NCBI GenBank assembly: GCA_026932145.1
Contig: JAIXKT010000048.1
Span: 1-58,170 of the forward strand
DNA from: Bacteroidia bacterium
GTDB lineage: Bacteria > Bacteroidota > Bacteroidia > J057 > JAIXKT01
DNA: 58,170 nt
Direction of reading: 5' to 3'
Shown: piece after piece, positions 1-58,170 of the stretch
Layout: each line of letters begins with the position of its first letter
How positions within the stretch are numbered: position 1 is the first letter of the stretch
The notes under the pieces: generated by a model
What the model saw: only the letters and a program-made list of their open reading frames with translations
Told to the model about the DNA's origin: nothing
The model's database searches: none
Position numbers and translations under genes: made by a program

Positions 1-78
1 CAAATATATGAATATAGATACATTTTGGTCTAATTAAAATATCATTATCGTATTAACTCAACGGTTTATTTTTGGGGT

Positions 79-123
79 TCTAATTTTGTCCGGTGTTTTA
101 TTGGGTAACGTAAGCCAAAACGC
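79..123 (+). repeat. Degenerate intergenic repeat, copy A
   Basis: Twelve identical bases (TCTAATTTTGTC) start both this copy and the one at 8823. The next 30 or so bases stay mostly alignable, including a shared TTGGG core and a shared AGCC. Both copies lie in non-coding DNA. The opening bases include TAATTTTG, which fits the -7 promoter consensus, so part of the likeness could be promoter sequence. Similarity was judged by eye only. Confidence 0.4.
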
Positions 124-246
124 TGTGGCGGGGGAGAGAACTGCTGACGTAATATCGCTCAAGGGTTAGTTTGGTTTCAGCTATAAACCGGAATATTGCT
201 ACTTATTGCCAAAAGCTTTATTATACTTTCTGAAGAACAGATAGAA

Positions 247-301
247 TATCAAAAGCGAAACACCTAAAATAGAGCCTATTTTAGGCGTTTCGCTTTTGAT
301 A
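247..301 (-). terminator. Strong hairpin terminator after the DUF3137 gene
   Basis: A 15-bp arm (247-261) pairs with 287-301, then after one A/C mismatch an 8-bp arm (263-270) pairs with 278-285 around a 7-nt loop. The hairpin starts 14 bases past the stop of the minus-strand gene. There is no long U tract, but the stem is long and nearly perfect, so termination or mRNA 3'-end protection is likely. Confidence 0.75.
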
Positions 302-315
302 AGTTTAATTATTTT

Positions 316-1287
316 TTAGGCTTGGTGTGTTAGTGTGCGCGTACGAACGTCTAGCTCTTGCGCAATAACAATAGCATGATAAATATCTTCGTAGTATTCT
401 TTAATCATTGCAAAATCAAGCATAGTTGTGAAAAGACGTGGCTCAAAAAGGTCATTTGAATGATAAATACCCACAGATACTCGGTTTCCAATAAAGGAGA
501 TGTAAATTTTGCATCCTGTTTTTTCCTTGAACTCTAAAATTATCTGTTGAAGATCTTTATTTAAGATATAATTTAGCTCATCTTGGTCATGGGAATAACA
601 GAAAAAAGTATTATCAAAGTCAGTATTTCCGGTCTTCAAGGCCGATGGACGTATCATATCTAATTGCTTGTTCTTTAGTTTTTTATACAAACTATCTGAA
701 GGGTCTGATAAAATAAAAACTTCGCTCGTGATTTGGTGGTCTAATTCGGCAGCAAAAAAGATACCTCTAAATACGTAATGCCACTCTGACTTTGTATCTT
801 CACTTTTTACTTCTGAGGATTTAACTTCTGCCAAAACCTCCGATAATTCTATCTTGATATTCCCCACATTTCCAGAAACGAAGTCATCACCAGAAAAACG
901 ATTTAAAGATTTTGCAAATAATTTACTCTGAATAAAATGATTATATGAAATATGCTTCGTACTGATATAGCTCAAACTTGGATCTACATACTTCACAATT
1001 CTTTGAATAACTTTATTTTTAAAATCGTAATAAAACTCCTTATCAGATTTAAAAAAAGAAATAGTCATCCAAGCTATAGCCGGATAAATGAGTACCGGAA
1101 TAAGAATTAAGCCGGTTGTATAACGCAGCCAAAAAATTGCTCCAATAGTTAAGGCAGTTAATATCGGGGTAACAACGATTACGATATAAATATTCTTAAC
1201 AATTTTCTTCCGCTTGGCCTCAACAGCCTCAAGATCCTGAATAAGCTCTTGATTATAAAATTCCTGTAGATCTTCAATTGACTTCAT
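316..1287 (-). CDS. DUF3137 family membrane protein
   Basis: The protein has 323 residues from the ATG at 1287. A short acidic/basic N-terminal helix is followed by two membrane segments (about residues 33-55 and 58-78) and a long soluble part with the mixed alpha/beta pattern of DUF3137. The family is widespread and has no established function. Upstream in-frame starts at 1314 (GTG) and 1311 (ATG) are less likely, because a TAnnTTTG promoter box at 1314-1321 ends at that GTG and would leave no room for transcription to begin before them. It stands alone, with its own promoter and a strong hairpin terminator. The family call rests on overall pattern, not on a catalytic motif. Confidence 0.65.
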   Translation of the reverse strand: MKSIEDLQEFYNQELIQDLEAVEAKRKKIVKNIYIVIVVTPILTALTIGAIFWLRYTTGLILIPVLIYPAIAWMTISFFKSDKEFYYDFKNKVIQRIVKYVDPSLSYISTKHISYNHFIQSKLFAKSLNRFSGDDFVSGNVGNIKIELSEVLAEVKSSEVKSEDTKSEWHYVFRGIFFAAELDHQITSEVFILSDPSDSLYKKLKNKQLDMIRPSALKTGNTDFDNTFFCYSHDQDELNYILNKDLQQIILEFKEKTGCKIYISFIGNRVSVGIYHSNDLFEPRLFTTMLDFAMIKEYYEDIYHAIVIAQELDVRTRTLTHQA

Positions 1288-1752
1288 AACGGTTACAGTC
1301 ACTAAATACATCACAAAGGTAAGTATTTTTTACGAGAGAAAAACAATACCGGATAGAATAAATTTTATTAACACGCATATTTTTTTATGGACTTTTGAAA
1401 AATAGAGATTACTGCATAGGTTTTTATGGGGAAATTGAGTACTTTTTGCTCTTTTTTGCCAAAAACTAAATGAAATAACCTAATTTTTAAGCGTATTTAA
1501 TATTTAATTATGAGATAGTTTATTTTCTTTCCGTTAATATCATTAGCTTAGATAATCCTTTTGTGGAAAATATGTTTACAATAGATCCCGTTTTAGGGCA
1601 AAAAGTATCATATCCGAAACTATTAATAACCGTTGTAAGGTGAGAAATACTTAAAAAAGCTATTCTATTGGAAATTTAACCTATAAAAATACGGATGGTT
1701 TTAAAAAAGTCGTAATTTCGCTCTCCATTAAAAAATTAAGGCGTAAGCTACT
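1288..1752. other. Divergent intergenic region
   Basis: This 465-base AT-rich stretch separates the divergent DUF3137 and PKD genes. It holds the minus-strand box TACCTTTG (1314-1321) and a plus-strand near-match TAATTTCG (1713-1720) about 32 nt before the PKD start. Positions around 1430-1470 contain a TACTTTTTGC...TTGCCAAAA string that loosely recalls sequence near 200-215 and 8775-8795. A 23-codon frame at 1572-1643 is too short to call. Confidence 0.45.
1314..1321 (-). promoter_or_regulatory. Bacteroidota -7 element (TACCTTTG)
   Basis: This is a perfect match to TAnnTTTG on the minus strand, 26 nt before the ATG at 1287. A TTT lies about 20 nt upstream as a possible -33 element. It decides the start of the DUF3137 gene against the more upstream in-frame codons. 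Confidence 0.55.
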
Positions 1753-4700
1753 ATGTCGCTTTTAAAGAAAAAAACAGGAGTACTATTATTTTTTTTAGTA
1801 CTTTTTTGTATCCCGTCGAGTTGGGCATCACATGGTTTCGCATTTGATATTTATTTTCAATGTATTGGCCCCAATCAAATTCGAGTTATTTTAAAATTTT
1901 ATCGAGATTGCGAGGGGATAGATGCGCCAACTCCGAGTATGTTAAGTTCATACGTTGATGTTACGGCAATGTGTGGAGTACCAACCCCAATAGGGTCATG
2001 GCAATATATGACTGATGATGACGGAAATCCAATTAATGCTATAGACGTAACTCCCTGCCCAACAGCACGTAATAAATGTGATAATCCTCCTGGAAGTTTA
2101 CCCGGAATAGAAGAATCAGTATATTTTCGGGATTATGATGTAACCGGTATTAATTGCCAAATTTCCGCTTATTACGAAGACTGCTGCCGTAATTCTGCTA
2201 TTCAAAACATAAGCAGTCCTGGTGGAGCAGATTTTGGTGTGTTGGCAAGTTATGACCTATCCCAAACAGGAAATTCTTGTAACAACACATCTCCTTATTT
2301 TTTAGAGAGACCGATTCCCTATTTCTGCAGTGGAGATACATTGACGATAAATCAGTTAGCTGTAGATTTAGATTCAGATTCCTTAGTTTACCGGCTTGGT
2401 AACCCAATGCCAAATACGGTATCATGGGCACCGGGTTATGGGACAAATACCCCCTTAGGTAACGCGCCCAGATACTTCAGCCTAAATAGTGCAACGGGAG
2501 AAGTTACAATATTTAGCCCAACTCCGCTTAGGGGAATATTTGTGGTCTATGTTGATGAATACCGAAACGGCCAACTCATAGGAACTATTATGCGGGATAT
2601 GCAGTACACCATTATTAACTGTGCTGTTCCTTCAGGCTGCCCGCCACAGCGCGTTCCTATTGTTTCCGGAATAGATAGCACCGGAACAGATTCCATTTTT
2701 GTGTGCCTCAATGACTTTGTAGATTTTAAAGTATATGCTGTTGATTTAGATACGATGGGGGCTCCTTGTACCAAAGACAGTGTTTATATGGAATTTACCT
2801 CCCTTAACTTAAACGGAAACTATACCTTTAACACTCCTAATTTTCCGTTACCTTATTCAACTTGGGGTCAGTTTAACTGGACACCCACCGTTCCTTCGCC
2901 GCGCGCCTATGTATTTGCAGTGAAAGGATTAGATACAAAATGTTTCGGAAAAGGTATAACGAACCGAAAGTTTTATGTCATGGTCGGTGGTGGTGTTAAA
3001 ATCCATAGTGAATATACTGTGCTTTGCAATACTGCGACAATGGTGGCGCACTTAGACTCATTCAGCTATCATCCTCCTTATAAATTTAGGTGGTCAGGAC
3101 CGGGCGGCGTAAACAACAACCCCAGAAACCAAGATTCTACGTTTTCACACACCTATTCAAAACCGGGAGATTATCCCATAACTTTAACCGTTATTGACAA
3201 GTATGGTTGCGCTACCTCCTACCAAGACACTGTTCGGATACCGTTAGCAGTTGCCGTTGATGGAGATGCCGGCCCGGATGTAACAGTTTGTGCCGGAAAC
3301 CCGCTACGCTTAGGACAACCTCCTCTCCCGCTACAAACTTATCTCTGGACACCAAGCACCGCCTTGTCCGACACAACAGTTGCTCAACCTAATTTCTTTT
3401 ATCCCAATGATCCCCAATTGCCGGATACCATTCACTACTTGATTACGACCAGCAAAGGTATTTGTACCGTTACAGATTCTGTGATGGTTATTGTAAATCC
3501 TGTTCCGGATATTACCATATCTGCTTCAGACACAATAATCTGCCCTGGTGATACCGTAAAATTAAGTGCATCTTCAACTTCACCGAACGTTACATACATC
3601 TGGAGTACCGGTGATACAGGAAGCGTTATTTATGTTTCTCCGCACATTAACACAACAATTACTGCTTTCGCAGTGGGAAGTATTGGTTGTTTAAGTCCGG
3701 CAGGCTCTAAAACAATCCTAATATCAAATTCACCGACAGGGGCAATTTCAGGAGATACAGCCGTTTGCGGAGACCAGTCAGTAAGTTTAACCGGCTTTGG
3801 TGCCCCCAAATTCATTTGGAGTCATGGGGCGGTTGGCCCCGTTACCAGTATTCTGGTTACTCAGGACACAACAATTTTTGCTATACCACAGACCGGTACT
3901 TGCTTTGGAGATACTATTTATCATCATATTAGGCGATATACTAAGCCTACGGTTTCTATCAATCCGCAGAATGATCAATGTTTTGATGGAAATCAGTATT
4001 CATTTTCGGCGAGTGGCGTTTCGGGTAGCGGAGCTTCCTACCTCTGGCAATTCGGGGATGGTTCTTTCCCTGCAATAGCTACACAGCCAACCGCTCAAGT
4101 ACGTTATCAAACAACAGGCACTAAAATAATTAAGTTAGTAGTTACCCAAAATAGTTGTGTGAGTGATACTGCTTATATAACATTTTCGGTAAATCCTATT
4201 CCCTTTGCAAGTGCAGTTGTTTCCCCATACGGAAACTGTTTAGTAAACAACTCGGTTATATACTATAATTATAGTCGTGCATTACCATCAGCAACCCATA
4301 CTTGGGATTTTGGTTCAGCGGCTACGCCTGCTACTTACGTAGGGCAATTTCCACCGGCGGTAAGCTACAACGCACCCGGAACATATACCACAACATTAAT
4401 AGTTTCACAATTTGGCTGTGCAGATACTTCTATTCAGGTAGTAGAAATCTACCCGCCTGCTCCCCCTCCGATAATGGTTGGCGATACAGTATGTTCTGGA
4501 TACACGACCACATTATATGACGCGAACCCACTACCCAACACTACACAGTTATGGTATAACCAGCCGGTAGGTGGTTCAGCTTTCCATGAAGGCCCCACAT
4601 TAGAATACCGCCCAGATTATTCCCAAACATTTTATGTTGAAAATAGAAATGACACCACCACCTGTTTAAGCGTGCGTGTTCCCGTTTCTGTTTTTGTAAA

Positions 4701-5238
4701 AGACCTTCCGCAATTAGATTTTTATGTAGCTGAAGATACCTTAGAGATGCCGGATGCTATAGCAGAATGTTTATTTACAGGAACACCGAATGCTGCGTTT
4801 TACTTATGGGATTTTGGGGACGGAGGATTATCAACGGCTGCACATCCTCTTCATCAATATGAAAATGTTGGCCGCTATAATATAGCTCTTTCTATTACGG
4901 ATTCAAGTGGCTGCACAAATACCATTATCAAACAAAATGCTGTCCTCGTTCGGGAAACTATTAACCTGTTGATTCCCACAGCATTTTCTCCCAATGGAGA
5001 TGGAGTGAACGATTATTTTTCAGTTTCTTCTCGACTATATCTCCCAGAATTTGAAATCGTTATATTCTCACGAAGTAGCGAAGTTGTCTTTACTTCAAAA
5101 GACTTGGGATTCCAATGGGATGGAACAGATTATAACAAAAAAGAACTCCCCGAAGGTGTTTATACCTATCGAGTACGTGCAGTGAACTATCACGGAAAAG
5201 CAATTGAACGTGTTGGAACTCTTATGCTGATTCGATGA
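1753..5238 (+). CDS. Secreted PKD-domain protein with T9SS type B C-terminal domain
   Basis: This 1161-residue protein begins with a signal peptide (basic KKK, then a hydrophobic run ending near residue 26). It continues with the FDIYFQC...YRDC segment typical of large Bacteroidota surface proteins. PKD/Ig-like modules follow; clear PKD signatures (WxFGDG-like, ending YNxxLxVTD) lie near residues 440-485, 762-805, 848-890 and 1016-1055. The last ~90 residues begin IPTAFSPNGDGVND, the hallmark of the gliding-motility-associated (CHU_C) domain that directs export by the type IX system. Many paired cysteines suggest disulfides. The likely role is an adhesin or surface structure; no catalytic domain is visible. 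It is monocistronic, with a terminator at 5264-5307. Confidence 0.85.
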   Translation: MSLLKKKTGVLLFFLVLFCIPSSWASHGFAFDIYFQCIGPNQIRVILKFYRDCEGIDAPTPSMLSSYVDVTAMCGVPTPIGSWQYMTDDDGNPINAIDVTPCPTARNKCDNPPGSLPGIEESVYFRDYDVTGINCQISAYYEDCCRNSAIQNISSPGGADFGVLASYDLSQTGNSCNNTSPYFLERPIPYFCSGDTLTINQLAVDLDSDSLVYRLGNPMPNTVSWAPGYGTNTPLGNAPRYFSLNSATGEVTIFSPTPLRGIFVVYVDEYRNGQLIGTIMRDMQYTIINCAVPSGCPPQRVPIVSGIDSTGTDSIFVCLNDFVDFKVYAVDLDTMGAPCTKDSVYMEFTSLNLNGNYTFNTPNFPLPYSTWGQFNWTPTVPSPRAYVFAVKGLDTKCFGKGITNRKFYVMVGGGVKIHSEYTVLCNTATMVAHLDSFSYHPPYKFRWSGPGGVNNNPRNQDSTFSHTYSKPGDYPITLTVIDKYGCATSYQDTVRIPLAVAVDGDAGPDVTVCAGNPLRLGQPPLPLQTYLWTPSTALSDTTVAQPNFFYPNDPQLPDTIHYLITTSKGICTVTDSVMVIVNPVPDITISASDTIICPGDTVKLSASSTSPNVTYIWSTGDTGSVIYVSPHINTTITAFAVGSIGCLSPAGSKTILISNSPTGAISGDTAVCGDQSVSLTGFGAPKFIWSHGAVGPVTSILVTQDTTIFAIPQTGTCFGDTIYHHIRRYTKPTVSINPQNDQCFDGNQYSFSASGVSGSGASYLWQFGDGSFPAIATQPTAQVRYQTTGTKIIKLVVTQNSCVSDTAYITFSVNPIPFASAVVSPYGNCLVNNSVIYYNYSRALPSATHTWDFGSAATPATYVGQFPPAVSYNAPGTYTTTLIVSQFGCADTSIQVVEIYPPAPPPIMVGDTVCSGYTTTLYDANPLPNTTQLWYNQPVGGSAFHEGPTLEYRPDYSQTFYVENRNDTTTCLSVRVPVSVFVKDLPQLDFYVAEDTLEMPDAIAECLFTGTPNAAFYLWDFGDGGLSTAAHPLHQYENVGRYNIALSITDSSGCTNTIIKQNAVLVRETINLLIPTAFSPNGDGVNDYFSVSSRLYLPEFEIVIFSRSSEVVFTSKDLGFQWDGTDYNKKELPEGVYTYRVRAVNYHGKAIERVGTLMLIR

Positions 5239-5263
5239 TATAAAAACCAATAGCAAATCAATG

Positions 5264-5307
5264 AATCCCGATAAGTATATTTTTTACTGTCGGGATTTAT
5301 TGTTTTT
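5264..5307 (+). terminator. Rho-independent-like terminator after the PKD gene
   Basis: The 8-bp arms AATCCCGA (5264-5271) and TCGGGATT (5290-5297) are separated by 18 bases and followed by a T-rich stretch (TATTGTTTTT). The hairpin starts 25 bases after the stop codon. Confidence 0.65.
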
Positions 5308-5447
5308 AAAACAGTAAGTTTGCCCGAACTTTCAAGATAGTGGTCTAAAAAACAGAGCAATACCCATCCATCCGAACTTGAGGCAGGAGAAGTTTGTTTA
5401 CCTAAAAGAAAAAATACTTTTTACTATGTATTGAAATAATCAATCAT

Positions 5448-5455
5448 TAATTTTG
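5448..5455 (+). promoter_or_regulatory. -7 element TAATTTTG for the pepA operon
   Basis: This is a perfect TAnnTTTG match, 17 nt before the pepA ATG. I see no well-spaced -33 TTG. It would drive pepA-pdxA-nuoB. Confidence 0.5.
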
Positions 5456-5472
5456 CCCAAACACATATTAGA

Positions 5473-6966
5473 ATGGAAGTAAAATTCACCAACAAAATAA
5501 AAAAAGACCCCAAAATTTTATTAGGTCTGCTGATTACGGATGAAAGTGCCCCGCTCTTTAAAGAAATACTCCCAAAACCTTTTTATAAAGCTATAGATTG
5601 GGATTCAGAACTTTTAAAAAAAGAGGATACTTTGCAGCATATCACTGATTCTGAAAAAATACTTGGCATTGGGCTTGGAAAACTTGAAACACTTACATAC
5701 GAAAAACTTCGAAAATCATTACACACACTTTTTACCCGTGCAAATGCTTTAAAGTGCAGCCAAGTAACGGTTTTTTTCCCGGGCGCAGCAACGTTTTCTA
5801 CCCCCAATAAATTGGCACGAGTATTAGGAGAAATGCCCTTTTTAAGTAATTATCAATATCTTAAATATTTTTCTAATGCAAATGAAAAAAAGAATACAGT
5901 AGAAAAAGTAAGCTATTTTATGGATGGAAACAAGTCGCTTTCATCAGAAGATGCTACAACTGGATTCTTAGAAGGTATTGCTATTGGCAAAGCTACTTGC
6001 ACAGCACGGGATCTTGTGAATGACCCACCGAACCAACTTACGGCAACTACCTTAGCAACCATAGCTACTCAATTAGGTAAAACAAGCGGATTTTCGGTTG
6101 AGGTATTGGAAAAAACCAAAATAGAAGCCTTAAAAATGGGAGGCCTGCTAAGTGTTAATCGTGGAAGCATTCAGCCACCTACATTTAGTATTTTAGAATG
6201 GAAACCTAAAAATCCCGTAAATACTCAACCCATAATATTGGTTGGTAAAGGGGTAACCTTTGATACCGGCGGATTATCATTAAAACCGACTCCAAATTCA
6301 ATGGATTCGATGAAGTGCGACATGGCCGGTGCAGCTACAGTAATTGCCACCTTATCAGCTTGTGCAGAAATAAAAATCCCACTACATATCATCGGTTTAG
6401 TACCTGCAACCGATAATCGCCCGGGTGAAGATGCCTACACACCCAACGACGTTATCTGTATGTATAACCAAACAACCGTAGAAGTTTTAAATACAGATGC
6501 CGAAGGCCGCCTGATATTAGCCGATGCCTTAGCCTACGCCAAACAATATAACCCAAAACTTGTTATTGATTTAGCCACCCTTACCGGCGCCGCAGTAGTT
6601 GCCGTTGGAGTACAAGGAATTGCAATGATGACCAACGCTTCCAAAAACATAAAAGAAGCTCTCCTAAAAGCAGGTGAAGAATCTTACGAAAGGTTAGTAG
6701 AGCTACCACTTTGGGATGAATACAAAGAACTTATCAAAAGCGATATAGCTGATATTAAGAATATTGGTGGCCCATACGCTGGAGCCATTACTGCCGGAAA
6801 GTTTTTAGAACATTTTACAAGCTATCCTTGGGTGCATTTAGACATTGCCGGGCCAGCCTACTTAAATGCTCAGGATAACTACCGCCCTAAAAATGGCACC
6901 GGAACTGGCGTTCGCTTACTAATGCAATTTTTATTAGACCATGCAACAGAACCCAGAAACAACTAA
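5473..6966 (+). CDS. pepA: Leucyl aminopeptidase (M17 family)
   Basis: The 497-residue length is normal for cytosolic M17 aminopeptidases, which remove N-terminal residues from peptides using two metal ions. The C-terminal catalytic domain shows the family motifs: VGKGVTFDTGG (K259 and D264), KCDMAGAA (near 281-288) and NTDAEGRL (340-347), which together carry the metal ligands and the catalytic Lys and Arg. The N-terminal third is the variable, less conserved domain. No signal peptide is present. It is the first gene of an overlapping trio; pdxA begins inside its last 26 bases, in another frame. Confidence 0.95.
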   Translation: MEVKFTNKIKKDPKILLGLLITDESAPLFKEILPKPFYKAIDWDSELLKKEDTLQHITDSEKILGIGLGKLETLTYEKLRKSLHTLFTRANALKCSQVTVFFPGAATFSTPNKLARVLGEMPFLSNYQYLKYFSNANEKKNTVEKVSYFMDGNKSLSSEDATTGFLEGIAIGKATCTARDLVNDPPNQLTATTLATIATQLGKTSGFSVEVLEKTKIEALKMGGLLSVNRGSIQPPTFSILEWKPKNPVNTQPIILVGKGVTFDTGGLSLKPTPNSMDSMKCDMAGAATVIATLSACAEIKIPLHIIGLVPATDNRPGEDAYTPNDVICMYNQTTVEVLNTDAEGRLILADALAYAKQYNPKLVIDLATLTGAAVVAVGVQGIAMMTNASKNIKEALLKAGEESYERLVELPLWDEYKELIKSDIADIKNIGGPYAGAITAGKFLEHFTSYPWVHLDIAGPAYLNAQDNYRPKNGTGTGVRLLMQFLLDHATEPRNN

Positions 6967-8023
6967 AATCCCAATATTAGGAATCACATTAGGCGACCCA
7001 AACGGTATTAGCTACGAACTACTGCTACGAACCTTTGAAGACAGTAAAATCTTCCATTTCTTCATCCCCGTTGTATATGGCTCCGGAAAAGCTATTTACT
7101 ACCATAAAAACTTACTAAAACAACAAAAATTCAGTTACCAAAACATCCAAGAAATAGATCAGGCACAGGCCAATCGGGTGAACTTTATTGAGTGTGGACA
7201 AGGCTTTGAACGGGTTGAGATTGGAAAACCATCTAAAACTGCCGGCATTGTAGCTTATAATTCTTTATCTCGGGCAGTAGCTCACGCCCAAACGAACCTC
7301 ATCTCCGCTATCGTTACCTTACCAATCAATAAAGCTGCAATACAAAGCGATGATTTTAACTTTCCTGGGCACACAGAATACCTAACACAAGCATTTCAAA
7401 GCACTGATTCTTTGATGCTTATGGTTTATGAAAATCTACGAATTGCTACCGTAACCGGGCATATTCCGTTAAAACAAGTTTCGGAATCAATTAATATCAA
7501 TACGATTCTTTCCAAAATTCAGATTTTGCATCAGAGCCTTCGGACAGATTTTTGGATTGATAATCCCAAAATAGCCGTTTTAGGCTTAAATCCACATGCC
7601 GGCGACTCCGGCCTGCTGGGTAATGAAGAATTAGAAGTGATTATTCCCGCCATAGAAAAAGCCAATCAAAAAAATTGGCTGGTTTTTGGGCCATACTCTG
7701 CTGACGGTTTCTTTGCCAGTGGCCAGTACCTTAAATTTGATGCTATTTTGGCAATGTATCATGACCAAGGATTAATACCATTCAAAACTATTGCTCAAGG
7801 AAATGGAGTGAACTTTACTGCCGGTATTCCGGTCATCAGAACTTCTCCTGACCACGGAACCGCATTTAACCTCGCTGGAAAAGGAGTCGCTAAAAAAGAC
7901 AGCTTCTTAAATGCTATCTGGCTTGCTATTGACATTCTACGAAAACGAACAGAGTCTAACATATTGTATTCTAATCCATTAAAAACAGTTTTGCCTGTAG
8001 AAGTACTTCAAGAAGATGAATAA
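6941..8023 (+). CDS. pdxA: 4-hydroxythreonine-4-phosphate dehydrogenase
   Basis: PdxA oxidises 4-phosphohydroxy-L-threonine in the DXP-dependent pathway to pyridoxal 5'-phosphate. The 360-residue protein starts with the usual GITLGDPNGI segment. It carries the metal-ligand histidine regions TVTGHIPL, LNPHAGDSG and MYHDQGLIPFK, plus the PINKAA and FPGHTEYL motifs. The start overlaps pepA by 26 bases and the end overlaps nuoB by 8, so translation of the three is probably coupled. The rest of the B6 pathway (pdxJ, serC) is not in this window. Confidence 0.95.
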   Translation: MQQNPETTKIPILGITLGDPNGISYELLLRTFEDSKIFHFFIPVVYGSGKAIYYHKNLLKQQKFSYQNIQEIDQAQANRVNFIECGQGFERVEIGKPSKTAGIVAYNSLSRAVAHAQTNLISAIVTLPINKAAIQSDDFNFPGHTEYLTQAFQSTDSLMLMVYENLRIATVTGHIPLKQVSESININTILSKIQILHQSLRTDFWIDNPKIAVLGLNPHAGDSGLLGNEELEVIIPAIEKANQKNWLVFGPYSADGFFASGQYLKFDAILAMYHDQGLIPFKTIAQGNGVNFTAGIPVIRTSPDHGTAFNLAGKGVAKKDSFLNAIWLAIDILRKRTESNILYSNPLKTVLPVEVLQEDE

Positions 8024-8495
8024 CCCTCAGTTTATTCAACATTTATCTGAAGAGCAAATCTTAGTATCCCGCTTAGTGGAACTATATCAATGGAGCCAAA
8101 CTTCCGCTATCTGGCCTATTGGCTTTGGATTAGCTTGTTGCGGCGTAGAAATGGTCAGCGCCTATTTGAATCATTTTGAGCTTGATAGTAATGATTCTTT
8201 TCCCAAATATCCTCCGAATGAGGCAAATGTGATGATTATTGCAGGCACAATAACATTCAAGACAGTAGAGCGGATAAAAGCCGTTTATGAACAACTACTT
8301 TCTCCGAAATATGTAATTTCGATGGGCTCTTGTGCCAATATTGGCGGCCCTTATTGGGAACACGGCTATCATGTCTTAAAAGGAGTAAATCAAATTATTC
8401 CGGTAGATGTATTTGTTCCCGGATGCCCACCCAGACCGCAAACAATTGTTAGTGGCATTGTTGAGTTATATAAAAAAGTAAAAAACGGACGGTAA
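8016..8495 (+). CDS. nuoB: NADH-quinone oxidoreductase subunit B
   Basis: This 159-residue subunit holds the N2 [4Fe-4S] cluster of respiratory complex I. The four ligands are all visible: the tandem C41-C42 in GLACCGVEM, C106 in GSCANIGG and C137 in PGCPPRP. It is slightly shorter than many NuoB proteins. It sits alone behind pdxA, overlapping it by 8 bases, with no other nuo gene in the window, so complex I genes are either split in this genome or this is an extra copy. The related [NiFe]-hydrogenase small subunits are excluded by the close fit to the NuoB motif set. Confidence 0.9.
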   Translation: MNNPQFIQHLSEEQILVSRLVELYQWSQTSAIWPIGFGLACCGVEMVSAYLNHFELDSNDSFPKYPPNEANVMIIAGTITFKTVERIKAVYEQLLSPKYVISMGSCANIGGPYWEHGYHVLKGVNQIIPVDVFVPGCPPRPQTIVSGIVELYKKVKNGR

Positions 8496-8596
8496 TTTTG
8501 CGTAGAGGCATTTTAGTGCTGCCATTATAAAAAATAGCGTATCTACCCATTGACTATTTTTTTGCAAACCCTTCCTATTAGACATTATAAGTAAAA

Positions 8597-8623
8597 GGTT
8601 TTTCTATGAAAAACCATAGAAAA
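8597..8623. repeat. Overlapping inverted repeats (alternative hairpins)
   Basis: GGTTTTTC (8597-8604) pairs with GAAAAACC (8608-8615). Alternatively TTTTCTATG (8600-8608) pairs with CATAGAAAA (8615-8623). The two hairpins share bases and cannot form together. They lie about 100 bases past the nuoB stop. Confidence 0.45.
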
Positions 8624-8822
8624 TCAAATAGTTAATCTGTAAATAGCTTTTTATTTATAATCTCTAATAGAAACAGAATTGTACCCCATGAAATCTAAAA
8701 TTTCGCTTACAATCCATTCCTGAGTAAAGACTTGACCTAATGTTTTGTGTTTTTAGGATTCTTATTTTTGCAGCTCTTGCCAAAATTACAAAAAATCGGA
8801 TACGGGGGTAATCTTCTCAAAA

Positions 8823-8866
8823 TCTAATTTTGTCTGATATTTTGTTGGGCGACATTAGCCGGAACG
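8823..8866 (+). repeat. Degenerate intergenic repeat, copy B
   Basis: This partner of 79-123 shares TCTAATTTTGTC exactly and most of the following 30 bases, including TTGGG and AGCC. The GC-rich continuation contains a small GCCG-GAA-CGGC hairpin. Confidence 0.4.
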
Positions 8867-8899
8867 GCAAGCGGTTCGAACAGGAGATTAGTCCGGAAG

Positions 8900-8960
8900 G
8901 CTACTTACTTTTTTTAGCAACAAGAAAACTATGATACTATTATGATAGCAACAATATTTT
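8900..8960 (+). repeat. Second intergenic repeat, shared with 36316-36368 (inverted)
   Basis: CTACTTACTTTTT, CAAGAAA and TATGATAGCAACAAT occur in the same order as in the reverse complement of 36316-36368. Differences are one base in the first block, a 3-base indel before the last block, and one C/T change in it. The block is AT-rich, but the ordered match over about 55 bases is more than I would expect by chance. Confidence 0.45.
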
Positions 8961-8986
8961 CTGAACCAAGATCCTGAATTTGGTTA

Positions 8987-9760
8987 TTATTTCAGTTTAA
9001 AGCGGATGGTTACTCTTGTTTTTTGAATTTTTCCGGATTCTATTGCGTTAAATCTCCATTTTTTGATAGCGTCCATACCGGCTTTTTTGAGTTCGGGTGA
9101 TGTTCCTATAGTTTTGGCAGTTACGCTTTTAACGCGGCCGTCTGGGGATATTACTATTTCAAAGGTGATTTTGGCTTCTTCATCGACTTCATATTTGGGC
9201 TGAGGTAAGGCTAAGGGAACTCTTCCGTTTAAGCCGTCTCCTTCACCTGTTCCCCACGCATACAATCCTTCTGGGTCTAACACTGGGGAGTTAGGTGTAC
9301 CTCTATTTCCTGTTCCGGAGGAATTGTTTCCGTGGTTAGACCCGCCGGATGTTTCGTCATTTAGGGTTTCTGCGGTACGTTTTACTTTCACTTTTTTCTT
9401 TTTGGGTTTTTCTTCGGCAGGCGGAGCAGAAACTTCACTTGGTTCAGAAGAAGATATTATTGGTTCTGTATTGTTAGAGGGAGTTGGGTCATCTTGAGCA
9501 GTACTGCTGGGTGCGTTTTCAGAAGGGGTTTCCGAAGCCTCAAAAAAGTTATTTATATCTTTACTGCCTTCGGTCATGTCTCCAAAGTCAATTCTACCGG
9601 CTGCTATCCACTGATTTTCCTCCGGATTCGGAACCTGCCCATGCACAATAACCAGAAAATAGGTTAATAGAAACAACAGTAACATTATTACTGATGTAGC
9701 TACCAAACTTATCTGCTTTCGTTTGCGTTCTTCAGCTTCAAAATCATATACTGCTGGCAT
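8987..9760 (-). CDS. TonB-like energy transducer
   Basis: This 257-residue protein has a short cytoplasmic N-terminus, one membrane segment (about residues 17-39), a long Ser/Pro/Lys-rich periplasmic linker with a KPKKKKVKVK stretch, and a C-terminal TonB domain (residues ~190-257; ITFEIVISPDGRVKSV, then KKWRFNA). TonB proteins carry proton-motive energy from ExbBD to outer-membrane receptors, two of which are encoded in this window. No exbB or exbD is adjacent. The promoter box TAGTTTTG ends 4 nt before the ATG, implying a nearly leaderless mRNA. The gly/asn-rich linker (residues 137-160) is low complexity. It may be one of several TonB paralogs. Confidence 0.8.
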   Translation of the reverse strand: MPAVYDFEAEERKRKQISLVATSVIMLLLFLLTYFLVIVHGQVPNPEENQWIAAGRIDFGDMTEGSKDINNFFEASETPSENAPSSTAQDDPTPSNNTEPIISSSEPSEVSAPPAEEKPKKKKVKVKRTAETLNDETSGGSNHGNNSSGTGNRGTPNSPVLDPEGLYAWGTGEGDGLNGRVPLALPQPKYEVDEEAKITFEIVISPDGRVKSVTAKTIGTSPELKKAGMDAIKKWRFNAIESGKIQKTRVTIRFKLK

Positions 9761-9764
9761 GGTT

Positions 9765-9772
9765 CAAAACTA
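9765..9772 (-). promoter_or_regulatory. -7 element TAGTTTTG, 4 nt before the TonB-like start
   Basis: This is a perfect TAnnTTTG match on the minus strand. Only AACC separates it from the ATG, so transcription should start at or next to the start codon. Confidence 0.55.
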
Positions 9773-10015
9773 CAAGGTTTTTATCTAACCGGAAAAAAAA
9801 GTTATACGAGAAACGCTACCTGCTTTGTTTCAGACTTGTGGATTTATCTTTTTAGGCTAAACTCTGATTTATAGTATTTTGATGTTTTTATAATACATTT
9901 AAAATAAATATTTTACATACTTATAGCGATATTATATTTGTAAATAATGCTAAGCAAATACTATATTCAAATATTGGTGCTATTAACGAAACTTATATCA
10001 AATACGGAATTATCT

Positions 10016-10381
10016 CTATAATTCATTACAAATCCAATTTCCTTCAGAATTGATTTTGAAGTGAAATACAGCGGTATCCCTAAATTTGCTATCTGGGATT
10101 GGGTTTCCTAAGGGAGGTGAAGAGTATATCCCGTTAATGATTGCTTTTACTGTCCAATTTTTGGGGGTAGTTTGCTCTTTGCTAATCAAATCAATGTTGT
10201 GTATGTGCCAACTCCCTCCACCTACAGCAGTACTTGATTTTAGATAATATAATCCGATTTGCTCTTTTATTTCATTATCTATATCACTATTTCTGTTGCA
10301 AGCCCAGAAAATTTGCGAAATACCTAATAATGTGATGGCTATGGTTTTTTGTAGCGATGCTGTATTGTTAAAAATATCCAT
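10016..10381 (-). CDS. Small putative lipoprotein
   Basis: I do not recognise this 121-residue protein. From the ATG at 10381 it has a hydrophobic segment ending in a lipobox-like IFWAC (Cys 28), followed by an Asn/Asp-rich tether and a small domain with several Trp and Gly residues. The domain could be NTF2- or cystatin-like, but no motif supports a name. An upstream in-frame GTG at 10423 is disfavoured because the box TAATTTTG (10405-10412) lies downstream of it. The gene stands alone between the TonB-like gene and the oxidoreductase, on the same strand. Confidence 0.5.
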   Translation of the reverse strand: MDIFNNTASLQKTIAITLLGISQIFWACNRNSDIDNEIKEQIGLYYLKSSTAVGGGSWHIHNIDLISKEQTTPKNWTVKAIINGIYSSPPLGNPIPDSKFRDTAVFHFKINSEGNWICNEL

Positions 10382-10404
10382 AAATATCAGCAAAAGAAAC
10401 ACAG

Positions 10405-10412
10405 CAAAATTA
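10405..10412 (-). promoter_or_regulatory. -7 element TAATTTTG for the small lipoprotein
   Basis: This is a perfect TAnnTTTG match, 23 nt before the ATG at 10381. It lies inside the longer reading frame and so argues for the shorter protein. Confidence 0.45.
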
Positions 10413-10436
10413 CTTCTGTTCACAAATCAGCAATGT

Positions 10437-11432
10437 TCATCGGCAGTTCAGGACTATCTTTCCAAAGAATTTTCCTTCTTTAAGGTCATTGATAGCTGCG
10501 AGAGCATCTGAGAGTGGCCGGGCTGGCTCAATAATCGGATGAATTTGATGTTTAGCAACAAAATCCAGCATTTGGGTAAAGTCTGTATCGCTTCCCATCG
10601 TGGTTCCTTTGATGGTAAACTGGCCAAAGAAGATACGTGGCATATCTAATTGTGGGACTGCGCCCAGCGTTGCTCCATAAAAGACTAATGTACCTGCCGG
10701 CTTTAAGATACGCAACAAGGTGTTAAAGTCTGGGCCGCCGGCACTATCTATAATTACGTCAAAACCACCAGAATCGCGTAGCAGTTTTTCGTGCCACTTA
10801 GCTTCTTTGTAAGATACCCCGCCGCTTGCTCCCATGGCTGTGAGTGTGTCAATTTTATCAATACTTCCGGAGGTTACAAAGACATTGGCTTGTGCGGCAA
10901 TAGCAAACTGGGCTGCAAATTGCGCCACTCCGCCGCCAACACCGGTAACTAATACATTCATTCCGGGTTCAATATTTCCCTTGTAAAAACAGGCTCTGAA
11001 GGCTGTTAGCCCCCCCAAAGGTAATGCAGCCGCTTCTTGAGCATTCAAGTAAGTCGGTTTCTCATGCAAACGATCTATCGGAATAGCGATATATTCGGCC
11101 AGTGTTCCGTCAGCAGGCATTCCCAAAATACGGTATGACTTTGACTGAAACCGGGGGTCATCACCCCAATTTTGATTGGGGTTTAGAATTACTTGTTTAC
11201 CTAACCAATGTTGATTTTCTGCTGTATCTCCTATCTCTACTACCACGCCGCAGCCGTCAGACCCTAATATTGAGGGCACAATTCCAGCATACAAGCCCAT
11301 TCGTATCCAATGGTCTCGACGGTTAAAGGCGGCTGCATCCAAACGAATAAGAGCTTCGTTAGATTTAATTTGGGGGATAGGCCGTTCAACCAAAGATACT
11401 TTTCCCGGCTCTTCTAATGCAAAAGCAATCAT
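10437..11432 (-). CDS. Zinc-free MDR-family NAD(P)H-dependent oxidoreductase (quinone reductase-like)
   Basis: This 331-residue protein is a medium-chain dehydrogenase/reductase. It has the N-terminal GroES-like domain with FNRRDHWIRMG and LGSDGCGVVVEIG, then a Rossmann nucleotide-binding domain with VLVTGVGGGVAQFAAQ (about residues 160-175) and FDVIIDSAGG. The catalytic-zinc Cys/His set of alcohol dehydrogenases is not evident, which points to the quinone-oxidoreductase/enoyl-reductase side of the family; the substrate cannot be told. The start overlaps the stop of the upstream gene as ATGA, so the two are translationally coupled although their products look unrelated. Confidence 0.8.
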   Translation of the reverse strand: MIAFALEEPGKVSLVERPIPQIKSNEALIRLDAAAFNRRDHWIRMGLYAGIVPSILGSDGCGVVVEIGDTAENQHWLGKQVILNPNQNWGDDPRFQSKSYRILGMPADGTLAEYIAIPIDRLHEKPTYLNAQEAAALPLGGLTAFRACFYKGNIEPGMNVLVTGVGGGVAQFAAQFAIAAQANVFVTSGSIDKIDTLTAMGASGGVSYKEAKWHEKLLRDSGGFDVIIDSAGGPDFNTLLRILKPAGTLVFYGATLGAVPQLDMPRIFFGQFTIKGTTMGSDTDFTQMLDFVAKHQIHPIIEPARPLSDALAAINDLKEGKFFGKIVLNCR

Positions 11433-12025
11433 TTTAATGAATAAAAAAGAAATGTCCCTGCTAATGAAATACCAACTCCAATACCGTACCCTAACCAGAC
11501 TTTATTCCGTTTGATTTGCCATGAGCGGCTTATGTATGCGTCCACGTAGGGGCGGTTGTTCATAAGTTCTGGATTAGGATACCCTAAGTTATGAGATTTT
11601 GGAGGAGTTTTGGTTGTGAAAAAAGCGGGAACTAAACCACAAACGGGGCCACAAGCCGCAGCACTAACTCCTGTAAGAATCATCGGCGTAACGTAACCGT
11701 GATAAAAAATGCTGGCATCACGAATGGCTTTTTGATACATATCGCCACCAAAGAGATTAGCGTTTTCATTGCTATTAGGTTTATTAGAATTTCGAGCATC
11801 AAAAACCGCTATACGGCCATCTGAGTACCTGACTTCTACAACTTCCCGAAGATTTAGTAAAAAATAATTTCCATTCGGGGCAGCATAATATCGAAAGCTA
11901 ATTGTGCTGTCTGTATATTGAATATCTGTAACCTGTAACCGCTCCCCATTCGTTTTAACGATAACATCTTGGGCAAATAGATTGACAAAAAATAAGTAAA
12001 AGAAAAACAGAAAATACAAACGCAT
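11429..12025 (-). CDS. Secreted/membrane protein of unknown function
   Basis: The 198-residue protein has a strongly hydrophobic signal peptide (residues 1-18, ending LFAQ). A small beta-rich domain (~19-80) with VIVKTNGERLQV and YFLLNLREVVEVRY resembles segments common in Bacteroidota proteins that report on or bind the envelope. A hydrophobic Ala/Gly/Cys-rich stretch near 113-130 and a C-terminal membrane helix (~178-196) follow. I do not recognise a named family. The promoter is the best in the window: TTG, 20 nt, then TAATTTTG, ending 5 nt before the ATG. It heads a two-gene operon with the oxidoreductase at 10437. Confidence 0.6.
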   Translation of the reverse strand: MRLYFLFFFYLFFVNLFAQDVIVKTNGERLQVTDIQYTDSTISFRYYAAPNGNYFLLNLREVVEVRYSDGRIAVFDARNSNKPNSNENANLFGGDMYQKAIRDASIFYHGYVTPMILTGVSAAACGPVCGLVPAFFTTKTPPKSHNLGYPNPELMNNRPYVDAYISRSWQIKRNKVWLGYGIGVGISLAGTFLFYSLK

Positions 12026-12030
12026 ACAGA

Positions 12031-12038
12031 CAAAATTA
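12031..12038 (-). promoter_or_regulatory. -7 element TAATTTTG with -33 TTG, 5 nt before the ATG at 12025
   Basis: The box is perfect, and a TTG lies 20 nt upstream of it on the minus strand. Only TCTGT separates the box from the start codon, so the transcript should be leaderless or have a leader of one or two bases. Confidence 0.65.
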
Positions 12039-12271
12039 GTTATAATTTAACTGACAATCAAATAAAGATGTATCAAAAAGTATTACTTTTTTATGGTAAT
12101 TATCTGTCTTAAATATAGCTAACTACATAACTTAGTAGTATTTAAAAGCCATAACACCAATTAAAAAAAGGTGAAAACCACAACAACTCACTAACACAGA
12201 AAACTATATGTCAATGGCCAGTTAAAGGCTAATTCTTATATTAGTCTTTGAGAATACCTATTCTTTGAGAA

Positions 12272-12472
12272 TCAGGAGTCTTTTTTCTTGTCTTCTTCAG
12301 CTTTATTTTTTATTTCTTGAACCTCCATACGAATTGTATGGGCAAGGTCTTTCAGGTCTTTCATCCCTTTTCTGATTCGGGTGCCGGCGGATTTATTTCC
12401 GTGCTCATAAAACTTGATAAAGTCATCTTCTAATGTTAAGATAAGCCCCTTAATTTCAGTGAATCTACTCAT
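12272..12472 (-). CDS. Histone H1-like DNA-binding protein (Hc1 family)
   Basis: This 66-residue protein matches the small Bacteroidota members of the chlamydial Hc1 histone family. The sequence MSRFTEIKGLILTLEDDF is followed by FYEHGNKSAGTRIRKGM and a Lys/Glu-rich helix with a basic end (EDKKKDS). Such proteins bind DNA non-specifically and may compact the nucleoid. It lies 39 bases downstream of the alpha-oxoamine synthase on the same strand and may share its transcript. The full protein seems intact. Confidence 0.85.
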   Translation of the reverse strand: MSRFTEIKGLILTLEDDFIKFYEHGNKSAGTRIRKGMKDLKDLAHTIRMEVQEIKNKAEEDKKKDS

Positions 12473-12511
12473 GGTTTTTGGTGTTAATTTGCGGGTAAAA
12501 ATCGAAAAAAA

Positions 12512-13753
12512 TTAATTAGCAACAAAATTATTTGTGTAAATTCCCGTATCTAATTTTTGGCGTACTGCTGAAAATGCTTCTAAGGTAGTCTGAACATCTT
12601 CTATGGAATGCGCAGCCGTTGGGATAATCCGCAGGATAATCACTCCTTTTTCTACAACAGGGTAAGTTACTATGGAAACGAAGATGTGGTAATTATGGCG
12701 TAAGTCTTTGGTTAGCAATGTGGCTTCAATTACTCCGCCTTTGAGGTAAACGGGTGTAACCGGTGTTGTTGTAATCCCAATGTCAAAGTTACGCTCGCGA
12801 AGCCCTTGCTGTAAAGCGTGAGTTATATCCCATAATTTTGTTCGTAACTCCGGATGATTCATCAATAATTCCAAACGCTTTAATGCACCGATAACTATAG
12901 GTAAGGGTAATGTTTTTGCGTAAATCTGGCTACGCATGTGGTAACGAAGATATTGAATAATCGTTTTGTCTCCGGCTACGAAAGCGCCTATAAGTGCCAT
13001 AGATTTAGCGAAGGTGCAGAATATTATATCTACGTCTTTTTGTACTCCATAATGTTCTGCTGTTCCGGCTCCTGTGGGGCCCATCACGCCGAAGCCGTGT
13101 GCGTCATCAATTAACAGGCGGAATTTGTACTTTGACTTTAAGCGTACTATTTCGTCTAATTTTCCGGTATCTCCTTTCATTCCAAATACTCCTTCGGTAA
13201 TAACGAGGATTCCACCGCCGGTTTGTTCTGCATATTTTGTGGCCTTTTGCAGGCGGTCATCTAACTGCGCCATATCGTTATGAGCAAATACAAATCGCTT
13301 TGCTTGGCTCAATAACATTCCGTCAATGATGCAAGCATGGGATAAATGGTCATAAACAATAACGTCTTTTCTATCTACAAGTGCTTGAACTATAGATACA
13401 AGTCCCTGATAACCAAAGTTTAGTAGATAAGCATCTTCTTTTTCCATGAAAGCGGATACTTTTTTCTCAAATTCTTCGTGGTAGTCAGTATTTCCGGTAA
13501 GCATTCTGGATCCCATTGGGTAGGCAAGCCCCCATTCGGTGGTGGCTTCGGTGTCTGCCTTACGGACTTCCGGGTGGTTAGCTAAACCTAAGTAGTTGTT
13601 TAAAGACCAGCAAAGTACTTCTTCACCCATGAAGTGCATCTTAGGCTGAATTTGCCCTTCTAACTTGGGAAAGCTAAAATAGCCGTGCCCCATCTCTGCA
13701 TATTTTCCCAAATCACTGCGCATATTACGCGCTATTTTGTCGAATATATCCAC
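12512..13753 (-). CDS. Alpha-oxoamine synthase (serine palmitoyltransferase / KBL-like)
   Basis: This PLP enzyme of fold type I belongs to the family that joins an amino acid to an acyl-CoA thioester: serine palmitoyltransferase, glycine C-acetyltransferase (KBL), AONS and ALAS. It shows DDAHGFGVMG, the His in YDHLSHACIIDG, and the PLP lysine in FCTFAKSMAL (about K250 from the start used here). In sphingolipid-making Bacteroidota such enzymes are often SPT, but the substrate cannot be read from sequence. Start: I chose the GTG at 13753 (413 residues). The GTG at 13789 lies upstream of a TATCTTTG box (13779-13786) and would not be transcribed from it. Confidence 0.8.
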   Translation of the reverse strand: MDIFDKIARNMRSDLGKYAEMGHGYFSFPKLEGQIQPKMHFMGEEVLCWSLNNYLGLANHPEVRKADTEATTEWGLAYPMGSRMLTGNTDYHEEFEKKVSAFMEKEDAYLLNFGYQGLVSIVQALVDRKDVIVYDHLSHACIIDGMLLSQAKRFVFAHNDMAQLDDRLQKATKYAEQTGGGILVITEGVFGMKGDTGKLDEIVRLKSKYKFRLLIDDAHGFGVMGPTGAGTAEHYGVQKDVDIIFCTFAKSMALIGAFVAGDKTIIQYLRYHMRSQIYAKTLPLPIVIGALKRLELLMNHPELRTKLWDITHALQQGLRERNFDIGITTTPVTPVYLKGGVIEATLLTKDLRHNYHIFVSIVTYPVVEKGVIILRIIPTAAHSIEDVQTTLEAFSAVRQKLDTGIYTNNFVAN

Positions 13754-13778
13754 TTGGTATTTTTGGTTGAAATTATCA

Positions 13779-13786
13779 CAAAGATA
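13779..13786 (-). promoter_or_regulatory. -7 element TATCTTTG for the alpha-oxoamine synthase
   Basis: This is a perfect TAnnTTTG match, 25 nt before the GTG at 13753. It lies inside the longest reading frame, and so supports the shorter product. Confidence 0.5.
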
Positions 13787-13958
13787 CACTGTTTTATAAC
13801 GTTGTTCCGGAAAAAATATAAATTATCTCTATACCTTGACCCAAGATAAATAAACCGTAATCTCATAACTTTGAGCGGATAAAAATAATTTATCAGTACA
13901 AACAGCCCTAAAACAGAATCTTTTTGTTTCCTTAGGAAACTTTAAACGGTTCGTTACG

Positions 13959-13966
13959 TAACTTTG
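13959..13966 (+). promoter_or_regulatory. -7 element TAACTTTG for the coiled-coil gene
   Basis: This is a perfect TAnnTTTG match ending 10 nt before the ATG at 13977. The 5' leader can be only a few bases long. There is no clear -33 TTG at the usual distance. Confidence 0.5.
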
Positions 13967-13976
13967 TTTTGGGAAT

Positions 13977-14918
13977 ATGGTTTGGGATAAGTTTCAAAAA
14001 AAAATAAAGCAATACGTTCATAAGCGAAAGTATGGTATTGATTTAGACCAGCGGCTGGAAGACCCTCTTTTAGCATTAGGACAGATTATGCGGGAGCTGC
14101 AAGCCTCTATTTCTGACCACACCAAAGGATTGGAAGTTACCAAACAGCGTCAAGCAGAAATCCGCCAGTATATTCAGCAATTTCAGCAGGAGCAGCATCG
14201 GCTGCTGCAAATACTTGACCGCGCCAGAAATAACCAAAATGTTTCAACCCACGAAATTCAACAGCAAATTGTTCTCTGCCAAAACCAAATCTCTCAGTAT
14301 GAACAGCTAAATCTTTCTATGGAAAACTCCATTAAAGAAGTAGAACAAGCTATCGCTCGATTGCAATTTAAACTTAATGAAACAAGGGCTAAAGAAGCTG
14401 TTTTAATCTTAAAAAGAAATACTGCCCAAACCGAAAAAGAATTAGGAAGGCAGCTCAGTCGGGTAGATTTAGATGAACAGGAAGCCGAAATTAATCGAAT
14501 GGAGGCCGAAGCCGAAGCTCTTCTCCAATTAACCCATACCAACGACCCACAGCAAGAACTTCAAGTATTAGACCAAGAACTTAAAAAGCAAATTCAATTG
14601 CAAGAAATTGAAAATCAGCTAATTAAACAAAAAAAAGAAACTGAAAAAAAACAAGCCCAATTATTAGATAAATACTTTGATGTTTTTAACCTAAAAACTA
14701 AAAAAGAAGAACCAAAACTACCTGATAAACAGCTATTAATAACAGATTTTTTCAAACCAAAAGATAAAAACCCAGATAATATAAAAAATTTCTTTTCGGA
14801 AGAAAAAAAATCTGAGTCATCAAAAGATGAGATTTTAAATTCATTTTTTGACCCAAAAGATGACTCTAAGAAAAAAAAACATCCTAAAGATTTATTGGAC
14901 GATTTTTTTAAGGACTGA
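13977..14918 (+). CDS. Coiled-coil protein, distantly PspA-like, with FF motifs at its C-terminus
   Basis: The 313-residue protein is almost wholly helical and very rich in Gln, Glu and Lys. The basic N-terminal helix (FQKKIKQYVHKRKYG) and LEDPLLALGQIMRELQASI are reminiscent of PspA/IM30 membrane-remodelling proteins, followed by long coiled coil to about residue 235. The tail (about 254-313) is acidic and basic in turn and repeats a short motif four times: ITDFFKPKDK, IKNFFSEEKK, LNSFFDPKDD and LLDDFFKD. This looks like a set of docking peptides on a flexible tail. It is followed 6 bases later by an unknown membrane protein, a likely partner. The PspA likeness is weak. Confidence 0.5.
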   Translation: MVWDKFQKKIKQYVHKRKYGIDLDQRLEDPLLALGQIMRELQASISDHTKGLEVTKQRQAEIRQYIQQFQQEQHRLLQILDRARNNQNVSTHEIQQQIVLCQNQISQYEQLNLSMENSIKEVEQAIARLQFKLNETRAKEAVLILKRNTAQTEKELGRQLSRVDLDEQEAEINRMEAEAEALLQLTHTNDPQQELQVLDQELKKQIQLQEIENQLIKQKKETEKKQAQLLDKYFDVFNLKTKKEEPKLPDKQLLITDFFKPKDKNPDNIKNFFSEEKKSESSKDEILNSFFDPKDDSKKKKHPKDLLDDFFKD

Positions 14919-14924
14919 AGATAA

Positions 14925-16079
14925 ATGAAAGTATTATTTAGATTTTTTAAAGCATCTTTTAGGTTATTAATAGATTTTTTGAAGGCTATAATCACCATAC
15001 CTTTACAGCCGTTACTATTTATTTTCAATCCAAATAAATTCAGTTCTAAGCAGTTATTGCGTTTTTTAATAGGAGTTTCTGCGCTGGAAATCTTGTTTTT
15101 GGTTGTTGTAGCTCTCGCCATTTCATCTGCGTGGAAAGATTTGCGCCAAAACGATACCAGACTTATTATCCGAGAATATTTAGACAGCAAGTGGACTGAT
15201 ACAGCGAGAATTGCATTTAAGGAGTCCTTGGTAAGTCGTTTTGCAAACGGAACTTTTCCCGAACCTACCGATACTCCGTATCAAATTCTCCCAAGTAAGA
15301 TAGTTATCACCTTTTGTGATAGCTTAGAGAACGCACTTCATAGCCAAGATAAATCCAAAAGTTCACACAATAAGATTTTGTCGTTGAAGGGACGTTGGTA
15401 TTTGGCTTTGTCTGAAAAAAGGGATTCCATCGAAAAGTTATCTGAATACAAAGAATTTGCCCAAAATCATAATTTCCAAAATCAATCAATTACTGAATAT
15501 ACGCAATATTTTGCACCTAATTTATATGCCTTTTGGTTGATTTTATTGATACCGGCTGTTGTTATCGGGCTGTATTATAATCTGAGTTCTATCAAACTCC
15601 TTTGGAATATCCCGAATATTTACTTTTCAGAAATTCCTGATTTGTATGATTTTAACCAATTTAGTTCACCTGTGGTGGGGGTGATTCGCTGGTCTTTTCT
15701 GATGCTCTATTTATTGCTGTTAATAAACATCGTGATTGGCATTGTAGCACTTATTTCTATGCTGATTGGTTCTGTTATTATTTTGATATTAGGGATACTT
15801 GTTGGAGTTATTATAATAGCTACCCTTGGGTTAATTTTGTTGTCAGATAATTTTACGGTGGGAAATTCCTTTGGTGAGGTATGGGACTGGGCTACTTGGC
15901 CAGTCCGGTTTTTTGGTTGGGAGGAATCTATCTTACATTCAATAGGAATCACGCCGGAATCATTTATCCTTACTCAGGCTACTATTGCGGTTATTTTACC
16001 GGCAATAATTTGTATTTGGCTTTTGAGGCATAAAGATGCGCTGTGGCAATTTGCTAACTCAAAGATTGGTAAGGAATAA
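14925..16079 (+). CDS. Unknown multi-pass membrane protein
   Basis: I do not recognise this 384-residue protein. It has a basic N-terminus, a membrane helix near residues 46-68, a soluble part (about 70-200) with several charged helices, and a cluster of hydrophobic segments from about 203 to the end (near 203-223, 255-315 and 345-370). The stretch at 262-310 is unusually rich in Ile, Leu, Val and Gly. It starts 6 bases after the coiled-coil gene and faces a convergent gene 27 bases on, so the two genes form an isolated operon. A role with the coiled-coil protein at the inner membrane is an inference from position only. Confidence 0.5.
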   Translation: MKVLFRFFKASFRLLIDFLKAIITIPLQPLLFIFNPNKFSSKQLLRFLIGVSALEILFLVVVALAISSAWKDLRQNDTRLIIREYLDSKWTDTARIAFKESLVSRFANGTFPEPTDTPYQILPSKIVITFCDSLENALHSQDKSKSSHNKILSLKGRWYLALSEKRDSIEKLSEYKEFAQNHNFQNQSITEYTQYFAPNLYAFWLILLIPAVVIGLYYNLSSIKLLWNIPNIYFSEIPDLYDFNQFSSPVVGVIRWSFLMLYLLLLINIVIGIVALISMLIGSVIILILGILVGVIIIATLGLILLSDNFTVGNSFGEVWDWATWPVRFFGWEESILHSIGITPESFILTQATIAVILPAIICIWLLRHKDALWQFANSKIGKE

Positions 16080-16106
16080 TGGATAAGAATTATTCTTAGG
16101 TTTATT

Positions 16107-17147
16107 TTAACGTAGTAATCCTAAGACTTCGGTATCCTGCGGTAGATTATTTCCGTGCCATTTTCCCAAGCAAATTCCATTTTTCAGCAGCATAAATCCC
16201 AAGTTTGAACGTATCATCGTTTTCAGCACGGTTTGGTCCATACTTGCTACGCAAAAAGGAATTTTGTAATTTGCAATAGTAGCACTTTTAACGTCTCTGG
16301 TAGAGGCAGTAGCTCCTAAGACTTTTATTTCTTTGCGGGAAAGCCGTATTGCTAAGTTTGTAAGGCTCACATACTCATCACTATTAATGGAGGCCATATC
16401 CCGCATGATTATGATGAATGTATTTCCTTCAAACTCATCCATTTTGCAGTCAAGTCCAATGGGAGTATAATCTTTGGCTATAAATTCTCCTTTTTCGTTT
16501 AAAGTTGTGGTGTTATGTTTTATATCAGCACCTACTTTGTAGGGTAAAAAATCCAACATCGGTAAATTTGCCCAATTATACCAAGTTAAGAAACAAGTGC
16601 CTGCAAAAACGATGGGTACAAGTATATCATTAACAATATTTTCCCAGAAATTTGTGATTTTTTCTCTATGAACGAATAAGAAGCCAATCATGCCCATCAA
16701 CACAAGATCTTTTATGAAAGATTCAAGGGGGGTTAGTTTCAGCACATCGCCAAAACAACCACAATCCGAAACTAAGCCGGTTCTGAATGAGTATCCAGTG
16801 AGTAGCGTAAAAAAGATTATCATCAGCAGCATAGAACTTGTGGTGAAGCGGGGAACGTAGCCTAACAAAAGTGTAATAGCTGTAAAAACCTCAAAAATAG
16901 CAATGGCAGCAGCTATCGCTATCGAAAAAGGCGTAAAATGAATAAACCCCGGAAATAAGTTCCGCTCAAAGACGTGAAAGTACTCTTCTAACTTGTATGC
17001 AAAACCAGTAATGTCATTTACCTTGATGAACCCAGATATTAAAAACAAAATACCTACTAAAATCCGAAATGTCCATAATACAAACATTACTTTGGGATTA
17101 ACGACTTTTTTGTTTCTTAAAAATGGTGAATTCTTGGCAGCTACCAT
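16107..17147 (-). CDS. DoxX/MauE-like membrane protein with a thioredoxin-like C-terminal part (BT_3928 family)
   Basis: The 346-residue protein opens with four membrane helices in the DoxX/MauE pattern (FRILVGILFLISGFIKVND, FTPFSIAIAAAIAIFEV, then two more by residue ~165). It carries the loop VSDCGCFGD, whose CxC cysteines suit redox work. A further helix (~170-190) precedes a soluble thioredoxin-fold-like domain that lacks an obvious CxxC (only C234 and C278 remain). Bacteroidota proteins of this layout are annotated BT_3928 family; a part in envelope thiol chemistry is an inference. Its own promoter, TTG-N18-TAACTTTG, lies 20 nt upstream. Confidence 0.65.
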   Translation of the reverse strand: MVAAKNSPFLRNKKVVNPKVMFVLWTFRILVGILFLISGFIKVNDITGFAYKLEEYFHVFERNLFPGFIHFTPFSIAIAAAIAIFEVFTAITLLLGYVPRFTTSSMLLMIIFFTLLTGYSFRTGLVSDCGCFGDVLKLTPLESFIKDLVLMGMIGFLFVHREKITNFWENIVNDILVPIVFAGTCFLTWYNWANLPMLDFLPYKVGADIKHNTTTLNEKGEFIAKDYTPIGLDCKMDEFEGNTFIIIMRDMASINSDEYVSLTNLAIRLSRKEIKVLGATASTRDVKSATIANYKIPFCVASMDQTVLKTMIRSNLGFMLLKNGICLGKWHGNNLPQDTEVLGLLR

Positions 17148-17167
17148 AAATTTATCTTCGTTGGCAA

Positions 17168-17175
17168 CAAAGTTA
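17168..17175 (-). promoter_or_regulatory. -33/-7 promoter (TTG-N18-TAACTTTG) of the DoxX-like gene
   Basis: The -7 box is perfect and a TTTG lies at the right distance upstream on the minus strand. The box ends 20 nt before the ATG at 17147. Confidence 0.6.
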
Positions 17176-17229
17176 CAACATTCAAACTGTATTCAAACAA
17201 TTTGGCTATTCTTGCTGAATACTTAAGCG

Positions 17230-17547
17230 TTAAGGCTGCTTTCGTTCGTTTTGAGAAAGCCTTTTAGCTAAGTTTAAAATAGAGTTTTGAAGCGATTTTA
17301 GGGTCTGGTTGGACTCAATGGTCTGGGAAACTTTGTTTCGCAGAAGTGCCCGAAAAGATCGCTCCAAATTGTATTGTTCTAAGCAAAATTCACAGGATTC
17401 AATTCGAGATTGGATGCTTTCCGCTTTTTCTTGGCTAATTTCTCCATCTAAAAGTTCTTCTAACTCTTGGATAATCTGCTCACATTCTTCTGAGGTGTAA
17501 GGAGAATCCGGCCTTTTAACGCCGTACTTGTTAGCTGGGTTGTTCAT
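17230..17547 (-). CDS. Putative anti-sigma factor, ZAS-like with an incomplete zinc site
   Basis: This 105-residue protein follows the ECF sigma gene by 36 bases. It has the anti-sigma layout: a first Cys (C22) before a DGEIS turn, then a CxxC (C52-C55) at the end of the next helix, in SCEFCLEQYNLERSFR. The zinc-binding anti-sigma motif normally has His four residues before the first Cys of the CxxC; here that place is Arg (R48), so the classical H-C-C set is broken. No membrane helix follows, so it would be soluble. I chose the ATG at 17547; the upstream TTG is unlikely. Sigma binding is inferred from position and pattern. Confidence 0.65.
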   Translation of the reverse strand: MNNPANKYGVKRPDSPYTSEECEQIIQELEELLDGEISQEKAESIQSRIESCEFCLEQYNLERSFRALLRNKVSQTIESNQTLKSLQNSILNLAKRLSQNERKQP

Positions 17548-17583
17548 ATAAAAAAAATACAAATTAGGGAGTGGTTAATAGTT

Positions 17584-18252
17584 TTACTTAGATAGATAAC
17601 CCATTGAAATTGCGTAGGGGATTAGCTTGTCTTTCATCATTTTTCTGGCACGGTGCAGCCTAGAACGAACTGTACCTATGGGAACGTCTGTGATTCTGGC
17701 TATTTCTTCATAGCTAAAGTTTTCTATATCACATAGAACTACAATCATTCTAAATTCATCTGGTAAGGCACTTAGGGCACCGGAAATTTCATCTCCTAAA
17801 GCGTTTTCAAATAATTTATCTCTTGCGTCAATGGATTCTGCATATCTGGCACGCCCTGTGTTTAGAAACAGTTCAGCCTCTTCATAATCTATTTTACCGG
17901 GTTCACGGGTAACTTTTCGATATTGATTAATAAAGCTATTTTTTAATATCCGAAATAACCATGCTTTTTCGTTTGAGCCTTTTTGAAAGCTATGAAAAAA
18001 ACGGAACGCTTTTAGGTAAGTTTCTTGCACTAAGTCATTTGCATCATCAGCATTACCTACTAAGCGGTAGGCAAAGTGATACAATGATCTTAGGTGCGGA
18101 AGCATCGCTGTTTCAAAAAAAGCGTATTCTTCTTCATTCAGCGTTGGGTCAGATTCATTATCCGATACCTCCAAATGGGTATCATTTGTAAAATCCTCCG
18201 CTTCTTCTATCCCTGAACTTGGGCGGCTATGGTATGTTGATCTTATAGTCAT
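17584..18252 (-). CDS. ECF-type RNA polymerase sigma factor
   Basis: The 222-residue protein has sigma region 2 (about residues 55-120: LYHFAYRLVGNADDANDLVQ, then the WLFRILKNSFINQYRK helix) and region 4 (about 160-215: LPDEFRMIVVLCDIENFSYE, with the helix-turn-helix IARITDVPIGTVRSRLHRAR). The ~50-residue acidic N-terminal extension is longer than in most ECF factors. The start ATG overlaps the stop of ppk as ATGA, so the sigma factor is translated together with polyphosphate kinase. An anti-sigma-like gene follows. Its target promoters cannot be told from this window. Confidence 0.9.
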   Translation of the reverse strand: MTIRSTYHSRPSSGIEEAEDFTNDTHLEVSDNESDPTLNEEEYAFFETAMLPHLRSLYHFAYRLVGNADDANDLVQETYLKAFRFFHSFQKGSNEKAWLFRILKNSFINQYRKVTREPGKIDYEEAELFLNTGRARYAESIDARDKLFENALGDEISGALSALPDEFRMIVVLCDIENFSYEEIARITDVPIGTVRSRLHRARKMMKDKLIPYAISMGYLSK

Positions 18253-20369
18253 GGTTGTAGTTGATTAAATGGCACATTTTCTACTGCCCGCTGACGCTGC
18301 TGTGAAAATGTTAAAAAATAATCCTGCGCAGAAAATAACTCTTTGCTGTCTGTATTTAACTTATCTACCTTTCGATAAGTTCCATCGGGTGATAAAATTC
18401 TTGCCTTTTCATTATCTTTAAACATAGTATCTAAAATATCCATTGTTTGTTGCTTCACTAAATCATCATCTAAGGGAAACATTACCTCTACACGCTTATT
18501 TAGGTTTCTGGGCATCCAGTCTGCACTACCGGAATATAGGTTTACAATTCCATTATACTCAAAGTAATAAATCCTTGAATGTTCTAAAAATCTACCGACA
18601 ATGCTTCTCACGGTTATGTTTTCGCTTACTTGCTTGATGCCGGGTATTAAAGAGCAAATTCCCCGAATGACTAAGTCTATTTTTACGCCGGCTACTGAGG
18701 CACGGTATAGCTGATAAATCATTTCGGTATCTAAGAGGGAGTTCATCACGATTCTGATACGGGAGGGTACTTCGGCGGTATGGTATTTGATACATTCTTC
18801 AATGAGTTCCAAGCATCGCTGACGCATATTTATCGGTGCTATATAGATTTTACGCCAGCCGGTTTGGCGGGAATAACCTGTTAGGACGTTAAAGAGTTCA
18901 CTTAGGTCTTCACCGATAGCGCGGTTCGCAGTTAGCAGCCCTAAGTCTGTATAAATCTTAGCGGTAGTTTCATTATAGTTTCCGGTACTTAGGTGGGAAT
19001 ACAGCACAACGTCATCTTTTTCTTTCCGAACTATCTGCAATACCTTGCAGTGTGTTTTTAAGCCCATTACGCCATAAATAACGGTAGCACCTGCGGTTTC
19101 TAATTCTCTTGCCCAAACGATATTGGTTTCTTCGTTGAACCTTGCTTTGAGTTCTATAAGGGCGGTAACTTGTTTTCCATTGGCAACGGCTTCTTTCAGA
19201 GCAGCTACGATGGGGGATTTTCCGCTGGTTCGATACAAGGTTTGTTTGATGGCCAATACCGCAGGGTCTTTTGCCGCTTCTTTAATCAATTCGATAATGG
19301 GATAAAAGCTATCGTAAGGGTGGTGCAGTAAAATATCTCGTTTGCGAATAGCTTCAAAGATATTCGACTTATTTAGCAATGCCGGTGGTATCGCAGCCAC
19401 AAATGGTGAATCTTTAATATCCGGATTTTCAATAACATCAGATAACGATTTTAAGGCATCTAAGCCCAACATCCCTTTGACCACATATAGGTCGTTTGGG
19501 TGCAACTTCATAATATCCACCAATGTTTTGCGGCTGCTTTCACTCATAGAGTCGCTCACTTCTAAGCGAATTACTTCTCCATGTTTTTGGTTTCGGATTT
19601 CCTTTTCAATCATCTTCAGTAAATCATCGGCTTCAGCTTCAGAAATATCTAAATCCGTATTTCTTGTAATCCGAAATTGGCTGATGTTGATAATTTTCAT
19701 ATTGGGAAAAAGCATATCAATATGTTCTTCCACGATTTGCTCTAAGAGGATTAGGTCATACTTACGGTGGTGATTAAAGTATAGATAGCGTGGTAATATT
19801 CCGGGCAAAGGTACTACGGCAATCTTATGGCCGGTTTTTCGGAAAGGTTCGCGAAGCTCTACCAATAAATTTAAGCCAAGGTTTCTGAATTTCGGAAAAG
19901 GGTGCGTTGGATCTATGGCTAATGGGGTTAAAATAGGAAAAACTTGATTCCGAAAAAACTTATGTACATATTCCTGCTGGTTATCCGTAAGTGTTTGATA
20001 ATTCCTAAAACGCACTCCTTTTTTGCGAAGTTCGGGAACAATTTCTTCCAAGATAGTTTTAGAATGGCTTGCAATCATTGGATGGAGTAGCCTATAAATT
20101 TTTTCTAATTGCTCACGGGGAGTTAATCCATCCGGTGTGTGTGTAACTATTTCTGCATCAATTTGTTCCTTAAACCCAGCAACTCGAATCATAAAGAACT
20201 CATCTAAATTTGTGGTAAAAATAGTAGCAAACTTCCACCGCTCTAAAATGGGATGTCTTTTATCCTGCGCCTCTTCTAATACTCGTTCATTAAATCGGAG
20301 CCAACTTAACTCGCGGTTGATGTAATATTTTGGGTCTTGGAGATTTACTGTAGATTGCGTCTGAGCCAT
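18249..20369 (-). CDS. ppk1: Polyphosphate kinase 1
   Basis: PPK1 makes inorganic polyphosphate from ATP through a phosphohistidine. The 706-residue length is normal. The N-terminal domain (YINRELSWLRFNERVLEEA), head domain and two catalytic domains are complete. The autophosphorylated His is H459 in HLSTGNYNETTA, and the second conserved His lies in EHSRIYYFEYNG. The promoter box TATTTTTG ends only 5 nt before the ATG. The stop overlaps the start of an ECF sigma gene (ATGA), an unusual coupling. It works in the cytosol or at the inner membrane. Confidence 0.95.
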   Translation of the reverse strand: MAQTQSTVNLQDPKYYINRELSWLRFNERVLEEAQDKRHPILERWKFATIFTTNLDEFFMIRVAGFKEQIDAEIVTHTPDGLTPREQLEKIYRLLHPMIASHSKTILEEIVPELRKKGVRFRNYQTLTDNQQEYVHKFFRNQVFPILTPLAIDPTHPFPKFRNLGLNLLVELREPFRKTGHKIAVVPLPGILPRYLYFNHHRKYDLILLEQIVEEHIDMLFPNMKIINISQFRITRNTDLDISEAEADDLLKMIEKEIRNQKHGEVIRLEVSDSMSESSRKTLVDIMKLHPNDLYVVKGMLGLDALKSLSDVIENPDIKDSPFVAAIPPALLNKSNIFEAIRKRDILLHHPYDSFYPIIELIKEAAKDPAVLAIKQTLYRTSGKSPIVAALKEAVANGKQVTALIELKARFNEETNIVWARELETAGATVIYGVMGLKTHCKVLQIVRKEKDDVVLYSHLSTGNYNETTAKIYTDLGLLTANRAIGEDLSELFNVLTGYSRQTGWRKIYIAPINMRQRCLELIEECIKYHTAEVPSRIRIVMNSLLDTEMIYQLYRASVAGVKIDLVIRGICSLIPGIKQVSENITVRSIVGRFLEHSRIYYFEYNGIVNLYSGSADWMPRNLNKRVEVMFPLDDDLVKQQTMDILDTMFKDNEKARILSPDGTYRKVDKLNTDSKELFSAQDYFLTFSQQRQRAVENVPFNQLQP

Positions 20370-20374
20370 AGCTA

Positions 20375-20382
20375 CAAAAATA
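20375..20382 (-). promoter_or_regulatory. -7 element TATTTTTG, 5 nt before the ppk1 ATG
   Basis: This is a perfect TAnnTTTG match on the minus strand. TAGCT is all that lies between it and the start codon, so the ppk1-sigma mRNA should be leaderless. Confidence 0.55.
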
Positions 20383-20475
20383 CAACCAAAAACGGCTATA
20401 AAATTAAAATAACGTTGAGATTAATTCCTACAATAAGAAGTAACTTTATTATTAACCGATACTATCCCCCAATTT

Positions 20476-20499
20476 ATCTATGGTTTAAAAACCATAGAT
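20476..20499. repeat. Near-perfect palindrome between prmC and ppk1
   Basis: The 11-bp arms ATCTATGGTTT and AAACCATAGAT are separated by two bases. It lies 28 bases past the prmC stop and about 95 before the ppk1 promoter. It could be a protein-binding site or a terminator without a U tract. The core CTATG...AAAACCATAG recurs in the inverted repeat at 8604-8619. Confidence 0.45.
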
Positions 20500-20526
20500 T
20501 TCATACTTTCTGAATCTAAGTATTTT

Positions 20527-21369
20527 TTAAAGAGATGCTATTATGAATCTTTTTTCTCCAAATTGGTCATTAAACGGGAGCACTGAAGAAAATTTATTTT
20601 CCTGAAAAAGATTTATCAATGTTTCTTGTTGGGTATAGTGGTGTTCTATGGCTACAAATCCATTGGGTGATAGTTGTTCTTGCGCGAGTAAGATTAAGTA
20701 TCTATAGAAAATGATAGGGTCTGTTTCTGGAGAAAAAAGTGCTATATTTGGTTCATAATCAACAACGTGCGGCATTATTGTATGTTTTTCGCTTGCCGGC
20801 ACGTAAGGAGGATTTGAAATGATTACATCAACTGTTGTTTTTGGATACATTCCAGAAAGTAAATCTACTTGGGAAAAATCAACAGAAAGTTGTAATTGTT
20901 GTGCATTTTGGCGGGCAATAGCTAAGCTTTCTAAGCTAATATCCCAACCCATAACGGTTGATTCGGGAATTAATTTTTTAATTAACAATGCAATACATCC
21001 GCTTCCTGTGCAGCAATCTAATATTGAAATGTTGGCTTGTTGTTTGATACGTTCATAAACCAAGTAAACCAGTTCTGCAGTTTCCGGCCTTGGGATGAGT
21101 ACTGCAGGCGAAACGGTGATTTTTAAGTCATCAAAATAAGTGTAACCCATAACATACTGAACGGGTTCGTGCTGCCTCAGCCGTTGCAAATATTGAACTA
21201 TTGTTTGATTTTGTTTGGCAGAAAAGGTTGTGTTTTGAGCTAATAGTTGAATTCTATTTTGGTTAGTAATGGCTTCAAGGACTCTGAATGTGATTTCACG
21301 AGCTTCTCCTGATGAATAGTATGGTGTAAGTGTTTTTTGAAATTCGGAAAGCCAGTGTGCAGCATTCAT
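20527..21369 (-). CDS. prmC: Peptide chain release factor N5-glutamine methyltransferase
   Basis: PrmC methylates the Gln of the GGQ motif in release factors RF1 and RF2, using S-adenosylmethionine. The 280-residue protein has an N-terminal helical domain and a Rossmann methyltransferase domain with the SAM site LDCCTGSGCIALLI (about residue 118) and the diagnostic NPPYVPASE. The ATG overlaps the stop of the AlkC-like gene (ATGA), and both lie downstream of kup. No release-factor gene is next to it. Confidence 0.93.
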   Translation of the reverse strand: MNAAHWLSEFQKTLTPYYSSGEAREITFRVLEAITNQNRIQLLAQNTTFSAKQNQTIVQYLQRLRQHEPVQYVMGYTYFDDLKITVSPAVLIPRPETAELVYLVYERIKQQANISILDCCTGSGCIALLIKKLIPESTVMGWDISLESLAIARQNAQQLQLSVDFSQVDLLSGMYPKTTVDVIISNPPYVPASEKHTIMPHVVDYEPNIALFSPETDPIIFYRYLILLAQEQLSPNGFVAIEHHYTQQETLINLFQENKFSSVLPFNDQFGEKRFIIASL

Positions 21370-22157
21370 AGCTGAATATTCCTAAGTGCTCGTTTTAAGA
21401 TATAGCGTGTTTCAGGAGTTTTTTCCTTGGTATTTGCCCAACGGGTACATAGGTCTTTTACCCATTCGGGGTTGTATTTTCCGGCATCGTTGAGCCAGTT
21501 TGCTACACTATTTTGGACGTATCTGCTGGTATCGGCACAAACGTATTCTAATAAATGGGCAGCTATTTCGGGGTTCTTTTTTAGAATAGGAATATGCTTT
21601 GTCCAAACGCCGCAGGGTCTAAGTACCTCAATAGCAAAACGGCGGACGTTAGCATCAGCATCTTGTACCCAAGATTCCAGCAGCCTGATAGATAAGGCAA
21701 TATCATTACTAAGAACAGGCCGAACGCTTATCCAAGCACTTTCTCGAACGGCAAAGTGGGGATCTTTAGCATACTTCAAAATACTATCTAAGAGTAAACT
21801 AATATCTTCTTGGTATTGAGCAAAAAGCCAGAAACACGCCCACTGCCGAACCATATCTGCTTTGTGGTTATGGATAACAGCCCATACTTCGGGTAAAATA
21901 CTTTCCTGCTTTGCCCAGCTAAATAAGTAAATACCAATTTGCTGAACTTTTTGATTTACAGATAATTCCGATAAATTAAACTGCCATTCAGGAGGTAATT
22001 TTTTCGGAAAATGAATTGAATACAGTAATTCTATTTGGTTCAGTGCTAAGTATTCTACCAGATTTGCGGTTTCTATTTCACCTATATTTAATTTATTTAG
22101 GATGTCTTTCGGAATTTCTGCTATTCTTTTAGCACCTATTCGTTTGGTTTCCAACAC
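21366..22157 (-). CDS. HEAT-repeat DNA alkylation-repair-like protein (AlkC/AlkD superfamily)
   Basis: This 263-residue protein is built of HEAT-like helical repeats. The C-terminal half has the signature of AlkC/AlkD-type DNA glycosylases: VRRFAIEVLRPCGVW, then RYVQNSVANWLNDAGK, then an end rich in Arg (RYILKRALRNI). Those enzymes remove N3- or N7-alkylated purines without flipping the base. Whether this one is active cannot be told. It starts with a GTG that touches the TAA stop of kup, and its end overlaps prmC by 4 bases, so the three genes are one transcript. Confidence 0.7.
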   Translation of the reverse strand: MLETKRIGAKRIAEIPKDILNKLNIGEIETANLVEYLALNQIELLYSIHFPKKLPPEWQFNLSELSVNQKVQQIGIYLFSWAKQESILPEVWAVIHNHKADMVRQWACFWLFAQYQEDISLLLDSILKYAKDPHFAVRESAWISVRPVLSNDIALSIRLLESWVQDADANVRRFAIEVLRPCGVWTKHIPILKKNPEIAAHLLEYVCADTSRYVQNSVANWLNDAGKYNPEWVKDLCTRWANTKEKTPETRYILKRALRNIQL

Positions 22158-24122
22158 TTAATAGCTAATTCGGGTAAGTTGAATTTTTTTGGCTGCGCTT
22201 ATGATTAAAGGTACTTTTTCAACTTTTACGGAACTGGTATCCAAGCCGAAGGCTTTGTCTTCGGGTAAACTATATTCCTTGATTAAAAAGTAGAGTTGCA
22301 TTACCAATGACTCAAAAAACGGTAGATCATTTTCATTGGAGAGGTATTTTTCAAGCACTACGAAGCGAAAATCTCCGGTAATGTTATTCCGGTTTAATGA
22401 TTCGTAGCGGCTGGTGATGTTTACTTCCTTATTTTTAACCATATCTTCAATAACGTACCGAAGCAGCAGGTTAATTCTGGGTTCAATTCTGAACCCTAAG
22501 CGAAAGTTGATCCAGATAATATCTTCTTGTAAAATTGTTTTTACCTGATACTCGGTAGTATGTGGGTCATCTAAGGTATCAACGTGAATAAACCAATAAA
22601 TATCAGCACGTTTGGGTCTTTTGTTAATGATGGAATACAATACCTTTGATTCAATTTTGGAAGGGTCATTTGAGGCAGTCATATACACCAAATGTGTAGC
22701 ATATTTATTGACAGACTTATCGTTTGAAAGTTCCCGTAGGGTTCCTAAATGGGGTTCTAAATCAACAAATTCTGTTAGTCTATCTTTGATTTTTCGGGAT
22801 TTTAGCCACGTCCACATTACGGTGAATAAAAGGCCGCCGACAAGCAGCGTTACCCAGCCGCCGTGTGTAAATTTGCTTAAATTAGCAATTAAGAAAGAGG
22901 CTTCAAGGGACAGGAATATGAGCGTTATCGGGATAACTATTTTTCGGGAAACATTACGGCTAATCAAATAATAGGTTAGCAACCAAGTAGTCATCAGCAT
23001 CGTTATGGTAATAGATAAGCCGTATGCTGCTTCCATATTGGCAGATTCTCTAAAATACCAAACAACTACTAAACAGCCGGTTAGTAGCATCCAGTTGATA
23101 GCCGGAATGTATAACTGCCCTTTTACGTTTGAAGGATATTTGATTTTAAATTTTGGCCAGATATTCAGGCGGATAGCTTCGCTGATGAGTGTAAAGGCTC
23201 CGGATATTAACGCTTGGCTTGCGATGATAGCAGCCGTAGCCGCAATTGCTATTCCGAGATACATGAACCAATTTGGCATGATTTCAAAGAATGGATTTAA
23301 GTCTAGCATTGGGCCGGTGCCGTCATTGGTTTGCTGCCCCACTTTGCTAAGCAGCCAAGCACCTTGCCCAAAATAATTTAAAATCAAACAGATTTTTACA
23401 AATATCCAGCTCATCCGCACGTTGTTTCGGCCACAGTGCCCTAAATCTGAATACAAGGCTTCAGCTCCCGTAGTACATAAGAAAACTGCCCCCAATAACC
23501 AAAAACCATTGGGAACGTTCGTAATGAAGTTAATAGCATAATATGGATTAACGGCCATCAAAACCTCTGTATGACCAGGTATTTTACTCACGCCAAGTAC
23601 TGCTAACATCAAGAACCAGATAAACATAATCGGCCCAAACATTATCCCAATTCGTTCTGTACCAAATTGCTGTACTAAAAACAATGCTAAAATGATTCCG
23701 GTAACAATTGGGACGGTTGGGATTTCGGAGTTTAGGAGGCTAAGCTGCTCTATGGCGGAAGTAACCGAAATGGGCGGGGTTATTATCCCATCTGCCAGCA
23801 GCGCACAGGCTCCTATAATGGCCGGAAACACTAAAATTTTACTTCGCTTCCTTACCAAAGCATATAAAGATAAAATGCCCCCTTCACCGTTATTATCAGC
23901 ACGTAAAGTCAAAATTACGTACTTAAATGTGGTCTGCAAAGTAAGTGTCCAAATGACACAAGAAATCCCCCCTAAAACCAAATCTTGCGTGATAATTGAT
24001 TCTCCCACAAGTGCTTTTAGTACATACAAAGGGGAAGTTCCAATATCCCCATAAACAATCCCAAGGGTTACTAATAACCCTGCTAAACTAACTTTGTTAG
24101 CATGACTTTGCTGCCCACTCAT
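22158..24122 (-). CDS. kup: KUP family potassium uptake protein
   Basis: KUP proteins bring K+ into the cell, usually with H+. The 654-residue protein opens with the family signature LGIVYGDIGTSPLYV, has about 12 membrane segments in the first ~450 residues, and ends in a ~200-residue cytoplasmic domain. The promoter box TAGATTTG ends 7 nt before the ATG, another case with almost no leader. It is the first gene of the kup-AlkC-like-prmC operon. Confidence 0.93.
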   Translation of the reverse strand: MSGQQSHANKVSLAGLLVTLGIVYGDIGTSPLYVLKALVGESIITQDLVLGGISCVIWTLTLQTTFKYVILTLRADNNGEGGILSLYALVRKRSKILVFPAIIGACALLADGIITPPISVTSAIEQLSLLNSEIPTVPIVTGIILALFLVQQFGTERIGIMFGPIMFIWFLMLAVLGVSKIPGHTEVLMAVNPYYAINFITNVPNGFWLLGAVFLCTTGAEALYSDLGHCGRNNVRMSWIFVKICLILNYFGQGAWLLSKVGQQTNDGTGPMLDLNPFFEIMPNWFMYLGIAIAATAAIIASQALISGAFTLISEAIRLNIWPKFKIKYPSNVKGQLYIPAINWMLLTGCLVVVWYFRESANMEAAYGLSITITMLMTTWLLTYYLISRNVSRKIVIPITLIFLSLEASFLIANLSKFTHGGWVTLLVGGLLFTVMWTWLKSRKIKDRLTEFVDLEPHLGTLRELSNDKSVNKYATHLVYMTASNDPSKIESKVLYSIINKRPKRADIYWFIHVDTLDDPHTTEYQVKTILQEDIIWINFRLGFRIEPRINLLLRYVIEDMVKNKEVNITSRYESLNRNNITGDFRFVVLEKYLSNENDLPFFESLVMQLYFLIKEYSLPEDKAFGLDTSSVKVEKVPLIISAAKKIQLTRISY

Positions 24123-24129
24123 CTCGAAG

Positions 24130-24137
24130 CAAATCTA
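24130..24137 (-). promoter_or_regulatory. -7 element TAGATTTG, 7 nt before the kup ATG
   Basis: This is a perfect TAnnTTTG match on the minus strand. No clear -33 TTG is seen at the usual distance. It implies a leader of no more than about three bases. Confidence 0.5.
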
Positions 24138-24211
24138 CGAATCTGTTTGGGTTATTTGGCCTGCTATAGTTTTGTTTTTAATTGCTTAAAAACAGTGAGT
24201 TATGATTTTTT

Positions 24212-25123
24212 TTAAAAAAACTCTGTTAGAGAAGCACTATTTTCAAGGATATTTAATGTATAAGAGCCGCCCATAATTAACGGAACATTTGCCGTTTCAT
24301 GCCCTGCCGGAAAATTAAATAATACCGGAAACTGATATTCAGCAACAGTAGAAGCGATTATTTCGGCAGCATTATGGCCAAATTTAACCGGATTGTCTTT
24401 CATATCTGTAAAACTTCCAATAATCATTCCTGATAGGGATTTTAATTTTTCGGAACGTTTTAGTTGCCACATCATTCTATCTATGTGGTATAAATATTCG
24501 TCAATATCTTCGATAAACAAGATGGCATTGCGAAAGTCTGGTTCTGATTTTGTGCCGATGCTGTGAACTAACAAGGATAGATTTCCGCCTATTAGATGTC
24601 CTTTGCAACTTCCTAAGCGGTTTCGTGTATGTTGTTGCTCTATGGTATAATGGATTCTTTGGCGGCCTTTTAAAATTTGGAATAACAGGGATAAATTTTC
24701 TTCTTGTCCCGGATTTAGGAGGGATACTGCCATGGGGCCATGAATTGACTGTGCATTATTTCTATTAGCTTCTGCCAATAGAACCGTTATGTCGCTATAG
24801 CCGATAATCCATTTTGGGTTACGTCTAAATTTTTTCCAATGAATTTTGTCTAAGATTCGGGTAGTTCCGTATCCGCCTCGGGCACACCAAATTGCATTTA
24901 TTTTGGGGTTATCTAACATCATTTGCAGGTCAAGGGTACGCTGCTCATCTGTTCCGGAAAACTGATGCTCGCTGTCATACAAATGATTTCCCAAAACGTA
25001 TGTAAACCCTTCTGCTATAATTCTATCTAAAGCTGGCTGGATTTCTTTTGGAGTAACTTTTCGAGCTGTTGCAATTATTCCAATAGTAGAACCTTTATAC
25101 AGAATGGGAGGGCGCTGAATCAC
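24212..25123 (-). CDS. LD-carboxypeptidase (S66 family)
   Basis: S66 peptidases trim the terminal D-Ala from tetrapeptides during murein recycling, in the cytosol. The 303-residue protein has the N-terminal GSTIGIIATARKV, the nucleophile Ser in IGYSDIT (about S110), the acidic residue in FIEDIDEYLYHIDRM, and the His in FPAGHETANVPL, so the Ser-His-Glu triad is complete. A GTG start is used, since an in-frame TAA lies directly before it. No membrane segment is present. It is a single gene. Confidence 0.9.
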   Translation of the reverse strand: MIQRPPILYKGSTIGIIATARKVTPKEIQPALDRIIAEGFTYVLGNHLYDSEHQFSGTDEQRTLDLQMMLDNPKINAIWCARGGYGTTRILDKIHWKKFRRNPKWIIGYSDITVLLAEANRNNAQSIHGPMAVSLLNPGQEENLSLLFQILKGRQRIHYTIEQQHTRNRLGSCKGHLIGGNLSLLVHSIGTKSEPDFRNAILFIEDIDEYLYHIDRMMWQLKRSEKLKSLSGMIIGSFTDMKDNPVKFGHNAAEIIASTVAEYQFPVLFNFPAGHETANVPLIMGGSYTLNILENSASLTEFF

Positions 25124-25216
25124 TTATTTATTAAATAACTAATTTGAGTTCTAAAAATCCCGATGTAGCTGAAAAATCTTAGATTATGTTGTTTGTTTGG
25201 TGGATTTAGTTATGGT

Positions 25217-27541
25217 TTAATATACCACAAAACGGCGGTGTAGGCGGGTTTTATTATTTACTTCAAGGGTAAGTAAATAGTTTCCGGCAGCCATTTCTTC
25301 GGTAGAAATAGTCAGTGTTTGGGGGGAATTTATCGGCATCTTTTGAATTATTTGGCCTTCAGAATTTCGTATAGTTATCTGTGCTTTAGCTTTATGCTCC
25401 CAACGGATATTTAGATAATGATTGGTAGGGTTCGGGAAAATGGTCAGTGCTTGGTCATATTGGTTTAAAGGTAGAGCTGTTGTAACCAAAGAGTCTTTGA
25501 TGCCTAGGCAATATTGCCCGAATTTTAGGGAATCTACCCGCATTTCGCCCACTTTGTCGTTAAGGTTATTTAGGTAGTTGGGGGTAGCCGAGATTTGTGC
25601 CCAGTCGTCTTCTGTGTTTTTACGGTAAAACATAACAATAGAGTCTTCTCGCATGGTGAGCCAAGGTGTGTCTAAGTAGCGAAAGGCTCCGGTTGTTCTG
25701 GCATCATAAGCAAAGTAGCCGGATACAACTTGGTTAGTGGCAGCAATACCTTCTACTGTCCAATAGCGGCTGGCAAGACGTACTCCTGAAACCGGTACTT
25801 TGAAGTTATCGGGTGTAACCCAGTGCATTTGAACCCGCCAAAAAGCAGAATCCGTAGGAGATGCCGTTTTGACATCTAAGCTGCATTGTGTTTGAGGATA
25901 GTCAATTTTGCCCGAAAAACCAGCCTGAACTATCTTGTAAGCATCCGTAGTGGCATCGCAGAGTTTCTCTTCAAGATCAATCATTGCCAATGTTGGCACA
26001 AAAGGCAAAGTAAAACTCTGCTGCCCTTGCAAACCGGAATAAGTCATCACTTGTACAGATTTATGCCAATTATTATCCATAAACGTAATTTCTACCCGAT
26101 TGTTATTCACATAGTTAGGTTTGTTATTTAGCTTTTGGCTAAGATAAATGGTTGCTGTATTTCCCTGGGTAGAGAATGAGTCTATTTCGTGGTGAGTCCA
26201 GCCGGGGGAAAATACCCAGCCGTCAAAAAAGCCCTGTAAATTTAATCCTGAGTAAGAACTGAGGTACTGTTTTAGTGAATCTGAACTATGGTGCCGGAAT
26301 TTAAAATGATCAAGATATTGCTTCATTGCTGCGAAAAAGGTAGAGTCTCCCAGATGCCCCCGCAACGAATGAGCAACCGTAGCTCCTTTTTCATAAGAAG
26401 TAGTGCCGTATGTTTTATCTTGCGGTACTCCAGATACAGGATAATAATCACCGTCATCTAAATGTGCATTGATTAGCACAGACCGGTGGATGTTTCGTAA
26501 GTATATTTTAAGTTCATCGTAGATAGCTTCTTTAAAGATGGCTTCACAATAGCGGGCAAAGCCTTCGTTGAGCCACATATCTTCGGCGGTAGCGCAGGTT
26601 GCTAAATTCCCAAACCAATGATGCGAAAGCTCGTGTGCCCAAAGAGTTTCATAGATAGTATTTCCATTGATGGTAACGGTTGGGTAGGCAATATTAGTAG
26701 CGTGTTCCATAGCCCCACCGGTAAATGGAACAGATACATAACCCACTCTTTCCCAATGATATGGCCCAAAACGATTTTCAAAAGCTAATAAAGTCGCTTT
26801 TAGTTTAGCGAAGGAAAGAGTTGCTTTTAGTGAATCTGTTGGACGCACATATAATGCGATTGGAATACTTCCCAATGCACCTTGAACCGTATCACGAACC
26901 ACAGTATATTGAGAAGCTGCCATACCGGCCAAATATGTAGGAATCGGATCTCTGAGCTGCCAGTGAAAGGTGTGTGTGCCGTTTCCATTATCGGTTGTTG
27001 TTAGTAATGTTCCGCTACAAACGGCTGTACGGGCAGTTGAAACGGTGATGTAAAAATCATAAGTAGCTCGATCAGTGAAGTTATCTACACAAGGAAACCA
27101 AACTTTCCCAAAATTATGCGGTATTTGGGTCAGGGAAACCCCTAAGTTAAAAGCAACGCTGGTATCATTGCTAAAATAAAAACCTCCGAAACCGGCAGGA
27201 TCTTGCATTGGTTGCCCATGATAAAAAACCTGTATAGTGCTTTGCTGCCCATTAGCCAAAGGCGTAGGAAGGTTCACCCGAAGAAGTGTATCATTGTATA
27301 AGTAGGTGGTCGGTACATTGTTTACCCAAACAGAATCTACAATTAACCGGAGAAGTTCAAGTTCAACGGTTGTTAGGCCGGCTTGCTGGGCGTGAATGGT
27401 AACATCGGTTTTGGCATAAACCTGTTTTGCAGCAAAGCTCGGAATAGACATCTGAATGGCATAATGCTCTACATCAAATTGTTGTGAGAATAATGCGAAA
27501 CAGCTTCCGAAAAAAAAAGGCAATAGAAATAGTTTTTTCAT
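25217..27541 (-). CDS. Secreted M1 metallopeptidase with T9SS type A sorting domain
   Basis: The 774-residue protein has a signal peptide (MKKLFLLPFFFGSCFALFSQ) and an M1 aminopeptidase N-domain fold. The substrate motif is GGAMEHATN in place of GAMEN, and the zinc site is HELSHHWFGN with the third ligand Glu 18 residues on, in NEGFARY. The last ~75 residues (IFPNPTNHYLNIRW to the end) are a type A T9SS sorting domain, so the enzyme should be exported and attached to the surface. The ATG at 27541 lies two bases after the stop of the kinase gene, so the peptidase is co-translated with a TPR histidine kinase, which is unusual. Confidence 0.9.
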   Translation of the reverse strand: MKKLFLLPFFFGSCFALFSQQFDVEHYAIQMSIPSFAAKQVYAKTDVTIHAQQAGLTTVELELLRLIVDSVWVNNVPTTYLYNDTLLRVNLPTPLANGQQSTIQVFYHGQPMQDPAGFGGFYFSNDTSVAFNLGVSLTQIPHNFGKVWFPCVDNFTDRATYDFYITVSTARTAVCSGTLLTTTDNGNGTHTFHWQLRDPIPTYLAGMAASQYTVVRDTVQGALGSIPIALYVRPTDSLKATLSFAKLKATLLAFENRFGPYHWERVGYVSVPFTGGAMEHATNIAYPTVTINGNTIYETLWAHELSHHWFGNLATCATAEDMWLNEGFARYCEAIFKEAIYDELKIYLRNIHRSVLINAHLDDGDYYPVSGVPQDKTYGTTSYEKGATVAHSLRGHLGDSTFFAAMKQYLDHFKFRHHSSDSLKQYLSSYSGLNLQGFFDGWVFSPGWTHHEIDSFSTQGNTATIYLSQKLNNKPNYVNNNRVEITFMDNNWHKSVQVMTYSGLQGQQSFTLPFVPTLAMIDLEEKLCDATTDAYKIVQAGFSGKIDYPQTQCSLDVKTASPTDSAFWRVQMHWVTPDNFKVPVSGVRLASRYWTVEGIAATNQVVSGYFAYDARTTGAFRYLDTPWLTMREDSIVMFYRKNTEDDWAQISATPNYLNNLNDKVGEMRVDSLKFGQYCLGIKDSLVTTALPLNQYDQALTIFPNPTNHYLNIRWEHKAKAQITIRNSEGQIIQKMPINSPQTLTISTEEMAAGNYLLTLEVNNKTRLHRRFVVY

Positions 27542-27543
27542 AT

Positions 27544-29793
27544 TCAAGACGATGCGGGTAAATGTACTGTAAATGTTGTTAATATTGGTGAGCTATGGAC
27601 GAAGATAGCACCTTTTAGATCTTCTTCTACGATTCTACGTACTAAATAAAGCCCAAGTCCGGTATTTTCACTTTTGTTTTTGGTGGTAAAGAAGGGTTCA
27701 AATATACGTGAGCGTATGTCTGGGGGGATTTCCTGCCCGTTATTCGCGAAGCTGATTTGCCAATGTCCTACGGTTCTGGTAGCTGTAATGGTAACTTCCC
27801 CCGCAGTTCCTATAGCAGCTATTGCATTTTGCAGTAGTTGAAACCAAACTTGATTTAGGCTATCGGGTGAGCAACGCAAGGTTTCTGTTTTTGCCTCGTG
27901 GATATTCTTGATAATCTTGGTGCTCGGTGTTAGCCGATTTACCAGTAACGATAGGGAAAACTCAATGCTGTCTGCAATATTAATTTCTTTTTGGAAGCTA
28001 TTGACTCGTAGCTGCTTTACAAGTGCACTGATTGAATGAGTTGTCTTTTCTGTTTTGAGTAACGAACTTTTGATAAATCCGGAATTTGATTTCAGAGAAA
28101 CTACAGAATGAGCAAACTGAATCAAAGAACGCCCGTAATTATCTTTTAACAACGGAATTAAATCATCTAATTGGGTTCTGTTTATGCCTAATCGGGTTAA
28201 TTTTTCGGCAAACCATTGCCCGTCTTGAATACCGGCGGATTCTAAATAAACCGTTAAGGCTTTATTATTTTGGCGGGTTTCTTTATTAGAAAGTTCAGTT
28301 GGGTTATTTAGGCTATTGTGCCAAATGGTTTCTAATTGAGAACCAATATGTTTGGGAAATAATTCGGTGATAACTTTTATTTGGGCTGTTATTTCGGTAA
28401 CGGCTGTTTCTATATTGCTTGCTCCTGTTTTTAAAGTGCTTAAAGTGCCATTAACATCGTGGGCAAATCCGGAGAGCAGTTTAAAAAGGTCTTCTTGCTT
28501 GCGGCAATCTCCCGTATTTAAGGCAGCAATAACTGCATTTAGCCCATCATCAAGATTATCAGCGTTTTTTATAAGTGAAATTTCCGGAATGTTTATTTTT
28601 CTTAACTCCAGTAGAGCTTGGTGGTTTTGTAGTTTTATTTCTGATTTATATTCAGCGAATTGCTGCTCAAAAAGATGATATTCTTGGTAGCTTTTCAGGG
28701 CTTGAAAGTAATCTTCTTTTTGGGTATAAACTTCCGACCAAAGCGGCTGAATAGCTATTTTAGCTTCAAGGTTAGGATATTTTTCAATTAGGTGTTCAAT
28801 AATATTCTGAGCCGAAACAAGGTATGAGGCAGCAGCATCTGAATTTTTCTTTTTTAGGTTAATAAGACTTAATAAATGCAGGCACTTTATGCTCAAAAAG
28901 CTATCTGAAAGTTGCTCTATAATTAACCACGCATTTTCAAAATATTCTTGGGCTTCATCTAAATTGTTGTTTAATAGATGGTTATTTCCAATGTATAAAA
29001 ATAATTTTGCTGCAAAATATTTGTTAGAAGTGTGGTTAGCGGTTTCTAACGCAGCTAAAAAGTAAGTGTGAGCCTCTTGAAACTGGCCGGAGCTGCTTAG
29101 CACAACGCCAAGTTCGGCTAAGGCGTTAAGCCGCTCACTCACAAAACCTAATTGGTCATATAATTCAATAGATTTTCCTAAAAATTGAGAACTTTCTAAA
29201 TAATTTTTTTTAATCTTATGAATGATTCCCAAATAAAAATATGCTATTGCTAAGTTTGGGTGCTCTTTTTTTTCGGAAAAGAACAAAACACATTCTTGCA
29301 ATAAGTTAATGGCACGTTCTGTTTCGCCAATAGCGACATAGATTTTGGCTATATTCAGTAAGGTTTTGTGGGGTGTGAGGTTTTTGGGGCTTTTTATGCC
29401 TTTCCAGACTGAAATAGCCCAGCTAAGGTAATCTGCCGCTTTGGCAATATCCCCAATGAAGTAGTAAAATTCACTGATTTCCTGAAAACATTCTGATAAA
29501 TGCTCCCAGTCGCTTTCTTGGTTATAGCTGCTGATAACATCTGTAAGAAGCTCAAGTGCTTGGCCATAAAGATGCTGGTGTGTATAAACAAAAGCAAGCG
29601 TTCTGGCACAAAGCCGGTGTAAATGAATATCATCAAACTGGCTGGCAATAACTTCCGCACCGCGCACAAGTTCCGTAGCAATTTTTTCATCAATATAAAC
29701 TGCTGTTTGGGCAAGGTCTAAGAGTGCAACTACCTTCTCGGGAGAATCCGGTAGCTGAATAACTGATTGTGAGTATTCTGAAAGGTTTTTCAT
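27544..29793 (-). CDS. Soluble TPR-repeat sensor histidine kinase
   Basis: The 749-residue protein has no membrane segment. TPR-like helical repeats fill about residues 1-400. A phosphoacceptor helix, LLSGFAHDVNGTLSTL (H445), follows, then a ~100-residue helical insertion (near 465-580) before the rest of the dimerisation domain. The ATPase domain shows the N box NQVWFQLLQNAIAA, a G1 box NNGQEIP with Asn for the usual Asp, FEPFFTTK and GLGLYLVRRIV. The insertion matches one in the kinase at 40648. No response regulator is adjacent. Its start overlaps the DUF4340 gene as ATGA. Confidence 0.85.
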   Translation of the reverse strand: MKNLSEYSQSVIQLPDSPEKVVALLDLAQTAVYIDEKIATELVRGAEVIASQFDDIHLHRLCARTLAFVYTHQHLYGQALELLTDVISSYNQESDWEHLSECFQEISEFYYFIGDIAKAADYLSWAISVWKGIKSPKNLTPHKTLLNIAKIYVAIGETERAINLLQECVLFFSEKKEHPNLAIAYFYLGIIHKIKKNYLESSQFLGKSIELYDQLGFVSERLNALAELGVVLSSSGQFQEAHTYFLAALETANHTSNKYFAAKLFLYIGNNHLLNNNLDEAQEYFENAWLIIEQLSDSFLSIKCLHLLSLINLKKKNSDAAASYLVSAQNIIEHLIEKYPNLEAKIAIQPLWSEVYTQKEDYFQALKSYQEYHLFEQQFAEYKSEIKLQNHQALLELRKINIPEISLIKNADNLDDGLNAVIAALNTGDCRKQEDLFKLLSGFAHDVNGTLSTLKTGASNIETAVTEITAQIKVITELFPKHIGSQLETIWHNSLNNPTELSNKETRQNNKALTVYLESAGIQDGQWFAEKLTRLGINRTQLDDLIPLLKDNYGRSLIQFAHSVVSLKSNSGFIKSSLLKTEKTTHSISALVKQLRVNSFQKEINIADSIEFSLSLLVNRLTPSTKIIKNIHEAKTETLRCSPDSLNQVWFQLLQNAIAAIGTAGEVTITATRTVGHWQISFANNGQEIPPDIRSRIFEPFFTTKNKSENTGLGLYLVRRIVEEDLKGAIFVHSSPILTTFTVHLPASS

Positions 29794-30767
29794 ATAGGGC
29801 GAGAAGGAGGTTGCTGTTTTTTAAAAAAATCTGGAACTACAAAATAGCGTTGTATAACAAACTTTTGAACCGATCTTACTTCATTAGAATTGCTAACTAC
29901 TCCTAAAAAACTATTCACTTCTTGCTCTTGTTCATACAATTTTAACTGTGTATTTTTGTTATTCGTTGTTTGAATATCAATTAGATAGTTTGGTTTTATG
30001 GTTTTTAAACTATCTAAACAGTTTGGGCAAAAGCTATTCATAAATCGTTCCCCAAAGGTAGGTGTAAATCTATCTAAATAGGCTATAACGGCAGTTGAAT
30101 CAGTAGGTTGTCCATTGATAATCCAGCCATTGGGAGCTTTTACTAAGTTAAAAGAAGAATCTGCGCTGGGAGATTTAATAGATACTTGCGTAATTGTTTC
30201 TGGGCTGATGTCAAACAGGAGGTTTTCGCGCCAAGCGTCTATTTCGGTAGGGAAGCGGCTGGTTAAATATCCGTGAAATCCGGGTATTTCCAGCACAAAA
30301 GGTTGGTCAGCTCCTTCTTTCAACATGATAGTTCCGCTGCCGTCTGCCGCAGTTCCCCCAATATAGTAGCGATAGGTTTCGTTATTGGTTGTTATTTTTA
30401 GATGAATGTGGCTACGTTTAATTGTTTCAAAAACAGTTTGGTGCGCATTTGGGTGAACGGGTTCGCGTACTTCTAAACGAAAAAGAGTTGTTAGAAGTGT
30501 TTGTATCATAGATGTTTGGGCTTTGTATTGGTTATTAACCGTCCACTGCCCTTTGCCCGTTCTTTTTAAAATAATTCTTCCCCGTTCTTTGTCGTTTTGG
30601 AGCTTTACTAACTCTACTTCAGAGATAGCGGAAGTATCGCTGATGGCAAATTGGCTCTCAGAGCTATCCAGAGAAGTTGTCTTTTTGTCTTTAACCCAAA
30701 GCCAATAAGTTGCAATAAATACAATGAAAATTACAGATAAAATAAGAGTTGTTCGTTGCTGTGTCAT
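29790..30767 (-). CDS. DUF4340 domain protein
   Basis: This 325-residue protein (from the ATG at 30767) has one N-terminal membrane helix (residues ~7-24) and a long periplasmic part with repeated DUF4340 modules, for example GQWTVNNQYKAQ and GWIINGQPTDSTAV. In other bacteria DUF4340 proteins often sit with ABC-type gliding/export genes such as gldF/gldG-like permeases; none is present here. Function unknown. It is the first gene of a three-gene operon with the TPR kinase and the M1 peptidase. An upstream TTG at 30776 is unlikely to be the start. A TATTTTCG near-match to the -7 box lies about 17 nt upstream of the ATG. Confidence 0.7.
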   Translation of the reverse strand: MTQQRTTLILSVIFIVFIATYWLWVKDKKTTSLDSSESQFAISDTSAISEVELVKLQNDKERGRIILKRTGKGQWTVNNQYKAQTSMIQTLLTTLFRLEVREPVHPNAHQTVFETIKRSHIHLKITTNNETYRYYIGGTAADGSGTIMLKEGADQPFVLEIPGFHGYLTSRFPTEIDAWRENLLFDISPETITQVSIKSPSADSSFNLVKAPNGWIINGQPTDSTAVIAYLDRFTPTFGERFMNSFCPNCLDSLKTIKPNYLIDIQTTNNKNTQLKLYEQEQEVNSFLGVVSNSNEVRSVQKFVIQRYFVVPDFFKKQQPPSRPI

Positions 30768-31029
30768 GCAAAACAATTGCCTTGCGAAAATACGATTATT
30801 TCTTGCCGGTATTTTTTATCGCACTAAAAAGTCCTAAAATGGCTTATTAATTGGTATGAAAAAGCGGTTAGGGTTCAGAAAGCATGAAAGTTATAGTTTT
30901 ATTGATGAAACATGATTACAATTCTTTCCTGCTAATTCTTATTAGCATACATTCTAAAGCATAACCTCCAAAAATTGCTAAAAAAATATTTCTTTGGGTT
31001 GGTAATTGTTTTAATTGGTAAAAAGGTAT

Positions 31030-31037
31030 TACCTTTG
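31030..31037 (+). promoter_or_regulatory. Promoter of tRNA-Met: TTG-N21-TACCTTTG
   Basis: The -7 box is perfect, and TTG at 31006-31008 gives a 21-nt spacer. The box ends 13 nt before the mature 5' end of the tRNA, which leaves a short leader for RNase P. Confidence 0.65.
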
Positions 31038-31050
31038 CGGCTTGTAACGA

Positions 31051-31124
31051 GGCGAGATAGCTCAGCTGGTCAGAGCGTACGATTCATAATCGTAAGGTCG
31101 AGGGTTCAAGCCCCTCTCTCGCTA
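31051..31124 (+). tRNA. tRNA-Met (anticodon CAT)
   Basis: A complete 74-nt cloverleaf is visible. The acceptor arm GGCGAGA pairs with TCTCGCT (one G-U), the anticodon stem TACGA/TCGTA encloses TTCATAA, and the T arm GAGGG/CCCTC encloses TTCAAGC. The discriminator is A, and the 3' CCA is not encoded. The first acceptor pair is G-U, not the mismatch typical of initiator tRNA, so elongator Met is likelier; a CAT tRNA could also be Ile2 after lysidine modification. The gene converges on the gene ending at 31132. Confidence 0.93.
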
Positions 31125-31131
31125 CATTAGT

Positions 31132-32199
31132 TTATGGTTCATTGGGGGAAGGGCATTTAGCTGCCTCTGTTTCAGAATGTAAATTTTTCCCTGACCAGAT
31201 AATATCACAAATCTTTTGGTGGGTTGATGTAGTTGCGTTTGGGATGTTCATCAGAAATCCGGTGGCTTGATAGGTTCCGCTCCCGGGTTTAGCCTTTGAG
31301 ATTCTGATACGTGGCCGAGAATATGCCGTTGTTTTCATATCCGGCGCAGCTTGTATAAAGTTTAGCTCAAAGCGAAGTAACGATATTTTATTTTCAGTAT
31401 AAACCGGTGCAAACCACTGCCGGCAGCCAAGCATCCAATGATCTCTATCTAAAATTAGATGTAATTGATTAATTCCGAATACGTTCCAATTTCCTTCGAT
31501 CTTTTTTTCTTGAACTTTTGGTTTATTAGACACCGTTTCGGTTGTCCAAGCTAAGTTTTCCTTTAAGGTAATGTTTTCATGTGTAATATCATCTCCTACC
31601 AAAATGAGCACCTCTACAATGCAGGTATAATCTACGTTATTGGAGAATTTTTCGCAATCTAAGGTACCGCAGTTTGCCAAAAAATTAACTTCTAAAGAAT
31701 AAGTAACTTGTTTTTGGTGGTAGTTCATACCCAGTGAGTTCACTTTAATTTCCAATTCTTGTACTTTATCTGCCTGTTTATTGGAATACAGATCAAATCC
31801 GTTTAGCAAGACCAGCACTTGTGTGCCTTCTGCTAAATCTTCATTGACAGGGATTGTCCATGACTGAGAGAAATATAGGCGATTTTTTTCTTTTGTAAAC
31901 AGCAAGAGTTTATGCTGTTGATAATAAGCGCCTATATTTTTTTCAGGTTGAACTTTAGTATAGAAAGTGGCTACGTGGCAGCTATCTTTGCCGGTTCCTG
32001 TAGCGGCGGCCTGCCATAAAGAATCTTGGGTTAAAACGCTCCCTATCCGGTTCATGCGGTGGTTGTACGTCCAATCAACAGCAAAGCCATTCCAGACAAA
32101 AAACGGATTTTGGGCTAATAGGGATAATTTTCCCCACAAAATAAAAATTCCGAATATTATTTTCCGGGATGTGCAATAACGATGCAGTTGGGTAACCAT
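31132..32199 (-). CDS. Secreted protein of unknown function
   Basis: This 355-residue protein is not recognised. It has an N-terminal signal segment (about residues 11-30, ending LLAQ), then a beta-rich mature part with many aromatic residues and several Cys (FLANCGTLDCEKF). The opening, PFFVWNGFAVDWTYNHRMNR, and the pattern of alternating strands suggest a carbohydrate-binding or outer-membrane-associated fold, but this is a guess. Its first 43 bases overlap the end of the LRR lipoprotein gene in another frame, so the two are probably co-translated. Its stop lies 8 bases from the end of tRNA-Met. Confidence 0.55.
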   Translation of the reverse strand: MVTQLHRYCTSRKIIFGIFILWGKLSLLAQNPFFVWNGFAVDWTYNHRMNRIGSVLTQDSLWQAAATGTGKDSCHVATFYTKVQPEKNIGAYYQQHKLLLFTKEKNRLYFSQSWTIPVNEDLAEGTQVLVLLNGFDLYSNKQADKVQELEIKVNSLGMNYHQKQVTYSLEVNFLANCGTLDCEKFSNNVDYTCIVEVLILVGDDITHENITLKENLAWTTETVSNKPKVQEKKIEGNWNVFGINQLHLILDRDHWMLGCRQWFAPVYTENKISLLRFELNFIQAAPDMKTTAYSRPRIRISKAKPGSGTYQATGFLMNIPNATTSTHQKICDIIWSGKNLHSETEAAKCPSPNEP

Positions 32200-33635
32200 T
32201 GGCGAATTTTAGCTATTTCTTGGGGGGTAAAACCGTTCGTATCCAAATACAAGCGTTTGAGGAAACGTAACTGTTTCATAGATTCCGGTAATGTAGTTAG
32301 ATAATTCACATTCAAAAAGAGAACTTCTAAATGTTGTAGGCGGCCTATTTCTGTTGGTAAACTCTCTATTTTATTATCATCTAAATCAAGTTGTTGTAGA
32401 TTTATTAGGCTTCCAATAGAAGTTGGCAAGGTTTTTATTTTATTGGAAGATAAATCTAACGCTCTTAACTTGGTTAAACTACCAATGCTATTGGGAACAT
32501 CACTTATGTTACAATCCTCTAAGTCTAATTTGGTTAAACTGAGTAACTTAGACAGCTTAACCAATTCAGTGTTAAAATCTGCAAATTTATTTCCATTTAA
32601 AACCAACTCTTTGATGCTGTTTAAATATTCCAGATTAGTTGGGAGTTGAGTGAGGGCACATTTGTAGAGGTTTAAGGTTTCTATTCTGGTGATTTTCTGT
32701 ATAATTTGAAGGTCATGTAGAGAGAGCTGGAGAGGGTTATCCCCTAAATTTAGCTCCCGTAGTTTTGAAAATGTAGAAATTTGATCCGGAATATTTTTAA
32801 GATTTAAGTGTGCCAGTTCAAGGGTTTCTAAATTTGGAGACTTAATTTTTTCAAGGTCTTGGGCAATATTTCGTAAGGGAATATAGCTCAAAACAAGCGT
32901 TTTCAAATTTATCAGACGGGAAAAACTGCTTGGCAGTTCATTAAATTTATTATTGAAAAGTCTTAATACATTTAAACTTGTCAGTTGAGTAATTCCTTCC
33001 GGAAAAGTCTCAATATAATTATTATCTAAATCTAATTCTTTGATATTTTGTAACTTACTTATAGACTGCGGTATATCAAATATATTACAGTAACTTGCTT
33101 CTAATTTTTCGAGATTGGTAAGTTTTCCAATATTTGGGGGAAGTTCAGCTAACTGTGGGTTGTGATGTAAGGATAATGTTTGTAGATGTATCAGTTGGCT
33201 AACTTCATCCGGTAATGTTCGTAGTCTGTTGTAACTTACGTCAAGATATTCTAAATTAGTGAGTTGATTGATGGTTGCAGGGATTTCGGAAATTTGATTA
33301 TTGGTTAAAAAGAGGATTTTTAAGTTTGTAAATTGTACTATTTCTTCTGGGAAACGGGTGAGTGCGTTATTTTTGGGGCCATAGTTTGTCAAGTTAAGGC
33401 GTTGGACTTTTTCGGGTTCTTTTAATGCCTCTACCAATGAAGTATATTCTTTTACTACCTCACGTGGTTTAATGGTATCTAATACCGGAGTGATTACCGG
33501 AGGTAACGTATTGGTATCCAACGGATTTACTTTCACAATATTAGTTGTATCTGTTTCACTGGGGTCGCCCTTAGGAATCTCTGGCATACAGGCAGAAACA
33601 GTTAGCAAAAGCCAAATCGCAACTATATTTCGCAT
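32157..33635 (-). CDS. Leucine-rich-repeat lipoprotein
   Basis: The 492-residue protein begins with a lipoprotein signal (LLLTVSAC, Cys 16) and a Pro/Thr-rich tether. It then carries about 16 leucine-rich repeats of 22-24 residues (residues ~85-480) of the form LxxLxxLxLxxNxIxxLPxxI. Repeats of this Shoc2-like type usually bind proteins. No enzymatic domain is visible. The promoter box TACTTTTG ends 18 nt before the ATG. The downstream secreted unknown overlaps its end by 43 bases, so the pair may act together on the outer membrane or in the periplasm. Confidence 0.85.
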   Translation of the reverse strand: MRNIVAIWLLLTVSACMPEIPKGDPSETDTTNIVKVNPLDTNTLPPVITPVLDTIKPREVVKEYTSLVEALKEPEKVQRLNLTNYGPKNNALTRFPEEIVQFTNLKILFLTNNQISEIPATINQLTNLEYLDVSYNRLRTLPDEVSQLIHLQTLSLHHNPQLAELPPNIGKLTNLEKLEASYCNIFDIPQSISKLQNIKELDLDNNYIETFPEGITQLTSLNVLRLFNNKFNELPSSFSRLINLKTLVLSYIPLRNIAQDLEKIKSPNLETLELAHLNLKNIPDQISTFSKLRELNLGDNPLQLSLHDLQIIQKITRIETLNLYKCALTQLPTNLEYLNSIKELVLNGNKFADFNTELVKLSKLLSLTKLDLEDCNISDVPNSIGSLTKLRALDLSSNKIKTLPTSIGSLINLQQLDLDDNKIESLPTEIGRLQHLEVLFLNVNYLTTLPESMKQLRFLKRLYLDTNGFTPQEIAKIRQWLPNCIVIAHPGK

Positions 33636-33653
33636 ATTTTACAACGATTCGCC

Positions 33654-33661
33654 CAAAAGTA
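33654..33661 (-). promoter_or_regulatory. -7 element TACTTTTG of the LRR lipoprotein gene
   Basis: This is a perfect TAnnTTTG match on the minus strand, 18 nt before the ATG at 33635. Confidence 0.5.
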
Positions 33662-33919
33662 CAGTTTTTTATGGCAAAAATCAGGATATTATAAAAGTTT
33701 TTTCGGTTTAACAAAGCATTACTTACCTAATGAATGACTATTTGTAGCCCAAAATAGTCATCATAAAGTTCTGAATTTAAAATTTTTATGACTTTAAAAT
33801 GGGAGTAAAGTAGTGCAAAAATAGCTTAGAATATATTCTGTCGTTCAAAAATTTCTATTGGGATAAATAAGTTAGAATTTGTTACTTTGCCGTTCAGAAA
33901 TAGAAAATCTTAATAAGGT

Positions 33920-34801
33920 ATGAGTATTTTGGTCAATAAAGATTCCCGCATAATTGTTCAGGGTTTTACCGGAGGCGAAGGCACTTTTCATGCACAGCAG
34001 ATGATTGCATACGGAACACAGGTAGTCGGTGGCATTACCCCGGGAAAAGGCGGTACAAAACATTTAGAAAAGCCTGTTTTTAACACTGTTTATCAGGCAG
34101 TTCAAGAAACGAATGCAAATGTTTCGATTATATTTGTTCCGGCTCCCTTTGCTGCTGATGCTATCATGGAGGCAGCAGACGCAGAGATTCCTTTAATTGT
34201 GGCTATTACAGAAGGCATACCTGTTCGGGATATGATTTATGCCAAAGAATACGTTACTGAGCGGGGCGTGCGGCTAATTGGGCCAAATTGCCCTGGCGTT
34301 ATCACACCGGACGAATGTAAGGTAGGAATTATGCCCGGCTTTATCCACAAATCTGGCACCATCGGAATCGTAAGCCGCTCCGGAACATTAACCTACGAAG
34401 CCGTTGACCAAGTAACCAAACAAGGACTTGGCCAATCTACTTGCGTAGGGATAGGCGGAGACCCCATAATTGGCTCTACACACTTAGATATTATTCGCTT
34501 ATTTAACGAAGACCCTGCTACAGAGGGGATTATCTTAATTGGAGAAATCGGCGGGCAAAATGAAGAAATTGCTGCCGAATACATCAAAAATCATGTGCGG
34601 AAGCCGGTCGTTGGATTTATAGCCGGCCAAACAGCCCCTCCCGGCAGACGTATGGGGCACGCAGGCGCAATCGTATCCGGCGGAAAAGGAACAGCCAAAG
34701 AAAAAATGAGCGTCATGGCAGCCTGCGGCATCTATGTAGTAGAATCACCAGCCGAAATAGGATACATGATGGCACAAGCCCTCATCAAAACCAAAGTATA
34801 A
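33920..34801 (+). CDS. sucD: Succinyl-CoA ligase (ADP-forming) subunit alpha
   Basis: The 293-residue protein is the CoA-binding, phosphohistidine-bearing subunit that interconverts succinyl-CoA and succinate with ATP or GTP in the TCA cycle. It shows the CoA-binding N-terminal segment ([24 protein letters not shown]), [10 protein letters not shown], and the catalytic His (H247) in [12 protein letters not shown]. sucC is not adjacent, so the two subunits are encoded apart. A near-match -7 box, TTACTTTG (33882-33889), lies 30 nt upstream of the ATG. A small unknown gene and an ABC ATPase follow closely. Confidence 0.95.
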
Positions 34802-34831
34802 ATTAGCACAACAAAAAATATAAGGTTAGAC

Positions 34832-35071
34832 GTGGGTGAAAAAAAAACGTACTACGTCATCAAAATAAAGGGAAAAGCCAAAATTCCTGACTATATCCAA
34901 GTAAGAGATAGCTCATTCACTCTGGTTGGCTATTTTCGGATAGGGCACAACGAACGCTCAAGTGAACGTAATGCCAGTAGCAATACTATACTATTCAAAA
35001 AAATAGACCAACTAACTGTAGATACCCCGTTTGGAATTGTAACTCCAATAGAGATTTCTGATGATGACTAA
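34832..35071 (+). CDS. Small conserved-looking protein of unknown function
   Basis: This 79-residue protein starts with GTG 30 bases after sucD and overlaps the ftsE-like gene by 11 bases. It has no signal peptide or membrane helix. The composition is that of a small beta-rich domain (YYVIKIKGKAKIPDYIQV, then FTLVGYFRIG), with an acidic end (ISDDD). The overlap and normal codon use make it likely to be real. I do not recognise a family. Confidence 0.6.
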   Translation: MGEKKTYYVIKIKGKAKIPDYIQVRDSSFTLVGYFRIGHNERSSERNASSNTILFKKIDQLTVDTPFGIVTPIEISDDD

Positions 35072-35747
35072 CTATCTGGTAGAAGCCGAAAGTTTATTTC
35101 TCAACTTCGGCACAAAAGTAATTTTAGAGAACATTACTTTTAAGATTCAGCAGGGGGAGTTTGTGTATCTAACAGGCAGAACCGGATCTGGAAAGAGTAC
35201 GCTATTACGCTCTTTGTATGCAGATGTTCCGGTTCATAAAGGTTCTCTCCGAATAGGGAAATATCAGTTGCAAAATCTGCCTCATGCTCAGTATCCGTAT
35301 TTACGTAGGACGCTGGGCGTTGTTTTTCAGGATTTTCAGCTTTTGCCGGATAGGTCTGTTGCCGAAAATATTGCTTTTGTGATGCGTGCTATCGGGATAA
35401 ATAAAACAGCCGAGATAAAAGCCCGAGTTACCGAAGTCTTGATGCAAGTTGGCTTAGCGTCCCGCGCTAACAATTACCCCCACCAGCTATCCGGCGGGGA
35501 GCAGCAACGTACTGCCCTTGCACGCGCATTGGTAAATAACCCTCTCCTAATCATCGCAGATGAACCTACCGGAAACTTAGACCCTGAAGTTACTGATTAT
35601 CTAATGAAACTTATTCGGGAAATAAACCAAAAAGGTACTACCATCATCATGGCTACCCATGAAATAAGCCTTATCCAGCGTTATCCGGCAAGGGTGCTGA
35701 CCTGCGAAGCCGGAAAACTATTTGAAACCCAACCTAAATTTATCTAA
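35061..35747 (+). CDS. ftsE: FtsE-like ABC transporter ATP-binding protein
   Basis: The 228-residue protein is a complete single ABC ATPase: Walker [10 protein letters not shown] (about residues 40-48), Q loop [20 protein letters not shown], signature LSGGEQQR, Walker [15 protein letters not shown] and switch His ATHE. This pattern and length are typical of FtsE, which with FtsX regulates murein hydrolases at the division site. LolD/MacB-type ATPases look much alike. No ftsX or other permease gene is adjacent, so the name is tentative. Confidence 0.8.
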
Positions 35748-35759
35748 ATACAAAATATC

Positions 35760-36269
35760 ATGCCCATTATCAGACCTTTTTTGGGGCTATCACCCAAGAT
35801 ACATTTATCAGCCTTTATTGCAGAAAATGCTACAATTATCGGAGATGTAGAGTTAGCAGCGTGGAGCAGCGTTTGGTATAACGCTGTTTTGAGAGGAGAT
35901 GTTGGCAAAATTGCCGTTGGTGCACGCTCCAATATTCAAGACGGTGTTGTGATTCACAGCACAGCCGGTTATTCTACTGTTCAGATTGGCGAAGATGTTA
36001 CCATAGGGCATTCCGCAATTTTGCACGGCTGCGTTATTGGAAACTGTGTGCTGATTGGTATGGGAGCTATTGTTTTGGATAACGCAATTATACCCGATAA
36101 CTGCATGGTTGCTGCCGGCTCCGTTGTTTCAGAGCGTTCTCAGTTAGAATCCGGATTCTTGTATGCCGGAATCCCTGCCAAAAAAATTAAACCTCTCACA
36201 GAGCAGCGTATTCAAAGTATTTTATTATCGGCATTTCACTATGTAGAAAATGCCAAAAATTACCGCTAA
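35760..36269 (+). CDS. Gamma carbonic anhydrase family protein
   Basis: The 169-residue protein is a left-handed beta helix with hexapeptide repeats (for example IIGDVELAAWSSVWYNAVLR). The three zinc-ligand histidines of the gamma-class/YrdA family are present: NIQDGVVIHS and then IGHSAILHGC. Family members include true carbonic anhydrases and proteins of unknown activity. It is 12 bases after ftsE and probably in the same transcript. Confidence 0.88.
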   Translation: MPIIRPFLGLSPKIHLSAFIAENATIIGDVELAAWSSVWYNAVLRGDVGKIAVGARSNIQDGVVIHSTAGYSTVQIGEDVTIGHSAILHGCVIGNCVLIGMGAIVLDNAIIPDNCMVAAGSVVSERSQLESGFLYAGIPAKKIKPLTEQRIQSILLSAFHYVENAKNYR

Positions 36270-36315
36270 GCCAAATTGCGGCTCAGCAAGAAAGCTATGA
36301 TTTTGTTGGTGAATC

Positions 36316-36368
36316 ATTATTGCTATCATAGCATCATGGGTTCTCTGGTTTCTTGAAAAAGCAAGTAG
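36316..36368 (-). repeat. Intergenic repeat, inverted copy of 8900-8960
   Basis: Read on the minus strand it gives CTACTTGCTTTTT, CAAGAAA, then ATGATGCTATGATAGCAATA, in the same order as at 8900-8960. An inverted repeat GCTATGAT...ATCATAGC (about 36293-36332) overlaps it, so it may form a hairpin between the two convergent genes and help terminate both. Confidence 0.45.
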
Positions 36369-36453
36369 TTCTCCTCGCTAACAGCCTGCTTCTATCTTGT
36401 AATGAGTTATTTACGTTTTATATTTCCTTCGTTAATTTCAATCAGGAAACTGC

Positions 36454-37134
36454 TTAATAGTGGATAACCCAACTTTGATTTTCAGATAAAGACATATTAG
36501 AAACCGTCTGTTGGATTTTGGGAATAATACTTGGTTGCTGAATATCCCAGCGTTCACAAAAGTCGTTAGAAACTTTATTTAGTCGGGTGCAGTTATTTTG
36601 TAGCAAGGTGGTGCGTACCGATTTGGCTTGTTGGTGGTGGTTTTGCCATAAAGTAACTTCCGGCTGCCACACAATATCTTCGGAAATAGTTCCGGGTAAA
36701 TCTTCCGCACCAAGTGTCCAGTAAGCAGTGTCTTTTTCTACAAAAAAACGATTAAGCTCCCATTCTAACCCATAATGAGCCGTTTTTTGCCAGCTATTTG
36801 CAAAGTCTGCCCACAAAATTACTGCTGGATATTGCTGCCGAATATCGTTTGTAAGTTTTTCTAATAGAAGAGCTTCTCCAATACGTTCATTAAAAGGAAC
36901 AAAAATAATCAGTTTAGGCTGTTTTCCGGTATTGATAAATGATTCTAATGGTTTATGGTCATCTTCTTTATCCAGAAGAAGTAATTCACTATTTAAGGCA
37001 GTTTTTTGAAGATTTGTTTGCCAATTTTGGCTTCGGCTACTTGCCATATTTCCACCCTCAACAATTAAGATTTCATAATTCAAAGAACTTACAAATAGCT
37101 TGTTATCAACTATTTTTGAATATTTCCACGACAT
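36454..37134 (-). CDS. Cytoplasmic protein of unknown function
   Basis: I do not recognise this 226-residue protein. It has no signal peptide or membrane segment. It is Trp- and Gln-rich, with alternating hydrophobic strands and helices such as PKLIIFVPFNERIGEALLLE and YPAVILWADFANSW that would suit a Rossmann-like fold. No catalytic motif can be named. It converges with the carbonic anhydrase gene and is followed upstream by the DUF6265-like lipoprotein gene on the same strand, 77 bases away. Confidence 0.5.
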   Translation of the reverse strand: MSWKYSKIVDNKLFVSSLNYEILIVEGGNMASSRSQNWQTNLQKTALNSELLLLDKEDDHKPLESFINTGKQPKLIIFVPFNERIGEALLLEKLTNDIRQQYPAVILWADFANSWQKTAHYGLEWELNRFFVEKDTAYWTLGAEDLPGTISEDIVWQPEVTLWQNHHQQAKSVRTTLLQNNCTRLNKVSNDFCERWDIQQPSIIPKIQQTVSNMSLSENQSWVIHY

Positions 37135-37211
37135 AATGGCTGCTTTTTTTAATATGAAATTTTAAAACCTAAAAATCATCCATCTGATTATCAATAATAT
37201 AGATAAAGATT

Positions 37212-37676
37212 TTAATTTCTTTTAGCCATTGGGAATGTAATTTCCCGTTCTTCTTCATCTACGGTTCCGAAAATTTTGGAGACCATAGAGTCTTTTGAGA
37301 TTCGAATATAGCGGACTTCCGTAGGAAAGTCATTGCTTACATTTGCAAAAATGAGGGTATCCGGCGTATCTGATACAAGTTCAAAGTCCGTAATCTCTTG
37401 AAGGGAAATTTGTGTGCGAAAGAATACTTTATCTTCTCTTTGGCGAATTTCTAAATCTTCTCGAAAAACGGTATCATCATTAGCTAATTGAAAGCCTAAT
37501 CCTTGTAGGGTACTGTCATTTTTCAGGTGCCAAATTTCAACAGAGGTATTTCCGCTGACGGTATTTTCCCACCGACCTATCAGCCATTGAAAATCTTGCA
37601 GCCGCTTAGACGGAACATCTGAGCATGAAAAAATACCTATAAATAGCATACAGAATACTTTTAGCCGAAGTTTCAT
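37212..37676 (-). CDS. DUF6265-like lipoprotein
   Basis: From the ATG at 37676 the protein has 154 residues: a lipoprotein signal ending FIGIFSC (Cys 18), then a lipocalin-like beta barrel domain with LQDFQWLIGRWEN, LQGLGFQ and FANVSNDFPTEVRYI, which fits DUF6265. Function unknown. Longer in-frame starts run through the pabB promoter and into the pabB coding sequence on the other strand, and are unlikely. A TTG-N20-TAGACTTG promoter (one mismatch) ends 3 nt before this ATG. Confidence 0.65.
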   Translation of the reverse strand: MKLRLKVFCMLFIGIFSCSDVPSKRLQDFQWLIGRWENTVSGNTSVEIWHLKNDSTLQGLGFQLANDDTVFREDLEIRQREDKVFFRTQISLQEITDFELVSDTPDTLIFANVSNDFPTEVRYIRISKDSMVSKIFGTVDEEEREITFPMAKRN

Positions 37677-37711
37677 GCACAAGTCTATGCATTTTTGCGG
37701 TTTAAAACAAG

Positions 37712-38980
37712 ATGTCATTAAACTTTTTTTACGAAAATGCTGCTTCGCCAAATTTAATATTAAGCTGGCTTACGCAATTTCCTTACCATACATTTTTGCA
37801 ATCGTTTAATAATCAAAATGATAAATACAGCCAATTTGAATGGATTGCTGCTTGGGCTACCGAATCTTGCCTAAAAATAGAAACCTTAGCGGCCTTAGAT
37901 ATTTGTCTAAAAAATAACCCTGAAAAATATTGGTTTGGCGGATTTTCATATTCTTTGATTGAATCTATCGAACCTAGCGTTAAGTTGAAAAAAAAGGCTT
38001 CCATTCCCTTTCCGGAAGTATTTTTATTTGCTGCGGAAGGGGTCGTACTCAAGCCCAAGGGTGGCCAGCCGATAACGCATATTTTTTCGGATAAAAAACC
38101 AGAATGGTCATCACTGTTTAATGAAAACCAACATTCAAGTTTAATTTTAGCAAATCCTGTTTTAGAATACTCTGATTATCAGCAGTTAGTAAAACAAGTT
38201 TTGGATGAAATTTATGCCGGAAATACCTATGAATTAAACTTGACTTGTGAGTTTTTGGCTACCGGAAATTTTGCTGCGAAGCAATTTTACCGGTTATTAT
38301 CAAATGTTTCGCAAGCGCCATTTACCTATTGGTTTGCGTGGAATCATAAGTTATTGATAGGCAGCTCTCCGGAGCGTTTTTTGGCCAAAAGAGACCAACT
38401 CTTGATAGCGCAGCCAATAAAAGGCACTATCGCCCAAAAAAATACTTTGCAGGAAAATATAAACGCAATCCGGCAATTTCAGTCCAATGATAGATTTCAG
38501 GCTGAAAATGTGATGATTGTAGATTTGATGCGTAACGACTTTTATAGAATCTGTTTACCGCATAGTGTTGAAGTGCCGCAGCTCTTTGCCGTACAAACAT
38601 TAAATAACTTATTTCATTTGTATTCAACGATTACGGGTATTTGTAGGCCGGAAACGACTTTGGGAGAAATTATTCGGGCGGTATTTCCAACCGGTTCTAT
38701 GACAGGCGCTCCCAAAATAAAAACAATACAGCTAATTGATAACTATGAAGTTACTGGAAGAAGTGCTTATTCTGGATCACTTGGTTACATTTTACCCGGA
38801 GGGGATTTTGACTTTGCCGTTGTCATTCGAACATTGATTTATGAAGCCCTACAACAGCAAATCAGTTTTCATGTGGGGGGAGCTATCATTGCGGAATCCG
38901 ACCCAATAGAAGAATGGAACGAACTATTGCTGAAAGCAAACAATATTCAGCAATGTCTAAAGAATCTAACTAACAGATAA
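37712..38980 (+). CDS. pabB: Aminodeoxychorismate synthase component I
   Basis: The 422-residue enzyme makes 4-amino-4-deoxychorismate for folate synthesis. It has the chorismate-binding core of the TrpE/PabB family: GSSPERFL, QPIKGTIAQ (the PIKGT of PabB, against PIAGT of TrpE), LMRNDFYRI, TGSMTGAPK and GGAIIAESDPIEEWNE. The Lys in PIKGT is the mark of PabB. It is divergent from the lipoprotein gene, the two starts lying 35 bases apart. No glutamine amidotransferase (pabA) or lyase (pabC) is adjacent. Confidence 0.88.
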   Translation: MSLNFFYENAASPNLILSWLTQFPYHTFLQSFNNQNDKYSQFEWIAAWATESCLKIETLAALDICLKNNPEKYWFGGFSYSLIESIEPSVKLKKKASIPFPEVFLFAAEGVVLKPKGGQPITHIFSDKKPEWSSLFNENQHSSLILANPVLEYSDYQQLVKQVLDEIYAGNTYELNLTCEFLATGNFAAKQFYRLLSNVSQAPFTYWFAWNHKLLIGSSPERFLAKRDQLLIAQPIKGTIAQKNTLQENINAIRQFQSNDRFQAENVMIVDLMRNDFYRICLPHSVEVPQLFAVQTLNNLFHLYSTITGICRPETTLGEIIRAVFPTGSMTGAPKIKTIQLIDNYEVTGRSAYSGSLGYILPGGDFDFAVVIRTLIYEALQQQISFHVGGAIIAESDPIEEWNELLLKANNIQQCLKNLTNR

Positions 38981-38987
38981 TCAGTGA

Positions 38988-39365
38988 TTATACATAAGCT
39001 ATCACGGAGATTTCTACCGGAACTTCTTTGGGTAAACGGCTAACTTGGACGGTTTCACGAGCGGGATATTTTGCTGAAAAATAGCTTCCATAGACAGCGT
39101 TTACGCGGGTAAAATCATCTAAGTTGGTCAAAAATATAGATGCTTTAACTACGTTTTCGAGGCATGATCCGCCGGCTTCTAAAATACTTTTTATATTTTG
39201 CATAACCCTGTGGGTAGCCTCTTCGATAGAGCCTGTTACTAACTCTCCGTTTTGTGGATTAACCGGAATTTGGCCAGAAACAAAGACTAAGTTTCCAACC
39301 TTAATCGCTTGACTATAAGGCCCGATAGGAGAGCCGGCTTCTGCTGTAAATATAACTTCTTTCAT
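38988..39365 (-). CDS. ridA: RidA family reactive-intermediate deaminase
   Basis: The 125-residue protein (from the ATG at 39365) is a complete RidA/YjgF/UK114 member, which hydrolyses reactive enamine/imine intermediates released by PLP enzymes. It shows AGSPIGPYSQAIKVGNLVFV, SGQIPVNPQNGE and, near the end, the substrate Arg in PARETVQVSRLPKEVPVEIS. A longer in-frame start at 39389 is unlikely, as the -7 box TATATTTG (39379-39386) lies inside that extension. It converges with pabB, with 7 bases between. Confidence 0.92.
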   Translation of the reverse strand: MKEVIFTAEAGSPIGPYSQAIKVGNLVFVSGQIPVNPQNGELVTGSIEEATHRVMQNIKSILEAGGSCLENVVKASIFLTNLDDFTRVNAVYGSYFSAKYPARETVQVSRLPKEVPVEISVIAYV

Positions 39366-39378
39366 AATTTTGGGAAAG

Positions 39379-39386
39379 CAAATATA
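39379..39386 (-). promoter_or_regulatory. -7 element TATATTTG of ridA
   Basis: This is a perfect TAnnTTTG match, 13 nt before the ATG at 39365. It supports the shorter start. Confidence 0.5.
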
Positions 39387-39450
39387 CAAACTTGTGTCTT
39401 TGAGTGAGCTAAAACTATTATTTAGCAGTTACGTGCTTCGTTACGGGAGA

Positions 39451-39491
39451 AAAAATTAGAGGCTATCCTTTTCGGAGAGCCTCTAATTTTT
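39451..39491. terminator. Strong terminator after the PQQ-propeller gene
   Basis: The 14-bp arms AAAAATTAGAGGCT (39451-39464) and its complement (39478-39491) extend by TCC/GGA after one mismatch, around a 5-nt loop. A-rich and T-rich ends flank it on both sides, so it could work in both directions. It starts 20 bases past the stop of the minus-strand gene at 39511. Confidence 0.8.
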
Positions 39492-39510
39492 GGGTTTTTA
39501 AAATAGTTTC

Positions 39511-40635
39511 TCAATATAAAGCATACAGATAGTTATCTTCTGCACCGATATAAATAACTCCGTTATCTATTGTTGGGGAGTTTGTAAAATTAGTTTCGGA
39601 TTTATGTTTCCATAAAACAGTGCCGCTTTTGGAGTCTAAGGCGTAAAAGAGTTTATCGTTACCGGGGATATAGACCATACCTTCGGAAAGTACCGGAGAG
39701 GCTGTAACCTTAGCTGCTGTCTTGAACTTCCATTTCTCTGTACCTGTTTTGGCATCTAAGGCATAAACAAATTTATCTTCTATGCCGATAAATAACATTC
39801 CATCAACAATTGAAGCTGATGAAACGATGTTAAAAGCATTAGAAACTTTCCATTTTACTTCTCCTGTTTTTACATCTAAGGCGAGTAGGTTTTTGGTTGC
39901 GGTTGGGTTTTCTTCGGCATTTCCGATATAAAGCATTCCGTAGGCAATAGAGGGTGTTGCATACACACGGCCTTCGATTTGGTCATATTTCCAAAGTTCT
40001 GAACCGTCTTTAACATTGAGAGCGTAAATAGTAGCTTTGGTGTAACCATTTGCACCAAAGTAGATTACATTTTCAAAGAATACAGGTGATGCGGCTACGT
40101 TTCCGTCAGTTTTGTATTTCCAGATCACTTCACCAGTTTCTTGCTTTAGGGCATAAAAGTAGGCATCATCAGAACCAAAGAAAATCATTCCGTTTGTAAC
40201 GATGGGTGTGGTTGCGATATTACTTTCTGTTTTGAATGTCCAGACTTGGGATCCTTTGGCGGTTTCTACAGCATAAAATATACCGTCATCACTGCCAAAA
40301 TAAGCAATACCATTAACTACAACGGGGTCTGATTTAATAGCTTTGTTGGTAACAAACTTCCAACGTAGTTTTCCTGTACGAAAATCAACGGCGTGTAACT
40401 TTCCATTTTCGCAGCCAAAATATACAGAATTATCGGCTACGGTGCAGGTTGTGGTGATGGGAGAACTCATATTGAGTTTCCACTTAACGCCGGTATATTT
40501 TCGGATACCTTTGGTTTCATAAACGCCCGTCCGTTGCAAATTAGCTTTGAACATAGGCATTTTTTGGGCTAATAAATCAGATACAGAAAGCAATAAAATT
40601 GCTGCAATTATTCCAAAATACATTTTCTTTATCAT
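39511..40635 (-). CDS. Exported PQQ-binding-like beta-propeller protein
   Basis: The 374-residue protein has a signal peptide (residues 1-24, ending LLAQ) and then about eight repeats of ~38 residues of the form ...VYFGSDDGxxYALDAKTGxxxWKFKT. These are PQQ-like/BamB-like propeller blades. No BamB lipobox is present. The repeats usually bind proteins or sugars; the blade sequence alone does not show a quinone site. It lies 12 bases after a soluble histidine kinase gene on the same strand and is followed by a strong terminator, so the two make one operon. Confidence 0.8.
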   Translation of the reverse strand: MIKKMYFGIIAAILLLSVSDLLAQKMPMFKANLQRTGVYETKGIRKYTGVKWKLNMSSPITTTCTVADNSVYFGCENGKLHAVDFRTGKLRWKFVTNKAIKSDPVVVNGIAYFGSDDGIFYAVETAKGSQVWTFKTESNIATTPIVTNGMIFFGSDDAYFYALKQETGEVIWKYKTDGNVAASPVFFENVIYFGANGYTKATIYALNVKDGSELWKYDQIEGRVYATPSIAYGMLYIGNAEENPTATKNLLALDVKTGEVKWKVSNAFNIVSSASIVDGMLFIGIEDKFVYALDAKTGTEKWKFKTAAKVTASPVLSEGMVYIPGNDKLFYALDSKSGTVLWKHKSETNFTNSPTIDNGVIYIGAEDNYLYALY

Positions 40636-40647
40636 AGTATAAAAAAA

Positions 40648-42264
40648 TTAAGGTTGATCTTTGGGGTTTACTGGTAGCGTAATTGTAAAACAGGTTTTTC
40701 CCGGAACGGAATTAACAGAAATCGTGCCATGATGTTTTTCGATAATTTTTTTACAAATATCGAGGCCGAGGCCGCTGCCTTCTCCTTGCGGTTTGGTGGT
40801 AAAAAACGGATTAAAGATTTTGGGCAAAATATCTTCGGGGATACCGGGACCTGAGTCCGTAATACGCACAACAACATTTGTTTGATTCGTATCAGGCTCT
40901 ATATCAATCCATAAAGTACCTTTTCCGTCCATAGCTTGAATAGCATTGTAGATGATATTTGTCCAAACTTGGTTTAGCTCATCCGGCCGGCACCAAATCA
41001 TTGGGGCAGATTCTACGTAGTTTTTGATAACTTCTACGCCATATTTCAGTTGGTTATGATGAATATTTAACACAACCTCCATATTTGCAGAAATATCGGC
41101 CTTTATAAATTCTTCGGAGACTTGGTGGTGAGAATAGCTCTTGAGGGATTGTACAATTTTAATGATTTTTGAGATAGCTAATTTGGTATTATCTAAGCTG
41201 AGCTTGATTTTACCAATATTGCTGACTTGCTCTAATAGTTCTGCACCTTGCGGCAGTTTAAAAATTCTTTCAAAAGACTGTAAATCAGCGAAGATACCGA
41301 TTTTGACTAACTGACTGGCCAATGAATTAGCGTCAGCAACCCCCATGGACTCAAGTTCTTCAAGTAAATTCTTTTTATGCTGCCGTTCTTCGCGGCTGCT
41401 TAGGGTTCCACTAAATTGTAAAGACTTTTCTATTAATTCAAAGAAGGTATTTTCATCTTCATAGGCTAAGTGTTTGAGTATCTGAGGTAACTGCCTTAAG
41501 GTAGGTTGAAATATTTTTAAAATATTATCTGAAGATGCGTTAATAGCTCCTATGGGGGTGTTGATTTCATGAGCTACTCCCGCCACAATTCTTCCCAGCG
41601 AAGCCATTTTATCCAAATCTATAATCTGGCGGGTAGCTATTTCGATAAATGTTTCTAAGGTATTTACTTTTTCTTGTAACTCAATAGATTCTTGTGGAAT
41701 ACCTTGTGCGGGTGAATGAGTTAATTGTGTAGTGTTATTTTTTAATTCTTCGGATAATTTACTCAGAATATCTATTTCTCTTTTTAGTTGATTTATTAAG
41801 TGCTGGTTTTCAGTTATTTGTGATTCTTTTGTTAAGATAGTTTCTTTAGCAGAGATTAGCTGGTTTTTTAGGTTAAAGTTTTCCTCTTTAAAGCGGTCTG
41901 TTTCAAAGCTAAGTAGCTGAATTTGCCGTTCATTTTCTTGGAGGTCTCGTTCAAAATTTTCAATGAGGCTTCTTATTTCAGATAAATCTGTATATTTATC
42001 ACTTCCGGTACGTTCTTTTAGGCGGTGTTCTTTAATCGTTTCAGCATATTGGCTTATGAGTTTATTTAGTTGCCTATTTTGCTGTGCTAACTGCTCAACG
42101 GCTTCCAAAAACAACAAGTCATGATTTTGAGAATTTTCGTAATTTGTTGATTTTAAGTTATTTATATCAATATAAATAGCTTCGCCAAATAGCTCAGAAA
42201 GTTGGTATTTCAAAGCTGAAACAGTTTCTCCGGGGTCTTTAATTAACACGGCAATATATTTCAT
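40648..42264 (-). CDS. Soluble sensor histidine kinase with coiled coil and DHp insertion
   Basis: The 538-residue protein lacks a membrane segment. The first ~40 residues (IAVLIKDPGETVSALKYQLS) faintly recall the start of a response-regulator receiver domain. A coiled coil runs from about 50 to 215, followed by the phosphoacceptor helix LGRIVAGVAHEINTPIGAIN (H232). A ~100-residue helical insertion with LSSREERQHKKNLLEELE follows. The ATPase domain is complete: NQVWTNIIYNAIQAM, DSGPGIPEDI, FNPFFTTK and GSGLGLDICKKII. The same insertion is found in the kinase at 27544. No response regulator is adjacent. Confidence 0.85.
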   Translation of the reverse strand: MKYIAVLIKDPGETVSALKYQLSELFGEAIYIDINNLKSTNYENSQNHDLLFLEAVEQLAQQNRQLNKLISQYAETIKEHRLKERTGSDKYTDLSEIRSLIENFERDLQENERQIQLLSFETDRFKEENFNLKNQLISAKETILTKESQITENQHLINQLKREIDILSKLSEELKNNTTQLTHSPAQGIPQESIELQEKVNTLETFIEIATRQIIDLDKMASLGRIVAGVAHEINTPIGAINASSDNILKIFQPTLRQLPQILKHLAYEDENTFFELIEKSLQFSGTLSSREERQHKKNLLEELESMGVADANSLASQLVKIGIFADLQSFERIFKLPQGAELLEQVSNIGKIKLSLDNTKLAISKIIKIVQSLKSYSHHQVSEEFIKADISANMEVVLNIHHNQLKYGVEVIKNYVESAPMIWCRPDELNQVWTNIIYNAIQAMDGKGTLWIDIEPDTNQTNVVVRITDSGPGIPEDILPKIFNPFFTTKPQGEGSGLGLDICKKIIEKHHGTISVNSVPGKTCFTITLPVNPKDQP

Positions 42265-42322
42265 AGCTACAAATGCTTCAATAAAACCTCAGCCCGCAAA
42301 TTAACTCATTTTGGGAGAACTT

Positions 42323-43054
42323 TTACCCACGGTTTAGCTGAAAATTTTCCCCGAGGTAAACTTTTCTAACGGTTTCGTCAGCAGCGAGTTCTTCGGCAGT
42401 ACCGGCTTTTAGGATAGAGCCTTCAAAAAGCAAGTAGGCTCTGTGGGTAATATTCAGGGTTTCATGTACATTATGGTCTGTGATAAGGACACCTATATTT
42501 TTGGAAATCAATTTTTTAACTATATTTTGAATTTCTTCTACGGCGATTGGATCCACGCCGGCAAAAGGTTCGTCTAATAGGATAAACTTGGGGTTCACGG
42601 CTAATGCGCGAGCTATTTCGGTGCGTCTGCGCTCGCCTCCCGAAAGTAAATTCCCAATATTTTTTCGTACATGGGTCAAGCTAAGTTCTTCTAATAGCTG
42701 TTCTGTAACCGTTTTTTGTTCCGCCCGAGAAAGCGAAGATGTCATTTCTAAAACCGCCATGATATTGTCTTCTACGCTCAGTGCCCTAAAAACAGAAGGT
42801 TCTTGGGCTAAGTACCCAACGCCCAATTGCCCGCGTTTATACATCGGAAATCCGGTAATGTCGGTATCCTCTAAGGTAATCCGGCCACTGTCTGGCCGAA
42901 TCAAGCCAACAATCATGTAAAAAGTGGTCGTTTTTCCAGCTCCGTTAGGCCCCAGCAGCCCCACAATTTCTCCTTGCGAAACCTCAACACTTACTTGATT
43001 AACTACTGTACGAGATTTATATTTTTTTTCTAACTGATGTGCCGCTAACCGCAT
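42323..43054 (-). CDS. lptB: LPS export ABC transporter ATP-binding protein
   Basis: LptB drives movement of lipopolysaccharide from the inner to the outer membrane. The 243-residue ATPase has Walker [13 protein letters not shown], signature LLSGGERRR, Walker [14 protein letters not shown] and switch His [10 protein letters not shown], which together are typical of LptB. No lptF, lptG, lptC or lptA gene is adjacent. It starts 3 bases after the stop of the membrane histidine kinase and belongs to the hemE-kinase-lptB operon. Confidence 0.92.
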
Positions 43055-43057
43055 TGC

Positions 43058-44287
43058 TTAAGTAGATTGATTATTGTTAAAATTAGTTGTTTCCGGCAAA
43101 ATAATCCTAAAAGTAGTACCTTTTCCGACTTCTGAATGTTTTACAAATATTTTTCCTTGATGATAATTTTCAATAATTCTTTTTGATAGGCTTAGCCCTA
43201 AGCCCCATCCGCGTTTTTTGGTAGTGAAGCCCGGGCGAAATAAATATTTAATATTTGTGGAAGGGATTCCTTTGCCGTTATCGGCAACGTCTATGATTAG
43301 TTTTTGGGATTTCCGGAATGCTGATACTTCAATTTTACCGCCTTCTGCCGGCAAGGCATCAACGGCATTTTTAACCAAATTTTCGACAACCCATTCCAAT
43401 AAGTTTTTGTTAATGGGCATCATAAATTCCGGTGATATATCTAACTTGCTGGTTATCTGGATTTTTCCATCTCTTGACATTCGTTGAGCAAGATAAGAGA
43501 TATTTTTACTGATGAGTTCAGCAACCTTTTGGCTGCTTAAAACAGGGTCAGATCCAATCTTAGAAAACCTATCTGCGATAACTTCCAGCCGGTAAATGTC
43601 TTGCTCTAATTCGGTTAAGGCGAGTTTATCAGCTTCGCTGCGGTTCTCTTCCAATTTCAGAAGCTCTACCCAAGCCATCAAGCTGGAAATAGGAGTGCCT
43701 AACTGGTGAGCAGTTTCCTTAGCCAGCCCAACCCAAAGCTTATTTTGATAGCTCCGTTGAATGATAAAAAATAAGCCAAAGACAGTTGAACCAAAAATAA
43801 CTACCAAAATAATGGCTATGTATGGATAATACCGAAGTTTTACAAGAACATTTGATTCACAATAGTAGATATAATTAAACTTTCCGGGTAAAAATTCTAT
43901 GGCAATAGGTGGACGGTTTAGAGAATCTAAACGCATCTTAGTTAGCTCATTTTGGACTATTTCCTGCCTTTTTTCCATCGTGAGTTCTGCTGAAAGCTGC
44001 AGATTATCTCCAATAGCGATTCCTTGCGGGTTTGCAATAATTGCCGGCACGGATTCATTAATCCGTACTAAATTGTTAAACAAAAATTCTGATTCGCAGC
44101 CGTTGTTGTTATGAATATTTCCAATAAATTTAAGTGCTTCTGCATATAGCAGAACACGTTGTTCTTCGTTCTGTGAGAGTATTTTAACCAATGAATTAGA
44201 ATACAATAATCCACTGATAGTCAATAATAATCCCGTTAAAATGATGATGTAGTAATAATATGGAAGCCGAATGTTCGGAGCTTTCAT
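43058..44287 (-). CDS. Membrane sensor histidine kinase
   Basis: The 409-residue protein has a membrane helix near residues 11-30, a small periplasmic sensor region (about 31-130) and a second helix (about 135-158). The phosphoacceptor helix follows in KETAHQLGTPISSLMAW. The ATPase domain has the N box VENLVKNAVDAL, G1 DNGKGIP and G2 GWGLGLSLSKRII. This is a normal, complete kinase of the type that transmits an envelope signal. Its start overlaps the stop of hemE (ATGA), and lptB follows 3 bases on. No response regulator is adjacent. Confidence 0.88.
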   Translation of the reverse strand: MKAPNIRLPYYYYIIILTGLLLTISGLLYSNSLVKILSQNEEQRVLLYAEALKFIGNIHNNNGCESEFLFNNLVRINESVPAIIANPQGIAIGDNLQLSAELTMEKRQEIVQNELTKMRLDSLNRPPIAIEFLPGKFNYIYYCESNVLVKLRYYPYIAIILVVIFGSTVFGLFFIIQRSYQNKLWVGLAKETAHQLGTPISSLMAWVELLKLEENRSEADKLALTELEQDIYRLEVIADRFSKIGSDPVLSSQKVAELISKNISYLAQRMSRDGKIQITSKLDISPEFMMPINKNLLEWVVENLVKNAVDALPAEGGKIEVSAFRKSQKLIIDVADNGKGIPSTNIKYLFRPGFTTKKRGWGLGLSLSKRIIENYHQGKIFVKHSEVGKGTTFRIILPETTNFNNNQST

Positions 44288-45300
44288 GGGTATAGAAAGC
44301 TTTGGACTGTCTTTATGAAAGTTTGGGCATTCTCTACGGGTATATCGGGGTAAATTCCGTGCCCTAAATTTGCAATGTGTCTTCCGGCGGGAAAAGTCTT
44401 GAGCATTTTTAGTGTTTCTTGCTGAATTTTTTCAGGATCTGCATATAAAACGCAGGGATCTAAGTTCCCCTGTAATGCCTGTTTAAATCCTTGACAATAA
44501 GCCGGTGAGGTATTCCAATCCAGGCCGATTCCGGCACAAGATAAGGTAGCAATTTCCGGTAGGGCAAAGAATGCTCCTTTAGCAAACACGATAACCGGCA
44601 CACGAGTAACTTGCCGGCAAATCTCCGCTAAGTACGGCAAAGCATATTGAGTGTAAGCCTCCGGACTAAGCAGCCCAGCCCAACTATCAAATAATTGAAT
44701 AGCATCAACTCCACAATCTATTTGCGCATTTAGGTAAGTGATTGTTGCCGTTGTGATTTTTTCTAATGCTTGGTGGGAAAACTGACTGCTGCGATAAAGC
44801 AGCGATTTCGCTTTAGAAAAAGTCTTAGAGCCGCTACCTTCTGTCATATATGCAAAGATTGTCCAAGGTGCGCCGGCAAAACCAATTAACGGAAGCCGGT
44901 TTCCTAATGACCTGCGAACTTCTTCAATAGCAAGCAAAGTATGTTTTAGGTTCGCGTCTAAATTGGCTTCATGAAGCTGTGCCAAATCTTGCAGGGGAGT
45001 CGGAAAAACGGGGCCTTTTTGTTCTTCCATCTGAAAAGGAACTCCAATAGCTTCGGCAAGAACCAAAATATCCGAAAATATAATAGCTGCATCAACTCCC
45101 AGTATATCAGCGGGTTGTAAAGTAACTTCGGCGGCATAGCTTGGGTTAGCCAACATTTGCCGGAAAGAGCCTGCTTGTTTTCGGACGTGTAGATATTCCG
45201 GTAAATATCTGCCGGCTTGCCGCATCATCCAAACCGGTGGGCGCGAAACACTCCTGCCAGCCAGTACGCGCAACAATAAATCATTTTGTAATTGCCTCAC
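44284..45300 (-). CDS. hemE: Uroporphyrinogen decarboxylase
   Basis: HemE decarboxylates uroporphyrinogen III to coproporphyrinogen III in haem synthesis. The protein has the near-N-terminal signature RPPVWMMRQAGRYLPEY, the catalytic Asp region IIFSDILVLAEA, GFAGAPWTI and FAKGAFFALP. Start: a TTG at 45309 and a GTG at 45300 are both in frame. A -7-like box GAACTTTG (45307-45314, one mismatch) ends 6 nt before the GTG, so I chose the GTG, which gives 338 residues and resembles the usual N-terminus. It heads the hemE-kinase-lptB operon. Confidence 0.92.
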   Translation of the reverse strand: MRQLQNDLLLRVLAGRSVSRPPVWMMRQAGRYLPEYLHVRKQAGSFRQMLANPSYAAEVTLQPADILGVDAAIIFSDILVLAEAIGVPFQMEEQKGPVFPTPLQDLAQLHEANLDANLKHTLLAIEEVRRSLGNRLPLIGFAGAPWTIFAYMTEGSGSKTFSKAKSLLYRSSQFSHQALEKITTATITYLNAQIDCGVDAIQLFDSWAGLLSPEAYTQYALPYLAEICRQVTRVPVIVFAKGAFFALPEIATLSCAGIGLDWNTSPAYCQGFKQALQGNLDPCVLYADPEKIQQETLKMLKTFPAGRHIANLGHGIYPDIPVENAQTFIKTVQSFLYP

Positions 45301-45306
45301 AAGGCA

Positions 45307-45314
45307 CAAAGTTC
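45307..45314 (-). promoter_or_regulatory. -7-like element GAACTTTG, 6 nt before the hemE GTG
   Basis: It differs from TAnnTTTG in two defined positions at most (G for T at the first, A kept). A TTTTG lies about 25 nt upstream. The spacing to the GTG at 45300 matches that seen before other starts in this window, which is the argument for this start. Confidence 0.35.
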
Positions 45315-45334
45315 TGAATTAATTTTGAAGTATA

Positions 45335-48322
45335 TCAAAATAACTGGTCATATACTGCCTGAAAATAAACCATTGCGCCCACTGTTGGAGAGCCGTAGGC
45401 TTCGATATGCCGGTTATTCAGAATATTGGTTCCGCCTATACGGAAGTTTGTTTTGAGTGTTGGAACCCGATATGAAATTTGGGCATCTATAACGCTGTAA
45501 GTAGGTACCATTCCTTTTCCAAAACCATCATAAAACTCATAAGCATCATTCCACCGGTAATTTATAGCAAAGCCAAAGTTTTTAGCAAGATTTCTACCCG
45601 CAAAGCCAACATTAGCTTTGTGTTTTGGCGTGTTGAAACCATTGATAATATCGTCTCTCAGAATTTCTTCGGTTAAAAACTGCTTATTATAGTTGTAGTT
45701 AGCTGTTATAGAAAACTTTGGAGAGAAAGCAAACATCGTTCCGGCAGCAAATCCGTGCGCCATTACCTTAGTTGGGGTGTTAATATATCGTTGATAACGA
45801 ATAAGATAATCGTCTCGATTAGGCTTCGCCATTAATTCCGGGGTTAAGTGGTAAAACTGGCCTGTAGAATCTTTTTTGGGTCCCCACAATCCAAAACTTC
45901 CTATAAAGTCATAGTATTGGTTTACATAATAATTCAAATCTATGTATAAACACTTGAGTAGTAGTGTTTTGTATCCAAATTCGAGAGCTTGTATTTTTTC
46001 TGGCCGGATACTTTCAATAGATGCTTGCCGCAGGTATTTTTCAGGATTTGCTACGCCATTTTTAACGGCTCCATCATATTCAGTTACAGAGCTTGAAGTA
46101 TAGCTATTCCCGATAATTCCGTGAAGTTCGTCAGCAGCCTTTAAAGCACTAATGTATTGAAATACATTAACAAATAGATTAATATATTGAGCTTGAAGGG
46201 TTGGCATACGGAATCCTGTTTGGGCAGAGGCTCTAAAATTGTGGTTGTTATTTTTTCCCAACGAGACTACGGCAGCTATTCTGGGGCTATATTGCCATTG
46301 GAAATTGGTATTTTTATCTGCACGAATAGAGCCAATTAGTTTTAGGTGGTTCTTTAGGAGTTTTTTGGAACCTTGCAAATATGCTCCAAATTCATGATTT
46401 TTAAGGGCACCGTTAGTATCAGAGAAGATAGTGCCTTGTGAGTTCATGACATAGGTACGGTAGCTTCCGCCGGCTAATAAGTCCATGAATTTAACTTCAT
46501 TTTTGAAATCATACTGGCCTTCTGCATGGTACATGGAGCTTTTATCAATAAACTTAGCTCCGGTTTCAAAGTTAGCTACCGATACAACGCTGTTTAAGGC
46601 TTGTGCAAATTCCGGTGTACCTGCTTGATACGCGGCTCGACCTTTAAATGGGAGTGCCGAAGGGTTATTCGGATCTCCTCCAAATAGCTGAACTAAACTG
46701 CGGTAAATATCTTCGTTATTGGCATTGGCAAAGGCGCGGGCTGCGTCGTGGTCAAAGGGCTTAATAGCAGGACCATTGGGGCGAATGATATTGTAAATCT
46801 GGCTTAGTAACGGGTCGTTTACAAGTTTTCCGCTGTAAGCAACAAAGTATTGATTAAACCAGTTTTCATCGCTTTTTGCCATCCTGTTTACATTGATAGC
46901 AGCGAAACGGCTGTCATAGGATTTGCCGGCGTTTTCAAAACTGCCATAACCGCGTAGAAAGAAATTATCTCCATTAAGCTCTATTTTGTGCTGAAAAAAT
47001 TCAAAGTCCTTGATTGAATAGCGGTTTTGGACTTGATAAACGGTTGTTCCGTTGCTATATTTGCTGAGGGCGGAGATTTCAACTTTTTCATTTAGGCGGT
47101 AATGCAGGCTAATGTCAGCTTTAAAGTTGTAGGTGTTGTAGTCCACTAAGTCTTGTTCTCTGAATCCGTTTCGGGCGATGCGTGTTTTTTTGAGGGGTAC
47201 TCCGGTAAGGCCGTAGTTTGCCAAGGTGAGGGAGTCAATGACAGCACTTACTTCGTCGCCGTAGATATTCAGGCCGTCATAACCGGGGTTTTGTGGGCCG
47301 GGTGTGTTTACTTCAACACCGGAGTAGTCTGCTACGTCTCGGTAATCCGTTGCGTGCCAGTCGTTTGCTTTTACCATACTTAGGTTAAATTTAAAACCTA
47401 AGCGGTTGTTGATTACTTTGGCAAAGCGAATTGCTGCATCGTAATAAGGGCTTATCGGGGCATCTTTTTTATCCAAATGATTAGCTCCTCCGCGAACAGA
47501 GGCACTGATGCCCGGGTATTTGAACGGGTCTTTGGTTGTAACGTTCAGAATACCGTTAAAGGCATTGGGGCCATACAAAGCGGAAGCCGCCCCCGGAATC
47601 AATTCAACGTTAGCAATGTCTAAATCTGCTCCGCCGGTAATTGAGCCAATTGAGAAGTTAAGACCCGGAGCCTGGGTATCCATATTATCAACCCGTTGCA
47701 CAAAACGAGTATTGCCCGTACTGTTAAAACCACGAGTATTTATAATCTTAAACAACATACTGGTTCCCAACTGATCTACACCTTTCATGGTTGCTACGGC
47801 GTCATAAACAGAGGTTGCCGGGGATTCTTTAATGGTGAGTAAGTCAATTTTTTCTACGGTGATGGGGGATTCTAAGATGGTTTCGCTCACGCGGGAAGCG
47901 GATATAACCACTTCTTTGGCCATAATACTTTCTTCTTTCATTTTGATAGTAAGGTTGGTATTTGACCCTTTAGAAACCGGTAACGTTATGCTTGCGTAGC
48001 CAACATAGCTAAATACCAAATTGATAGGCTTAGCTAAATCCACAGAAAAACGAAATGTTCCGTCATTTTCGGTTATTGTGCCGGCAATTTTTCCCTCTAC
48101 TTTTATATAAACGCCGATTAGTGGCTCTTCATCAGCCTCATCAACTACTTTTCCGGTAATTTCAGTTAAAATTGAATTTGGATTAGCCGATTTAGGCTGT
48201 GAAGTAGTATTGGTGGAGATGTTTTTGGGGTTTTTACTTGTATCCCTTGTGCGATTATTTTCCTGTGCAAAAGATAAAAAGTGAATAAGGTAACATCCTA
48301 AAAGCAGTAACGTTCGCTTCAT
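45335..48322 (-). CDS. TonB-dependent outer-membrane receptor with CarboxypepD_reg domain
   Basis: The 995-residue protein (from the ATG at 48322) has a signal peptide (MKRTLLLLGCYLIHFLSFAQ) and a Ser/Asn-rich linker. A carboxypeptidase-regulatory-like beta domain (about residues 50-130) and a plug domain (130-250; MKGVDQLGTSMLFKIINTRG) come next, then a 22-stranded barrel ending in an aromatic residue (DQLF). The substrate cannot be told. It is large and lacks a neighbouring SusD, so it is not a typical glycan SusC; metal chelates or cobalamin are possible. An upstream TTG at 48334 is unlikely to be the start. hemE follows 34 bases on but seems to have its own promoter. Confidence 0.88.
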   Translation of the reverse strand: MKRTLLLLGCYLIHFLSFAQENNRTRDTSKNPKNISTNTTSQPKSANPNSILTEITGKVVDEADEEPLIGVYIKVEGKIAGTITENDGTFRFSVDLAKPINLVFSYVGYASITLPVSKGSNTNLTIKMKEESIMAKEVVISASRVSETILESPITVEKIDLLTIKESPATSVYDAVATMKGVDQLGTSMLFKIINTRGFNSTGNTRFVQRVDNMDTQAPGLNFSIGSITGGADLDIANVELIPGAASALYGPNAFNGILNVTTKDPFKYPGISASVRGGANHLDKKDAPISPYYDAAIRFAKVINNRLGFKFNLSMVKANDWHATDYRDVADYSGVEVNTPGPQNPGYDGLNIYGDEVSAVIDSLTLANYGLTGVPLKKTRIARNGFREQDLVDYNTYNFKADISLHYRLNEKVEISALSKYSNGTTVYQVQNRYSIKDFEFFQHKIELNGDNFFLRGYGSFENAGKSYDSRFAAINVNRMAKSDENWFNQYFVAYSGKLVNDPLLSQIYNIIRPNGPAIKPFDHDAARAFANANNEDIYRSLVQLFGGDPNNPSALPFKGRAAYQAGTPEFAQALNSVVSVANFETGAKFIDKSSMYHAEGQYDFKNEVKFMDLLAGGSYRTYVMNSQGTIFSDTNGALKNHEFGAYLQGSKKLLKNHLKLIGSIRADKNTNFQWQYSPRIAAVVSLGKNNNHNFRASAQTGFRMPTLQAQYINLFVNVFQYISALKAADELHGIIGNSYTSSSVTEYDGAVKNGVANPEKYLRQASIESIRPEKIQALEFGYKTLLLKCLYIDLNYYVNQYYDFIGSFGLWGPKKDSTGQFYHLTPELMAKPNRDDYLIRYQRYINTPTKVMAHGFAAGTMFAFSPKFSITANYNYNKQFLTEEILRDDIINGFNTPKHKANVGFAGRNLAKNFGFAINYRWNDAYEFYDGFGKGMVPTYSVIDAQISYRVPTLKTNFRIGGTNILNNRHIEAYGSPTVGAMVYFQAVYDQLF

Positions 48323-48713
48323 GATTTTGTTCAATGACGTTTGCGAAATAAATAAATTATTAAATACATTATTTTACCAGATTTAAAAAAATACCAACAA
48401 AAACTGATAAAACCTCACGAAGAATTAGTTTTTAAGTTTAGTGTGGAAACTTTTAGAACGTCTTTGATAGCAAAAAAACAAACTCACCAGCAAAGCGAAT
48501 AGCTACCTATTTTTGAAATCTATTTTTACGCCTATTAGAACTACTCAGAAAATACTGTACTTTTGAGATCGGATAGTCATTAGTTTTTGTGTTTTTTCAA
48601 CCATAAATATATTGATTATCAGTATTTATCCAAATATTCTAAATATCTATTTTGCTAAAAATAAACCGCTTATTTGCCTTTTTAGTGAAATATTGTTAAT
48701 AAGAGTTTAAACT
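48323..48713. other. Divergent intergenic region between TonB receptor and membrane glycosyltransferase-like gene
   Basis: No gene is visible. Two plus-strand TAnnTTTG boxes, TATTTTTG (48508-48515) and TACTTTTG (48558-48565), lie 150-200 nt before the plus-strand gene and would give a long leader. A near-match TTATTTCG sits about 20 nt before the receptor ATG on the minus strand. I see no riboswitch or repeat. Confidence 0.4.
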
Positions 48714-50507
48714 ATGTCTTTTAGTAAAATAAAGCTATCAATATTTTCATTATTAGTATGTTATGTTGTTATTTTATATACAGCATTTATTTTTTATCCA
48801 AGGTGGAATCAGGCAAAGACTGAGGCTACGCTTAGCTGGGATGTGTCAGGATACTATCTGTATTTACCGGCTATATTTATTTACGGAGATATTGAACATT
48901 GCGCTTTTAAAGACAGCATTTTAGCTAAATACAGCCCTACGCCGGATTTTCAGCAGGCTTTTATTCATCAGCAATCAGGGCACTATGTGATGAAGTACTC
49001 AGCAGGGCAAGCTATCACCATGCTGCCATACTTCACAATTGCTCATATTTGGGCTAAAAGTTCTTCCATTTATCCTGCTGACGGATTCTCGTTTCCGTAT
49101 CAGGTTTGTATAGGAGTGGGGATGATGCTCTATGCGCTGATAGGGTTGTTCTTTTTGCGAAAAATATTACTACACTACTTTTCTGATACCGTAACGGCTA
49201 TAGTCCTGCTGCTGTTGGTAATCGGAACAAATTATCTAAACTACTCTGCCATTGACCAAGCGATGACCCATAATGTGCTGTTTACTATCTACACATTGCT
49301 AATATGGTGCAGTATAAGATATTACAATAAAACGAACCTAAAAATAGCTTTATTTATTGGCTTTTTGTGTGGTTTAGCGACCTTAATTCGACCTACAGAT
49401 ATAATTTCAGTTTTGATTCCTGTTTTATGGGGAATAAATAGTATTCAAGAATTTAGAGAAAGATTTATGCTCATTACCAAGAATTATAAACATTTCTTGA
49501 TTTCAGCAGTTGTTTTTGGGCTAATCGTTTTGATTCAGCCAATTTATTGGAAATTGGTAAGTGGTGATTGGGTAGTTTATAGCTATCAAGATCAAGGATT
49601 TAGCTGGCTAAGCCCACATTTAAAGGACTATCTGTTTAGCTATCGTTGTGGTTGGTTAAGATACTGCCCTATGATGCTGATTCCATTTATAGGTGTTTTT
49701 TTCTTGTATAAACCTAAGGTTAATTTTATCCCAACATTATTTTTAATGTTTATCAGTCTTTACATTGTATCAGCTTGGGATGTATGGGATTACGGAGGTA
49801 CTGCCGGGCGGGCGATGGTTCAATATTACCCGATTTTTAGCATTGCCTTTGCCGGAATAACTCAATTTGTACATACCCGAAAAATAGCTATGGGTATCTT
49901 TTATCCCATAATTCTGTTATTTATGTATCTGAATATCTGGTGGATATACAATGCCCATGTTGGAACAGTGCAAGTTTCTGAAGTTAGTCATGAATATTAC
50001 TGGGAAAAAGTGGGAAGATGGACAAGCAATGAATCTGACCTAAAATTGCTTGACAATAAATTTTCGTTTACCGGATACCCTAAGTGTTCCGAACAGATAT
50101 ACTTAAATACATTTGACGGAGATACATCTGCAAATGCAACCATTTTAAACGAAAACCCAAAAATACAACTGACAAATGACCTGCAATATTCCCCAAAATA
50201 CATCGTAAACAATAACAAACTACCCAAAAAATGGGCAAGGGTGTATGCAAAATTCGGCTGCACAGTTAAAGAATGGGATGTGTGGAAACAAACACAATTT
50301 TCTGTAAATTTTTACAAAAACAATGAGAATATACAACAAAACCTAATCAGGGTTCATCGTTTTTTGCAAAATGGAGAAGAAAAAGAAATCTACCTTGATG
50401 CCATTTGCCCAAAAGAATGGGATTATATGTCTATTTATTTTTGGAACGCAACCAACGATAAAACACTGTATATTGATGATTTAAAAGTAGTCCTGTTTGA
50501 TGAATAG
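48714..50507 (+). CDS. GT-C-like membrane glycosyltransferase with C-terminal beta domain
   Basis: The 597-residue protein has about ten membrane helices in the first ~400 residues. Near the N-terminus, after the first helix, SWDVSGYYLYLPA puts an Asp in the first extracytoplasmic loop, as in GT-C/ArnT-type enzymes that use lipid-linked sugars; RPTD lies in a later loop. The last ~190 residues are soluble and rich in beta strand (TLYIDDLKVVLFDE at the end), like a carbohydrate-binding or jelly-roll domain. A GT-C identity is likely but the donor and acceptor are unknown. It is a single gene, convergent with crcB. Confidence 0.65.
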   Translation: MSFSKIKLSIFSLLVCYVVILYTAFIFYPRWNQAKTEATLSWDVSGYYLYLPAIFIYGDIEHCAFKDSILAKYSPTPDFQQAFIHQQSGHYVMKYSAGQAITMLPYFTIAHIWAKSSSIYPADGFSFPYQVCIGVGMMLYALIGLFFLRKILLHYFSDTVTAIVLLLLVIGTNYLNYSAIDQAMTHNVLFTIYTLLIWCSIRYYNKTNLKIALFIGFLCGLATLIRPTDIISVLIPVLWGINSIQEFRERFMLITKNYKHFLISAVVFGLIVLIQPIYWKLVSGDWVVYSYQDQGFSWLSPHLKDYLFSYRCGWLRYCPMMLIPFIGVFFLYKPKVNFIPTLFLMFISLYIVSAWDVWDYGGTAGRAMVQYYPIFSIAFAGITQFVHTRKIAMGIFYPIILLFMYLNIWWIYNAHVGTVQVSEVSHEYYWEKVGRWTSNESDLKLLDNKFSFTGYPKCSEQIYLNTFDGDTSANATILNENPKIQLTNDLQYSPKYIVNNNKLPKKWARVYAKFGCTVKEWDVWKQTQFSVNFYKNNENIQQNLIRVHRFLQNGEEKEIYLDAICPKEWDYMSIYFWNATNDKTLYIDDLKVVLFDE

Positions 50508-50592
50508 GCTGTTTTGATTCTTGATAAGGATATAACCAATTTAAACTTTACTCCCAAAAATATCATTAACACAAACAGGTTTTAGCATAAAA

Positions 50593-50979
50593 TTATCTCA
50601 GAACAATAAGCTTTGAACCAGCCCAAATCCCCAAAAAACAGAGAATCAGGCTCAGCAAAACATATAAAACCCCCAAAGAATAGCTACCCAGTTTGAAAAA
50701 CAGTATCGTTTCGGCAGCAAAAGTCGAAAATGTAGTGAATCCACCACAAAAACCGGTTAATAGAAGTAATTTATAGAGTTGATTTTCAGGATTTTGAAGA
50801 GATAACCAATTGTAAATTATTCCAAAAATTAAGCATCCTAAGAAGTTGGCACAAAGCGTTGCCCAAGGAAATAAATTGGTTTTTGAGACCAATAAAACCG
50901 ATATTCCATATCTAAGCATTGACCCAGCTGCGCTCCCAATTCCAACCCAAATAAAATTCACTGCTTTTTTGAAATACAC
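50593..50979 (-). CDS. crcB: Fluoride channel CrcB/Fluc
   Basis: Fluc channels export fluoride as dual-topology dimers. The 128-residue protein has four membrane helices, the Asn/Arg-rich first loop SMLRYG, and the pore signature GGFTTFSTFAAE. The first codon is a GTG; a second in-frame GTG at 50961 gives the more usual N-terminus NFIWVGIGSAAGS and may be the real start. It lies 15-33 bases after the Crp/Fnr gene and is likely co-transcribed. I see no fluoride riboswitch before it. Confidence 0.9.
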   Translation of the reverse strand: MYFKKAVNFIWVGIGSAAGSMLRYGISVLLVSKTNLFPWATLCANFLGCLIFGIIYNWLSLQNPENQLYKLLLLTGFCGGFTTFSTFAAETILFFKLGSYSLGVLYVLLSLILCFLGIWAGSKLIVLR

Positions 50980-50994
50980 CTAAACGGTCTATAA

Positions 50995-51714
50995 TTACTC
51001 AAAGACATTAGCACTCCGGATAAGTTTTTTTATATCCAGAATCCTGATTTTTTTCCCTGATAAAGAAATGATATGGGATTCATTCAGTTCAGATAAAAAG
51101 CGGGTTGCTGTTTCGCGCACTGTGCCGGCAATTCCGGCAATCTCATCCCGCTTTAAGTTGATATTCAGGGTAGCACCATCTTCTTCGAAACCATAAATTT
51201 CTTTTAGAATCAAAATTGATTCGGCGACTCTCTCCCGAACTGTTTTTTGAGCCATACGCATAGCTTTTTCCTCTGCATTTTTTAAATCAGTAGCTAGCAA
51301 ACTTAAAAAACGAAAACTCAACTCCGGAAAATCCCGTATTAACCTAAACAAAACAGATGAAGAAATATAACAAACATGAGACTCTTCGATAGCCGATGCT
51401 GAACAAGTATATTTATCGTTATTAAACAAGGTTCTATAACCCAGCACATCACCTTCTCTGGCAAAACGAACAATTTGCTCTCTCCCTTCGTAGCCGTATT
51501 TAGAGATTTTAACTTTCCCTTTATTCAAAATATAAATTCCAGAAGGAAACTGCCCTTCTTTAAAGATAAGTTCTCCGTAGTAAAAGACCATTGTGCTTTT
51601 GACGGCCATAAGCTCCTCTAATTTTTCAGGAGGCAAGACACTAAAAACAGACATCTTCCTGCTGTCGCACTTATCGCACTCCAAACAACAATCCTTTATT
51701 TTAGTGTGTTTCAT
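50995..51714 (-). CDS. Crp/Fnr family regulator with N-terminal cysteine cluster
   Basis: The 239-residue protein (ATG at 51714) has a cyclic-nucleotide-binding-type sensor domain (about residues 30-140), a long dimer helix (about 141-165) and a C-terminal winged HTH with GIAGTVRETATRFLSELNE. The N-terminus carries C9, C10, C13 and C16 (CCLECDKC), and two more Cys occur in TCSASAIEESHVCYI. FNR proteins bind [4Fe-4S] with three N-terminal Cys plus one internal Cys, so redox or oxygen sensing is plausible but not shown. It is transcribed with crcB. An upstream GTG at 51753 is less likely, as a -7-like TTATTTTG lies about 13 nt before the ATG. Confidence 0.85.
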   Translation of the reverse strand: MKHTKIKDCCLECDKCDSRKMSVFSVLPPEKLEELMAVKSTMVFYYGELIFKEGQFPSGIYILNKGKVKISKYGYEGREQIVRFAREGDVLGYRTLFNNDKYTCSASAIEESHVCYISSSVLFRLIRDFPELSFRFLSLLATDLKNAEEKAMRMAQKTVRERVAESILILKEIYGFEEDGATLNINLKRDEIAGIAGTVRETATRFLSELNESHIISLSGKKIRILDIKKLIRSANVFE

Positions 51715-51938
51715 AGGGGATTTTTTACAAAATAATGCGGCACATAAAACCACCCGCTAAGTTATAGCAACTTAGTTTAGTTACATTTATATGTGGCGAA
51801 TGAACGCAAATGTAATGCTTTTCTATTGAAAAAAATAAACTTAGATAATTTATTTGTATAGGGTATCTAAAATTGTACTTTTTATGGATAGATTTTGAGC
51901 TGAATTTTGTTACGTGAAATAGTTAATTTGTTATTTTG

Positions 51939-51946
51939 TACTTTTG
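51939..51946 (+). promoter_or_regulatory. -7 element TACTTTTG, 10 nt before the pruA ATG
   Basis: This is a perfect TAnnTTTG match; a second near-match, TTATTTTG, lies directly before it. The leader can be only a few bases long. Confidence 0.5.
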
Positions 51947-51956
51947 AAAGCAATTT

Positions 51957-53576
51957 ATGAATGCACTTTCTGTAAACCCTGCTCCTGAGAATGAGCCTAT
52001 TTTAGGGTATTTAGCCGGTACTTCTGAGCGGCTTCGTTTAGAGGCAGAACTTGCCCATCAACGCAGTTCTACCGTTGAAGTTCCGATGTATATTGGTTCT
52101 GAGCGTGTTTTGACCCAAGACCGCCGGCGGATGTCGCCCCCGCATGACCACCAGCATACTTTGGGTTATGCCCACTTTGGCAATACAGCTCATGTTCAAG
52201 CAGCTATCCAAGCGGCTTTGGCAGCCAAATCTAACTGGGAAAACTTACCTTGGGAGCACCGAGCCGCGATATTCCTAAAGGCTGCCGACTTAATCTCTAC
52301 CAAATACAGAGCACGTATTTTGGCCGCTACCATGTTGGCACAGTCTAAAAATATCTTCCAAGGAGAAATAGATGCTGTATGTGAATTAGCTGATTTCCTG
52401 CGATTTAACGTTCATTATCTACGGGAAATCTATTCAATGCAACCGGTTTCCTCTCCCTTGATCTGGAACCGCGTAGAATATCGCCCATTAGAAGGTTTTG
52501 TATTTGCCATTACACCATTTAATTTTACAGCTATTGCAGGAAATCTGCCGGCTTCACCGGTTTTGATGGGAAACACCTGCGTATGGAAACCTGCTGATAG
52601 TCAAATATTTTCAGCTCAAGTAGTGATGGAGATATTCTTAGAAGCCGGACTGCCTCCGGGAGTTATTAACCTGATTTATGTTGATGGCCCGGCTGCCGGA
52701 GATGTTATTTTCAAACAGCCTGATTTTGCAGGTGTCCATTTCACCGGCTCTACGGCTGTTTTTCAGCATATCTGGAAATCAATAGGAGAAAATATTCGTT
52801 GTTACAAAAGCTATCCCAGAATTGTGGGGGAAACAGGCGGTAAAGACTTTGTATTAGTACACAATTCTGCCGATGTTGCCGGAGCTATCACCGCCATCAC
52901 AAGAGGTGCTTTTGAATTTCAAGGCCAAAAATGCTCCGCTGCTTCACGCGTTTATCTGCCGGAATCAATCGCTCAATCAATCATAGAAGGCGTAAAAAAA
53001 GACGTTGAGTCTATGTCCGTAGGCAAAACCGAAGACTTTTCTAATTTCATAAATGCTGTTATTGACGAGCGAGCTTTCGATAAAATTATGAATTATATCG
53101 AAAAAGCCAAAAATGACCCGCAACTTACGCTTATTTGCGGCGGTGAAGGCTCTAAAGAATCCGGCTACTTTGTGAAACCAACAGTATTTGTAACCCAAAA
53201 TCCGCGCTCTTTAACTATGTGCGAAGAAATTTTTGGCCCGGTTTTAACAATCTATGTATATCCAGATAACGAATGGGAAAAAACATTAGAATTAGTAAAC
53301 ACAACCTCGCCTTATGCCTTGACGGGTGCTATCTGGAGTCAAGACCGCTACGCAATGCAGCAAGCAATGACAGCCTTAACACACGCAGCCGGTAATTTAT
53401 ATCTAAATGATAAACCTACCGGAGCAGTAGTAGGCCAACAGCCTTTTGGCGGCGGAAGAGCCTCCGGAACCAACGACAAAGCCGGCTCGCTATTCAACCT
53501 ATTGCGTTGGGTATCCCCCAGAACAATCAAGGAAAATTTCGTACCACCGACAAATTACCGCTACGGATACCAATAA
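51957..53576 (+). CDS. pruA: L-glutamate gamma-semialdehyde dehydrogenase
   Basis: PruA (1-pyrroline-5-carboxylate dehydrogenase) oxidises glutamate semialdehyde to glutamate with NAD+ in proline breakdown. The 539-residue length is normal for the stand-alone enzyme. It shows ITPFNFTAIAGNLPASPVL, the NAD loop FTGSTAVF, the Glu in GETGGKDF, and the catalytic Cys C326 in FEFQGQKCSAASR. No proline dehydrogenase gene is adjacent. aroA begins 35 bases after the stop. Confidence 0.95.
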   Translation: MNALSVNPAPENEPILGYLAGTSERLRLEAELAHQRSSTVEVPMYIGSERVLTQDRRRMSPPHDHQHTLGYAHFGNTAHVQAAIQAALAAKSNWENLPWEHRAAIFLKAADLISTKYRARILAATMLAQSKNIFQGEIDAVCELADFLRFNVHYLREIYSMQPVSSPLIWNRVEYRPLEGFVFAITPFNFTAIAGNLPASPVLMGNTCVWKPADSQIFSAQVVMEIFLEAGLPPGVINLIYVDGPAAGDVIFKQPDFAGVHFTGSTAVFQHIWKSIGENIRCYKSYPRIVGETGGKDFVLVHNSADVAGAITAITRGAFEFQGQKCSAASRVYLPESIAQSIIEGVKKDVESMSVGKTEDFSNFINAVIDERAFDKIMNYIEKAKNDPQLTLICGGEGSKESGYFVKPTVFVTQNPRSLTMCEEIFGPVLTIYVYPDNEWEKTLELVNTTSPYALTGAIWSQDRYAMQQAMTALTHAAGNLYLNDKPTGAVVGQQPFGGGRASGTNDKAGSLFNLLRWVSPRTIKENFVPPTNYRYGYQ

Positions 53577-53611
53577 ATCAACTTTGGTAATTACACTGAA
53601 TTTCAAAAAAT

Positions 53612-54901
53612 TTGAGTAACCTAAAATTACTTGCTCGGGCAGATTATGTAGAGGGAGTTGTTAATGCACCACCGTCAAAAAGCGAAGCCCAACGTTATTT
53701 AGTAGGAGCACTATTAGCTAACAATCAAACATCCCTGCTTAAAAATCTGGGAGAAAGTACGGATGTTTTAGCTGCGCAGTCTGCCATTCAGCAGTTAGGA
53801 GCATCTGTAATATCTGATAATCAAATTGTTACTGTTTTGGGTGCGCAGCACTTAGCTGCGCCCAAGCAGTTATTTTGCGGAGAATCCGGATTAGGGTTTC
53901 GGCTGCTGATGCCAGTCGTTTCTTTACAGCCGGAACCGGTTATGTTGACGGGAATCGGTACATTACTTTTTCGGAAGCAGGAAGGCTATCGGGATGCCTT
54001 ACCTGAATCCGGTGTATTCTTTGCAACATCTTATGGCTATCCTCCGGTTATTGTACGCGGCCCAATGCAGGGCGGGAAAATATCATTATCCGGAAAATTT
54101 GGTTCTCAGTATTTAAGTGGTTTATTATTTGCCTTGCCAAAAGCTCCACAAGATAGCTTTCTAACCGTTGAGAACCCAACCAGCAAGCCATACATTCAGC
54201 TTACATTGCAAATTTTAGCTCAGTTTGGGATTCATATTGAAGCGAATGAGGCATTAACTACGTTTAGTATTCCGGGCAGGCAGAGTTATCAAGGTGCAAC
54301 TGCAACCATAAGCGGGGATTGGAGTGGAGCCGCTTTTTTAGCCGCTGCCGCCGCTATTAACGGACACATTCAAATAGCTGGTCTTCAAGCTAATAGCTAC
54401 CAAGCGGATGAAAAAATCCTCACTATACTGCAAATGATGGGAGCCAAAGTTGAATGGAAAGATAGCATCCTAAGTATTCAAAGTACCGGATTTTTACAGG
54501 GAATTTCTACGGATTTAACACACTGTCCGGATTTATTTCCGGTAATAGCGATGTTAGCTTGCTTTGCTCAAAGCAATTCGTATTTACGTGGTATTAAGCG
54601 TTTAACGAATAAGGAAAGTAATCGAGCTGCTGTAATTCAAGCGCAATTTTCCAAAACTGGCGCAGCTATTAGTTTGCATTCAGAAACGGATACTATGATG
54701 ATTTCGCCAGCACAAACTCGCCCACGAGTAGCTGTATTTCGTCCTGAAAATGACCACCGCATTGCTATGGCTGCAGCCTTAGCCGGGTTCTTTTTATCGC
54801 AAGGGGCTATTATAGACCAGCCTCATTGTGTGCAAAAGTCTTTCCCCGATTATTGGAGCGTATTGCAGCAAATCGGCTTTAGCACTCGGACTTATTCCTA
54901 A
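53612..54901 (+). CDS. aroA: 3-phosphoshikimate 1-carboxyvinyltransferase (EPSP synthase), divergent active-site loop
   Basis: EPSP synthase joins PEP to shikimate 3-phosphate in the chorismate pathway. The 429-residue protein keeps APPSKSEAQR (the Lys and Arg that bind S3P), GSQYLSGLL, GDWSGAAF, the PDLFP Asp, NKESNR, NDHRIAMA and the QKSFP Lys. The PEP loop is unusual: GESGLGFRLL (residues 90-99) in place of GNAGTAMRPL, so the positions of E. coli T97 and P101 are both Leu. The R124 loop reads FRKQEG in place of ERPIG, though the Arg itself is kept. It begins with TTG and may be read from pruA's transcript. Confidence 0.85.
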   Translation: MSNLKLLARADYVEGVVNAPPSKSEAQRYLVGALLANNQTSLLKNLGESTDVLAAQSAIQQLGASVISDNQIVTVLGAQHLAAPKQLFCGESGLGFRLLMPVVSLQPEPVMLTGIGTLLFRKQEGYRDALPESGVFFATSYGYPPVIVRGPMQGGKISLSGKFGSQYLSGLLFALPKAPQDSFLTVENPTSKPYIQLTLQILAQFGIHIEANEALTTFSIPGRQSYQGATATISGDWSGAAFLAAAAAINGHIQIAGLQANSYQADEKILTILQMMGAKVEWKDSILSIQSTGFLQGISTDLTHCPDLFPVIAMLACFAQSNSYLRGIKRLTNKESNRAAVIQAQFSKTGAAISLHSETDTMMISPAQTRPRVAVFRPENDHRIAMAAALAGFFLSQGAIIDQPHCVQKSFPDYWSVLQQIGFSTRTYS

Positions 54902-54922
54902 AACATTCAGTATCAGAGTGTT

Positions 54923-57412
54923 TTAAAACCGAACAACCATTCGGACGTTTATCAGGCGTGCCGATAAATAGTTGGGGATAGCTATTTGGGTGTTGTAAAC
55001 ATCTTTTATCCAGAGATAAGAAACGGTATTGTTTACTCCGAAGAGGTTAAAAATTTCGGCAGAAAGCCAAAGAGATTCTACACCCAATTTTCCGCGTTCT
55101 TCTCTTGTTTTAAATAATAGTAATTTAGAAAACCCTAAATCAACTCTGCGGTAAGCCGGTGCTGAAAATTGATTGCGGGCAAATAGGTTTTTAGGAGGCC
55201 CAAAAGGCAGGCCAGAACCGTAAACTAAATTAACATGAACCTTAAAAGTAGGATTTCTGGGTAGTTCATCTTGAAAATAGAACCCAACCGTTACGCGCTG
55301 GTCGCTTGGCCTCCGTATATACCCGCGTGTGTCTTGCGATAAATCTTCTTCGGTTTTAAGATAAGAAACGGTTAGCCAAGAATCTATTCCGCGTATAAAT
55401 TCTCCGTTAATTCGGTTATCCCAGCCATAAGCATAACCAACGGCAGAGTTTGTGGCTAAATACCGGATTCTGACGTTATCAACTTCGTAGGGAACAATAT
55501 CCGTTAGTTTTTTATAGTATAATTCAGAAAACACTTTGAAATTTCGCCGCCAGAGCCGAAAAACATAATCTCCCCCTAAAATAAAATGAGTGCTTTTTTG
55601 CGCTTGAAGCGAAGTATTTACTGTTCCGGCATAGCTTCTCATTTCTCGATAAAAAGGAGGTTGTACATAGGTTCCAACGGCAGCCCGAAGCTGTAATTGT
55701 TTTAGGGAATCCCGTAAAACGGGTTCCCACACAGCTTGTAATCGTGGGCTAATAGTCAATTCGTGATTCAGTGTCCAGTAGTTTGCACGAACGCCGGCCA
55801 TTACCCGCAAGGGTAGGGATTCATGGAATCTCCAATTTAACTGGGTATAACCCATTAAGCGCTGGGAGGTTAAGTTATTTTGGGTTTGGATATAATCTTG
55901 TTGTTTTACATAGTCTGAAGAGTCGGTTGCCGTCCATTCTTTGAGTTCGTCAGCTATCCATTCTTGCTGGGCGCGTACCCCCCATAAAATTTTCCGAGTT
56001 AAGTTGGAGTTTAGATAATACTCTCCTTTGTGCTCTGCATAGACAACAGAGGCATTTAAGTAATTTCGTGCATGATTGAGATATGTACCAATTCCCCGGA
56101 CAAAAACTTCTTCTCCAAATTCTTTAGAGCCAAAGTTAGTGTTGATGTCGCTTAAACGGTATCCGCCTTCGGTAGTAAATACCTCAGCTTCTTGGGTTTG
56201 AAATCCAGAAGCAATAAACTTTAAGTTATAGCGATAGGTTGGGCGGTATTCTACCAGCAGTGCTGTTTGTCCCGTAAGATATTGGGTGATTTCTTTTCCT
56301 TCAAAAGCCACAAAGAGCCTAAATGCTTGCTGAAATGTGCCAAAAGTTGTTTCCCTATTTTGGGGGATAAATTGAAAGCGGTTTCGGGAAGCTGCTAACA
56401 AGTAAGATATTTTTAGCCGTTCTATTGAACTTGATGTTCCTGAATCACCATCAGAGTGTTTTCTGGGCTTAGGTACGTAGGTCAAAAAAAGCTGACCGTC
56501 ATAGAAACTGGGATGATAATCTCCCTGGGTGTCTAAAGATTTAATTAAATACTGCGTAGAATATCTTCTAAGGCCAATAAGGTAGGTAAATTTTCCGGAG
56601 GATTCAGGATCTTTTTTATTTTTAGAGCTGCCTTCTAAATGTAGATTTGTGGTCAAAATACCTACTTCGGCTGAACCCCGAAATTGTTTGGGTTTATTAT
56701 AGGTTAAGTTTAAGACAGATGAGAGTTTGTCTCCAAAGCGGGCTTCGAAGCCGCCGGTGCTGAAGGCTGCATTGGAAATGAGTTCCGCATTGCTGAACCC
56801 TAAACCTTCCTGCTGGCCAGAACGAATCATCTGTGGACGGTAAATCTCAATGTCATTTACATAAATTAAATTTTCATCAAAATTTCCGCCACGAACCCGA
56901 TATTGAGATGAAAATTCATTATTAGAAACCACTCCGGGCATCGTAACTAATTTACTTTCAATATCTGACTTTGGAGTTGGTATCTCTACAATTTTTTTGG
57001 GATCAATAGGTAAAACATCTAAAAAAGGATTTTCTTGGGTTTTGGTGGTATTGGGTTTATCAATAATATCAACGCCTTCTAACTTTTTTTCATTAGCAGT
57101 GAGGATGAAATTACGGTTTAAAGTTGCTCCAAGCGGCAAATGAACATCGAGCGTTTCCGAAAAAAAGTTGATGTGTGTGATTATAATCTGATAATTTCCA
57201 GGGGGAACACTGAGGGAAAAATGGCCGTCAGCAGCAGATTTCCAAACTTTATCTATTTTATAGATCCGAATCAAAGCATCTACAACAGGGTGGTTTTCTC
57301 TATCAATAATTTTCCCTCTCAAAGTTGATTCCTGCGCAAAACCCTGAAAACAGGTAAAAGCCAGAAAAGAAATTCCCAAAAACAGATTTGTTAATGGCTG
57401 TTTTTTTTTCAT
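54923..57412 (-). CDS. TonB-dependent outer-membrane receptor with CarboxypepD_reg domain
   Basis: The 829-residue protein has a signal peptide (MKKKQPLTNLFLGISFLAFT, cleaved after GFAQ), a carboxypeptidase-regulatory-like domain (about 30-110), a plug (130-230; PGVVSNNEFSSQYRVRGG) and a beta barrel ending in RMVVRF, with the terminal Phe usual for outer-membrane proteins. The plug and barrel layout is close to that of metal- or siderophore-type receptors, but no substrate can be assigned. Its ATG overlaps the rpe stop codon (ATGA), so it is translated together with a pentose-phosphate enzyme. A longer in-frame GTG at 57430 is unlikely. Confidence 0.88.
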   Translation of the reverse strand: MKKKQPLTNLFLGISFLAFTCFQGFAQESTLRGKIIDRENHPVVDALIRIYKIDKVWKSAADGHFSLSVPPGNYQIIITHINFFSETLDVHLPLGATLNRNFILTANEKKLEGVDIIDKPNTTKTQENPFLDVLPIDPKKIVEIPTPKSDIESKLVTMPGVVSNNEFSSQYRVRGGNFDENLIYVNDIEIYRPQMIRSGQQEGLGFSNAELISNAAFSTGGFEARFGDKLSSVLNLTYNKPKQFRGSAEVGILTTNLHLEGSSKNKKDPESSGKFTYLIGLRRYSTQYLIKSLDTQGDYHPSFYDGQLFLTYVPKPRKHSDGDSGTSSSIERLKISYLLAASRNRFQFIPQNRETTFGTFQQAFRLFVAFEGKEITQYLTGQTALLVEYRPTYRYNLKFIASGFQTQEAEVFTTEGGYRLSDINTNFGSKEFGEEVFVRGIGTYLNHARNYLNASVVYAEHKGEYYLNSNLTRKILWGVRAQQEWIADELKEWTATDSSDYVKQQDYIQTQNNLTSQRLMGYTQLNWRFHESLPLRVMAGVRANYWTLNHELTISPRLQAVWEPVLRDSLKQLQLRAAVGTYVQPPFYREMRSYAGTVNTSLQAQKSTHFILGGDYVFRLWRRNFKVFSELYYKKLTDIVPYEVDNVRIRYLATNSAVGYAYGWDNRINGEFIRGIDSWLTVSYLKTEEDLSQDTRGYIRRPSDQRVTVGFYFQDELPRNPTFKVHVNLVYGSGLPFGPPKNLFARNQFSAPAYRRVDLGFSKLLLFKTREERGKLGVESLWLSAEIFNLFGVNNTVSYLWIKDVYNTQIAIPNYLSARLINVRMVVRF

Positions 57413-58083
57413 AGACAGTTTGTATGACACAGTTGTAGCATTTGAGAAATGGTTTCGCTTGGTTTAGGTGTCTTAAAAATAGCGTTACCGGCAACTAACA
57501 CATTGGCACCGGCTGCGGTAATTTTGGCTGCATTTTCAAGAGAAACGCCCCCGTCAACCTCGATGTAAGGATTACAGCCAAGTTCTTTTGATAATTCGGT
57601 GATTCTTTGGAGCTTAGAATAAGTATTTTGGATAAAACTTTGTCCGCCGAAGCCCGGATTTACGGACATGATAAGAACCAAGTCTAATTGTGTTAAAATA
57701 TCGCGTAGGAGTTCCGGTGGTGTTGCCGGGTTTAGTGCTACTCCGGCTTTAACACCCCGCGCCCGAATAGCCGATATAGTCCTATCTAAATGAGTACAAG
57801 CCTCCCAATGTACCGTAATCACGTCAGCTCCAGCATCCGCAAAAGCATCTACATACCGTTCCGGATGAACAATCATCAAGTGAACATCTATAATCTTGGT
57901 TGTGTACGGGCGAAGCGAAGCAATAACCGGCGGCCCAAATGTAATATTGGGAACAAAAACACCGTCCATAACATCACAATGAACCCACGCAGCGGAACTA
58001 TCATTAATCCAACATAACTCCTCCCCAAGACGAGAAAAATCAGACGATAACAACGAAGGGGAAACGATTACCGGCCTTACCAT
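57409..58083 (-). CDS. rpe: Ribulose-phosphate 3-epimerase
   Basis: Rpe interconverts ribulose 5-phosphate and xylulose 5-phosphate in the pentose phosphate pathway. The 224-residue TIM barrel has SPSLLSSDF, the metal/catalytic residues in HCDVMDGVFVPNITFGP and DVHLMIVHP, MSVNPGFGGQSF and the phosphate loop VDGGVSLENAAK. I start at the ATG at 58083, not the in-frame start at 58128, because a TACCTTTG box (58090-58097) lies inside that extension. The box ends 6 nt before the ATG. Confidence 0.95.
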   Translation of the reverse strand: MVRPVIVSPSLLSSDFSRLGEELCWINDSSAAWVHCDVMDGVFVPNITFGPPVIASLRPYTTKIIDVHLMIVHPERYVDAFADAGADVITVHWEACTHLDRTISAIRARGVKAGVALNPATPPELLRDILTQLDLVLIMSVNPGFGGQSFIQNTYSKLQRITELSKELGCNPYIEVDGGVSLENAAKITAAGANVLVAGNAIFKTPKPSETISQMLQLCHTNCL

Positions 58084-58089
58084 CTGATG

Positions 58090-58097
58090 CAAAGGTA
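58090..58097 (-). promoter_or_regulatory. -7 element TACCTTTG, 6 nt before the rpe ATG
   Basis: This is a perfect TAnnTTTG match on the minus strand. It fixes the rpe start at 58083 and implies a leaderless rpe-TonB receptor mRNA. Confidence 0.6.
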
Positions 58098-58170
58098 CAC
58101 AGATATAAAATAACAGAGCGTGTTGCATAACCTCTAAATTTTTAAAAAAGCTCAGATTTTCTCCCGTTCA

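Follow-up and report, generated by a model that had tools for sequence, protein, structure and literature searches.

What might be encoded by a gene pair in which one product looks like a coiled-coil protein with a repeated FF motif in its tail and the other like a membrane protein of no recognized family? Such a pair lies in the window analyzed here (the whole 58,170-nucleotide stretch of DNA, which is contig C48 of a 3.48-Mb genome). The ORF map of the window bears out the layout given in the original prediction. The two genes are adjacent and co-directional, 6 bases separate the stop of the first from the start of the second, and the flanking genes, at 12512-13789 and 16107-17147, lie on the opposite (minus) strand. 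The pair and the sequence elements upstream of it are as follows.

13866-13873, + strand: TAACTTTG box, possible Bacteroidota-type −7 element, without a matching −33 element at the usual spacing
13959-13966, + strand: another TAACTTTG box, which ends 10 bases upstream of the start codon
13977-14918, + strand: first gene, divergent PspA/VIPP1-family (bacterial ESCRT-III) protein of 313 aa (Pfam, phmmer, profile and shuffles, Foldseek)
14925-16079, + strand: second gene, membrane protein of no known family, 384 aa (Pfam, NCBIfam, hydropathy)

Promoter signals and genome context

The pair had been credited with its own promoter, a claim that is weakly supported. The two TAACTTTG boxes upstream of the first gene speak for it. 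Against it, the spaced combination TTTG...TANNTTTG, in which TANNTTTG is the Bacteroidota −7 consensus, has no match upstream of the first gene, and a scan for sigma-70-type sites found none within 13790-13976. An own promoter for the pair is plausible, though unproved. A scan for terminator-like sites found none at the 3′ end of the pair. On the two strands of the whole window (1-58170), 112 copies of TANNTTTG were counted where 78 would be expected. For the spaced form TTTGN{17,22}TANNTTTG the count was 11, with 3.7 expected, and 0 of 100 shuffles had as many. The excess of TANNTTTG in the window is of the kind that a Bacteroidota-type promoter set would give.

The source genome is the sole representative of its family among the 22 genomes of the order that were searched. 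The MauE/DoxX gene downstream of the pair is present in all 22 of these genomes. Ten order neighborhoods were fetched around this gene, and no pairing of a PspA-like gene with a membrane-protein gene was seen in them by eye. Horizontal transfer of the pair was considered and set aside; its GC content of 0.35 to 0.36, compared with 0.39 for the whole window, is not telling. Elsewhere in the window, positions 17230-18252 (− strand) hold an ECF-type sigma factor gene (Pfam). By eye, the product of a small gene downstream of it has a CEFC pair and is possibly an anti-sigma factor.

Assignment of the first protein to the PspA family

The original prediction noted that the N terminus of the first protein faintly recalls PspA. 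That description proved an understatement, as phmmer, profile comparison, predicted helix order, and Foldseek all point to a PspA core. In Pfam, PF04012 (PspA_IM30) matched residues 23-221 with an E value of 4.1e-5 and a score of 23.7 bits (24.6 bits in the genome-wide search). This does not reach the cut-off of 33.9 bits, which is a threshold for automatic annotation and not a structural feature. Only one further Pfam family matched the first protein at an E value of ≤1. For a control coiled-coil protein, Pfam gave matches to ten unrelated coiled-coil families at an E value of ≤0.01, and PspA was not among them. In a class-wide search, coiled coils without PspA features scored E values of 5e-5 to 1e-3 with PF04012, so the E value of 4.1e-5 is insufficient by itself to establish PspA identity.

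When 295 other genomes sampled from the phylum were searched with phmmer at a threshold of E ≤5e-4, the first protein matched classical PspAs in 22 of them, with E values from 1.5e-8 to 5e-4. Twenty of the 22 matches were fetched (those of G421 and G486 were left out), and all 20 are classical PspAs. Each alignment is confined to the core, beginning at residues 22-26 and ending at residues 198-225; the best match (E = 1.5e-8) covers residues 22-212 with 24% identity. Two weak phylum matches, in G617 and G618, extend into the tail. By phmmer, no relatives of the first protein were found in the order (22 genomes), the class (395 genomes), or viral_contigs, and a phmmer search against the PDB gave nothing useful. 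An alignment of the first protein with five PspAs was used against genome_contigs, where 592 stretches matched the pattern and 0 were confirmed.

The relationship to PspA was also seen with profiles. A profile of the 20 classical PspAs aligned collinearly with the full first protein at 29.7 bits and scored the core alone at 32.2 bits. In none of 3 × 1,000 shuffles (1,000 each for full shuffling, shuffling in windows of 20, and shuffling that kept the hydrophobic pattern) was the core's 32.2 bits reached; the maximum was 17.9 bits. Profiles of 21 and 38 other PspAs scored the core at 18.2 and 20.1 bits, and 0 of 3 × 1,000 shuffles reached either value. The first protein has an EDP motif near its N terminus, as in the PspA family. 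Comparison of 11 PspAs with the single sequence in hhalign gave a weak match (probability, 5%; E = 0.008), with a profile that is perhaps too shallow.

The single-sequence AlphaFold model of the first protein has a mean pLDDT of 68, and the helix order is better supported by it than the geometry. Helices are predicted at residues 2-19, 23-85, 92-159, 166-185, and 191-240, and mostly disorder follows. The features of the PspA-like part are listed here.

13980-14033, + strand: predicted helix α0, residues 2-19, net charge +6 (AlphaFold, low pLDDT; aligns with the N terminus of the genome's ordinary PspA)
14043-14696, + strand: PspA core, predicted helices 23-85 (α1), 92-159 (α2+3), 166-185 (α4), and 191-240 (α5) (Pfam, AlphaFold, profile)

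An α0-to-α5 helix order is that of PspA. PspA has been described as six helices with an elongated hairpin (PMC12358876). The hydrophobic moment of the predicted α0 (0.44) was equaled or exceeded in 767 of 10,000 shuffles and is not significant. With Foldseek, PDB matches 1 to 9 were all VIPP1 chains, the best being 7o3w (E = 2.1e-4), and E. coli PspA 1-144 (4whe) ranked 31 with a TMt of 0.73. With VIA-align, VIPP1 ranked 22 (Z = 11.9), tied with many unrelated long-helix chains.

These results leave little room for the possibility that the first protein is an unrelated coiled coil that merely resembles PspA. Such a protein could give a Pfam score under the cut-off, as unrelated coiled coils of the class do with similar E values, and VIA-align fails to separate PspA from other long helices. 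It would be hard to reconcile with the phmmer E value of 1.5e-8 to classical PspAs, the core score that shuffles never reach, the collinear helices, the EDP motif near the N terminus, and the Foldseek ranking, and we consider this explanation highly improbable. Sequence comparison and predicted helix order, together with the Foldseek search, place the first protein in the PspA/VIPP1 family as a divergent member. What had been called an orphan coiled coil is instead a divergent PspA paralogue. The collections searched gave no close relative of either protein of the pair. By analogy with the family, membrane remodeling or scaffolding would be the natural expectation for its function.

The genome also encodes an ordinary PspA (C9:49857-50483). 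This PspA gene on C9 (L019:1384-2127) is followed by genes for a charged 137-aa protein and a 98-aa protein that is SCP2-like by eye. The ordinary PspAs of the order number 17 and are 239 to 254 aa long. In a tree of 59 sequences, the first protein, which has an odd composition, has a terminal branch of 8.24 changes per column. It groups with E. coli-like PspAs (84/85) and apart from those of its own order. Because this branch is so long, the placement is unsure. The order's PspAs make up a separate clade, whose branch is also long (6.29 changes per column). Given its long branch and odd composition, the first protein may have lost classical functions. In summary of the comparison with PspA/IM30 (VIPP1, PF04012), the first protein shares the collinear core, the EDP motif, the predicted α0-to-α5 order, and the Foldseek matches, but it differs in its very long branch, its sub-cut-off Pfam score, and a 73-residue FF tail, and it has a six-residue gap where the classical PspAs have GVGSDAF.

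Repeated FF motifs in the tail of the first protein

The tail follows directly on the last predicted core helix, and its features are as follows.

14697-14915, + strand: predicted disordered charged tail, residues 241-313 (pLDDT mostly <50; 26% GC)
14739-14756, + strand: FF motif 1, ITDFFK, residues 255-260
14781-14798, + strand: FF motif 2, IKNFFS, residues 269-274
14835-14852, + strand: FF motif 3, LNSFFD, residues 287-292, overlapping in part a short helix predicted at 283-290
14895-14912, + strand: FF motif 4, LDDFFK, residues 307-312, inside a short helix predicted at 303-312

Four tail motifs of the form hydrophobic-x-x-FF-(K/S/D) had been described from the sequence, and all four are confirmed, the first beginning at residue 255 (base 14739). 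A loose pattern, [ILVMFY]..FF[KSDENQ], which was chosen after the sequence had been seen, occurs in 6 of the 45 nonoverlapping ORFs of ≥100 aa in the window. Four of these ORFs have one copy each, the membrane protein has one, and the first protein has four in its tail. Neither the 200,000 residue shuffles nor the 50,000 dinucleotide-preserving DNA shuffles of the tail produced a case with four motifs. Since 0 of these 250,000 shuffles gives four, AT richness (26% GC in the tail versus 38% in the core) does not explain the motifs. A milder count, of four FF dipeptides in any context within an 81-residue tail, gave a shuffle P value of 0.0017. No DNA tandem repeat was found in the tail by TRF, and the codons differ in part among the four motif copies. 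The FF stretches of the tail may recall eukaryotic FFAT motifs.

Conservation of the tail motifs in homologs had been set beforehand as a test, and here the expectation failed: the FF motif is absent from all 20 fetched classical PspA relatives. The tail is therefore not a feature of the family, and as far as the collections searched go, it is specific to its own lineage. Among 18 further weak PF04012 matches of the class, no FF tail was seen by eye. A literature search found no repeated FF tail on a PspA-family protein in titles or the opening parts of abstracts.

From the motif statistics we infer that the tail could serve for multivalent docking, with which they fit. Two explanations would make do without a docking partner. 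In one, the tail is a low-complexity stretch without function, drifting at the end of a paralogue that is decaying or evolving fast, as the branch of 8.24, the low GC of the tail relative to that of the core, and its retention by none of the 20 fetched relatives might suggest. Both reading frames are open, however, the motif codons differ in part without a DNA repeat, and composition-keeping shuffles never yield four motifs, all of which make drift very unlikely. In the other, which we think distinctly unlikely, basic and Phe-rich segments of the tail insert into lipid directly and provide extra membrane grip with no protein partner. The 81-residue tail does contain 19 Lys and 10 Phe residues, and PspA-family proteins act on membranes (PMC12358876). 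Nevertheless, with 13 Asp and 6 Glu residues the tail is about neutral, motifs 3 and 4 are net −2, and the fixed spacing within the motif would point to a protein pocket and not to lipid.

The membrane protein and a proposed partnership

If the tail docks to a protein, the product of the second gene is a candidate. A hydropathy profile places hydrophobic segments of the membrane protein at about residues 48-66, 200-218, 246-313 (long; could cross twice), and 348-366, with a soluble stretch of 133 residues at 67-199. The AlphaFold model of this protein is unusable (pTM, 0.24). The view that it belongs to no recognized family was upheld: Pfam has no family at an E value of ≤1, NCBIfam gave a weak unrelated match and none above threshold, and neither PADLOC (nothing at E ≤0.1) nor PHROGs (a single weak match, E = 0.032, function unknown) gave a useful match. 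At its N terminus, LFRFFK (residues 4-9; 14934-14951, + strand) fits the loose tail pattern. About 0.1 loose-pattern matches would be expected in the membrane protein at the rate of the window's other ORFs, and the likeness may be due to chance, given the four matches in those ORFs.

Relatives of the membrane protein were found in none of the 21 other genomes of the order and not in viral_contigs or genome_contigs. The class search matched 1 of 394 other genomes (G141; E = 8.6e-4), over 77 residues inside a long ORF. This ORF looks like a P-type ATPase by its DKTGT, and the short match inside such an ORF was rejected as a relative. The phylum search matched 23 of 295 other genomes at an E value of ≤0.1 (best, 0.0029). 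Five of these loci were opened and the matches were likewise rejected; two are MlaD proteins (Pfam), and by eye the other three are a third ORF of the MlaD kind, a transporter-like ORF, and a prenyltransferase-like ORF. In all, the order (22 genomes), the class (395), the phylum (296), viral_contigs, and genome_contigs yielded no credible relative of the membrane protein. Conserved co-occurrence of the two genes, the other test set beforehand, therefore lends the partnership no support.

A PspA-family gene likewise stands beside a membrane-protein gene in the cases of E. coli PspBC, B. subtilis YdjG/YdjH with YdjI, and mycobacterial PspM. Known membrane partners of PspA are covered in two papers (PMC11237479 and PMC8581546), the second of which describes localization of PspA in B. 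subtilis by the integral membrane proteins YdjG/H with YdjI. The Pfam (E ≤1) and NCBIfam searches of the membrane protein studied here gave no match to PspB, PspC, PspM, LiaF/LiaI, YqiJ/YuaF, DUF350, or similar PspA partners, at a sensitivity that may leave a remote likeness unseen. This particular pairing was not met in the sections consulted of the 2024 PSP survey (PMC11237479).

Our main reading, to which we assign a probability of roughly 55%, is that the pair constitutes a lineage-specific PspA variant, namely, an inner-membrane ESCRT-III-like scaffold that is held or regulated via its multivalent tail, probably by the membrane protein. The first gene product is a fast-evolving PspA paralogue. 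By analogy with the family, it would form polymers and lie on the cytoplasmic face of the inner membrane via the basic N-terminal helix; helix α0 is reported to bind the membrane and PspA to form rods (PMC12358876). Beyond this core the protein has the tail, an addition of about 73 residues, predicted to be disordered, whose four FF motifs are not in classical PspA. Along a polymer, such tails would display a weak and possibly helix-forming peptide many times over, and a partner could be bound by avidity. The presumably cotranscribed, multipass membrane protein would be the most likely partner, as an anchor, receptor, or regulator, and it might place the scaffold at particular membrane sites. 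It is proposed as the likely partner only because of the 6-base operon. The pair would then be a PspA-plus-membrane-partner module, specific to the lineage, alongside the ordinary PspA of the genome. Interest in it is moderate because both docking and partnership rest on one genome.

The tail also invites comparison with systems in which short C-terminal motifs are read by other proteins. Tails of eukaryotic ESCRT-III proteins carry MIM motifs, which MIT domains read. The first protein likewise has a flexible C-terminal short-motif tail on an ESCRT-III-superfamily core, but its motif differs from MIM and an MIT domain (PF04212) was not found in the genome at an E value of ≤0.1. A second parallel came from the class. 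Among 20 fetched loci with sub-threshold PF04012 matches, 10 encode membrane-anchored PspA-like proteins and 10 encode other coiled coils. All 10 membrane-anchored proteins (L026, L027, L028, L029, L037, L038, L039, L042, L043, and L044) have a linker of variable length and, at the very C terminus, Yxx[LF][LF][DEKQ], a conserved motif that is perhaps used for docking. These PspA/Snf7-like proteins resemble the first protein in having a PspA-like core, a linker, and a C-terminal motif with the spacing of the FF motif; unlike it, they have N-terminal transmembrane helices and one motif. The likeness is best seen as parallel and not as descent, because their profile does not match the first protein (−6.7 bits; 109 of 1,000 shuffles scored as high) and a search of the 22 order genomes with a 9-row alignment of them found nothing beyond ordinary PspAs and a single weak partial match. 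Directly upstream of most of the membrane-anchored PspA-like genes lies a gene for a coiled-coil protein of about 180 to 240 aa. PMC11237479 describes PspA and TM-bearing Snf7 homologs in operons with solute-binding-OmpA and ABC genes, and the C-terminal Yxx[LF][LF][DEKQ] motif was not seen in the sections consulted.

These parallels bear on a different assignment of roles, in which the FF tail would serve, in the manner of ESCRT-III, for recycling or as an adaptor code and would be bound by an ATPase or chaperone of the cytosol, with the membrane protein as a separate client or regulator. The C-terminal tails of ESCRT-III proteins have many modes of binding to MIT-domain proteins (PMC9477494), and two of the four FF motifs are in or beside predicted short helices. 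The Yxx[LF][LF][DEKQ] ends of the 10 membrane-anchored proteins suggest that tail motifs are a recurring device, and classical relatives lie beside CesT/Tir-type peptide-binding chaperones in all three neighborhoods scanned. Several results argue the other way. The whole genome contains 0 MIT domains at the threshold used, by a search in which a diverged reader would be missed; no AAA+ partner was seen by eye near five membrane-anchored PspA-like genes, some of which have an ABC ATPase nearby; and the membrane-anchored profile does not extend to the first protein. On balance, we judge an adaptor code of this kind to be unlikely.

Docking of the PspA-like scaffold to the membrane protein remains our preferred reading. 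In its most specific form, the four FF peptides would be a tail code for which the adjacent gene supplies a dedicated inner-membrane receptor, an ATPase-free, two-gene means of recruitment that arose independently of MIM-MIT docking; this form is tentative and, in our view, rather doubtful. If it is true, the same-spaced Yxx[LF][LF][DEKQ] ends would make tail codes a recurrent feature of the PspA-like proteins of the class, and a countable array of one motif beside a single candidate receptor would make tail-peptide recruitment testable with two genes.

Two further observations concern other PspA-like genes. Classical PspAs of the phylum adjoin TY-Chap1/CesT-Tir-like chaperones in 3 of 3 neighborhoods scanned (L149:4692-5162, L154:5798-6238, and L158:5507-5935), and a PspA-chaperone (TY-Chap1/CesT-Tir) dyad is described in PMC11237479. 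In the genus g60, a recurrent false PspA match of about 302 to 307 aa (L030, L031, L032, L033, L034, L036, and L040) has an N-terminal hydrophobic helix, a coiled coil, and a C-terminal domain.
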